DNA from: Lachnospiraceae bacterium
GTDB taxonomy: Bacteria > Bacillota > Clostridia > Lachnospirales > Lachnospiraceae
Length of the DNA stretch: 41,631 nt
Reading direction: 5' to 3'
Assembly (NCBI GenBank): GCA_024403485.1
Contig: JAKSRT010000008.1
Coordinates: 1-41,631 of the forward strand
The notes beneath the pieces are model-generated. The model was not told the DNA's origin. It made no database searches and saw only the letters and a program-made list of their open reading frames with translations. Position numbers and translations under genes: made by a program. Positions 1-41,631 of the stretch are shown in pieces. Numbering within the stretch: position 1 is the first letter of the stretch; the number at the start of each line of letters is the position of its first letter.

Positions 1-331
<331 letters not shown>

Positions 332-348
332 CTAATGTTTAAATTACT

Positions 349-930
349 TTATTCAACAACAGACACCATTGAATGTCTTACAACGGAATCTTTGTACATA
401 TAACCCTTTTGAAACTCTGCCGCTACCATGCCGCTTTCAAGTTCGTCGCTTTGCGCCTGCATTACCGCATTATGAAATTCGGGGTTAAATTCTTTTCCAA
501 CAGCTTCAATAGGTGTAACACCTATTTTTTCAAGTTCTGTCATAAGCTGTCTGTAAATAAGGTTCATACCTTCTACAAAGGCTTTAGCCGATTCATCCTG
601 GGGGGCTGTATCAAGTCCTCTTTCGAAGTTATCAACCACCGGAAGAATCTTTTCGATTACACTTTTGGCTCCCATACCGAACATTGCAGCTTTTTCGTTT
701 TCGGTACGGCGTCTGAAATTTTCAAACTCTGCCAACTGACGCTTGGTTGTATCTTCAAGTTCTGCAACCCTTGTTTCAAGAGCTTCAACCTTTTTGTCTT
801 TTTTATCTTTTTTCTTTTTCTTGTCTTCTTTAGCGTTATCCTCGCCTGCAATAGGTTCAGCGGATTCTTCAGGAGTTTCACAGGCAACTTCTTCTGTTGC
901 TTCCTCCTGCTTTAATTCTTCATCTGCCAC
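349..930 (-). CDS. grpE: Nucleotide exchange factor GrpE
   Basis: GrpE releases ADP from DnaK and acts as a dimer in the cytosol. The 193-residue product has a highly charged, low-complexity N-terminus (acidic, then a Lys/Asp-rich block at about residues 36-48). A coiled-coil segment follows, including FENFRRRTE, typical of the long GrpE dimer helix. The C-terminal beta-domain has the family pattern GVTPIEAVGKEFNPEFHNAVM and ends in KGYMYKDSVVRHSMV. It sits between hrcA and dnaK with short gaps. The length is normal for Firmicutes. Confidence 0.97.
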   Translation of the reverse strand: MADEELKQEEATEEVACETPEESAEPIAGEDNAKEDKKKKKDKKDKKVEALETRVAELEDTTKRQLAEFENFRRRTENEKAAMFGMGAKSVIEKILPVVDNFERGLDTAPQDESAKAFVEGMNLIYRQLMTELEKIGVTPIEAVGKEFNPEFHNAVMQAQSDELESGMVAAEFQKGYMYKDSVVRHSMVSVVE

Positions 931-939
931 TTTGTTTCA

Positions 940-1965
940 CTATCCTTTACTATATAAATCATCCAACTGATTTTTAAGCTGTTTTAATGTACCCACTACT
1001 CTGTCGTAGTCCATTCTCTTAGGACCGACAATTCCGATGGTACCTTTGATTCCGTCTTCAATCTCATATGTAGCGGTAACTACGCTGCAGTCTCTTAAGC
1101 TTTCGACCGGAGCTTCATCACCGATATAAACTCTGATTCCGGTATTTTCGCTTGCCAGAGAACCAAGCGCAAGTTCCGTAAGCGGCTGCTTTTCTTCAAA
1201 TGTATGTATCAGTTCGCCGGCTCTCTCTCTGTCCGCAAGTTCCGGATACTTTAATATGTTATTGGCACCGCTTGTATAAATTTCCAGATCATCATCGGAT
1301 CTGATTGCTTCCGCTACGGCATCCAAAACATTTCCGATAATGTCCGAATGAACACCGGCCTGCTTTTTCAATACCGATATCATGGAAAGATTTATTTCTT
1401 CAACGCTTAATCCCGTTAAATTAGTATTCATCAAAAGATTAAGTTTTAGCAAAGCCTCATCATCAAAAGTTTCTGCTGTTTCAATTATATGGTTCTTGAT
1501 AACATTGCCTTCGGTAACAATTACCGCAAGGAGTTGTCCCGAACCAACCCGGGAAAGCTGAATAAATTTCAATTTATTCTGATGAAATCTCGGTGAGGAA
1601 ATCATTGTTGCGTAATTGGTATTAACTGCCAGTGCTTTTGCGGCCTGTTTTAAAAGGTCATCAAGCTTTTCTTCTTTTTCAAGAAGCAGCTCCTTGATTT
1701 CATCAACTTCCTTTTCTTTTTCCCTAAGCATACAGTCAACATACAATCTGTAACCCTTATCGGAAGGAATACGGCCTGCAGAAGTGTGCGGCTGCACTAT
1801 ATAACCCATTTCCTCAAGATCGGCCATTTCATTTCTTATAGTGGCGGAGCTTAGGTTCAAATCGGTATATTTTGAAATTGTACGACTTCCGACAGGTTCA
1901 CCGGTCTCTAAATAATTTCTGACCACGGCCTGAAGGATTTTCATTTTACGTTCGTCTAATTCCAC
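940..1965 (-). CDS. hrcA: Heat-inducible transcription repressor HrcA
   Basis: HrcA is the repressor that binds CIRCE elements and holds class I heat-shock genes off until GroE is titrated away. The 341-residue protein starts with a winged-helix domain (about residues 1-75, including SSATIRNEMADLEEMGYIVQPHTSAGRIPSDKGYR split over two helices) followed by the GAF-like HrcA domain. The start is GTG at 1965, with an AAGGGG Shine-Dalgarno just upstream. It is the first gene of the operon and lies directly downstream of a CIRCE copy, so it represses itself together with grpE and dnaK. Confidence 0.97.
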   Translation of the reverse strand: MELDERKMKILQAVVRNYLETGEPVGSRTISKYTDLNLSSATIRNEMADLEEMGYIVQPHTSAGRIPSDKGYRLYVDCMLREKEKEVDEIKELLLEKEEKLDDLLKQAAKALAVNTNYATMISSPRFHQNKLKFIQLSRVGSGQLLAVIVTEGNVIKNHIIETAETFDDEALLKLNLLMNTNLTGLSVEEINLSMISVLKKQAGVHSDIIGNVLDAVAEAIRSDDDLEIYTSGANNILKYPELADRERAGELIHTFEEKQPLTELALGSLASENTGIRVYIGDEAPVESLRDCSVVTATYEIEDGIKGTIGIVGPKRMDYDRVVGTLKQLKNQLDDLYSKG

Positions 1966-2010
1966 GTCCGTTCCCCTTATCGATATTCAAAGCTACCGGT
2001 TAACTGTTTG

Positions 2011-2037
2011 TTAGCACTCACCTCGTTCGAGTGCTAA
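2011..2037 (-). promoter_or_regulatory. CIRCE operator (HrcA binding site)
   Basis: Perfect 9-bp inverted repeat TTAGCACTC / GAGTGCTAA separated by 9 bp, which is the canonical CIRCE structure. It lies between the hrcA promoter and the hrcA start, in the transcribed leader, where HrcA binding blocks transcription of hrcA-grpE-dnaK. Confidence 0.98.
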
Positions 2038-2048
2038 CATCTAAATGT

Positions 2049-2077
2049 AATCTATCACTGCCCCCCGTCAATGTCAA
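2049..2077 (-). promoter_or_regulatory. Sigma-A type promoter of hrcA-grpE-dnaK
   Basis: On the minus strand a consensus -35 TTGACA (2072-2077) is separated by exactly 17 bp from a -10 TAGATT (2049-2054). Transcription would start near 2042, just before the CIRCE element. The spacer contains a run of six G residues. Confidence 0.85.
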
Positions 2078-2100
2078 TAAATAAGTGCTGTCAAATTATT

Positions 2101-2167
2101 AAAAAAATATAAAAGAAAAATCTCTTCATAGCAGCCAGAGTTTTAACTGTTTGCTATAAAGAGATTT
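2101..2167 (-). terminator. Rho-independent terminator after the GT-C-like gene
   Basis: The arms AAATCTCTT...AAGAGATTT (2118-2126 and 2159-2167) are extended by an inner pairing ATAGCA/TGCTAT. On the minus strand they are followed by a T-rich tail across 2117-2101. The hairpin ends the operon of the patatin-like and GT-C-like genes and separates it from the heat-shock promoter. Confidence 0.85.
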
Positions 2168-2189
2168 CAATACCAAATTAGCATATTTA

Positions 2190-3743
2190 TTATCTTATAT
2201 CATACATTACAAAATAGTCATTTCGCGCAATTTCTTTGCCAATACCCGTTTCAAGCATCTTGCACTCAACCGTTCCGCCCGGAACAGTAGCTATAAATCC
2301 CGATTTTAGTGCTTCCAGATTTTCATATGTAAAATCCGACGTACATATATTTAATGCAAAACCGTCCGGAATTGCATAAAGCATGCGCCATAAGGTTTCA
2401 CTGTAATCCTCTTCACCCGGAGAATGATCGACAGAAACCCACACAACCGTATTATCCCAACTTACACCTTTGGTAAGTTCCATCTTACCGTCCAACTGCT
2501 TTTCTATATTCTCAACCCAGTCAATTCCGTCGGACCTATAAGAAACATGGTAGTAGTAATTGTCGGTTCCTTTGTAAATAAATACCCAGCAAAATGCCAA
2601 AAATACTCCAAGCGAAGCAACAAGATTAATCTTATCAATACCATTATTGCCGAATGTTTCCATGCCAAGTATCAGACAACCGGTAAAAATGAAGCCAAAC
2701 AGGTGCCTTGCACCCACTCCGATTTTATACATCAAAATAATAGCTAAAATCATTCCGATAAGCATAACCGCAAAAGAAGCTGTAACAGCGGCTTCTTTTC
2801 TTTTGCATTTAATACTTTTAATCCCAAGAAACGCAAAAAGAAGAATAAATGCAAAAAATATACCATAATAGGCCGAACCGCCTTCGCCGTAACGAAGACC
2901 CGGCCATATACATCCCACAGCCTGAGCACCTGCAGTTCTAAGTTTGTCTATAATAAATTTAAATCCCGCTCCGAGTCCCTCCGTAAAGAAGAGGGTCATC
3001 CAGGAAGTGCCCACCTCGTTGGTAAAGTAAGGCGAAGAGAGCATTTTTGTTATTACGGCATATATAAATAAAGAAACAACAAAGACTCCTGCCGGTAATA
3101 CAGCTTTTATTTTCTTTCGCCTGAGTTCAATAATAAGCGGAATAAGAATCAGCAAAGCCAAATAAGGCCTCATTAAAACCCCTATAAAAAAGAAAATATA
3201 AGCGGTAGTCATATAAGTCTTTTTGTAGGTATTAAGACACGGATACCAGCATGCCAGCATAATAATAACGGTAAATAAAGCCGGAATTTCGGGCATACAG
3301 GACATCATAAATCTTGAAAACGGAGTCAACGCAGAAATTAGTAAAGCCATAACGGCAAGCTGCAGCTTACCCGGTCTGACCAGCCATACAAATATAAACA
3401 GCGCAATGCTCATCAGCAAAATATTGCAAAGAACCGGAGCCAACACATTCCAACCGAATATTACGCCAAACAGTGACCAAAAAATCAGCAGTAAAGGGCT
3501 CCAGGTACCAAATGTAAGATAGGGCGCCGCGCCTTCATTGTAGCCAAAGTACCCTTGGGGAATTCCATGGGATACCACTCCGGATGTCAATTGATAATAA
3601 AAAAGCTCATCCTGCCAGTTTGATCCGCAAAACCATACGTCGAAAAGACCCTCGCCATTGGCAAGAGCCCTTAATACACACAGTAAAATTGGAAGAAATG
3701 CCATTAAAGCGGCACCTATCAAACGTTCTTTGTTATTTTTCAT
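2190..3743 (-). CDS. Polytopic membrane protein, GT-C glycosyltransferase-like
   Basis: The 517-residue protein has about ten to twelve predicted membrane segments and a soluble C-terminal tail from about residue 400. After the first membrane helix comes a loop with an acidic pair (WQDELFYY, Asp45-Glu46). That placement matches the first extracytoplasmic loop of GT-C glycosyltransferases, where an acidic residue is catalytic. Such enzymes transfer sugars from lipid-phosphate donors on the outer face of the membrane. The start overlaps the end of the patatin-like gene by 11 bp, implying translational coupling. No specific family was recognised, so substrate and product are unknown and the function is inferred from topology only. 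Confidence 0.6.
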   Translation of the reverse strand: MKNNKERLIGAALMAFLPILLCVLRALANGEGLFDVWFCGSNWQDELFYYQLTSGVVSHGIPQGYFGYNEGAAPYLTFGTWSPLLLIFWSLFGVIFGWNVLAPVLCNILLMSIALFIFVWLVRPGKLQLAVMALLISALTPFSRFMMSCMPEIPALFTVIIMLACWYPCLNTYKKTYMTTAYIFFFIGVLMRPYLALLILIPLIIELRRKKIKAVLPAGVFVVSLFIYAVITKMLSSPYFTNEVGTSWMTLFFTEGLGAGFKFIIDKLRTAGAQAVGCIWPGLRYGEGGSAYYGIFFAFILLFAFLGIKSIKCKRKEAAVTASFAVMLIGMILAIILMYKIGVGARHLFGFIFTGCLILGMETFGNNGIDKINLVASLGVFLAFCWVFIYKGTDNYYYHVSYRSDGIDWVENIEKQLDGKMELTKGVSWDNTVVWVSVDHSPGEEDYSETLWRMLYAIPDGFALNICTSDFTYENLEALKSGFIATVPGGTVECKMLETGIGKEIARNDYFVMYDIR

Positions 3744-4584
3744 TCAAATATTCCATCATGGCTTCATATTTTGAAGCGGCATCATTATAACCCTGCTCGT
3801 AAAGAACGGACAGTTTTTCTGAATCCTTTTCGAGTCTTGAAATCTCAAGATCGGTATGCGGGCGAATCAAAAACAATTTTCCCTGCGAAGCCTGTTCTTC
3901 AATGTAATCCACAGTTTCATTATAAACAACATGCCTATTTTTCATGAGTTCATAAACCTTAGGATACTTTCTGTATTTGGCTTTAATCAGTGAAACCGTC
4001 TTTTCGGGCTCTCTTCTGTAGCCTTCGGATTTTGTCATTACAACAATATTTTTTACGTTTCCGTCAGCTTCGCTTCTTTTTATGGGAATGGAATCGGCAA
4101 TTCCACCATCAAGATAGAGATGTCCGTCTATTTTTACATTTTTTGAAACTAACGGAAGTGAACTCGAAGCTCTAATATAGTCGATGTCTTTTTCCATATC
4201 GGTAAGTTCATGGTAAACCGCCTCACCTGATTCAATGTCGGTTACAACCGCAAATGCCTTTCCCTCATGCTTGGCAAACGCATCATAGTCGTAAGGGTTT
4301 AAATAATTTGGAATCAGATTATAGTTGGTATCCACATTAAATATGTCTCCGGTGGTCGCCAGGCTGTACAAACCCATGTAATGCCTGTCATTTAAATAGT
4401 CAAGCATAACATCTCTTCCACGGCCCTTCTGTTTTGATAAAAAGCTTGACATAGTGCAAGCTCCGGCAGACACTCCGTAATAATATGCAAAAGAAAGATT
4501 CTTATCCAGGAAGAAGTCCAGCACTCCGGCAGTATATATGCCTTTCATACCGCCGCCTTCCAAAACAAGTCCTGCGTTAATCAT
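3733..4584 (-). CDS. Patatin-like phospholipase family protein
   Basis: This is a predicted serine acyl hydrolase with a Ser-Asp dyad, probably cytosolic or membrane-peripheral. The 283-residue protein shows the glycine-rich oxyanion loop GGGMKG (residues 10-15), the nucleophile elbow GVSAG (37-41, Ser39) and the catalytic DGG (Asp159). It is close to the YjjU/RssA-like bacterial patatin subgroup in length and motif spacing. GAGG lies 6 bases before the ATG at 4584. Its last codons overlap the start of the GT-C-like gene, so the two are one transcription unit. The lipid substrate is not evident from sequence. Confidence 0.9.
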   Translation of the reverse strand: MINAGLVLEGGGMKGIYTAGVLDFFLDKNLSFAYYYGVSAGACTMSSFLSKQKGRGRDVMLDYLNDRHYMGLYSLATTGDIFNVDTNYNLIPNYLNPYDYDAFAKHEGKAFAVVTDIESGEAVYHELTDMEKDIDYIRASSSLPLVSKNVKIDGHLYLDGGIADSIPIKRSEADGNVKNIVVMTKSEGYRREPEKTVSLIKAKYRKYPKVYELMKNRHVVYNETVDYIEEQASQGKLFLIRPHTDLEISRLEKDSEKLSVLYEQGYNDAASKYEAMMEYLNEK

Positions 4585-4646
4585 ACAATCCTCATATTCC
4601 GCATCCGAATATATTTAACATAGCTGATAGATGCTATGGATGCTGT

Positions 4647-5840
4647 TTATCTGTTCGGGTATTCGGTTTCAACAAATTTTCTCAAATTAGCAAGCGATCT
4701 TTCAACCTTTTCGGTTTCGATGCAGTATGCCATTCTAAAATAGCCGGGGCAATCAAAAGAATCAGCCGGAACAAGAACAAGATCGTACTTAAGTGCCTTC
4801 TGCGAGAATGCTACGGCGTCGTCTTCCAGGGCCTTGGGGAAAATGTAGAAAGTTCCGCCGGGCTTCACTACTTCAAATCCGAGCTTAACCAACTCATCGT
4901 AGAGAAGGTTCATGTTTTTCTCATATACACTTAAGTCCGAAGTCATATCAATAACCTGAGCACAAGCCTGCTGAATAATCGAAGCAGGGCAATTGTGACC
5001 GGTTCCGCGAGAAATCTGACCGCACATAGCAACAATAGTTTCCGAATCAGGGTCTGCAGGGTTACATGCCACATAACCGATTCTTTCGCCGGGAAGTGAT
5101 AAAGACTTCGAGAAAGAATAACAGGTAAGAGTATATTTGTAATACTTTGCGGGGTAGGGATTATCTACACCGTCAAAGATTATTTCACGGTAAGGTTCAT
5201 CGGAAATAAGATAAATATTGAATCCGTATTCAGCTGATTTTTCTTCAAGTTTGGCAGCCAGCTTTTTAATGGTCTCTTCAGAGTAAACAACACCGGTAGG
5301 GTTGTTGGGTGTATTAATAAGAACCGCTTTTACATTAGGATTCAGCAACTTATCAAACTTTTCAAAGTTAATTTGAAATGCCTTTGTATCTGCGGGAACG
5401 ACTGTAATCTTTGCACCGGTTCCGGTTACATAGGGAATATATTCCGGGAAAAACGGTGCAAAAACCATAACTTCATCGCCCGGAACCGTAACCGCTCTTA
5501 ATGCATGAGCAATTGCTCCTGCCGCACCTGATGTGGGAAAAATGTCTGAAGGTTTATATGTCATACCGAAACGTCTGTTAAGAGAATCCGCAACAGCCTT
5601 TTTGAATTCGGGATTACCAAGAGTAGGACTGTATCCGTGAAGTTCCATAGCTGTTTTTTCATCCATAAGAGCCTTCATTGCATTATTAAACTCTTCAGGA
5701 GCCGCTACGGAGGGATTGCCAAGACTGAAATCAAATACATTGTCATAGCCTATTTCTTTGCCTCTTTCCGTAGCAAATTCCGAAAGCTGTCTTATTACAG
5801 ATTTTTTGCCAAGCATTGCTTTGTAATTTTCGTTAATCAA
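4647..5840 (-). CDS. PLP-dependent class I/II aminotransferase
   Basis: A fold-type I aminotransferase (AspC/AlaT-like) that would transfer amino groups between an amino acid and a 2-oxoacid in the cytosol. In 397 residues it shows NNPTG (179-183), the PLP-pyridine Asp214 in ISDEPY, the Schiff-base Lys245 in YSFSKSLSLPGERIGY and a later conserved FYIFPKA strand. The start is TTG at 5840, supported by GGAGGTG five bases upstream. The amino-acid preference cannot be fixed from sequence; in-family members are often annotated as aspartate or aromatic aminotransferases. Confidence 0.9.
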   Translation of the reverse strand: MINENYKAMLGKKSVIRQLSEFATERGKEIGYDNVFDFSLGNPSVAAPEEFNNAMKALMDEKTAMELHGYSPTLGNPEFKKAVADSLNRRFGMTYKPSDIFPTSGAAGAIAHALRAVTVPGDEVMVFAPFFPEYIPYVTGTGAKITVVPADTKAFQINFEKFDKLLNPNVKAVLINTPNNPTGVVYSEETIKKLAAKLEEKSAEYGFNIYLISDEPYREIIFDGVDNPYPAKYYKYTLTCYSFSKSLSLPGERIGYVACNPADPDSETIVAMCGQISRGTGHNCPASIIQQACAQVIDMTSDLSVYEKNMNLLYDELVKLGFEVVKPGGTFYIFPKALEDDAVAFSQKALKYDLVLVPADSFDCPGYFRMAYCIETEKVERSLANLRKFVETEYPNR

Positions 5841-5913
5841 TTGTGCACCTCCGCCATATATTTATATAAAATCGTTTTGTTATTCGCTCAAATTTCTTTA
5901 CTGTTCGTTAGGA

Positions 5914-5919
5914 ATTATA
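5914..5919 (-). promoter_or_regulatory. Probable -10 box of the aminotransferase gene
   Basis: A perfect TATAAT on the minus strand, preceded by TGC, lies about 75 bp upstream of the TTG start. No good -35 is visible at 16-18 bp spacing, so this is only a partial promoter match. Confidence 0.5.
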
Positions 5920-5980
5920 GCATTTTTTATATATTATTTCATCCCACTTATCGGTAAATCGACCGACTTATTACTCTGCT

Positions 5981-6775
5981 TCAAATTTTGAACTGAAGAT
6001 ATTCATATTCAATTCCGTTTACCTTTCGAATACCACTATTTAAAAATCCAAGCTTATTAAGAATATGTTTCGATGGTTCATTACCCTCCATTACCAAAGC
6101 ATATACCGACTCAAATTCCAGCTTTTTTGCCATCTCAATACAGGCTTTTACCGCTTCGGTTGCATATCCCTGTCCCTGATAAGCCGTTCCAATCAAAAAA
6201 CCTATTTCCACATCATCAAATCCGGCTCTTACAGTTAATCCGGCTCTGCCTATTACTTCGTTCGTGGCCTTTTCGATTATTGTCCAGATTCCAAAACCTT
6301 GCACTTTGTAAACTTTTTCTGCATATTCCAGCGCATATTTCTTTTCTTCTTCTATATCTTCATATAGCTTTTCATTAAATAGAGTCATAGCCGGATCTTT
6401 ATATATTTCAAAAAAAGTATCCACATCCTCTTGTGTAGTTTCTCGAATTATAAGGCGGTCCGTCTCAATTATTTCCCACGGAATATTATTTATTCGCTGC
6501 CATATTTTTATGAAATAATCCGGTTCACAGTCACCCGGGTACATTACAAAATATTTGGCTCCCAAGAAAGAATCCATATCGGAAATGTCATTAATTAATA
6601 TAAGTGAATCGGGATTTTTTAAATAAATGTCTTTGCTGTCAGTTATCAGCAAAGTGTCTTTTTTGCTATAAGCGCAGCAATCTCCGCATTCAACTGCTAT
6701 GCCCTGTTCTTTCATTGAATTAACGAAATCTTCGCCGGGAACATATGATGTTGAAGCAAAACATATTCTCTTCAT
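5981..6775 (-). CDS. GNAT N-acetyltransferase with an extra N-terminal domain
   Basis: Residues about 105-264 form a RimJ/RimL-type GNAT domain. It starts with ETDRLIIRETTQEDVDTFFEI, has the acetyl-CoA pyrophosphate loop QGQGYATEA and ends with ILNKLGFLNSGIRKV. Residues 1-100 form a separate alpha/beta segment with short hydrophobic strands (DTLLITDS, DSLILIND, AKYFVMYP). It resembles the C-terminal half of a HAD-like fold but lacks a full catalytic set. The acetylated substrate is unknown. The start has GGAGG 5 bases upstream. It is transcribed away from the cyclophilin gene. Confidence 0.85.
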   Translation of the reverse strand: MKRICFASTSYVPGEDFVNSMKEQGIAVECGDCCAYSKKDTLLITDSKDIYLKNPDSLILINDISDMDSFLGAKYFVMYPGDCEPDYFIKIWQRINNIPWEIIETDRLIIRETTQEDVDTFFEIYKDPAMTLFNEKLYEDIEEEKKYALEYAEKVYKVQGFGIWTIIEKATNEVIGRAGLTVRAGFDDVEIGFLIGTAYQGQGYATEAVKACIEMAKKLEFESVYALVMEGNEPSKHILNKLGFLNSGIRKVNGIEYEYLQFKI

Positions 6776-6883
6776 TTACATTCCTCCGGAAATATTTTAT
6801 CATAACTTTGTCAAAAGAAAATGCTGTCCCTAAGCCGCAAATGCAATGAGGCTTAAATCCAATCAGACAGCGTAAGGAGTAAA

Positions 6884-7396
6884 ATGGCTAAAAATCCTAT
6901 CGTCACAATAAAAATGGCCAATGATCTTGGTACAATTAAAATTGAACTTTATCCCGATGTAGCGCCTATTACCGTCGATAACTTTGTTAAGCTGGTTCAA
7001 AAGGGCTTCTACAACGGACTTATTTTCCATCGCGTAATCAAAGGCTTTATGATTCAGGGCGGTGATCCCACCGGTACCGGAATGGGTGGTCCCGGTCATA
7101 ATATAAAGGGCGAATTTGCTTCAAACGGAGTCAAGAACGATCTTGCACATACCGAAGGAGTTATTTCCATGGCAAGAAGTCAGCATCCCGATTCTGCCGG
7201 TTCACAGTTCTTTATTATGCATAAAACTTCTCCGCATCTTGATGGCGCTTATGCAGCTTTCGGAAAAACCATTGAGGGAATGGATGTAGTAAACAAGATT
7301 GCCGAAACCAAAACTGACTGGAGCGACAGACCTTTAGAAGAAGTTGCTATGGAAGAGGTTACCGTTGATCTTGGTGACTATGTTGTTGCGGAATAA
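6884..7396 (+). CDS. Cyclophilin-type peptidyl-prolyl cis-trans isomerase
   Basis: Catalyses cis-trans isomerisation of prolyl bonds in the cytosol; there is no signal peptide. The 170-residue protein shows FHRVIKGFMIQGGDPTGTG (about 48-66), with the catalytic Arg in FHR and Gln in MIQGGD. SQFFI and LDGAYAAFGKTIEGMDVV follow later, as in the short bacterial PpiB group. AAGGAG lies 5 bases before the ATG. It is a single-gene unit ended by the hairpin at 7426. ppiB is the likely name, but cyclophilin paralogues are common. Confidence 0.95.
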   Translation: MAKNPIVTIKMANDLGTIKIELYPDVAPITVDNFVKLVQKGFYNGLIFHRVIKGFMIQGGDPTGTGMGGPGHNIKGEFASNGVKNDLAHTEGVISMARSQHPDSAGSQFFIMHKTSPHLDGAYAAFGKTIEGMDVVNKIAETKTDWSDRPLEEVAMEEVTVDLGDYVVAE

Positions 7397-7425
7397 TTGC
7401 ATTTAATAATTTGTGAATATAAAAT

Positions 7426-7490
7426 AAGGTCGGATTTTTGTAAATATTCCTTTTTAGGAAATATTGCAAATAGACCGACCTTTTCTTATT
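7426..7490. terminator. Bidirectional terminator between ppiB and the TPR gene
   Basis: Outer arms AAGGTCGG (7426-7433) and CCGACCTT (7475-7482) enclose an inner hairpin AATATTCC/GGAAATATT. The tail is TTTTCTTATT on the plus strand and a T-rich stretch on the minus strand, so it can end both convergent genes. Confidence 0.85.
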
Positions 7491-7525
7491 ACTCTGTTTT
7501 TAATAATTGCGGCTCGAAAAACTTA

Positions 7526-7984
7526 CTAATCGCCAAGGAGTCCGCTGTCCCATCCGCAAACCGTACACTTTTTGGTTGTGGAACTGTCTCCCTCTGATAA
7601 AGTATGTTCTGTTATACCGTTTTCAGAAACTGAACAAACAAAAGAAATACAGTCACCCTTCAGTTCTTCAAATCTATCGATAACAGCCTGATTTTCTGTA
7701 TTCTGCGCATCGACATAAAGAGATACCAGAGCTTTGTCGTATTCACCAAGGGAAATATAGACATCTGATTTGCCAATATATGCATCAGCGTTATTTGGAT
7801 CTATTTCTGCAGCTCTTCCAAAATATGTAAGTGCCTGTGTGTAATCATTCTCATCAAGATATCTGTATGCCAATCTGACTCTGCTTTGAGCCTCAACCGT
7901 TATGTTTTGGCCGCAGGCTGTATTTCCGATTACTGTAGCCATCAATATTGATACTGCCAATATTTTATATAATGCTTTTTTCAT
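7526..7984 (-). CDS. Small exported TPR protein, probable lipoprotein
   Basis: The 152-residue protein starts at the ATG at 7984, which has GGGAG 7 bases upstream; an in-frame ATG at 8008 lacks such a site. It has a signal peptide (MKKALYKILAVSILMATVIG...) ending in NTAC, a weak lipobox with Cys24. Two tetratricopeptide repeats follow (about residues 30-95, for example DYTQALTYFGRAAEIDPNNADAYIGKSDVYISLGEYDKAL). The C-terminus carries a short Cys-X2-Cys segment (KKCTVCGWDSG) that could bind metal or form a disulfide. TPRs mediate protein contacts; no partner is evident nearby. Transcribed alone from its own promoter. Confidence 0.8.
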   Translation of the reverse strand: MKKALYKILAVSILMATVIGNTACGQNITVEAQSRVRLAYRYLDENDYTQALTYFGRAAEIDPNNADAYIGKSDVYISLGEYDKALVSLYVDAQNTENQAVIDRFEELKGDCISFVCSVSENGITEHTLSEGDSSTTKKCTVCGWDSGLLGD

Positions 7985-8018
7985 TTTGTGCTCCCTTATT
8001 TTATACATATATCTAATA

Positions 8019-8046
8019 ATACTAAAACATTTCTTTTAATTGTAAA
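8019..8046 (-). promoter_or_regulatory. Putative promoter of the TPR protein gene
   Basis: Minus strand -35 TTTACA (8041-8046), 16-bp spacer and -10 TAGTAT (8019-8024), 35 bp before the start codon. Confidence 0.55.
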
Positions 8047-8351
8047 GGTTATTTTTTATTCATTTATTCATGTACTCTTCTGCTTAGTTCCAAAAAACAA
8101 TATCGCAATTGAGTGAATTAACCATATATTAATTATAATTGTCTGTTAATTTATTCTTAATATTTTAAGTTTTCGGCCTTAAATATACAACTTTAATGCG
8201 CTTGTTCATATTTTGTTAACATTTTGTTTTAAGTTCGTTTATTTACATAACATTTTTTAGTCATTATTGAAGTGTATATTTATATCATAAACAACAAGCA
8301 ATACAATTTACTTAGTTTTCATCTAGTTTAATAAAAACTTTTTCATAATAA
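8047..8351. other. AT-rich intergenic stretch without a recognisable gene
   Basis: About 300 bp between the TPR promoter and the lipid-kinase terminator. It is strongly AT-rich, has no ORF with a ribosome site and no clear riboswitch or RNA-gene signature. Several TTGTTAACA/TTTTGTT-like motifs occur near 8210-8230, without evident symmetry. Confidence 0.6.
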
Positions 8352-8380
8352 ATGCCGGGCCAACACAGTTGTCCCGGCAT
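8341..8380 (-). terminator. Terminator hairpin after the lipid kinase gene
   Basis: Arms ATGCCGGG (8352-8359) and CCCGGCAT (8373-8380) with inner CAAC/GTTG pairing form a strong GC hairpin. The following minus-strand tail (TTTATTATG, then more Ts) is only moderately T-rich. Confidence 0.65.
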
Positions 8381-8436
8381 CCTCCCTTTTATGGGGATAT
8401 TCTGTAAATATTATCAATATATCACTTTGTTACAAA

Positions 8437-9345
8437 TTACTCTTCTTCTGAACTAACAGCAATTTCCATAGCCTTAGGCAATGCATCTATCACAACCTTC
8501 GTTACTTTTCCTCCAAACTCACCATCAAGAGTCCATGGAATCTCTTCTTCACTTTCGAAAACGATATGGTCGGTTTTAAATGTGTACAATTCTTTTGCGG
8601 GCGAATCTTTAATTATCAAAGCATTAAGAACCTCGTTCAATTCCAGGGCACTGGAGGGTTTTCCGATTAAAGTTACTTCAAATAAACCGTCGCTCAAATC
8701 TATATTTTTTCCGGTTATATTTTTAAATCCACCGACAGAATCCGAATTTGTAATCATTCCATACAGGAATTCCTTCTCTATGATCTCTCCGTTGCAGGTT
8801 ACTTTCAGTGCATAGGTCTTAACATCCTGAAGGCGCTTTAACCCTTCAATAACATAAGCAGCATGGCCAAGAACATTTTTAACATCCTGTGGAGTCTCAT
8901 AAGAAACCTCCGTAAACAAACCAAATGCCGCAATGTATACAAATGACTGTCTGTTGAAATGACCTACATCACATTTAAACAGGTTTGAACCGATGGCAAC
9001 TTTTGCCGCTTCCTTCATATTTTTGGGAAGCCCCAAAGATGCGGCAAAATCATTGGTACTTCCTGCGGGAATATATCCTATGGGAAGTTTTTCTTTTCGC
9101 TTTTCCATTCCGGCCACTACTTCATCAAGAGTTCCGTCTCCACCAGAACAAAGAACACGGTCGTATACATTCTCAGGAAGATTTTTCACAGCTTCCGCTG
9201 CATCTCCTTTAGCCAGGGTTGAATGAACACTAAGACTGTGTCCCGCCTTGCAAATAATATCAATAATATCGGGAAGGTTTCTTTTTACCTGTCCCTTTCC
9301 GGCGTGCAAATTAAAAACATAAAAAATATTCATACTTCTACCCAT
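8437..9345 (-). CDS. Diacylglycerol kinase-like lipid kinase (YegS/DgkB family)
   Basis: Predicted to phosphorylate diacylglycerol or a related lipid with ATP at the inner face of the membrane, recycling lipid for phosphatidic acid. The 302-residue protein shows the N-terminal NLHAGKG loop and the kinase signature SGGDGTLDEVVAG (GGDGT at 68-72). YIPAGSTNDFAASLG and the C-terminal LDGEFGG of the DAGK catalytic family are also present. Two ATGs are possible, 9345 or 9333; neither has an ideal Shine-Dalgarno, and the shorter MNIFYVFNLHAGKG fits the family start slightly better. It follows the HPr-like terminator, so it is probably transcribed separately. Confidence 0.88.
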   Translation of the reverse strand: MGRSMNIFYVFNLHAGKGQVKRNLPDIIDIICKAGHSLSVHSTLAKGDAAEAVKNLPENVYDRVLCSGGDGTLDEVVAGMEKRKEKLPIGYIPAGSTNDFAASLGLPKNMKEAAKVAIGSNLFKCDVGHFNRQSFVYIAAFGLFTEVSYETPQDVKNVLGHAAYVIEGLKRLQDVKTYALKVTCNGEIIEKEFLYGMITNSDSVGGFKNITGKNIDLSDGLFEVTLIGKPSSALELNEVLNALIIKDSPAKELYTFKTDHIVFESEEEIPWTLDGEFGGKVTKVVIDALPKAMEIAVSSEEE

Positions 9346-9386
9346 TGCTCCATACGGTAATTGATTTTACATATTATTATATTAAC

Positions 9387-9416
9387 GCAAAAACCCGAAG
9401 GAATAAACCTTCGGGT
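9387..9416 (-). terminator. Rho-independent terminator of the ftsH...whiA-HPr operon
   Basis: Perfect arms ACCCGAAGG (9393-9401) and CCTTCGGGT (9408-9416) around a 6-base loop, followed on the minus strand by a T run and TGCG. It lies 30 bp after the HPr-like stop codon. Confidence 0.93.
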
Positions 9417-9445
9417 CTAATTGTCGTCCATATAAGCGCTTTGAA

Positions 9446-9703
9446 TTATTCTGCAACACTTAAATATTTGTCGATAGCTTCAAGAGCCTGTTCCTCATCG
9501 GCGCCTTCTGTAATAACAGTAAGCTGCGCGTCTTTTGCTATTCCAAGGCTCATCATGCCCATAATGGATTTGGCGTTTATACGTTTGTTTTCTGTTTCGA
9601 TGTAAACAGAGCTTTCAAACTGGCTTGCAATCTGCACAAGCATTGCGCCGGGACGAGCATCCAGTCCGCCCTTAATTTGAACCGTTATGTCCTTCTTTGT
9701 CAT
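9446..9703 (-). CDS. HPr-like protein lacking the active-site histidine (Crh-type)
   Basis: The 85-residue protein has the full HPr fold pattern, but the active-site motif usually read GLHARPA is GLDARPGAM here. Residue 15 is Asp (codon GAT), not the His that carries phosphate from Enzyme I. The HprK target Ser46 and its surroundings (NAKSIMGMMSLG) are intact. It should therefore not serve PTS phosphotransfer. By analogy with Bacillus Crh (Gln15), it would be a regulator phosphorylated on Ser46 and acting with CcpA; that role is inference. Its ATG at 9703 lies inside the 3' end of whiA (32-bp overlap), with GGGAG upstream. An hprK is four genes upstream. Longer in-frame starts enter whiA and are not credible. 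Confidence 0.9.
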   Translation of the reverse strand: MTKKDITVQIKGGLDARPGAMLVQIASQFESSVYIETENKRINAKSIMGMMSLGIAKDAQLTVITEGADEEQALEAIDKYLSVAE

Positions 9704-10607
9704 TTTCTTTCTCCCTTTTTTCGCCGATTTTCTGCGCATATTCACTGATTTTGCGCAGCCTGTGATTGACCCCTGATTTCCCGACAGGGGGATCAAGCAT
9801 CTGACCCAACTCAGCCAGAGAACTTTCAGGATTTTCAAGTCGTAACTCGGCTATCTCCCTTATACCTTCAGGAAGGGCCGAAAGGCCTTCCGTATCTCTT
9901 ATCAGAATAATTTCTTCTATCTGCTTTGAACCTGTTTGCGATGCCCGAAGCAGATTTGATACATCAAAATTATTCCTTCTGTTTATATCGTTTCTGACGT
10001 CCTTTGTAATGCGAACATTGACAAAGTCCATCAAAGCTCTGTGCGCCTCCAATACATTAAGTACATCCTGTATGGTATCTGCATCTTTTACATATACCAC
10101 ATTATACTTTCTGCGGGTAGTACTTTTTGCACCAATATTAAAGTCCTCCAGAATTTCTTTTAGCATTTCTGCACTAAATTCATCCTGACAGACAAATTCA
10201 AGGTGGTATGCCTTCTCCGGATCGTTAATAAACCCTGCAGAAAGAAAAGCACCCCTTAAATAGGCACGCTTGCAACAGTCATTTGTCAAAAGATAGTTCG
10301 GAGCCTCTTTGGCTATTGCATCCATTACAGAAACCATACTCGCATCGTTTCTATCGAAATCTATTGATTTATGGCCGTTTGCGAAACTTTGTTCAAAATC
10401 AACGGTATTTATATTAAATGTTTTATTTAATAAAGTAAAGCATTTTCTTAACGCTGCCTGATTTTGATCATTTGTTGATACGGAAATAACGTTACCTGTC
10501 TTTTTGCCTGCAAATGCTAAAATAGCTGTAAGCTCCGACAATCTGCAGTGGCGGTCATGGGGAATTGAATTTATAAGTTCTTCCTTAACCTCTGACGAAA
10601 ACGACAT
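9672..10607 (-). CDS. whiA: DNA-binding protein WhiA
   Basis: WhiA-family proteins bind DNA and in Bacillus influence cell division and chromosome segregation. The 311-residue protein begins MSFSSEVKEEL. It has the LAGLIDADG-like central part (KRAYLRGAFLSAGFINDPEKAYHLEF, about 122-147) and the C-terminal helix-turn-helix (ASSLAEL-type SSLAELGQMLDPPVGKSGVNHRLRK). Its ATG overlaps the rapZ stop codon as TAATG and its 3' end overlaps the HPr-like gene, a tightly coupled triplet. In Bacillus the same neighbourhood is yvcJ-yvcK-whiA-crh; yvcK is missing here. Confidence 0.96.
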   Translation of the reverse strand: MSFSSEVKEELINSIPHDRHCRLSELTAILAFAGKKTGNVISVSTNDQNQAALRKCFTLLNKTFNINTVDFEQSFANGHKSIDFDRNDASMVSVMDAIAKEAPNYLLTNDCCKRAYLRGAFLSAGFINDPEKAYHLEFVCQDEFSAEMLKEILEDFNIGAKSTTRRKYNVVYVKDADTIQDVLNVLEAHRALMDFVNVRITKDVRNDINRRNNFDVSNLLRASQTGSKQIEEIILIRDTEGLSALPEGIREIAELRLENPESSLAELGQMLDPPVGKSGVNHRLRKISEYAQKIGEKREKENDKEGHNGSN

Positions 10608-11473
10608 TACTTATCTCCACGTTTAATATCTTTATGGGTCAAATTTACCCCGAAATCTTCTTTATCTTTAATGCGAGCATATAACTTTTCAGCCAAAGTA
10701 ACACTTCGATGGTGTCCTCCGGTGCAACCTATGGCTACCACCAACTGATATTTTCCCTCTTTAATATAATTGGGAATCAAAAACATCAGCATGTCTTCCA
10801 ATTTGGACAGAAAAATCTCCGCCTCTTCAAAACCCATTACAAAATCCTGTACCTCTTTATCAAGGCCTGTAAGAGATTTCAAATTATCCACATAATAAGG
10901 ATTTGGCAAAAATCGCACATCAAATACCAAATCCGCATCCTGAGGAATACCATGCTTAAATCCAAAGGATTCAATATTAATCATAAGGTTGTTGAATTTC
11001 TTATTTTCAACAAATATATGATCAAGTTCTGTCTTTAAATCTCTTGTCAGAAGAAGTGAAGTATCTATTACATAGTCCGCTTCTTTTTTTATGCCGGAAA
11101 GAATTACCCTTTCCTTTTCTATACCCTCTTCAACATGTCCGTCAATAGCAAGGGGATGTTTTCTACGGGACTCCTTGTATCTCTTCAGCAAAACCTTGTC
11201 ATTGCTTTCCATAAAAAGGATTTCCAAGGAGACTCCTTTGCTCTTTATTTTTTCAATCGCTTTTACTACTTCATCAAAAGGCTGATCTGCACGGGCATCG
11301 ATTCCAAGGGCAACCTTTGAAAGTTCACTGTCCTTAAGCTCAATCAGTTCAACAAACATCTCAATTAACTGAACAGGGAGATTATCTACACAGTAGTAGC
11401 CGCTATCTTCGAGCATTTTTATTGCTGTTCTTTTGCCACTCCCACTCATTCCTGTTACAATAACAAGTCGCAT
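10607..11473 (-). CDS. rapZ: RNase adapter RapZ / YvcJ nucleotide-binding protein
   Basis: In E. coli RapZ guides RNase E to GlmZ to tune glucosamine-6-phosphate synthesis; in Bacillus YvcJ binds nucleotides and affects competence. The 288-residue protein has an N-terminal P-loop domain (GMSGSGKR, residues 8-15), DNLPVQLIE, and the conserved C-terminal RapZ domain with VVAIGCTGGHHRSVTLAEKL. Position 15 of the P-loop is Arg where Ser/Thr is usual; Thr16 follows. The stop overlaps the whiA ATG. Because many Firmicutes lack GlmZ, the RNA-adapter role is not assured. Confidence 0.94.
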   Translation of the reverse strand: MRLVIVTGMSGSGKRTAIKMLEDSGYYCVDNLPVQLIEMFVELIELKDSELSKVALGIDARADQPFDEVVKAIEKIKSKGVSLEILFMESNDKVLLKRYKESRRKHPLAIDGHVEEGIEKERVILSGIKKEADYVIDTSLLLTRDLKTELDHIFVENKKFNNLMINIESFGFKHGIPQDADLVFDVRFLPNPYYVDNLKSLTGLDKEVQDFVMGFEEAEIFLSKLEDMLMFLIPNYIKEGKYQLVVAIGCTGGHHRSVTLAEKLYARIKDKEDFGVNLTHKDIKRGDK

Positions 11474-11517
11474 TTTGTTTCCCTGCCTTATCTTTATACA
11501 AAACTCAGCCGATCTGA

Positions 11518-12429
11518 TTAAAACCGGCCGATTTTTATAACTTCCGTTTCAAGTTTAACACCTGAATTGTCGTATACTTTCTTTTTTACCGCATCTATCA
11601 AATCACTTATATCTTTAGCTGTTGCATTTGCATCATTTACGATAAAGCCTGCATGCTTAGGTGATACACAGGCCCCGCCTATTCTGAAGCCTTTAAGTCC
11701 GGCCTCCTCGATGAGCTGACCCGCAAAGTGACCTTTCGGACGCTTAAATGTGCTTCCGGCGCTGGGAAATTCAAGTGGCTGCTTTTCCACACGACGTGCC
11801 ATAATATCCTTCATGGTCGCACGTATTTCTTCCTCGTTGCCGGGACTTAGTTTAAACGATACCATGGCAACAACTATTCCGGCCTTTGCGACATCACTCT
11901 TTCGATAGTCAAATCTAAGAGAATGCGGAGATACATATATTATCTCGCCCTCTTTTGTTACTGCTTCCACACCGTCAACAACCATGGACATATCTCCACC
12001 ATAAGCACCTGCATTCATTACTATCGCACCGCCTACGGTACCGGGGATTCCATACGCGAATTCCATTCCTGTTAAAGAATAATCCGCTGCGGTCTTGCAC
12101 ACATTTGAAAGAAGTGCTCCTGCTCCGGCAGTTATTTTATTGCCTACAACCACCATATCGGTCAGTTTTCCTGACGGTTTAATCACTATACCTTTGTAGC
12201 CCTCATCGGAAACCAGAAGATTGCTTCCGTTTCCAAGTACAAAGTAATTTGCGTTGCACTTATTAAGAAATCCGATAACTTTAGCCATCTCTTCCATCGT
12301 GTTTACGATAACCATTATTTCAGCGGCACCGCCTACGCGAAAGGTTGTATATTCATTTAGAGAGACCTGCGCTTTTACATTATCTTCGCCGACAAAGCCC
12401 GCCAGGTTCTTTATCATAAATTCGCTCAA
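11518..12429 (-). CDS. murB: UDP-N-acetylenolpyruvoylglucosamine reductase MurB
   Basis: Reduces UDP-GlcNAc-enolpyruvate to UDP-MurNAc with NADPH and FAD, the second committed step of peptidoglycan synthesis. The 303-residue protein shows the type II MurB pattern: NEYTTFRVGGAAE, the FAD-binding YFVLGNGSNLLVSDEGY, GIPGTVGGAIVMNAGAYG and the C-terminal FPSAGSTFKRP with the catalytic Ser. ACVSPKHAGFIVN follows. The start is given as TTG at 12429, with a distant GGAAAG; an ATG four codons later (12417) is an alternative. It lies 33 bp downstream of the ROK kinase and 44 bp upstream of rapZ. Confidence 0.96.
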   Translation of the reverse strand: MSEFMIKNLAGFVGEDNVKAQVSLNEYTTFRVGGAAEIMVIVNTMEEMAKVIGFLNKCNANYFVLGNGSNLLVSDEGYKGIVIKPSGKLTDMVVVGNKITAGAGALLSNVCKTAADYSLTGMEFAYGIPGTVGGAIVMNAGAYGGDMSMVVDGVEAVTKEGEIIYVSPHSLRFDYRKSDVAKAGIVVAMVSFKLSPGNEEEIRATMKDIMARRVEKQPLEFPSAGSTFKRPKGHFAGQLIEEAGLKGFRIGGACVSPKHAGFIVNDANATAKDISDLIDAVKKKVYDNSGVKLETEVIKIGRF

Positions 12430-12462
12430 TGTTTTATCTGACTTTCCTTTAGTTTGATTGCG

Positions 12463-13395
12463 TTACTCTATTACAAGCTTTGCTGCACCATACATTCCTG
12501 CATCGTTACCGAGGGTTGCAAGAACCATCTTTGCATTTTTACAGCCATGGAATGCATATTTGTCAAAAGAAGGAGTGATATAGCTTAATAAAATCTCACC
12601 TGCCTTGGAAACACCGCCTCCGATAACAAATACTTCAGGATTAACAACCGCTGCAATGAGAGCCAGTCCCTTTCCGAGGGTTTCTCCAAACTCTTTTGCA
12701 ACTTCAATGCAAAGTTCATCACCTGCTTTTACACCGTCAAATACGGCCTTTGCAGATAAATCATCCTTTGTGAGAACAGTGCTCTTATCCCACTTTGCAA
12801 ACATTTCCGATGCTGTTCTTGAAATACCGGTTGCGGAAGTGTACTGTTCAAGACATCCGAAATTACCGCATCCGCATGCAATTGTTTCGCCGTCTTTTAC
12901 GTGCATATGTCCGATTTCACCACCGGCTCCTGAAGAGCCACTAACAATTTTACCGTCAACAATAATACCGCCACCGACACCGGTACCAAGTGTAACCATT
13001 ACTACATCGGCATATCCGGCACCGCCACCCTTCCACATTTCACCAAGTGCAGCCACATTGGCATCATTTCCGATCATGGCCTTTAATCCGGTAAGCTTTG
13101 AAAGAGTTTCTGCGGCATTAAAGGTATCCCATCCAAGGTTTACTGCCTTGTGGACAACGCCCTTTGAGTCAACCGGTCCGGGAACACCCGCACCTACACC
13201 AATAACATCAGCAATATCAATACCCTTTTCTGCTATCTTTTCTTTAATGGAAGCTGCAACATCGGGAAGTATTTTCTCTCCACCGTTATCTTTTACGGTT
13301 TTTATTTCCCATTTATCAAGACATTCTCCGTTTTCACTGAGAAGACCCATTTTAACTGTTGTTCCACCTATATCTACACCAAATACGTATTTCAT
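12463..13395 (-). CDS. ROK-family glucokinase
   Basis: Phosphorylates glucose (or a related hexose) with ATP in the cytosol. The 310-residue protein has the N-terminal phosphate loop FGVDIGGTTVKMGL, the sugar-binding GNDANVAALGE and the ATP-site GTGVGGGIIVDGK. The ROK zinc cluster ACGCGNFGCLEQYTS preceded by IGHMHV is present. AAGGAG lies 5 bases before the ATG. It sits in the same run as hprK and the HPr-like gene. This links glucose phosphorylation with the kinase that senses fructose-1,6-bisphosphate, but co-regulation is inferred from adjacency only. Confidence 0.93.
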   Translation of the reverse strand: MKYVFGVDIGGTTVKMGLLSENGECLDKWEIKTVKDNGGEKILPDVAASIKEKIAEKGIDIADVIGVGAGVPGPVDSKGVVHKAVNLGWDTFNAAETLSKLTGLKAMIGNDANVAALGEMWKGGGAGYADVVMVTLGTGVGGGIIVDGKIVSGSSGAGGEIGHMHVKDGETIACGCGNFGCLEQYTSATGISRTASEMFAKWDKSTVLTKDDLSAKAVFDGVKAGDELCIEVAKEFGETLGKGLALIAAVVNPEVFVIGGGVSKAGEILLSYITPSFDKYAFHGCKNAKMVLATLGNDAGMYGAAKLVIE

Positions 13396-13445
13396 TTATT
13401 CTCCTTTTGTCACCGCTTTATCTCATTACGGCAGTCTTTATATTT

Positions 13446-14381
13446 TTAATCTTCTTCGCGCTTCTCCGCAAAGGATTTTTGAAGTCTCTTGTATAATTCC
13501 TGAGCTGCGTTGTATCCCATCTTCTTCTGACGATGGTTAACAGCTGCCGATTCACAAATGATGGCAAGATTTCTACCGGGACGAATCGGAATACTATGGC
13601 AGACAACTCTGTTTCCAAGATATTCGGTATATTCTTCTTCAAGACCAAGTCTGTCATATTCCTTGTCCTTGTTCCAGTCTTCAAGCTTAATGACAAGATC
13701 AATGTTCTGTGTGTCACGAACACTGGATACACCGAAAAGAGCCTTAACGTCGACAATACCGATACCACGAAGTTCAATGAAGTGCTTTGTTACATCAGGA
13801 GCCGTACCGATAAGTGTATCGTCAGATACTTTTCTGATTTCTACAACGTCGTCTGTTACAAGACGATGTCCTCTCTTAATAAGCTCAAGAGCAGCCTCTG
13901 ATTTACCGATACCGGATTCACCCGTAATCAGAACACCTTCACCGTATACATCAACAAGAACGCCATGAACCGTAATGCAGGGAGCAAGTCTGACCTTAAG
14001 CCATCTGATAATTTCCGCCATAAATTCGGAAGTGGATTTCTTGGTCATCAAAAGCGGTACATTATGTGCCTGAGCTATTTCCATAAAAATTGAATCCGGA
14101 ATGAGTTCACGACAGAATACAAAAGCAGGAATGGGATAAGAAAGAAGCTTTTCATATACTTCTCGTTTTTTCTTAACACTTAATCCTTCCATATATGTAT
14201 ATTCAACAAATCCGATTACCTGAAGTCGTGTAGCCTCGAAGTGTTCAAAATAACCGGTTACCTGAAGAGCGGGACGGTTAATATCGGGCTGTGTAATCTT
14301 AATTCCGGAAATATCAATATCCGGTGTAAGATTTTCAAGTTTCATTTTCTCAACAATCTGAGTAAGTTTTACAGATGCCAT
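13446..14381 (-). CDS. hprK: HPr kinase/phosphorylase
   Basis: Bifunctional enzyme that phosphorylates Ser46 of HPr/Crh at high fructose-1,6-bisphosphate and ATP and removes the phosphate when phosphate is high. The 311-residue protein has the N-terminal DRTGG-like domain to about 130 and the kinase domain with His139 (TVHGVLVDVYG). The P-loop GESGIGKS is at 154-161, followed by the VTDDVVEI acidic pair and the signature FIELRGIGIVDVKALFG. GAGGAG lies 7 bases before the ATG. It is followed by the glucokinase gene 50 bp on. Confidence 0.97.
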   Translation of the reverse strand: MASVKLTQIVEKMKLENLTPDIDISGIKITQPDINRPALQVTGYFEHFEATRLQVIGFVEYTYMEGLSVKKKREVYEKLLSYPIPAFVFCRELIPDSIFMEIAQAHNVPLLMTKKSTSEFMAEIIRWLKVRLAPCITVHGVLVDVYGEGVLITGESGIGKSEAALELIKRGHRLVTDDVVEIRKVSDDTLIGTAPDVTKHFIELRGIGIVDVKALFGVSSVRDTQNIDLVIKLEDWNKDKEYDRLGLEEEYTEYLGNRVVCHSIPIRPGRNLAIICESAAVNHRQKKMGYNAAQELYKRLQKSFAEKREED

Positions 14382-14460
14382 AAAAATATCTCCTCATTTT
14401 TATAATTCATAACCCTATTTTTTAGTTTATCACAATACAATTAATAAATTAATATAAAAG

Positions 14461-16320
14461 TTAGTGGAAATACTTATATACTTCCAATGCAACCCCTTCC
14501 GGAATCTCCGCCCGTTCTGCAATCGTCTCTACCGAAGCCTGCTTTATTTCCTCGACATTTTCAAAAGCTCGCAAAAGTGCCTTTCGTCTGGCAGGTCCGA
14601 TGCCGGGAATATCTTCGAAAACAGAGTGAACCTGCTTCTTTTCCCGAAGGCTCTTATGATATTCAATGGCAAAACGGTGAGCTTCATCCTGAACTCTTGT
14701 AATAAGTTTAAAGCTCTCCGAGTGCCTGTCTATGGGTATCTCTGTTCCGTCCACGTAAAGACCTCTTGTATGGTGGTTGTCATCCTTTACCATACCGCAA
14801 ACGGGAATATTAATTCCAAGTTCCGAAAGAACCTCCAGGGCCACATTTACCTGTCCTTTTCCGCCATCCATCAAAATCAGATCCGGAAATCTTGAAAAGC
14901 TTCCGTACCGCTCGTCCATCTTCTTTTCACGAAGCTGCTTTTTCTCCTCAAAACCGTGAATAAACCGGCGGGATAAAACTTCATGCATACAGGAATAGTC
15001 ATCGGGACCTTCTACGGATTTTATACGGAATTTTCTATAATCGCCCTTAACCGGCTTTCCGCCTTCAAAAACTACCATGGAACCTACGTTTTGAAATCCG
15101 TTTGTATTTGAAATATCAAAAGCTTCCAGACGGTTCAATTCTTCCATTCCGAGAATTTTACCCAGTTCCTCAAGAGCTCCTTTGGTTTTCTTCTCCTCAA
15201 GAACTATTCTTTCCTTATCTTTCTTCAAAACAATTTCAGCATTATTTCTGGCAAGATCCACCAGTTTCTCTTTAAAACCGATTTTGGGAATAACCAGTTT
15301 GCAGGAACCGCCCCTTTGATTTGACAGCCAGCTTGAAATCATATCCTGCTCCGGAATATCCGCGGAAAGCATAATAATGGGTGGTATGTACGGAGTTCCC
15401 GTATAATAGCGTTTGACAAATTCTCCGAGTATCTCTTCATCGCTGAGCCCCTGAATATCATCCATGTGGTGATGTTCTCTTCCGATCATCTTGCCGTTTC
15501 GTACAAAGAAAACCTGTACAACCGCATCGGTTTCATCGTGGGCCTGAGCAATAATATCCTTATCGTCAAATCCGGTATTGTCCGAGATTTTCTGCCTCTC
15601 TATTATTCTTTTTGCACTTTCTATTAAATCTCTGTATTTAATAGCCTCTTCAAAGTCCATTTCCTCGGAAGCTTTTTCCATTTTCTCTTTAAGTTCGCGA
15701 AGCAATGCCTTATCATTGCCATTCATAAAATCGATGGCCAGATTAATATTTGCCTTGTAATCGGCTGAACTTACTTTACCCGAACATGGCGCAAGGCACT
15801 TCCCCATATGGAAATTTAAGCAGGGACGGTCATTTGCTTCTCCTTCTTTACAGGCCTTATTGCAGGTTCTGAATTTATAGGTATTGTTCAGTAATTCGAT
15901 TATGTCATTTACGGCTGCAGAGCTGGTATATGGTCCAAAGTACTTGGACTTATCCTTACCCATTCTTCTGACAAAAGATATTTTAGGATAATCTTCGGTT
16001 ACCGAAACCTTAATATATGGATATGTTTTTGAATCTTTTAATAATGTGTTGTACTTGGGATTGTATTCTTTAATCAGATTGTTCTCGAGAACAAATGCCT
16101 CAAGATCAGAATCCACCACAATATATTCAAAGTGGTCGATAAGAGAAATCATACGCTCAATTTTGGGCGTACGGTTATTCATGACACGAAAATATGACCG
16201 CACACGATTGAAAAGATTAACGGCCTTACCTACATATATAATGTTGTCATCTTTGTCATGCATAAGATAAACTCCCGGTTCCTTCGGGAGTTTATCGAGT
16301 TCTTCTTTAATATTAAACAT
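14461..16320 (-). CDS. uvrC: Excinuclease ABC subunit C
   Basis: UvrC makes the two incisions around DNA lesions in nucleotide excision repair with UvrAB. It has an N-terminal GIY-YIG nuclease (PGVYLMHDKDDNIIYVGKA), a cysteine-rich linker (TCNKACKEGE...RPCLNFHMGKCLAPC) and a UVR motif (MDFEEAIKYRDLI). The RNase H-like half contains FDISNTNG and LILMDGGKGQVNVALEVL, and the C-terminus has helix-hairpin-helix motifs (IPGIGPARRKALLRAF). The start is ATG at 16320 with AGGA just upstream, giving 619 residues; a longer frame from 16374 would only read through ftsH. It overlaps the ftsH stop by 8 bp. Confidence 0.97.
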   Translation of the reverse strand: MFNIKEELDKLPKEPGVYLMHDKDDNIIYVGKAVNLFNRVRSYFRVMNNRTPKIERMISLIDHFEYIVVDSDLEAFVLENNLIKEYNPKYNTLLKDSKTYPYIKVSVTEDYPKISFVRRMGKDKSKYFGPYTSSAAVNDIIELLNNTYKFRTCNKACKEGEANDRPCLNFHMGKCLAPCSGKVSSADYKANINLAIDFMNGNDKALLRELKEKMEKASEEMDFEEAIKYRDLIESAKRIIERQKISDNTGFDDKDIIAQAHDETDAVVQVFFVRNGKMIGREHHHMDDIQGLSDEEILGEFVKRYYTGTPYIPPIIMLSADIPEQDMISSWLSNQRGGSCKLVIPKIGFKEKLVDLARNNAEIVLKKDKERIVLEEKKTKGALEELGKILGMEELNRLEAFDISNTNGFQNVGSMVVFEGGKPVKGDYRKFRIKSVEGPDDYSCMHEVLSRRFIHGFEEKKQLREKKMDERYGSFSRFPDLILMDGGKGQVNVALEVLSELGINIPVCGMVKDDNHHTRGLYVDGTEIPIDRHSESFKLITRVQDEAHRFAIEYHKSLREKKQVHSVFEDIPGIGPARRKALLRAFENVEEIKQASVETIAERAEIPEGVALEVYKYFH

Positions 16321-18412
16321 TGTTATCCTGCTGGGTATTTTCTGTAGGAATGCTATCTGAGGTGTTGCCCTCACTTACCGGAGCCTCACTCTGAATGCTG
16401 TCTCCTGCCGAAGCTGATTCAAGAGCCTGTGCAAATACGGAATATGCAGTACCTTCATCGGGTTTTGCTTCTCCCTCTGCCGGTGAAGTCTCCTTTTTCT
16501 CTTCTCCACTGTCGGCAGAATCTTCCTTCTTTTCCTCTTCAGGATCGGGAAGGCCTTTTTCTCTTCGATAAATTTCCATAAATTCCTTACCGGTAATAGT
16601 TTCTTTTTCAATAAGGTATTCTGCAAGCTTATCAAGAAGTTCTCTGTTTTCGCCAAGAAGTCTTAAGGCTTCGTCGTAAGATTCCTTAAGCATCTGCTTA
16701 ACCTCATCGTCAATCTGAGCCGCAGTCACCTCACTGCAATTAAGAACCTTATGACCGTCAAGATATCTGTTTTCAACAGATTCAAGTCCCATAAGTCCAA
16801 ACTTCTCGCTCATACCATACATGGTAACCATGTTACGGGCGATAGATGTAGCCTTTTCAATATCATTAGCTGCACCGGTTGTAATATCATCAAAGACAAT
16901 TTCTTCGGCTGCACGTCCTGCAACGTAGCCGACAAGCATAGCCTTAAGTTCTTTCTTAGAGTTAAGAAACTTTTCTTCTTCGGGAACCTGCATAACATAG
17001 CCCAATGCTCCCATTGTTCTGGGAACAATGGTAATCTTCTGAACCGGCTCCGAATTTTTCTGAAGAGCGGCCACAAGAGCATGTCCGATTTCATGGTAAG
17101 AAACAATTCTTCTTTCTTCCTTACTCATAATGCGGTCTTTCTTTTCTTTACCGACAAGTACCTGCTCAACTGCCTCAAAAAGGTCTTTTTGAGATACATA
17201 CTCGCGCTTTTCCTTAACCGCATTAATTGCAGCCTCGTTAATCATATTTGCAAGGTCTGAACCGACTGCACCCGAAGTTGCAAGCGCAATGGCATCAAGA
17301 TCTACCGTATCATCCATTAACACATTCTTGGCATGAACCTTAAGAATTTCAACACGTCCCTTAAGATCAGGCTTATCTACAATAATTCTTCGGTCAAAAC
17401 GGCCGGGACGAAGAAGTGCCTTATCAAGAATTTCAGGTCTGTTGGTGGCTGCAAGGATGAGAACACCCTTTGAACTGTCAAAACCGTCCATTTCGGAAAG
17501 GAGCTGATTCAGTGTCTGCTCACGTTCTTCGTTACCGCCGCCGTACTTTGAGTCACGACTCCTACCGATTGCATCAATTTCATCAATAAATACTATACAG
17601 GGTGCGTTTTTGCTGGCCTCTTTGAAGAGGTCTCTTACTCTGGATGCACCTACACCTACAAACATCTCAACAAAGTCGGATCCGGTAAGTGAAAAGAAAG
17701 GAACATGAGCTTCACCCGCAACTGCCTTGGCAAGAAGCGTTTTACCGGTTCCGGGAGGGCCCACAAGAAGGGCACCCTTAGGAAGCTTTGCACCGATTTT
17801 TGAGTATTTGCCGGGATTGTGAAGAAAGTCTACGACTTCTACCAATGATTCTTTTGCTTCATCTTCACCAGCAACGTCCTTAAAGGTTACACCGGTTTCT
17901 TTTTGAACATAAACCTTGGCATTTGATTTACCTACACCCATTACTCCGCCTGAGCCACCCATTTTTCTGGAAAGCAGACTCATAAGCAGGAAGAAAAGCG
18001 CCAAAGGCAAAATATATGTAAGTATTATCGATATTAACCAACTTGAATTGTCCGGTATATCCGAGGAAAATTCCACATTGGCCTTAATAAGTCGTTCGGA
18101 AAGCTGTTCACTGCTCTCGACATATCCCGTACAGTAAGTAATCTCAATCTGCTGAGTATAAGGGTTTGTGTTGTCTTCGGATACCGGATGTATTTCTATC
18201 TTATCCGAATTTAAGAATACGCTTTCAATTTTGCCTTCATTCAGCATCTGAATAAATTCATTGTATGTAATCTCTTTGTTTATTGCATGATTAAGTGCTC
18301 TTGAGAAGTAGCTGATAATCAGCAAAACAACCAGAACCGCCACAAGCATGGGGGCAATGCGGGGTCCGTTTGAGTTCTTTTTCTGATTGTTATTTCCGTT
18401 TTCGTTGTTCAT
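16313..18412 (-). CDS. ftsH: ATP-dependent zinc metalloprotease FtsH
   Basis: Membrane-anchored hexameric AAA+ protease that removes misfolded and regulatory proteins. The layout is TM1 at about 20-40, an external domain to about 122 and TM2 at about 125-148. The AAA module has Walker A GPPGTGKT (218-225), Walker B FIDEID (275-280) and the SRH arginines near RPGRFDRR. The metalloprotease motif HEIGH is at 440-444, with the third zinc ligand in AANDIEKAT (Asp517). After the usual end near residue 622 there is a ~78-residue acidic Ser/Glu/Lys-rich tail. The promoter is about 85 bp upstream. Confidence 0.98.
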
Positions 18413-18496
18413 TAATTTACAAACCTTAAATCCTTTTCACGTCTTAAGACTGCCTTTTTAATTTTTAATTTCAAAAATGGGGCAAATCACGAATTT

Positions 18497-18525
18497 ATTA
18501 TATTTATTAGGCATGATAAAAGCAA
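18497..18525 (-). promoter_or_regulatory. Promoter of ftsH operon
   Basis: Minus strand -35 TTGCTT (18520-18525), 17-bp spacer and perfect -10 TATAAT (18497-18502). It lies in the divergent region between ftsH and the DUF1846 gene. Confidence 0.75.
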
Positions 18526-18630
18526 TATTTCAAATATGAAAAAACTCTAAAAGAATTCGCGTTTTAAGTGGAAAAAAAGGCATTTTTATGCGATAATAAC
18601 AAATTATATTTATTAAACGAGGTTAAATAT

Positions 18631-20112
18631 ATGAAGATTGGATTTGATAATCAAAAATACCTGGATATGCAGTCGGAACACATTCGTGAGCGTATATCCA
18701 AATTTGACGGAAAGCTGTACCTTGAATTCGGCGGCAAACTCTTTGATGACTATCATGCCTCAAGAGTTCTTCCCGGATTTGAGCCCGACAGTAAGCTTAA
18801 AATGCTTCTTAAAATGAAAGACGAAGCAGAAATCGTAATAGCAATAGGTGCTGACGCCATTGAGCAGAACAAAAAGCGCGGCGACCTTGGTATAACCTAC
18901 GATTTAGAAGTTCTAAGACTTATAGACTCGTTTACAAGTGTTGGCCTGTATGTAGGAAGCGTAGTCATAACAAAATATGCTAACCAGCCTGCGGCAGATG
19001 CATTCCGTGCAAAACTTGACGCTCTTAACATCAAATCTTATCTTCACTATCCTATAGAAGGTTACCCCAGCAACATATCATTAATCGTAAGCGATGAGGG
19101 ATACGGAAAGAATGATTATATCGAGACCTCAAGACCTTTGGTTGTTATCACTGCTCCCGGACCCGGAAGCGGAAAGATGGCAACCTGTCTTTCTCAGCTT
19201 TACCACGAACACAAAAAGGGCGTAAAAGCAGGCTATGCTAAATTCGAGACCTTCCCGATTTGGAATCTCCCGCTTAATCATCCCGTTAACATTGCATATG
19301 AAGCTGCAACCGCAGATTTAAGCGATGTTAATATGATTGACCCTTATCATATGGAAGCTTATGGCGTTACTACCGTTAACTACAACCGCGATGTTGAAAT
19401 TTTCCCTGTATTAAATGCAATGTTTACTCAGATTCTCGGCGAGAGCCCTTATAAATCTCCTACAGATATGGGTGTAAACATGGCCGGAAACTGTATCATC
19501 GATGACAGTGTCTGTGCCGAAGCTTCCCACCAGGAAATCGTCAGAAGATATTATCAGGGACTTTGCGAATTAAAAAAGGGAACCGGCACAAAAGAAGCCG
19601 TATACAAATTAGAACTTCTCATGAAGCAGTCAAACCTTTCCGCAGACAATCGTCCTGTTGTTAAGGCAGCTCTTGACCGTGAAGAAAGCACCGGTCACGC
19701 AGCTGTTGCAATTGAGCTTCCCGATGGACAGATTATTTCAGGAAAGACTTCCGACCTTATGGGGCCCAGCGCCGCCGCGCTCATCAATTCGCTTAAGGCT
19801 CTTGCCGGAATGGATCATTCGCTTCACCTCGTCAACAAAGAAGCATTGGAACCTATTCAGGCAATTAAAACCAACTATCTGGGCAGTCAGAATCCCAGAT
19901 TACATACCGATGAAATCCTTATCGCATTAAGCGTTAGTGCTGCTACCAATGAAAACTCCAAAAAAGCCCTGGAGCAGCTTTATAAACTTCGTAACTGTGA
20001 AGTTCACTCTTCGGTTATGCTTGCATCTGTTGATGAAAAAGTATTTAAAAAGCTTGGTATGCATTTAACATGTGAACCCAAATACGAAACAAACAAAAAA
20101 TACCACAATTAA
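18631..20112 (+). CDS. DUF1846 family protein
   Basis: A conserved cytosolic protein of about 493 residues, found mainly in Firmicutes and without a settled function. The family start MKIGFDNQKYLDMQSEHIRERI is matched here at the ATG at 18631 (GAGG 9 bases upstream) rather than at the upstream ATG at 18568. Other family stretches are KLYLEFGGKLFDDYHASRVLPGFEPDSKLKML split over 48-80, VVITAPGPGSGKMATCLSQLYHE with a P-loop-like glycine-rich turn, and a C-terminal part containing RLHTDEILIALS. It is 10 bp before a Gpi18-like gene and heads a four-gene operon with membrane glycan genes. Confidence 0.92.
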   Translation: MKIGFDNQKYLDMQSEHIRERISKFDGKLYLEFGGKLFDDYHASRVLPGFEPDSKLKMLLKMKDEAEIVIAIGADAIEQNKKRGDLGITYDLEVLRLIDSFTSVGLYVGSVVITKYANQPAADAFRAKLDALNIKSYLHYPIEGYPSNISLIVSDEGYGKNDYIETSRPLVVITAPGPGSGKMATCLSQLYHEHKKGVKAGYAKFETFPIWNLPLNHPVNIAYEAATADLSDVNMIDPYHMEAYGVTTVNYNRDVEIFPVLNAMFTQILGESPYKSPTDMGVNMAGNCIIDDSVCAEASHQEIVRRYYQGLCELKKGTGTKEAVYKLELLMKQSNLSADNRPVVKAALDREESTGHAAVAIELPDGQIISGKTSDLMGPSAAALINSLKALAGMDHSLHLVNKEALEPIQAIKTNYLGSQNPRLHTDEILIALSVSAATNENSKKALEQLYKLRNCEVHSSVMLASVDEKVFKKLGMHLTCEPKYETNKKYHN

Positions 20113-20122
20113 GAGATTATAC

Positions 20123-21523
20123 ATGAACAAGAAATCACTTTTTTTGCAAATAACTGCATATGTACTCACAATTATTATCGTATTTGCGGTAATAATCAGT
20201 CACGGAACTATGACAATCGGTCGGTTCTTTTTGGCCATCATGGCAGTTCTCGCCGGAGCCGCTTTCATTTATTTCTGTAGCAAAAAAGCTGATGAAAACA
20301 CATCAATAAGGAATATCCTGGAACAGAAGGTATTGGGACTCAGCGTTTGCGATATTATCAGTTTCCTGCTTGTGACTACTGCCGCCATCGTAATAAGATT
20401 CACGTTTTATCCTTTTATCTCTGCTGATACAGCTATTTTCCAGCAGTCCTGGTATGATACGGCAAAAGCAGCCGGCATTTCATCACTCGGAATGAGAATC
20501 GGAAATTATCCTCCGCTTTATATGACTGTTTTCTGCATCCTGGCTCAGTTTTTTCCCATGATGTTTGTTGTGAAATTCATTCCCATTATTTTTGATTTCA
20601 TTATTGCAGTCTTCGGTCTTAAAATTTACTGTCTTGTTTGCGGTAAACAGACCGCGTTTAAAAAGCTGATAGTTTATTCCGTTCTTTTGCTTAATCCCAT
20701 TTCGGTGCTTAATGCATCTGCCTGGGGACAAAGCGACTCACTTTATACCGGTTTTATAATGATTTTCATCTACAGTTTGATTAAGCTTTATGAGGGCAGC
20801 TATACAAACGGCGACCTTGTATTTATATTTCTCGGTTTGGCTTTCGCCTGCAAATTTCAAACTGTTTTGATTCTTCCCGTAATTTTATTATTATGGATTA
20901 TCCAAAAGCAAAGAAAAATCAGTATCACATATTTTATTTGGATACCGATTATGTATTTTGCAACATGTATCCCTATGTTTTTATTCCATAGAACTTTAGG
21001 GGATTTGATTGGTGTTTATCTTTTCCAAGTCAATCAATACAAAACTTATTTAAGTCAAAATTATGCAAACCTTTACTCTCTGATTGGAAATACCGGTTCT
21101 GAGCTTTCCGAGGGAAGCGGCAAATTCGGTATGTTTTTAGGCATTGCCGTATTATTTATACTGTATCTTTATTTTTTTAAAAAGAATATTGATATCACAT
21201 CGGAATTTATCCTAAATGTGACAGCATTCACGGTGCTTACTCTTGCTTTCTTTTTACCCAGCATGCACGAGCGTTACGCTATTGTCGGCGAGGTAATAAT
21301 TCTTATTATTGCCTGCATTAAAAATAAATACTTGCCCGAAGCCTTAGCCACTGTTTTATGCACCACATTTTCATATACAAAATATCTTTTGTACAACTAC
21401 GAATTATCGCTTCCGCCCGAATGGCTGGTGGCAATAGTACGTTTGGTAATACTTATTGTACTTTTAAGAAAAATGTTTTTATCGGATAACCCAGTTCAGG
21501 AAGGATCTTTATATAATGATTAA
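20123..21523 (+). CDS. Gpi18-like mannosyltransferase-type membrane protein
   Basis: A polytopic protein of 466 residues with about ten to twelve membrane segments, resembling the GT-C group called 'Gpi18-related mannosyltransferase' (COG5542). Supporting motifs are Asp102 in the first large loop (FISADTAIF), GNYPPLYM, the hallmark LNPISVLNASAWGQSDSLY and a late MHERYA. Such proteins are thought to use polyprenyl-phosphate sugars outside the membrane. The start is the ATG at 20123, 10 bp after the DUF1846 stop; an ATG at 20072 would lie inside that gene. It overlaps the cupin gene by 8 bp. Sugar and acceptor are unknown. Confidence 0.8.
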   Translation: MNKKSLFLQITAYVLTIIIVFAVIISHGTMTIGRFFLAIMAVLAGAAFIYFCSKKADENTSIRNILEQKVLGLSVCDIISFLLVTTAAIVIRFTFYPFISADTAIFQQSWYDTAKAAGISSLGMRIGNYPPLYMTVFCILAQFFPMMFVVKFIPIIFDFIIAVFGLKIYCLVCGKQTAFKKLIVYSVLLLNPISVLNASAWGQSDSLYTGFIMIFIYSLIKLYEGSYTNGDLVFIFLGLAFACKFQTVLILPVILLLWIIQKQRKISITYFIWIPIMYFATCIPMFLFHRTLGDLIGVYLFQVNQYKTYLSQNYANLYSLIGNTGSELSEGSGKFGMFLGIAVLFILYLYFFKKNIDITSEFILNVTAFTVLTLAFFLPSMHERYAIVGEVIILIIACIKNKYLPEALATVLCTTFSYTKYLLYNYELSLPPEWLVAIVRLVILIVLLRKMFLSDNPVQEGSLYND

Positions 21524-21956
21524 GAACAAATATCTCGAAACAAGAATGATAGAATTCAAGGACCTTGGTGACGATCGAGGAAGCCTTGTTGTTTGCGAAG
21601 GCGGGACCGATATCCCCTTTGTTCCAAAAAGAGTATTTTACATTTTCGGTTCAGATTCCACAGTTATTCGCGGACAACATGCCAATAAAGAATCTGAGTT
21701 TGTACTTATTAATGTGGCAGGGAAAAGCAAAGTTAAAGTTATGGACGGAATGGGAAATGAAATGGTTTTCTCACTTAACCGCCCGAATACAGGAATATAC
21801 ATTCCTAAAATGGTGTGGAAAGAGATGTATGATTTTTCATCGGACTCTGTTCTTCTCTGCCTTGCAAGCACACACTATGACGACACCGAATATATCAGAG
21901 ATTACGGCGAATACCAAAAGATTGTAAAAGAAATCGAGAACAGCGCCAATGAATAA
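21516..21956 (+). CDS. FdtA/WxcM-like cupin, possible sugar 3,4-ketoisomerase
   Basis: The 146-residue single-domain cupin matches the FdtA/QdtA/WxcM pattern: DDRGSLVVCE, VPKRVFYIFG, RGQHANKESEFVLI, WKEMYDFSSDSVLLCLAS and YDDTEYIRDYGEY. FdtA enzymes isomerise dTDP-4-keto-6-deoxyglucose at C3/C4 for amino-deoxysugar synthesis. Here the motif usually RGxHAHK is RGQHANK: His55 is kept, but the second catalytic His is Asn57, and the Gln usually following is absent. It may be a non-canonical isomerase or a binding protein. No dTDP-sugar aminotransferase or RmlA/B is in the window. AGGA lies upstream; it overlaps both neighbours by 8 bp. Confidence 0.82.
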   Translation: MIKNKYLETRMIEFKDLGDDRGSLVVCEGGTDIPFVPKRVFYIFGSDSTVIRGQHANKESEFVLINVAGKSKVKVMDGMGNEMVFSLNRPNTGIYIPKMVWKEMYDFSSDSVLLCLASTHYDDTEYIRDYGEYQKIVKEIENSANE

Positions 21957-22473
21957 GTTTTTCAGTTTTATAGAAACCATAGTCAGATTTTTCATTTACA
22001 AGGTTTTTAGAATGAAACTTTCAGAAGAAAACTTTGATAAATTTATGCAATTCGTCAAATTTGCATTTGTAGGTTTATCAAACAGCCTTATCTACTATGT
22101 TTTCTATCTCATTTCGCTTAACCTTATTAACAAAGGATGTCAGGTGCAAAAGCATATAGAGCTTGGTCTTCATGTCCAGATAGCTAATTTTATCGGCTTT
22201 ACCATAAGTGTATTTAACGCATTTTATTGGAGCAACAATTATGTTTTTACCGACGGAAAAGGAGATCGTTCTCTTGTTAAAACCTTTATCAAGACTTATA
22301 TTTCCTATGCGGGAACCGGTCTGATACTTGCCGCACTTTTACTTATTCTTTGGATTCAAATTTTAGGTCTCCCGGAATTTTTAGGGCCAATCTTGAACCT
22401 GTTCGTAACCGTTCCTCTTAATTTTATCATTAACAAATTCTGGGCGTATAAAGACCACAGTGAACATACATAA
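21949..22473 (+). CDS. GtrA family membrane protein
   Basis: The 174-residue protein has four membrane helices and the GtrA signature (FVKFAFVGLSNSLIYYVFYLISL and FIGFTISVFNAFYWSNNYVF split over two helices, then NFIINKFWAY at the end). GtrA proteins are proposed to flip or position undecaprenyl-phosphate-linked sugars for transfer to surface polymers. It is the last gene of the DUF1846-Gpi18-FdtA operon, overlapping the cupin by 8 bp. This supports a lipid-linked-sugar step outside the membrane. The usual GtrB-type GT2 partner is not adjacent; a different GT2 lies at 31271. Confidence 0.9.
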   Translation: MNKFFSFIETIVRFFIYKVFRMKLSEENFDKFMQFVKFAFVGLSNSLIYYVFYLISLNLINKGCQVQKHIELGLHVQIANFIGFTISVFNAFYWSNNYVFTDGKGDRSLVKTFIKTYISYAGTGLILAALLLILWIQILGLPEFLGPILNLFVTVPLNFIINKFWAYKDHSEHT

Positions 22474-22515
22474 AGCATCTGTAAATCTTGCTTGCGGGAT
22501 TCTCATATAAAACAA

Positions 22516-22548
22516 AAAGCCTCTTTGCCGGACTGGTAAAGGGGCTTT
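22516..22548. terminator. Bidirectional terminator between GtrA and pullulanase genes
   Basis: Arms AAAGCC (22516-22521) and GGCTTT (22543-22548) continue inward through CTTT/AAAG. The tail is TTTCTTGATTT on plus and TTTTTGTTTTA on minus, so both converging operons can end here. Confidence 0.85.
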
Positions 22549-22554
22549 CTTGAT

Positions 22555-25260
22555 TTATTTCTTTTTCTTTTTAGCCGCAAACAAAGCAGCACCGGCACAT
22601 ACAGCCGCAGCTACAGCGCCGCCTGCCAAAGCACGTCCTCGACCGGAACCGCTTTTTTCATCTTTTAATTCATCCGGAGTTTTCTCAACCAAAGAAGCCT
22701 CTTCTTTTACCAACACAAGTGCTGATAAGGGCTGCACCACTGCAGTTCCTTCCACAGCATCAACAGCAATTACTCCTGAGGTCTCTCCGTTTATATATAC
22801 ATTCCAGTTTCCCGCAGGAAGGTTGATATCTTTTGATTCATTGTTTGCATTAAAGACAATATACATATCCTTGTCTATATCACCGCCCTTTATTTCAAAA
22901 GAAACCATATGGGATTCAGCTGTGTTAATCTGAGCAAAAGACGCTTCTACCAAAGAAGCATCCGTGAGTCTTAAAATCGGATGGTTCTTTCTGAAGTTTA
23001 TAAGCCCTTTATAGTATTCAAATACATTGCGATACTCTTGATCTTCAAGAGAAGACCAATCAATTTTATTAACTTCGTCACCACTTGAATAACTGTTATG
23101 ATCGTATGTTCCGTCAGCCTTTGTTTTTGAGCGAAGTATTTCTTCCCCTGCCTGCATAAAAGGTGTTCCCTCTGCAAGTATATATATAGAAGCTGCAAGA
23201 TTATTCATTTTAATCGCATCTTCAAAAGAAGCATCAGGATTAGATATGCGAATTCTGTCAAACAAAGTATTATTGTCGTGGCATGATGCATAATTTATCG
23301 CCTGAACAGGAGATTTACACCAGTTATCTGCTCCCATAAAGCACCGTGCAATCTTTGATTCAAATCCGGAAGCACCCGAAACAAAGCCGCTTTCCGTATT
23401 AAATACGCTTCCTTTAAGACCATCTCTCATGGTGTCATTAAAATATGCAAAACCGGGTGTCAGCTGAGAATTCTGCTGCGTCGCAAGAGTAATGTTTTCT
23501 TTTGTTACCAGCGTAGACATAGTCCAGCCTTCGCCATAGAAAATAACATTCGGGTGCTTTTCATGAACGGTTCTTACAATCTCATTAATCAAATCTGTGT
23601 CCATAAGTCCCACAAGGTCAAATCTAAAACCATCGATATGATATTCATCGGCCCAGTAATTAACAGAATCAACAATATACTTTCTTACCATTGAGCGTTC
23701 CGTAGCAGTATCGTTGCCACAGCCCGAACCACCCGAATATGTTCCGTCTTCGGTTATTCTGGAAAAATAACCGGGTACTATCTGATTGATGCAAAAGCCT
23801 TCTGCATTATAAACATGATTGTATACCACATCCATTACTACGGCGATTCCACTATCATGGAGTCCCTTTACCATAGCCTTTGCTTCTTTTACACGAACTT
23901 CACCGTTAAACGGATCTGTTGCATAGCTGCCTTCCGGAATATTGAAATTAACCGGATCGTATCCCCAGTTATATGCATTTGAGCCGGGTGCTGATTCATC
24001 AACTGAGCCAAAATCATACATAGGAAGAACATGAAGGTGTGTTATACCCAGTTCTTTCATGTGGTCTAATCCGGTAGATATTCCTGAAGCGGTAGTGGTT
24101 CCTGTCTCAACGACTCCGAGATATTTGCCCTGATTTGTAATCCCGTTATCATTACCTACCGTCAAGTCTCTTATATGGCCTTCGTAAATAATTGCATCGG
24201 CAATTGACTCACCTTCAAAAGGATTACTGTCTTTTCCCCAGTCTTCAGGATTTGTGGACTCAAGGTCCAGTACCATCGACCGTTTACCGTTAGCACCCGA
24301 AGATCTTGCATAGGGATCCGCAGCTGTCTTTGAATTACCATCAATTGTTACATTGTAGACATAGTATGTACCGTTAAGATCTCCTGCTACTTCACACACC
24401 CAGGTGCCCTTTTCGCTTTTTGTCATTGCAATTTCTTCTATTAAATCGCTCTTGGCCTGAGTTCCGCTTTCAAATCTTTTTAGTGAAACGGCTTCTGCAG
24501 TCGGAGCCCATACTCTGAATGATGTCTTCTCTTTTGAGTATGTGTAACCTAAGTCGTTACCTGTATACGTATATTCTTTTTCAAACTCATCGGTTGAATA
24601 AATTATCGGCATAATAACGTTATAATCCGTCTCCTCGTATGTGATTGTATATTTGCTGAATATTTCAAGGCTTTCATCAAGCTTTATTTTGTAAAGGCCA
24701 TCACCGCAATCGATTACTTCCTCAATATCAATTTCCTTATTTTTTCTGTTAAGCTTAAATGCCAAAGAAAAATCTGTGGGAATCTCTGCAGTCATTTTAA
24801 CGTCGATTGTTTTATCACCATCATATCGGGCAGTTTTCAGTTTGACACCGATAATACAATCATCACCATACTCTTTGGCATAGCCTTCAACACCGGATTC
24901 GACAAATATATGGACGGTTCCTGAGACTATTTCAGATATATCAATGAACTGGTCCTTGTCCACATCCTTTGTCCAATCCTGGGTCCTAACAATATATCCT
25001 ACTTCCATAGTACCCGGAGTCACATTAAAGGACGCTATATATTCACCGTTTTCTTCTTCAAAAGCATACCCCGAACCGTCTTTTCCGGCTTCCCAAAACC
25101 ATACATCCCAGGGTGCATAATTACCATCATCTCGATGGTAATGCAGCTTAATCAAAGGGCCGCCTTCTGCATTGGCGGTTATTTTAAAGTTGAAAGTTCC
25201 CAGTAAAGTACAAGCCAAGTAAAAGGCCAGTGTCAATATTGCTTGTATTTGTTTTTTCAT
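22555..25260 (-). CDS. Secreted, membrane-anchored type I pullulanase (GH13)
   Basis: Hydrolyses alpha-1,6 bonds of pullulan and branched starch outside the cell. The 901-residue order is signal peptide (1-31), a PUD/CBM41 starch-binding domain (about 35-130), a linker beta domain and a CBM48-like domain (about 230-330). The GH13 barrel and C-terminal beta domain follow. Diagnostic motifs are YNWGYDP (430-436), nucleophile Asp548 in GFRFDLVGL, acid/base Glu577 in YGEGW and Asp662 in ASCHDNN. The C-terminus is a hydrophobic Ala/Gly/Val helix followed by five Lys, with no LPXTG, so it is probably held by a membrane tail rather than sortase. GGGTG precedes the ATG. Confidence 0.95.
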   Translation of the reverse strand: MKKQIQAILTLAFYLACTLLGTFNFKITANAEGGPLIKLHYHRDDGNYAPWDVWFWEAGKDGSGYAFEEENGEYIASFNVTPGTMEVGYIVRTQDWTKDVDKDQFIDISEIVSGTVHIFVESGVEGYAKEYGDDCIIGVKLKTARYDGDKTIDVKMTAEIPTDFSLAFKLNRKNKEIDIEEVIDCGDGLYKIKLDESLEIFSKYTITYEETDYNVIMPIIYSTDEFEKEYTYTGNDLGYTYSKEKTSFRVWAPTAEAVSLKRFESGTQAKSDLIEEIAMTKSEKGTWVCEVAGDLNGTYYVYNVTIDGNSKTAADPYARSSGANGKRSMVLDLESTNPEDWGKDSNPFEGESIADAIIYEGHIRDLTVGNDNGITNQGKYLGVVETGTTTASGISTGLDHMKELGITHLHVLPMYDFGSVDESAPGSNAYNWGYDPVNFNIPEGSYATDPFNGEVRVKEAKAMVKGLHDSGIAVVMDVVYNHVYNAEGFCINQIVPGYFSRITEDGTYSGGSGCGNDTATERSMVRKYIVDSVNYWADEYHIDGFRFDLVGLMDTDLINEIVRTVHEKHPNVIFYGEGWTMSTLVTKENITLATQQNSQLTPGFAYFNDTMRDGLKGSVFNTESGFVSGASGFESKIARCFMGADNWCKSPVQAINYASCHDNNTLFDRIRISNPDASFEDAIKMNNLAASIYILAEGTPFMQAGEEILRSKTKADGTYDHNSYSSGDEVNKIDWSSLEDQEYRNVFEYYKGLINFRKNHPILRLTDASLVEASFAQINTAESHMVSFEIKGGDIDKDMYIVFNANNESKDINLPAGNWNVYINGETSGVIAVDAVEGTAVVQPLSALVLVKEEASLVEKTPDELKDEKSGSGRGRALAGGAVAAAVCAGAALFAAKKKKK

Positions 25261-25334
25261 TTTTCACCCATTGAACAACGCGTAAATAAAGCGTTTTTAT
25301 TAATTTACGAAAATTTGCGAAAATTTGTAACTAC

Positions 25335-25363
25335 ATAATATCACCGGACTGCAAATAATTCAA
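25335..25363 (-). promoter_or_regulatory. Promoter of the pullulanase gene
   Basis: Minus strand -35 TTGAAT (25358-25363), 17-bp spacer and -10 TATTAT (25335-25340). The leader of about 70 nt begins with a direct repeat of AAATTTTCG (two copies within 25308-25330). No clear catabolite-response element was identified. Confidence 0.75.
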
Positions 25364-25417
25364 GATGAACGTACCATGGCAGCATACAAAGTAAAAAAGC
25401 CATGAATTTCCCATAAA

Positions 25418-25447
25418 CGTAAAAAAGCCGAATCATACGATTCGGCT
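25418..25447 (-). terminator. Rho-independent terminator after the large membrane protein gene
   Basis: Perfect arms AGCCGAATC (25426-25434) and GATTCGGCT (25439-25447) with a 4-base loop; the minus-strand tail is TTTTTTACG. Confidence 0.93.
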
Positions 25448-25510
25448 CCGTGTATATTAGTGTTCAAAATACGTCAAACATTTATGTTTTGTCGCGCAGA
25501 TATATTTCGA

Positions 25511-27295
25511 TTACAAACTGTATACCCAGATTTTCCAATACGAAGAATCATCGCAATACACATTAAATAAAGTAAGCCCTCCTGCCTCGGCATCTGTAAT
25601 CTCACCACCTGAAAAAATGTATTTACAGTTCATTTCTCGCAAAATATCATAGTCAAATTCTGTTCCCGATATTTTTATATCATTATTACCGGGTATTAAA
25701 TATGCTCCACCCAAATCAGCACAAAACAAATAGCAGCGATTACCCCATTCATAATAGTAATCACTTAGCTGGTCACTTTTCTCCAACTCTTTCTCTATTA
25801 TCTTTCCAAATTCATGTTTGTACTCCAGGGGGTAATCATTAGAATATCCATCCACCGTGTAAAATCCGTTCATAAGTGACGGTATCGGACTCATAGCTAT
25901 ATGGGCGATACGATACTCACTTTGTTCCTCCCCGGTAGCAGATTCAATGTCTTTCTCAATCGTTTCCATTTGTTTGTCAGCATATAATGCTTCCCAGGTT
26001 ATATATCCGGTCACGGCACTGCCGTTATTCATCTGATTAATATTCTGCCTCAATATACATAAAGGATTTTTTGCCACATATATCAGCGTAGGCAAATAAA
26101 GAATTGCCACAATAATAAGTCCGCAAATGGGCAGCTTCTTTTTCATTATTTTCCAGATTACACCCAAAGAAATTCCCAATATAATATACCAGCCGCCGGC
26201 AAGAAGCCAGTAAAAGCGCTGAAACTGAAATGTCTTAATCATTCCGCTCATATTATTTTTAAGATTCGCCATCTGCTCACAGGCAAAAACCGCGTAAAAG
26301 AAGCCCAAAAGAATCATGGTCAAAGCAGCAATTACATAAATTTTACCAATTGGTTCCGTGTTTTCTTCTTTTGAACCTTTATTAAGCATAATGTGCTTAA
26401 CAGACAGGAAAAGTGCCGCAGCAACAATGGGAATATATATGTATATATGCAATGACTCATAGTGATCCATTCCTTCAAGCATTATTCCTTTAAATGAATT
26501 GAAGAAATTAAAACCGTTAATAACATATTCTTCGCGGTGACTGACAAATTCACCGCCAAAGAACAGCTGTGATACAAGATCTATGTTTAGTGCCGCATAT
26601 ATTATTCCTATCAAAATCAATGAGCAAAGCAGCGCCTTGTTTGGTTTTTTTGAAATAACCCAATCTGCTGTAAGATATAAGCCAGTCATTATAATTGCAG
26701 CATATCCAACGAGAACAAGGCTTGAGGCCGCTGCATAAAAGGCAATTCCCACAGCCGGAAGCAATATACTCCAAACACGAAAATTTCCGGTATTGTCTTT
26801 AACAGCCTTACTGTCCTTATGGCTTTCCATACTGTTGATTCCATCATTTAAAAATATAATGCAAGCAACAAGCCATGGCGTTCCGCTCAGTGAAATACCA
26901 TATATACTTCTAAAAGGTAGAAGCGCAAATACCGCGCCGGAAAGAAGGGCGATAATGCTGCTGCCTGTAAGGCGCTTAACACACATATAAGTTCCAAGTC
27001 CTGCTACTAAAATAACAATGGCATACATTGCAATGAAGGCATAAAGTGGGGGCATTATTTTAAATAAAAGAACAAAACCGGGTGCAAAAGGTTTTAAACT
27101 TGTAGCCGGAACGCCGCACATCATCTGCTCATATACCAAAACCCCGGGGTAACGTGCCGGAAATACATAGTTTAAAATGGTTTCATCCAGCTGATCAAGA
27201 ACAGGAAATACCGCCCCCTTTCCAAGCACAAGAATAGGGACAAGTATCACCGAGACGACAAGAAAGCACACTATTTCCAGGTGTGCCGAATCCAT
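25511..27295 (-). CDS. Large polytopic membrane protein, YfhO/GT-C-like, unknown function
   Basis: The protein is 594 residues from the ATG at 27295, with about eleven or twelve membrane segments and an extracytoplasmic C-terminal domain from about residue 430. The first loop contains VLDQLDETILNYVF, acidic residues placed as in GT-C and YfhO-type proteins of cell-envelope glycan loci. It may belong to an uncharacterised DUF related to these. The frame stays open upstream; an ATT at 27340 sits 6 bases after GGGAG, while the ATG at 27295 has no ribosome site, so the real protein may begin with about 15 more residues (Thr-Lys-Lys-Leu-Tyr...). It follows the flavoprotein gene but behind a terminator. 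Confidence 0.7.
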   Translation of the reverse strand: MDSAHLEIVCFLVVSVILVPILVLGKGAVFPVLDQLDETILNYVFPARYPGVLVYEQMMCGVPATSLKPFAPGFVLLFKIMPPLYAFIAMYAIVILVAGLGTYMCVKRLTGSSIIALLSGAVFALLPFRSIYGISLSGTPWLVACIIFLNDGINSMESHKDSKAVKDNTGNFRVWSILLPAVGIAFYAAASSLVLVGYAAIIMTGLYLTADWVISKKPNKALLCSLILIGIIYAALNIDLVSQLFFGGEFVSHREEYVINGFNFFNSFKGIMLEGMDHYESLHIYIYIPIVAAALFLSVKHIMLNKGSKEENTEPIGKIYVIAALTMILLGFFYAVFACEQMANLKNNMSGMIKTFQFQRFYWLLAGGWYIILGISLGVIWKIMKKKLPICGLIIVAILYLPTLIYVAKNPLCILRQNINQMNNGSAVTGYITWEALYADKQMETIEKDIESATGEEQSEYRIAHIAMSPIPSLMNGFYTVDGYSNDYPLEYKHEFGKIIEKELEKSDQLSDYYYEWGNRCYLFCADLGGAYLIPGNNDIKISGTEFDYDILREMNCKYIFSGGEITDAEAGGLTLFNVYCDDSSYWKIWVYSL

Positions 27296-27360
27296 CCATT
27301 CTATTATTGAATTAACTCTTTTATATAGTTTCTTCGTAATGCATCTCTCCCTGTATAACT

Positions 27361-27398
27361 AAAAAGGGCTGTCAGACCGGGGTCCCGGCCGACGGCCC
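27361..27398 (-). terminator. Terminator after the flavoprotein gene
   Basis: GC-rich hairpin with outer arms GGGC..GTC/GAC..GCCC (one mismatch) and inner CCGG pairing between 27366 and 27398, followed on the minus strand by TTTTTAG. It separates the radical SAM/flavoprotein unit from the downstream membrane protein gene. Confidence 0.85.
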
Positions 27399-27441
27399 AA
27401 TTATCATAATACTATTTTATCCAATCTTGCAGAAGTGTCTG

Positions 27442-29028
27442 CTAGTCTACTTCCGCCTCATTATCCGGTTTCTCCTGTGAAGAGGTTTCATGATATTCCT
27501 TCTCGGTATTAACACTCCAGATGTTATCCTTATTCTTTTCTCCGCTTATAATATTCTTGACGGTTTCAAAAGAAGTAACCATGGAATGATCGATGTTATT
27601 GTATCTGTGCTGTCCGTTTCGTCCTACACAGTAAAGGTTATCTATTGTCTTTAAATAGTCTATCAACGTATCGATTTCATCATAAGTATCAAAGTAAGCA
27701 GGATATGCTTTCTTAACCTTTTCCATATGAGTATCAATAACCTGATCGGCACTGTCGATAAGTCCCAGCTTAACCATTTCGGAAACACCGAGATCTGAGA
27801 ACTGTTCTTCAGTCATATTCCAGAACTCATCACCTTCATTTACGAAGTATTCAAGACCTACCCACACGGTATTCTCAAGATCCTTAATCATATAAGGAGA
27901 CCAGTTGTTGTAAATCTGGAAACGTCCCATCTTTACACGACGATCCTGTACATATACCCAACAGTCGGGAACAATATTTGATACGGTTTTTAAGTTCGTT
28001 TTATTTTTAAGATTAAGCTTCGGAACAAGAACACCCAGGGTCATATAGTCTCTGTACGGAAGACCTTCCGCTATTCTTGCAGGTTCCGCAGGAACATCAT
28101 TCATTCCACCCACAAGATCCTTTATGGGCATTGATGAAATAATATAATCGCCCTCTACGGTGTGTTCCTGGCCATCCTTTTCATAAGTAAGAGAAGTAAT
28201 AATATTATTTTCATTCTTATGAATTTTGGTAACCTTTGCATTTTTTAAGATGGTACCACCAAGCTTTTCTACTTCAGAAGCAGTAACATCCCACAATTCA
28301 CCGGGACCCAATTTGGGATATTTAAACTCTTCAATCAAAGAGGTATTAACTTTTCTGTTCTTTACCTTAAATATCTTGCTGAATACATCTTTGATAATTC
28401 CGATAATGGAAAGACCCTTTGTGCGCTGTGCACCCCAGGAAGCATCAATTTCACTGGGATGTCTGCCCCAAAGATTTTCTGTATAGTACTCAAAAAACAT
28501 GGAGTAAAGTTTCTTACCGAAACAGTTTATATAAAAATTCTCAAGATTATCCTCAGGACGTTTATGAAATACTGCTGCCAGATATGAAAAGCCTACCTTC
28601 ATTGTGTTTATGAAACCCATATTTTTAAAGGTTTCCATCTTTAATGAAATAGGGTAATCATAAAACTTATCATCAAAGAAAATACGAGACACTCTGTGTC
28701 TTACAAGCATAACCCTGTCTTCCTTTTCAGGATCGGGGCCACCTTCTTTTAAGGGCATCTCACGGTTTAACAAAATGTCATCATAAGTTCGAGCACCCTG
28801 CATGGGAAGCATATTATCCCACCAAGCATTTACTTCGGGAACCTTTGAAAAGAAACGGTGTCCGCCCATATCCATACGGTTTCCCTTATAGTTAACAGTC
28901 TTTGAAATACCACCAAAGCAATCGCTTTCTTCAAAAACAATTACTTCTATATCATCAGACTGCTTTAACAATTCATATGCAGCTGTAAGACCGGCAGGAC
29001 CGGCGCCTATAACAAGGGCTTTTTTCAT
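27442..29028 (-). CDS. FAD-dependent oxidoreductase, UDP-galactopyranose-mutase-like
   Basis: The 528-residue flavoprotein has an N-terminal Rossmann site [16 protein letters not shown] (6-21), the FAD-ribose Glu region [17 protein letters not shown] and [15 protein letters not shown]. The C-terminal FAD motif is [19 protein letters not shown]. This is the pattern of the UDP-galactopyranose mutase/protoporphyrinogen-oxidase-like group (COG1232) seen in polysaccharide loci. The likely substrate is a nucleotide sugar or lipid-linked sugar; true mutase activity cannot be assigned. The last ~25 residues are polar and probably disordered. It lies 20 bp after the radical SAM gene, so the two are co-transcribed. 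Confidence 0.85.
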
Positions 29029-29048
29029 ACTTATCCTCGCATAATAGT

Positions 29049-30032
29049 TTATTTCTTTTTAATCAGTGACTGTCTTGCACCATGATTGGCTTCGCGATTT
29101 GCAAGAGTGTCCACAACCGCATCCATTCTAAGACCTGCATCAATAAAGTCGCAGTATTTGCAGAAAGGATAGTTGCTTCGTGAATCTTTAATTGCTTCAC
29201 GAACTCTTTGATATGCCACCGAGTTCCAGGCTTCTTTTAACGGAACCTCGGTAAGATCTGCCAAATTGGTTACTTCAAAGTTATCGCAACAGCAGATTCC
29301 CATTTTTCCGTCAGGGAAAATGAACATGTCGGTATAAGGCATAAGGCAGGTTTCTTTAATGATTTTTACATCATTCTGCTTGTTTGGTGCGGAGCCGGCA
29401 CGGTTTGTTAATACCGCATTCTTATATCGCATCTGCACAAGAAGTTCCACATCTTTAAATTCATCCTCATGAGCCTTTGCGTAGTCATATATTTCCTGCA
29501 CATTGTCATGAAGCTTCATATTGTCACAATAGTTATTAATAATCAGCTGATTGACATAGGGAATTATTTCCTTAACCTTGTCAACATTAAGCAACAATCC
29601 GTTTGTAGACAGAAAAATAAAGCTGTCGGGAAGTTTTTCACGGCAATATTTATGGCGTTCAACCAGCTTTGTATCGATAAAAGGTTCATTGTTTCCGTAA
29701 AGAGTAAGATGACCTTTATATCCCCAATCCGCCAACTGATCGATGATTGATGTAAACAATTCATCAGTCATGAGCTTAAGAGGTCTCTTTTCCGCATTTC
29801 TGTTGGCTGTACAGAAGGCACAGTCGGAGTTGCAACGGTTTACCGTTTCAAGATTTACGATAAGGGGATGCGGGGGCTCTTCCTTACTCATAAACATATC
29901 TATATATTCTTTCTGCGTTTTATTTCTCGTAGAAAGCTGTAATTTTAAATAACTGCCGGAAGAAAGCTTCGGAAACCATTTCTGAAGGTTCCAGCCAAGC
30001 CAACCACCGAAATTGTGATAATTAACTGACAT
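29049..30032 (-). CDS. Radical SAM/SPASM domain protein
   Basis: The radical SAM cluster motif is CNSDCAFC (Cys67, 71, 74). The barrel includes [13 protein letters not shown] and [11 protein letters not shown]. The C-terminal SPASM-type cysteines are Cys229, the triple Cys247-249 in [12 protein letters not shown], and CKYC (291-294), which would hold one or two auxiliary Fe-S clusters. In 327 residues this resembles SPASM enzymes found in capsule and glycan clusters more than peptide maturases; no precursor peptide gene is next to it. The reaction is unknown. AAAGGA precedes the ATG. It is first in a unit with the flavoprotein and diverges from two glycosyltransferase genes. Confidence 0.9.
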
Positions 30033-30055
30033 AAAAATCCTTTATGCGTATAAAC

Positions 30056-30114
30056 GCCGACACTCGTCTGATTTAAGCTTAAAATACTTATATTTTGAGC
30101 CTTCGGATGTCGCA
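30056..30114 (-). ncRNA. Possible structured leader of the radical SAM gene
   Basis: In the ~90-nt predicted leader, CGACA (30108-30112 on minus) can pair with TGTCG (30058-30062). Inside it a hairpin forms from GCT-c-AAAATA, a 4-base loop, and TATTTT-a-AGC (30077-30100). It matches no riboswitch I recognise and has no T-tract, so it may be only a stabilising 5' structure. Confidence 0.35.
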
Positions 30115-30128
30115 AAAATCCACTTTTT

Positions 30129-30157
30129 ATTTTAACAATCAAATATGTTTTGGTCAA
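30129..30157 (-). promoter_or_regulatory. Promoter of radical SAM-flavoprotein unit
   Basis: Minus strand -35 TTGACC (30152-30157), 17-bp spacer and -10 TAAAAT (30129-30134). The -35 sits inside a short inverted repeat TTGGT-2 bp-ACCAA (30150-30161), a possible operator. The same 285-bp region must also carry the promoter for the plus-strand glycosyltransferases; a perfect plus-strand TATAAT occurs at 30176-30181 without a good -35. Confidence 0.7.
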
Positions 30158-30317
30158 CCAAACAGGAGGTTTCTTATATAATTCTTAATGAGTTCTTTCT
30201 TTTTTAATTACATTCAGCATGCATATTGGATAAGAGCAAAACTTACGGATAAATTGCATTTTTTATTTGTAGGCCTTATGATTAATTTAGCTTTTAGCAA
30301 AAGAACAGGAGCACTTT

Positions 30318-31289
30318 GTGAAAAATCTTATTACCTGTGCCTTCGCATTTAAAGAAGGCTTTCAAACTTCCAAACAATTAACTAAGCTTGCGGGAAAAGA
30401 TACAACCGAAATGTATTTAAAGAACATTTTTGTAGCTCTTTCTTCCGCCAAAATACATAACCCCGAAGATGATGTAGTTCTCTCAGTCAACATTGATCTT
30501 GATGTAAACTGGATTACCCGCTTTGAGCAGGCAGGTGTTTCTGTCAGAAAGATGGAATTTAACTCATTTGTTGTTCCAAAGGAGTTTCTGTGGTCTTTAG
30601 CCTTCTTTAAGATGTGTGTTCTTAACACCTGGATTCGTGAAGGGAATTATGACAGATATCTTATTCTCGATGCCGACACTTATACTACACATTCCTACGA
30701 AGATATGTGGAAAGAAGCCGATCTTGGTATGATTTTGTATCCCCTTGGACATTCTTTCTCACATCCTGACAGAGATGTAATCAGAAGAGATTTTATCCGC
30801 ATTTGTCCCGATGAAGCAGATAAACTCCCTATTACACATTTTGGCGGAGAGTATGTCTGCGGAAATAGAAAAATGCTCACAGAATATATGGATTGTTGTC
30901 TTGATCTTTTTGACCAAATAGCAGCTCAGGGCTTTAAGGTAGAGGATAAAATCGGTGATGAAAGCCTGTGGTCCATTGCAGCATCCCTTCTTTATGATAA
31001 AATGCCGTTTATTGCCGCTACTCCGTATATATTCAGATTCTGGACCGAGGATTTTTATCTTGTATCCACTCAGACCGTTTCAAATCCCGTGTGTATCTGG
31101 CATCTGCCCCAAGAAAAAGAAACAGGCTTTATAAGACTATATAATTATTATCAGGCAAAGAAATGTTTTCCTCCTGCAGAAGCCTGTGCAAAAATGTTTG
31201 GAATCGTAAATGCAAAAAGGCCCTTTGACAGATATACTCTGGCAAATAAAATAAACAGAAAGCTCAAAAAATGGAATCTAAAAAAATAA
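30318..31289 (+). CDS. Glycosyltransferase, GT8-like / nucleotide-diphospho-sugar transferase
   Basis: The 323-residue cytosolic protein has a GT-A type fold pattern. The metal-binding DxD is in YLILDADTYTT (Asp118-Ala-Asp120), followed by the acceptor-side segment HFGGEYVCGNRKML and GDESLWSIAA. Spacing is closest to the GT8/glycogenin-like superfamily. It starts with GTG at 30318, with AGGAG 7 bases upstream. The 3' end overlaps the next gene by 19 bp. It would add a sugar from a nucleotide donor to a surface glycan intermediate; donor and acceptor are unknown. Confidence 0.75.
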   Translation: MKNLITCAFAFKEGFQTSKQLTKLAGKDTTEMYLKNIFVALSSAKIHNPEDDVVLSVNIDLDVNWITRFEQAGVSVRKMEFNSFVVPKEFLWSLAFFKMCVLNTWIREGNYDRYLILDADTYTTHSYEDMWKEADLGMILYPLGHSFSHPDRDVIRRDFIRICPDEADKLPITHFGGEYVCGNRKMLTEYMDCCLDLFDQIAAQGFKVEDKIGDESLWSIAASLLYDKMPFIAATPYIFRFWTEDFYLVSTQTVSNPVCIWHLPQEKETGFIRLYNYYQAKKCFPPAEACAKMFGIVNAKRPFDRYTLANKINRKLKKWNLKK

Positions 31290-32260
31290 GTGTTGTAGTT
31301 CCTGTCTACAACGTAGAAAAATATCTGGACAATACAATCACTCATATAACCGGTCAAACCTATAAAAATCTTGAAATTCTTTTGATAGATGACGGTTCAA
31401 CGGACAAAAGCGGAATTATTTGTGATGAATATGCGAATAAGGATTCCCGAATCCGTGTTATTCACAAAGAAAACGGCGGATCAAGCTCCGCCAGAAATGT
31501 AGGAATCAAAGAAGCTACAGGAGATTATATCGGATTTCTTGACGCCGATGACTGGGCCGATGAAACCATGTATGAAGTCCTTTATAAGGCTATATCCGAA
31601 AATAACGGTGACATTGCCGAGGTAATGTCCCGGGATTTCAGCGAAACCGGTGAATTGCTGAAAGGTCCAAGACTCAACACAGGAAAAGTTACTTTTATAC
31701 CAAGGGAAGAAGATTTCAGGCTGTTGATGATGCACGAGGGAGATTCATCCTTTTGCACAAAATTAATCAGAACCGATTTTTGCAAACAGTTTTCTTTTTC
31801 AGAGTATAAACTCAACGAAGACTTTCTCCTGATTGTGGAAATGCTTCTTAAAACAGATGGAGTTTATTCCATAGAGGAACCGCATTACAATATATTAATT
31901 CGAAACGGTTCAAACCAAAGAAGCGGTTACAAGGCTCATCTCTACGAAGCCGTTATTGACAACAGCGATTATGCCTACGCCGTAATGCAGGACTATTTCC
32001 CCTCCTGTGTAACCGAAGCAGAGCGATTCCGCTATGTTCAAAGACTTATGTTTCTTTTGCATATTCCCGTATCGCTAATGACCAGGGATAATAAGTGCTA
32101 CCAAAAGGTTATAGGAGAAATACGAAATGAGAAAGTCCTTTGGGCGCAGAATCCATATTTAAGTGCAAAAGAAAAAAAGAACCTAAGCATCCTGGCAAAA
32201 GCACCTAAATTGAGTAAGCGTGCTCACAATGTGCTTATGGTTATAAAAAAACGTAAATAG
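31271..32260 (+). CDS. Glycosyltransferase family 2 protein
   Basis: The 329-residue GT2 starts ISVVVPVYNVEKYLDNTI, with the nucleotide-binding DDGSTD (40-45), NGGSSSARNVGI and the metal-binding DADD (91-94). The second half is alpha-helical without membrane segments, so it is a soluble or peripheral transferase of the capsule/teichoic-type group. The start lies inside the 3' end of the preceding glycosyltransferase gene, indicating coupled translation. A strong terminator follows. Confidence 0.93.
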   Translation: MESKKISVVVPVYNVEKYLDNTITHITGQTYKNLEILLIDDGSTDKSGIICDEYANKDSRIRVIHKENGGSSSARNVGIKEATGDYIGFLDADDWADETMYEVLYKAISENNGDIAEVMSRDFSETGELLKGPRLNTGKVTFIPREEDFRLLMMHEGDSSFCTKLIRTDFCKQFSFSEYKLNEDFLLIVEMLLKTDGVYSIEEPHYNILIRNGSNQRSGYKAHLYEAVIDNSDYAYAVMQDYFPSCVTEAERFRYVQRLMFLLHIPVSLMTRDNKCYQKVIGEIRNEKVLWAQNPYLSAKEKKNLSILAKAPKLSKRAHNVLMVIKKRK

Positions 32261-32287
32261 AATTGGGAACAAACAACTTACATATCT

Positions 32288-32325
32288 AAAACCGCGCCCA
32301 GCAATCGGAGCGCGGTTTTTATTTG
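32288..32325. terminator. Terminator after GT2, shared with the convergent hydrolase gene
   Basis: Arms AAAACCGCGC (32288-32297) and GCGCGGTTTT (32310-32319), with TTTTTATTTGTTTTT on plus. The minus-strand tail is shorter (TTTTAG), so minus-strand termination is less certain. Confidence 0.9.
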
Positions 32326-32350
32326 TTTTTCATAAAATATTAGTTTCTTT

Positions 32351-33523
32351 CTATATCGAAGAAAATACCACATTCTTCAATTTTCTTGTATAAGGTGTAG
32401 TTCCTGCATTTGTAAGCTGCATACCTACAAGCATGGTCACTTTATTTACGGGATCGTTTATGAAATAGGGACCAAGCCAGCCATCCCAGCCATATTCTCC
32501 TTTTGACGAAATAGCAATGGCTTTTGAAGGGTCTTTCATAATCTGAATCAAATTACAGTATTCATAACCGTCATTTCCCATCTTTTTATGGTACATATCA
32601 AGGGTCTGCTCCTCCATGGAAGCTTCCGTCATAAATTTGACTGTTTTTTCACCGAGAATTCTTACACCGTTTGCGGTGCCTCCCTTTTGAAGCATTGTTG
32701 CAAACTTGGCATAATCGTCAAGGGTTGTCATTAATCCGGCGCCACCCGACTCAAAAGCAGGAGCATGATCCGCTTTTAAATTTATAATAAGGTTGTTGTA
32801 ATTGTACTCTTTGAGTCCGTTTTCAGTCTGCTCATAAACCTTTGAAAGGCGGTTCTGCCTGTCAGCCGGAACATAAAAATCGGTCTCATTCATGCCAAGT
32901 GGCTTAAAGATTCTTTCCTTCATAAAGTCACTAAGACGCATTCCCGAAACTTTTTCGATTACTGCTCCCAAAACATCAGCACTGAAACTGTAGTTATAGC
33001 CCTCTCCTGGAGAGAACAGAAGGGGTATCTCTGCAATTCTTTCGGCAAATTCCATTGTAGACATTTCATTGTCACTGCCGATTCGATTTATACCTTCGTC
33101 CACAAGTCCGCAAAGCATGGCCTCTGTAGTATTAAGGATTCCGTTATAAGTAAGTCCCGACGTCATGTTCAAAAGGTCTTTTACACGCATGGGCTTTTTT
33201 ACCGGAATACGATTATACCCATCAGCGTATGTCTGATCCTTAAAAGCCGGAATGATGTCACAAACATTGTCATGAAGCCCTAATTTTCCTTCTTCCAAAA
33301 GAATCATTGCCGCAACAGCGGTAACCGGTTTACTCATGGAGTATAAGCGAATTACGGTATCGCGCGTAAATGGAATTTTGTTCTCGATATCGCGGTAACC
33401 CTTTGCATTAAAATACTGTTCTTCTCCGTCCTTAAGTACAAGGATTGAGCAGCCTGCCACAAAGCCGGTGTCTACCATTTCCTGCATTACATCATCAAGT
33501 TTTGATAAATGATTTTTATCCAT
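32351..33523 (-). CDS. Serine hydrolase, class C beta-lactamase-like family
   Basis: The 390-residue protein of the beta-lactamase/DD-peptidase/esterase superfamily has the catalytic SxxK as Ser62-Met-Ser-Lys65 (RLYSMSKPVTAVAAMI). YSFSADVLGAVIEKVSG carries the tyrosine motif, and a late glycine-rich strand GGAGLMTTLDDYAKF follows. No signal peptide is visible, so it is probably cytosolic and an esterase or peptidase rather than a resistance enzyme. It is 22 bp downstream of a GNAT gene, in a three-gene unit with an EamA transporter. Confidence 0.9.
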   Translation of the reverse strand: MDKNHLSKLDDVMQEMVDTGFVAGCSILVLKDGEEQYFNAKGYRDIENKIPFTRDTVIRLYSMSKPVTAVAAMILLEEGKLGLHDNVCDIIPAFKDQTYADGYNRIPVKKPMRVKDLLNMTSGLTYNGILNTTEAMLCGLVDEGINRIGSDNEMSTMEFAERIAEIPLLFSPGEGYNYSFSADVLGAVIEKVSGMRLSDFMKERIFKPLGMNETDFYVPADRQNRLSKVYEQTENGLKEYNYNNLIINLKADHAPAFESGGAGLMTTLDDYAKFATMLQKGGTANGVRILGEKTVKFMTEASMEEQTLDMYHKKMGNDGYEYCNLIQIMKDPSKAIAISSKGEYGWDGWLGPYFINDPVNKVTMLVGMQLTNAGTTPYTRKLKNVVFSSI

Positions 33524-33545
33524 CGTTTTCTCTTTTCTTTCGTAA

Positions 33546-34067
33546 TCAGCTTCTTTTTGCTTTCATAAACAAAATCTTTTCACCGTCTTCGGTGTAATCT
33601 TCTTCACCCTCAATCAAAATAAAACCGCATTTTTCATAATTTCTTATTGCGGCTTTATTTTCGGAAAGGACTCTTAAGTGAACTTCTTTCATATTCATCT
33701 CACCGAATACCACATCCATGGAAAGCTTTTGGGCTTCATACCCGTAGCCTTTACCGGCCATTTCTGCTTCACCTATAAATATACCGAATTCACAGGTGTG
33801 ATTTTCGTTGTCTATGTCACGAAAATATATACTTCCGAAGCCTCTGTCATTTTCTTTTAAACAAATAACAAACTGCCTTACAAGACCGGTTTCAACCTTG
33901 TTTTTAATCCAGTTTAAGTGATCTTCGTTGGTCAGCGGTTTTCTGTATATGAAATTTTTAACCACATGCGGGGCATTTCTCCATCTTACGATATCCGATG
34001 TGTCTTCGACCGTCATTTCTCTAAGATAGACACGCTCTCCTTCAATTATACGATTTCTTTCAGTCAT
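33546..34067 (-). CDS. GNAT family N-acetyltransferase (RimJ/RimL-like)
   Basis: The 173-residue protein starts at the ATG at 34067 (MTERNRIIEGERVYLREMTVED); a longer frame enters the EamA gene and has no ribosome site. It has the Acetyltransf_3 pattern: YLREMTVEDTSDIVRWRN, CEFGIFIGEAEMAGKGYGYEA with the acetyl-CoA loop, and VLSENKAAIRNYEKCGF. The substrate is unknown; relatives acetylate ribosomal protein N-termini, antibiotics or nucleotide-linked amino sugars. Confidence 0.9.
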   Translation of the reverse strand: MTERNRIIEGERVYLREMTVEDTSDIVRWRNAPHVVKNFIYRKPLTNEDHLNWIKNKVETGLVRQFVICLKENDRGFGSIYFRDIDNENHTCEFGIFIGEAEMAGKGYGYEAQKLSMDVVFGEMNMKEVHLRVLSENKAAIRNYEKCGFILIEGEEDYTEDGEKILFMKAKRS

Positions 34068-34095
34068 AATATATCTCTTAAAATTTCCCTGCTGT

Positions 34096-35010
34096 CTATA
34101 AACTTTTCGCAGCTTCTTTTGCTCCCCCGTCACTTCCCGGCTGAAGCTGAACCAGAAGAACTGCCGCAAACATTATTATACATCCTATTCCTTCTCTTAA
34201 CGAAAGTTTTTGATGAAGAAGAAGGAATCCAAATATTACCGAAAATACCGATTCAAGGCTCATAAGTATGGATGCAACCGCAGGTTTAACTTCCTTCTGT
34301 CCCACCATCTGAAGAGTATATGCCACTCCGCTCGAGAAAAATCCCGCATAAGCTATCGACAACCATGCTCCCGAAATCTGAGCCATAGTAGGTTTTTCAT
34401 ATATCATAAATCCTGTACTTAAAATGCCTGTCACAAGAAACTGGATGGAAGACAGTTTAAGACAGTCAAAATCAGGTGCAAAGGCATCCACCGAAAGAAT
34501 CTGAAAAGAAAACAGAATTGCACAAACAAAAATGTATATGTCGCCTGTCTTTATGGAGAAATCTTCGCCCCCGCTTATGCAAAGGAAGTAAAGACCGATT
34601 ACTGCCAGAACAACGCACAGCCATACGATTTTCCCGGGTTTTTTCTTTAAAAACAGTGAAAAAATCGGCACAAGAACAATATAAAAAGTAGTAATAAATC
34701 CCGCCTTTCCGACGGAGGTGGACATTATTCCTATCTGCTGCGCGGCGCTTGCCAGAAAAAGAAAGATGCCGCAAATGATACCGCCTTTCCAAAGAGCTTT
34801 ATTCGACCATTTTGTGGTTTTTTCTTTGGAATACCTGTCTCTTATTGTAATAATCGGAAAAAGAACCAGAACCCCAAGAAAATTTCTTATACATATAAAT
34901 GTATAAGGTCCTACATATTCCATTCCGGCGCTTTGAGCTACAAATGCCGCTCCCCAGATAGCCGCTGCCAGCAAAAGCAGAAAGCTGTATTTCATTGACT
35001 TATTGTTCAT
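34096..35010 (-). CDS. EamA/DMT family transporter
   Basis: The 304-residue membrane protein has ten predicted helices arranged as two EamA repeats (about 5-145 and 155-290). It begins FLLLLAAAIWGAAFVAQSAGMEYVGPYTF. It probably exports or imports a small metabolite such as an amino acid, but DMT members are not assignable by sequence alone. GGAG precedes the ATG at 35010. The start lies about 15 bp after the T-tract of the preceding terminator, leaving little room for an independent promoter. Confidence 0.92.
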   Translation of the reverse strand: MNNKSMKYSFLLLLAAAIWGAAFVAQSAGMEYVGPYTFICIRNFLGVLVLFPIITIRDRYSKEKTTKWSNKALWKGGIICGIFLFLASAAQQIGIMSTSVGKAGFITTFYIVLVPIFSLFLKKKPGKIVWLCVVLAVIGLYFLCISGGEDFSIKTGDIYIFVCAILFSFQILSVDAFAPDFDCLKLSSIQFLVTGILSTGFMIYEKPTMAQISGAWLSIAYAGFFSSGVAYTLQMVGQKEVKPAVASILMSLESVFSVIFGFLLLHQKLSLREGIGCIIMFAAVLLVQLQPGSDGGAKEAAKSL

Positions 35011-35019
35011 ATAAATCTC

Positions 35020-35058
35020 CGTACAAAAACCGCGATGACCTTATATGACCATCGCGGT
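35020..35058 (-). terminator. Hairpin terminator between HD-GYP and EamA genes
   Basis: Arms ACCGCGATG (35029-35037) and CATCGCGGT (35050-35058), followed on the minus strand by TTTTTGTAC. It ends 10-15 bp before the EamA start. Confidence 0.88.
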
Positions 35059-35063
35059 AAGTT

Positions 35064-36275
35064 TTAAATTTCATAGTCCTCCATCTCGGCATCGCTGATT
35101 GGTGCATAACCGCCTTCGACTATGGCAACCATATGCTTAAGAATGTTGGGATCGAACTGAGTTCCGGCATTTCGTTTTAATTCATCAAGAATAAAATCAT
35201 AAGAAAGGGAATTTCTGTAGCAACGCTTACTTGACATTGCATCGTAAGAATCCGCTACACAAATTATACGGCCTTCGAGAGGAATATCTTCACCGCTTAA
35301 GTGCTCATTATATCCCTTTCCGTCATATCTTTCGTGATGATACTTAATTCCGTTTGTTACACCGGGAATAGAAGAAAAGTCTTTCATAATGGAAGCTCCC
35401 ATAGAGGGATGCTTCTTTATTATCTCAAATTCCTCATCGGACAAACGACCGGGTTTTGTAAGAATACTTACCGGAACACCAACCTTACCGATATCATGCA
35501 AAAGTCCGATGTAGTATATACGCTCCTGGTCATAATCGCTCATTCCCATTCGTTCCGCAATCATCCTGGAATATATGGCAACTCGAACGGAATGACCTTT
35601 TGTATATTCATCTTTGGTATCGATAATATTTGCAATGGTACGAAGAGACTCACTAACCAAATCCTTATATGCGGCATGAGTTTTCGCATACTTTGCAATT
35701 CTTAACTTGATAACAAAAGCAATAGTAATAACTACTATACAAATGATGGATACAACATAGAAAATATCAAACAACGGATACGACCAAACACTTCTTACCG
35801 CTTTGAAATTCAATGTTATCTCGGTCATGTCAAAAGCTGTTTCTGAGTAAAGAACAAGACCAAAACTTTCTTTTTGCCCCTTTTCCACAAAGTGATTCGA
35901 TGTATCCGGAACAAACATAAGCTTGTCAACACCATGGGTCCACGTACCGTTCCAGGAGTTGTCTATTCTGTAGTCCTCGTGGGTTTTCACCGTAATGAAC
36001 CAGTCGCTGACACCATACTTTGAACTGTTTACCAATATGCAATTGTACTGGGTTCCAACACCGTTCTCATCCTGTGCAAAAACATTACTGTAAGCAACAA
36101 CATAAAGGTCCTCTTTTAGCGGGTCGTCTATGGACCAGTCAAAAGAAAGTTCATGAAGCTCTTCTTTTGCATTCAAGGCATATATAAGAGTTGTAACCAA
36201 TCCCACTAAACTAAGTACCAATACTATCAGTACGATTAGTATTCGGTCAGACAGGAAACTGTATTTTTGCTTCAA
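35064..36275 (-). CDS. Membrane HD-GYP-type phosphodiesterase with CBM2-like external domain
   Basis: The 403-residue protein has TM1 (about 11-33), an extracytoplasmic domain (about 44-163), TM2 (about 170-192) and a cytosolic HD-GYP domain (about 205-390). The HD pair is His260-Asp261 in LLHDIGKVGVP. The second motif is HHERYDGKGYN (313-323), so the GYP triad reads GYN. HD-GYP proteins hydrolyse cyclic di-GMP; Asn for Pro may still allow activity. The outer domain carries the spacing of CBM2 cellulose-binding modules: QYNCILVNSS, VSDWFITVK, IDNSWNGTW and KGQKESFGLVL. A carbohydrate-sensing role is inference. It is 111 bp downstream of the NrdG-like gene and probably co-transcribed. Confidence 0.85.
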   Translation of the reverse strand: MKQKYSFLSDRILIVLIVLVLSLVGLVTTLIYALNAKEELHELSFDWSIDDPLKEDLYVVAYSNVFAQDENGVGTQYNCILVNSSKYGVSDWFITVKTHEDYRIDNSWNGTWTHGVDKLMFVPDTSNHFVEKGQKESFGLVLYSETAFDMTEITLNFKAVRSVWSYPLFDIFYVVSIICIVVITIAFVIKLRIAKYAKTHAAYKDLVSESLRTIANIIDTKDEYTKGHSVRVAIYSRMIAERMGMSDYDQERIYYIGLLHDIGKVGVPVSILTKPGRLSDEEFEIIKKHPSMGASIMKDFSSIPGVTNGIKYHHERYDGKGYNEHLSGEDIPLEGRIICVADSYDAMSSKRCYRNSLSYDFILDELKRNAGTQFDPNILKHMVAIVEGGYAPISDAEMEDYEI

Positions 36276-36386
36276 CGCTTTATCCTCACGGAAATAATAA
36301 ATGCTCCAAATTGGCCTGCTACTCCAATATGGGACATTAGCCTACTATGACCCATTATGTCATAGAATTGCAACATCTGCAAGTTA

Positions 36387-37076
36387 TTATATACCTCTTA
36401 TGTCAACTATTTTTACTTTTTCTCTCATTAACCCTCTGAAAACTTCCAGTTCCTCTGCTGAATATGAAGAAAAACCGGGGCTGATAACCCTGTCGGAATC
36501 AATATATGCCTGAAGATAGTATTTGTCCGCTCCCGATATCAATTCACCAATTTTCAAGAATGTATCTGCATCGTGAAGTTCCCTTACAACGGTAGTTCTA
36601 AATTCATAATCAATTCCGCTGTTCATTATAATATCAATACTCTGCCTTATTATATCCGTGTCTGCGACAATTCCCGCAGCCTCACTGTACCTTTCCGGCG
36701 AAGATTTGATATCCATAGCAATATAATCAATAATTCCTTCTTCCAAAAGTGCCTCGATAACCTGTGGACGGTATCCATTGGTATCGAGTTTGACCAGCAG
36801 GTCCCTTTCCTTCAGCTTTATAATGAAGTCTTTAAGATCGGCTTGCAGAGTCGGTTCTCCTCCCGTGATGCAAACTCCTTTTACAATTCCTTTTCTTCGA
36901 TCCAAATGTTCAAAAACTGCTTCTTCGGAAATAATGGGCTGAGAGCCCGGATTCAGAACCAGGTCTGCATTGTGGCAGAAAGGACAACGAAAGTTACAAA
37001 GCCCCGTAAACACCACAGAAGCAACCACTCCCGGATAATCCAATAATGTAGTTTTGTTTAACCCATGTATTTGCAT
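36387..37076 (-). CDS. Anaerobic ribonucleotide reductase activating protein-like radical SAM (NrdG2 type)
   Basis: The 229-residue radical SAM activase has the cluster motif LCNFRCPFCHN (Cys27, 31, 34). The N-terminus NKTTLLDYPGVVASVVFTG, then GVCITGGEPTLQ and DYIAMDIKSSPERY, are typical of the TIGR02495-type activators of anaerobic class III ribonucleotide reductase. Those enzymes install the glycyl radical on NrdD. No nrdD is in the window, so its partner is elsewhere or it activates another glycyl-radical enzyme. AAGG lies before the ATG. Confidence 0.88.
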   Translation of the reverse strand: MQIHGLNKTTLLDYPGVVASVVFTGLCNFRCPFCHNADLVLNPGSQPIISEEAVFEHLDRRKGIVKGVCITGGEPTLQADLKDFIIKLKERDLLVKLDTNGYRPQVIEALLEEGIIDYIAMDIKSSPERYSEAAGIVADTDIIRQSIDIIMNSGIDYEFRTTVVRELHDADTFLKIGELISGADKYYLQAYIDSDRVISPGFSSYSAEELEVFRGLMREKVKIVDIRGI

Positions 37077-37137
37077 TTGATAAAACCTTACTTTTTGTTT
37101 ATTATCAAATTATAACACTTTTATTGAGGAAACACAT

Positions 37138-37638
37138 ATGCCCAAGGTTTTCACAGCTGACGAAAAGTTCATGAAGGAAGCTCTTAAGGAAGCAAAAAAA
37201 GCTTATAAACTCGGAGAAGTTCCCATCGGCTGCGTAATAGTTTATGATGGCAAAATAATCGGTCGTGGATATAACCGCCGAAATACCGATAAATCCACTC
37301 TCTGTCATGCAGAAATAACTGCTATCAAAAAAGCCTCAAAAGTCCTTGGCGACTGGCGACTTGAGGGATGCACGCTGTATGTTACGCTTGAGCCTTGCCA
37401 AATGTGTTCAGGAGCAATCGTTCAGGCAAGAACCACCCGAGTAGTTATGGGTTCAATGAATCCCAAGGCCGGATGCGGCGGATCTCTTGTTAACATTCTT
37501 CAGATGGACTGTTTTAATCATCAATGTGAAGTATCAAGGGGGGTACTGGATTCGGAATGTTCCGCATTACTCACTGCTTTTTTCAAAGAACTCCGAATTA
37601 GAAACCAGTTGGAAAAAGCCGCAAAGCGTTCAGAATAA
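37138..37638 (+). CDS. tadA: tRNA-specific adenosine deaminase TadA
   Basis: Deaminates adenosine 34 of tRNA-Arg(ACG) to inosine. The 166-residue cytidine-deaminase-fold protein has the zinc ligand and catalytic pair in CHAE (His57, Glu59) and zinc cysteines in PCQMC (Cys87, Cys90). GCVIVYDGKIIGRGYNRR and the TadA-specific AGCGGSLVNILQ are present. GAGG lies 8 bases before the ATG. The promoter of the SRP RNA starts on its stop codon. Confidence 0.96.
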   Translation: MPKVFTADEKFMKEALKEAKKAYKLGEVPIGCVIVYDGKIIGRGYNRRNTDKSTLCHAEITAIKKASKVLGDWRLEGCTLYVTLEPCQMCSGAIVQARTTRVVMGSMNPKAGCGGSLVNILQMDCFNHQCEVSRGVLDSECSALLTAFFKELRIRNQLEKAAKRSE

Positions 37639-37667
37639 TTGACATTTAAATCATAAATAGGTATTAT
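37639..37667 (+). promoter_or_regulatory. Strong promoter of SRP RNA
   Basis: Consensus -35 TTGACA (37639-37644), exactly 17 bp, then -10 TATTAT (37662-37667). It starts one base after the tadA stop codon and predicts a transcript start at about 37674. Confidence 0.9.
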
Positions 37668-37674
37668 TGTTATC

Positions 37675-37838
37675 GCCGTGTTGTATTTACACAGCTTGCA
37701 CATCCGATTCGGTCTCGCGCAATGGGAACCCACGAACCGTGTCAGGTCGGGAACGAAGCAGCACTAAGAGGAATTTCTCATGTGCCGTGAGGACGCCGGG
37801 TTGGTCATGTGCAGGCTTTGTAAGTACAGCACGTTTTT
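37675..37838 (+). ncRNA. ffs: Signal recognition particle RNA (4.5S/scRNA type)
   Basis: RNA core of the SRP that binds Ffh and targets membrane and secretory proteins. The conserved domain IV is GTGTCAGGTCGGGAACGAAGCAGC (37739-37762, given in two pieces: GTGTCAGGTC and GGGAACGAAGCAGC), with a GGAA tetraloop and the symmetric and asymmetric internal loops. The 5' end CGTGTTGTATTTACACAGC pairs along most of its length with the 3' end GCTTTGTAAGTACAGCACG, so the molecule is one long hairpin of about 160 nt. A T run at 37834-37838 ends it. It is longer than E. coli 4.5S but lacks the full Bacillus-type Alu domain. Confidence 0.93.
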
Positions 37839-37872
37839 CTTTACATTACAATCATTAATCCGGTATTTTCCA

Positions 37873-38856
37873 ATGACAGACAGAAATTATTCTTTTCTTT
37901 ATAAAAACTGCACATTATGCCCGAGAAAATGCGGGGCAGATCGTACTAACAAAGAAACCGGAGTTTGCGCTATGTCAGACACATTAATGGTCTCAAGGGC
38001 AGCCCTTCATATGTGGGAAGAACCCTGCATAAGCGGAAAAGAAGGCTCCGGAACAGTATTTTTCTCGGGCTGTAATATGCACTGCATTTTTTGTCAGAAC
38101 TACGAAATTTCAGGAAACGGTTCTCATTTGGGCAAATCCGCTCCGGATAGTACAAAGGCTTCTATGTCAACAATATGCGGAAAGCAAATATCCACGGAAA
38201 GGCTTGCCGACATTTTTCTTTCGCTTGAATCAAAGGGTGCAAACAACATTAACCTTGTCACACCTACCCACTTTGTTCCTTCTGTCGCAGAAGCATTAAT
38301 GTTATCAAAAGACAGAGGCCTTGATATTCCTGTTGTCTATAACACAAGCGGTTACGAACTCCCGGAAACCCTGGCAGTTTTAGACGGACTTATTGATGTA
38401 TACCTTCCGGATTTTAAATATATGCGAAGCGAAACCGCTCTTCATTTTTCAAAATGTCCCGATTACCCCGATGTTGCCAAGGTGGCAATAAAAGAAATGT
38501 TTCGTCAGGCCGGTGAACCTGTTTTTGAAGATAACGGACTGATTAAAAAAGGGGTTATTGTAAGACATCTTATTCTTCCCGGACACACAAATGAAGCCAA
38601 AGAAATAATATCTTATTTATATGATACCTACGGTGACTCCGTTTATTTAAGCCTTATGAGTCAGTTTACGCCAATTGGTGAAAATCTCGATAAGTGTGCT
38701 TCTTATCCCGAACTGTCAAGAAAAGTATCAAAACGAGAATACGAAAAAGTTGTCACCTTTGCCTTGGAAAAAGGCGTAAAAAACGGCTTTACCCAGGAGG
38801 GCAAAGCCGCTTTGGAAAGCTTTATTCCGTCATTTAAGGACTGCGAAGGAGTATAG
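37873..38856 (+). CDS. PflX-like radical SAM protein
   Basis: The 327-residue protein of the COG1313 'PflX' group has an N-terminal cysteine motif CTLCPRKCGADR (13-24) and the radical SAM motif CNMHCIFC (Cys67, 71, 74). Later it has NLVTPTHFVPS and LPDFKYM. Relatives are annotated as pyruvate-formate-lyase-activase-like, but the target is unknown. The ATG at 37873 matches the family start; a longer frame from 37780 would run through the SRP RNA. No good ribosome site is visible upstream, and the SRP terminator lies 35 bp before it. The stop is only 2 bp from the convergent TraX stop. Confidence 0.88.
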   Translation: MTDRNYSFLYKNCTLCPRKCGADRTNKETGVCAMSDTLMVSRAALHMWEEPCISGKEGSGTVFFSGCNMHCIFCQNYEISGNGSHLGKSAPDSTKASMSTICGKQISTERLADIFLSLESKGANNINLVTPTHFVPSVAEALMLSKDRGLDIPVVYNTSGYELPETLAVLDGLIDVYLPDFKYMRSETALHFSKCPDYPDVAKVAIKEMFRQAGEPVFEDNGLIKKGVIVRHLILPGHTNEAKEIISYLYDTYGDSVYLSLMSQFTPIGENLDKCASYPELSRKVSKREYEKVVTFALEKGVKNGFTQEGKAALESFIPSFKDCEGV

Positions 38857-38858
38857 AT

Positions 38859-39875
38859 TTACATTCCAAAACATCCGAATGTACCCGGCCATGCCCCCAA
38901 AAGATATGCAATAACATAGAGAATAAACAGGTGTACCGGATAAAAAGCATAGAAAATGTACTTCAGCTTAAGGCCACGCTGTCCGTTGTATTTTTCCATA
39001 AAAAACAGGTTAGCAAATGCAAACATTTCTATAGGATTGAAAACCGTAAGCGCTGCGCATGCACCGACCATAGATCTCATGTAACTGCTTCTAAGGTAAT
39101 ATGCCATGGCAATGGCAAGAACACCAACTCCTGAGTAATCAGTCATCGCAATATCGGCAATCCACATAAGAACAACTATTGCAGCGAATCCTGCCGCCAT
39201 TGCAAACATTTCTTTCACAGGTTTTTTCTTGTTTACAATCAACAGCAAAACTATCAAACCTATGCCGAAAATGACTGTCATTACTATTATTACAGGCCAA
39301 ATATTCCTGTCAACGATTCCAAGCACAGCCATTACCCGATATACATTGTTTGTAAGCCAAAAACCTCCAAATAAAGCTGTAACCGCCATTGAGAGAATAC
39401 CCAAAAGCTTTTTAACTTCTTTTCCTTTAACCCATTCGGCAAACCAAATTCCCAAAAAGCCAAAAAACAGAGTTAAATACACACTTTGATATCCTGGATT
39501 AAACCATTTTCCCGAATTTGCAAGATCAAAGGGGACCTCTGATATTAATGCAAACAGGAGTAGTCTCGACGCGTATTTTCTTCGGTTTTTTGTATAAATT
39601 AAGCCTTCAACCAAAAGAAAAATGAAAATAGGAAATGCCAGTCGGCCAATACATCGAAACAGTGTATCTATAAGCGACAGGGTAATCATCTTCTGCGACG
39701 GAGCCTGAAGCAATTCAGTACTTACACCGTTTCCCTGTATTTGATTCATAATAGGTTCAAGAACCACAGCGCCTATATGATCGATAAGCATCATAGAAAT
39801 AGCCGCAAGTTTTAATGTACTTCCGGGAATACCTTTTTTGCTTTTATCCATATTATATGTTTGAGCCTCACTCAT
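38859..39875 (-). CDS. TraX family membrane protein
   Basis: The 338-residue polytopic protein has about eight to ten helices and the TraX signature LKLAAISMMLIDHIGAVVLEP, LFRCIGRLAFPIFIFLLVEG and SEVPFDLA. TraX of the F plasmid acetylates pilin; chromosomal Firmicute members are of unknown function and may be envelope acyltransferases. It starts 7 bp after the regulator gene stop, so the two are probably one transcript. Confidence 0.9.
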   Translation of the reverse strand: MSEAQTYNMDKSKKGIPGSTLKLAAISMMLIDHIGAVVLEPIMNQIQGNGVSTELLQAPSQKMITLSLIDTLFRCIGRLAFPIFIFLLVEGLIYTKNRRKYASRLLLFALISEVPFDLANSGKWFNPGYQSVYLTLFFGFLGIWFAEWVKGKEVKKLLGILSMAVTALFGGFWLTNNVYRVMAVLGIVDRNIWPVIIVMTVIFGIGLIVLLLIVNKKKPVKEMFAMAAGFAAIVVLMWIADIAMTDYSGVGVLAIAMAYYLRSSYMRSMVGACAALTVFNPIEMFAFANLFFMEKYNGQRGLKLKYIFYAFYPVHLFILYVIAYLLGAWPGTFGCFGM

Positions 39876-39882
39876 ACTGTTT

Positions 39883-40968
39883 TTACTCGCTTAAATCAAG
39901 ATATTTAATATAGTTTGAAACCATCATCGCTATCTTAAATGTTAGTGCATCATCAAAGTTTCTGATATTGAGTCCGGTTGCCTTCTCAAGTTTTTCAAGG
40001 CGATATACCAGTGTATTTCTGTGAATATACAGCTGTTCTGCTGTCTGTGTCACATTCATTGTGTTCTCGAAAAACTTATTTATTATCTTCAGGTTTTCCT
40101 CATCTATATCCAAATCGCTTCCGTCTTTGAATATTTCTTCAAGGAACAATCTGCATAAATTTTCAGGTAGCTGATATATAAGTCGGCCTATTCCGAGCTT
40201 ATTGTAAGAAATAACGTTTTGATCCACATAAAATATTTTTCCTACATCAAGAGCAAGTTTTGCTTCTTTATATGACTTGGATACATCTTTAATTTCGCTT
40301 ACCGCAGTTCCGAAAGAAACTCTTACTTTGAGCATGGCCTCGGTGTTCATCAGGTCGACAATCGACTTTCCGATTTCCAAAAATTCCTCATATGAAGCAG
40401 TAGGTTCTACCTGCTTTACAAGAATAATGTTTCTCTCATCAACTGCTGTAACGTAGTCTCCATACTGATGTGTAAACATCCCTCTCAATATTTCCATCGA
40501 CGAATCATCATGCTTTATATCCGATTCAATCAAAAATACAACTCGGCAGGCATTTATATCAATATGAAGTTTTCTTGCGCGATTATATATATCCACAAGA
40601 AGCAGATTATCTAAAATCAGATTTTGGAAAAAATTATTTCTGTCAAAGCGTTCTTTATAAGCAACTATAAGTGCCTGCAGCTGCGATACGGCAATTTTAG
40701 CCACCATATAAACATCATCGGAATTGCCCTTTGCAAGAAGAACATATGCCAGTTCACTTTCATCGTATATCTTCAATAAATGTTCCCCGCTTATTACCTG
40801 GAAGTCCGCAGGAGAATTAATAAAGGAAGATGCGTATTCTTTTATTTCCGCATCAGGAGAATAAGTAGAGGCAACATTAATAAGTTCCGTATCGTATACG
40901 CAAAAATCTACTTTTGTGATTGCTTTTAATGAATCTATGCTTGATTGAATAATAGTTCCCGTAATCAT
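39883..40968 (-). CDS. CdaR/PucR-type transcriptional regulator
   Basis: The 361-residue cytosolic regulator begins at the ATG at 40968 (AAGGAG 10 bases upstream). It has an N-terminal sensory region (about 1-130), a central GGDEF-like CdaR domain (about 140-280) and a C-terminal PucR-type helix-turn-helix (about 300-350: FFENTMNVTQTAEQLYIHRNTLVYRLEKLEKATG split over the helices). CdaR relatives respond to sugar acids. The downstream end of a carbohydrate ABC transporter ATPase gene is immediately upstream, so a role in sugar uptake control is plausible but unproven. Confidence 0.88.
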   Translation of the reverse strand: MITGTIIQSSIDSLKAITKVDFCVYDTELINVASTYSPDAEIKEYASSFINSPADFQVISGEHLLKIYDESELAYVLLAKGNSDDVYMVAKIAVSQLQALIVAYKERFDRNNFFQNLILDNLLLVDIYNRARKLHIDINACRVVFLIESDIKHDDSSMEILRGMFTHQYGDYVTAVDERNIILVKQVEPTASYEEFLEIGKSIVDLMNTEAMLKVRVSFGTAVSEIKDVSKSYKEAKLALDVGKIFYVDQNVISYNKLGIGRLIYQLPENLCRLFLEEIFKDGSDLDIDEENLKIINKFFENTMNVTQTAEQLYIHRNTLVYRLEKLEKATGLNIRNFDDALTFKIAMMVSNYIKYLDLSE

Positions 40969-40989
40969 AAAACAGTTTCTCCTTATTTC

Positions 40990-41022
40990 GAAGATATTTA
41001 TTATTTTATAGTAAATATCTTC
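40990..41022 (-). promoter_or_regulatory. Perfect inverted repeat over the promoter of the CdaR-type gene
   Basis: Perfect 11-bp arms GAAGATATTTA (40990-41000) and TAAATATCTTC (41012-41022) with an 11-bp centre. The predicted -10 TAAAAT (41003-41008) lies in the centre and the -35 TTGTTA (41026-41031) just outside, with a 17-bp spacer. The layout suggests an operator, perhaps for autoregulation. Confidence 0.6.
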
Positions 41023-41097
41023 TTTTAACAAGAAAAAGCACATCCTCCATTTCAGAGATTAATTTCCTTGTCATAACACGCGGCTCATTATAATAAC

Positions 41098-41127
41098 AAA
41101 AAAGCGTAGGCATTTCTGCCTACGCTT
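41098..41127 (-). terminator. Terminator after the ABC transporter ATPase gene
   Basis: Perfect 10-bp arms AAGCGTAGGC (41102-41111) and GCCTACGCTT (41118-41127); the minus-strand tail is TTTTTTGTTA. Confidence 0.93.
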
Positions 41128-41140
41128 AAATGAATCAATA

Positions 41141-41631
41141 CTAGTTGGTAATGATCTGTTCGGTTTCTTTATCGAATACGTGAATCTTTTCGATATCAAG
41201 AGCGAACTTGATTGCATCGCCGGGTCTTGAATTGGTTCTGGAATCAACTCTAGCGGTGATAGGGAACTCATCAAGATCGAAGTATAAGAATACTTCAGCA
41301 CCAAGTAATTCGTAAACCTTAACGGTTGATTCGAATACGCTTTCAGGTGAGTTAGCGATGAACATTTCTGAATCATATACATCTTCAGGACGGATACCGA
41401 AGGTAACAACCTTTTCATCATAACCGCCATCGATAAGCTTCTTAGACTTAGCAGGAGGAAGGGGAATTTCCTTACCGCCTACACATAACTTAGCAACTTC
41501 GCCTTCAACCTTAACAGTTGCATCAAGGAAGTTCATCTGAGGTGAACCCATGAATCCTGCAACGAAGAGGTTCTGGGGCTTTTCGTAAAGGTTCTGAGGA
41601 GTATCAACCTGCTGGATAACACCGTCCTTCA
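41141..41631 (-). CDS. Carbohydrate ABC transporter ATP-binding protein, C-terminal part (MsmK/UgpC type)
   Basis: The gene enters the window at its right edge; about 163 C-terminal residues are visible. They begin at the end of the nucleotide-binding domain (DGVIQQVDTPQNLYEKPQNLFVAGFMGSPQMNF over 41631-41530) and continue into the TOBE/OB-fold regulatory domain (FGIRPEDVY; VYELLGAEVFLYFDLDE; RPGDAIKFALDIEKIHVFD). This matches the shared ATPases that energise several sugar ABC importers in Firmicutes. The stop is TAG at 41141, followed by a strong terminator. The Walker motifs lie outside the window. Confidence 0.93.
   Translation of the reverse strand, partial: KDGVIQQVDTPQNLYEKPQNLFVAGFMGSPQMNFLDATVKVEGEVAKLCVGGKEIPLPPAKSKKLIDGGYDEKVVTFGIRPEDVYDSEMFIANSPESVFESTVKVYELLGAEVFLYFDLDEFPITARVDSRTNSRPGDAIKFALDIEKIHVFDKETEQIITN

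Follow-up and report, generated by a model that had tools for sequence, protein, structure and literature searches.

An HPr-like protein encoded after whiA in Lachnospiraceae has an acidic residue in place of the phosphocarrier histidine

The stretch of Lachnospiraceae DNA analysed here (the window, 41,631 nucleotides) encodes, directly after whiA, an HPr-family protein with Asp at position 15 and Ser at position 46. HPr proteins are small, act in sugar signalling and usually bear phosphate on a histidine. Judged by sequence comparison, this protein is likely to be a Crh-like, serine-only HPr that would be switched only by HprK at Ser46, with the acid at position 15 probably kept by selection and setting the choice of partner. 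The features on which this reading is built are as follows.

14461..16374 (mechanical ORF ends), minus strand: uvrC, head of the same-strand run, an ORF used as synteny marker
13446..14381, minus strand: hprK, HPr(Ser) kinase/phosphorylase, full length (TIGR00679, 373.5 bits, cut-off 240)
12463..13395, minus strand: ROK-family sugar kinase, with a predicted glucokinase function (PF00480, 222.7 bits)
11518..12429, minus strand: murB (PF02873, 129.4 bits, and PF01565, 76.8 bits)
10607..11473, minus strand: rapZ (NF003828, 360.1 bits, cut-off 244)
9672..10607, minus strand: whiA, overlapping the HPr start by 32 bases (TIGR00647, 241.6 bits, cut-off 44.1)
9446..9703, minus strand: HPr-family protein with Asp15 and Ser46, class C, in the whiA slot (ORF, Pfam PF00381, PDB relatives)
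9659..9661, minus strand: codon 15, GAT (Asp), where a PTS phosphocarrier has His (sequence)
9566..9568, minus strand: codon 46, TCC (Ser), the HprK target position within NAKSIMGMM (sequence)

In the ORF list of the window the HPr gene lies on the minus strand, and a stop codon breaks the plus-strand reading. The product from the ATG at 9703 is MTKKDITVQIKGGLDARPGAML...INAKSIMGMMSL..., 85 amino acids in length, and a ribosome-binding-like AGGGAG was read from the sequence at 9716-9711 ahead of this ATG. The protein scored 99.3 bits against the Pfam PTS-HPr family PF00381. The best NCBIfam model was NF010354, which we take to be the Crh model, at 103.5 bits and under its cut-off of 123. Sequence comparison found INAKSIMGMM, around Ser46, to be near-identical to the Crh motif, and the closest PDB relatives were 3ihs and Crh 1zvv, both with Gln15. 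With Asp15 instead of His15, the protein is set apart from PTS phosphocarriers. A search of a phage collection returned 21 records, all below 60% identity and mostly without annotation.

The seven genes from uvrC (a name presumed from its sequence) to HPr form one minus-strand run in the ORF list, with gaps of 33-79 bases and overlaps of 1 base (rapZ/whiA) and 32 bases (whiA/HPr), measured between mechanical ORF ends. The first-pass annotation had described Asp15 with Ser46 kept, the order rapZ-whiA-HPr, and hprK together with the ROK gene in the same run. Each of these was recovered: the codons stand at 9661-9659 and 9568-9566 of the minus strand, and the gene order was found with ORFs and family models. 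The last two genes recur beyond the window: of 69 named loci (those among the best 80 that extended at least 4.8 kb upstream), 58 have hprK and 55 have ROK upstream in the same orientation. Promoter and terminator scans gave sites no more numerous than in shuffles.

Residue 15 was then read in 177 proteins encoded in the whiA slot (171 distinct), comprising 80 family genomes, 17 other genus genomes and 80 named loci; the named and unnamed sets overlap, and the first 26 HPr residues of RUI136 and UBA1258 equal those of genus members G113 and G100. The family sample was an even one of 100 genomes, with whiA in 92 and a slot HPr in 80. Of the 20 family genomes without a slot HPr, 8 lacked a whiA match; in the other 12 whiA was present, but no HPr was recognised in the sequence retrieved behind it (in one of these 12, G055, the contig ended there). 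The named loci were fetched with a WhiA alignment and were not chosen by HPr; they are the best 80 by WhiA of at least 583 confirmed, and their records are mostly labelled Lachnospiraceae or its genera, with about ten labelled otherwise or more vaguely (for example Anaerolineaceae, Bacillus, uncultured bacterium); these labels point to Lachnospiraceae as the sampled family.

The first-pass annotation had held that a canonical His15 in relatives at this locus would count against its reading; His15 occurred in none of the 177 slot proteins, and Ser46 was present in all 177. In the family sample residue 15 was Glu in 61 genomes, Asp in 11, Gln in 3, Ala in 2 and Gly, Val and Asn in one each, so that it was acidic in 72 of 80, with Ser46 in 80 of 80. 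The 17 other genus genomes were acidic throughout (Glu in 9, Asp in 8). All of the best 80 named loci of at least 583 had an HPr after whiA, with Glu in 67, Asp in 9, Gly in 2 and Gln and Asn in one each (acidic in 76 of 80; Ser46 in 80 of 80). Glu15 is found, for instance, at the loci of Butyrivibrio sp. FCS014 (L390) and Anaerocolumna sp. MB42-C2 (L397). A sequencing error or a strain mutation was rejected as the source of Asp15 because the acid recurs in relatives. Next to whiA an acid prevails, in 159 of 171 distinct proteins, and is mostly Glu; as read from these alignments, Asp is a lineage variant of a family-wide Glu/Asp state. Across the 171 distinct sequences N43, K45, S46, G49 and M51 were invariant. 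At first the acid seemed to persist longer than Arg17 and Pro18, an idea that the counts do not bear out (acid in 159, Arg17 in 150 and Pro18 in 160 of 171).

Two genomes stand apart. Genome G105 carries two whiA-HPr pairs, L051 and L083 (contigs C99 and C100), both with Glu15, perhaps through duplication or contamination; only L051 entered the counts. A class-C-like HPr in G023 (L091, contig C22) has His at aligned position 15 in the context KHSNP, and Arg17 is absent. Its locus of 3.2 kb contains no whiA, rapZ or murB, and the protein lies outside the 177 slot proteins. G023 is 60% complete and gave no whiA or Enzyme I match; its protein is either a divergent class C member or another paralogue, and weighs against the preferred reading.

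Beyond the family, a class-level survey covered 70 whiA loci of 194 whiA-bearing genomes and found a slot HPr in 15, 14 of them outside the family. Residue 15 in these 14, read by eye, was His in 4, Gln in 3, and Thr, Ser, Tyr, Arg, Asn, Lys and Asp in one each; the sole Asp belongs to a family of the same order. Outside the family the slot can thus hold His, and many different residues stand in its place where it has been lost. Among the 70 class-level loci a prevailing acid at position 15 was found in this family only, with the one acidic case beyond it.

This spread of residues has to be weighed against selection on the acid. Parsimony on a quick WhiA tree (118 rows) gave 16 changes at residue 15, 10 of them between Glu and Asp and 6 between acid and non-acid. 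Glu-Asp exchanges at 10 of 16 exceed the approximately 2/7 expected from single-base changes out of Glu codons (binomial p=0.005), which is moderate evidence for selection: proteins in general tend to exchange Glu and Asp readily, which weakens the p-value, and the acid might descend from one ancestor. One could also suppose a plain Crh, in which the loss of His was all that mattered at residue 15 and the acid is a frozen accident without a role. The many residues tolerated in the 14 slot HPrs outside the family agree with such an account, as do the Gln15 of the Crh structures 1zvv and 3ihs and the non-acidic residues in 12 of 160 rows (8 of 80 family genomes and 4 of the best 80 named loci), from which it follows that the charge is not required everywhere. 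We think this account improbable, given an acid in 159 of 171 distinct family sequences, its persistence in 16 of the 21 slot sequences without Arg17, and the excess of Glu-Asp changes over the single-base expectation. In the family, position 15 is mostly acidic, probably as a result of selection.

The whiA-slot proteins (class C) were compared with two further classes of HPr in the family. Class A comprises the HPrs adjacent to ptsI. Regions were retrieved for 60 of the best matches, and the 34 class A proteins retrieved all had His15, with Ser46 in 3; the others had Arg (13), Lys (12), Ala (3), Gly (2) or Thr (1) at position 46. HprK should therefore be unable to brake the PTS HPr of this family, which mostly lacks Ser46. 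The Arg or Lys at position 46 in 25 of the 34 fetched is seen, for example, at loci L004, L007, L009 and L010. Class B, mostly GLHLRP, was selected by a motif that includes Ser46, which makes this residue uninformative for the class; a GLHLRP protein of G064 with Ile46 falls outside the motif. With that limit, both sites are present in class B where Enzyme I exists. When 29 selected class A, B and C rows were placed in a tree with 15 others, each class formed one clade (bootstrap/SH-aLRT 99/97, 100/99 and 97/99, respectively, from few columns). In the sampled family the two HPr phosphorylation sites are shared out among paralogues, with Ser46 in the whiA slot and His15 next to ptsI.

The presence of His15 in class B followed that of Enzyme I. 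It was found in 46 of 46 Enzyme-I-positive genomes examined (two of these proteins, from G001 and G094, are ptsI-adjacent genes matching the class B motif) and was absent in 11 of 12 Enzyme-I-negative ones, where Glu (7), Gln (2), Asp (1) or Asn (1) took its place. The remaining negative genome, G020, has a completeness of 67%, and three PTS EIIC matches in it exceed the cut-off; its Enzyme I may just be missing from the assembly. The correspondence is a pattern and not a significant test, because class B His changed 3 times on the tree and there were 2 supported independent pairs, both in the expected direction and with no power.

The window genome belongs to this second situation. A second, canonical His15 HPr next to ptsI, for which the first-pass annotation had suggested looking, was not found in the genome, nor did a profile search yield a PF02896 or PF05524 match for Enzyme I; at 73% completeness, the absence of Enzyme I from this genome alone is weak evidence. 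Three PF00381 genes were found, with His15 in none. The second HPr (L002, 1483-1764, contig C32), beside a gene that looks to us like isopropylmalate synthase, has GLELRP, hence Glu15, and keeps Ser46; this Glu15 GLELRP protein was present in 7 of 8 Enzyme-I-negative genus genomes, with none found in G115. The third, HPr-like, protein (L003, 1456-1686, contig C61; 76 amino acids) lies near genes that we take to be mtaB and thiI and keeps Ser46, surrounded by IDAKSIMGIFSLDLS; it matches from model position 20, so the residue 15 loop is not recognisable, and similar partial PF00381 matches were present in 17 of 18 genus genomes. A single PTS_EIIC-like protein (contig C41, 18697-19533; 106 bits) was also seen in this genome without a detectable Enzyme I.

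Of the 18 genus genomes, 10 have an Enzyme I, in one of them a contig-end fragment, and 8 had no PF05524 match. These 8, which include the window genome, formed one clade in a quick tree of WhiA and HPr pieces (SH-aLRT 98). Their whiA-slot residue was Asp in all 8, and in the 10 Enzyme-I-positive genomes it was Glu in nine and Asp in one. The acid thus predates the loss of Enzyme I, since it is present in Enzyme-I-positive genus members too. This bears on the idea that residue 15 is a consequence of PTS loss, with His15 drifting once Enzyme I is gone. The class B pattern (no His in 11 of 12 Enzyme-I-negative genomes, against 0 of the 46 positive ones examined) is what such drift would give, and PTS loss may account for class B; for the window gene the slot acid in all 10 Enzyme-I-positive genus members refutes it, and we hold it to be very improbable there. 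Enzyme II was dropped as corroboration of PTS loss, as PF02378 matches fail to discriminate (1 of 8 Enzyme-I-negative and 2 of 6 tested Enzyme-I-positive genus genomes; 4 of 10 Enzyme-I-negative family genomes). In the excerpted text of a 2008 survey Enzyme I and HPr co-occur with few exceptions (PMC2405797), and the Enzyme-I-negative clade looks like such an exception. The paralogue split, together with an Enzyme-I-negative clade in which no His15 was found, carries more interest than residue 15 by itself.

CcpA is the usual partner of Ser-P HPr. None of 117 distinct genomes (100 of the family, 18 of the genus) had a CcpA over the TIGR01481 cut-off, which 2 of 14 control genomes passed and which may suit Bacilli best; with no confident CcpA match, the route by which Ser-P HPr usually acts has no evident candidate here. 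Among the best LacI hits, a counterpart of the CcpA arginine in contact with Ser46-P (R304 in the excerpts of PMC4591507) was present in 1 of the 17 family proteins, which come from 12 genomes, and in 4 of the 18 genus proteins; three of these four are near-identical. CcpA orthologues are reported in all Firmicutes groups surveyed in PMC4052901, the excerpts of which do not name Lachnospiraceae, and the family may still have a CcpA. According to the excerpts of PMC3526391, unphosphorylated His15 contributes to CcpA binding and doubly phosphorylated HPr does not bind, which makes an acidic residue 15 awkward for a canonical CcpA and fits a different partner.

A rival reading is a strict form of the phospho-His mimicry that the first-pass annotation had suggested; we regard it as possible and somewhat doubtful. 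Asp15 or Glu15 would imitate His15~P, and the Ser-P form of class C would be a permanent equivalent of doubly phosphorylated HPr, acting as a decoy or antagonist of CcpA-type regulation. Glu outnumbers Asp in the slot, which suits mimicry, since Asp, Asn, Ser or Thr would be expected if the residue simply capped a helix at its N-terminus. The H15D and H15E variants of HPr reportedly studied by Casabon in 2009 (a title in the reference list of PMC3526391) suit it as well. His15 and Arg17 have, however, reportedly been linked to CcpA signalling (by Horstmann, in 2007), and the retention of Arg17 in 150 of 171 sequences then suggests binding and not avoidance; with no CcpA over cut-off in the 117 genomes there may also be nothing to antagonise. 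Mimicry gains from the excerpts of PMC3526391, in which engineered His15Asp relieves catabolite repression, and from the failure of doubly phosphorylated HPr to bind CcpA noted above. A wider proposal, which we put forward tentatively and with no greater confidence than strict mimicry, starts from the two sites being divided between paralogues and combines a built-in charge at the His15 site of the whiA-slot copy with an HprK branch independent of PTS and CcpA: the Ser46-P protein would always look His-phosphorylated and would address other partners, and in the lineage of the window the PTS phosphotransfer side would be gone, with only this branch left.

The reading that we prefer, a Crh-like and serine-only HPr, would work as follows. 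The window HPr would be a signalling protein and not a sugar-transport phosphocarrier. The HprK of the same run would phosphorylate Ser46 at high levels of glycolytic intermediates and dephosphorylate it at low levels, and the Ser-P form would bind regulatory partners. Asp15, or Glu15 in most relatives, would be unable to accept phosphate from Enzyme I and would put a permanent negative charge at the site that is His~P in other HPrs; kept by selection, it would probably set partner choice and keep the protein out of the PTS. The residues, the gene order, the conservation across the sampled family, the paralogue split and the lack of an Enzyme I match in the clade of the window were observed; that HprK phosphorylates the protein, that Enzyme I does not exchange phosphate with it, which partners it has and what the charge does are predictions from sequence. 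Lachnospiraceae are major fermenters of gut and rumen, and to our knowledge the ranking of carbon sources in them is poorly worked out. The Enzyme-I-negative genomes may offer a setting for HprK signalling without PTS crosstalk.

Compared with known systems, the window HPr resembles Crh of Bacillus in having an HPr domain, keeping Ser46 and losing His15, and its gene lies directly after whiA, like Bacillus crh. It differs from Crh in having Asp (Asp or Glu in relatives) where Crh has Gln (1zvv, 3ihs), in having hprK, ROK and murB in the same run, and in scoring below the cut-off of NF010354. An AU test of one clade of class C with Bacillus Crh gave p 0.616 (83 columns), by which such a clade is neither supported nor rejected. 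The canonical ptsH HPr (class A in the family) has a homologous domain but differs in its His15, its position next to ptsI and the rarity of Ser46. The substitution itself was made earlier in the laboratory. In the excerpts of PMC3526391 HPr His15Asp is termed a histidine phosphomimetic, His15Ala or His15Asp lowers the PTS activity of Listeria HPr by more than 96%, and HPr(His15Asp) can still be phosphorylated on serine in vitro. The engineered His15Asp protein has the same substitution as the window HPr but is a laboratory variant of PTS HPr; unlike it, or His15Glu, the window-type acid is natural and sits in a separate paralogue with invariant Ser46, which makes this paralogue a natural version of a mutant built by biochemists. 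No report of an HPr with an acidic residue 15 in Lachnospiraceae was found in the open-licence literature. The first-pass annotation had proposed a Crh-like branch outside Bacillus; this is supported and is not new. Ccel_0806 of Clostridium cellulolyticum is described as Crh-like in the excerpts of PMC3656788, where the species is reported to be without an HPr orthologue and cognate PTS EII, and where CcpA homologues are proposed as partners; a Crh hit in Thermoanaerobacterium saccharolyticum is mentioned in those of PMC3526391, and a Crh-like protein of C. acetobutylicum is cited in those of PMC13130090. Crh-like proteins outside Bacillus are already in print, and the form with an acidic residue 15 in this family is what is added.
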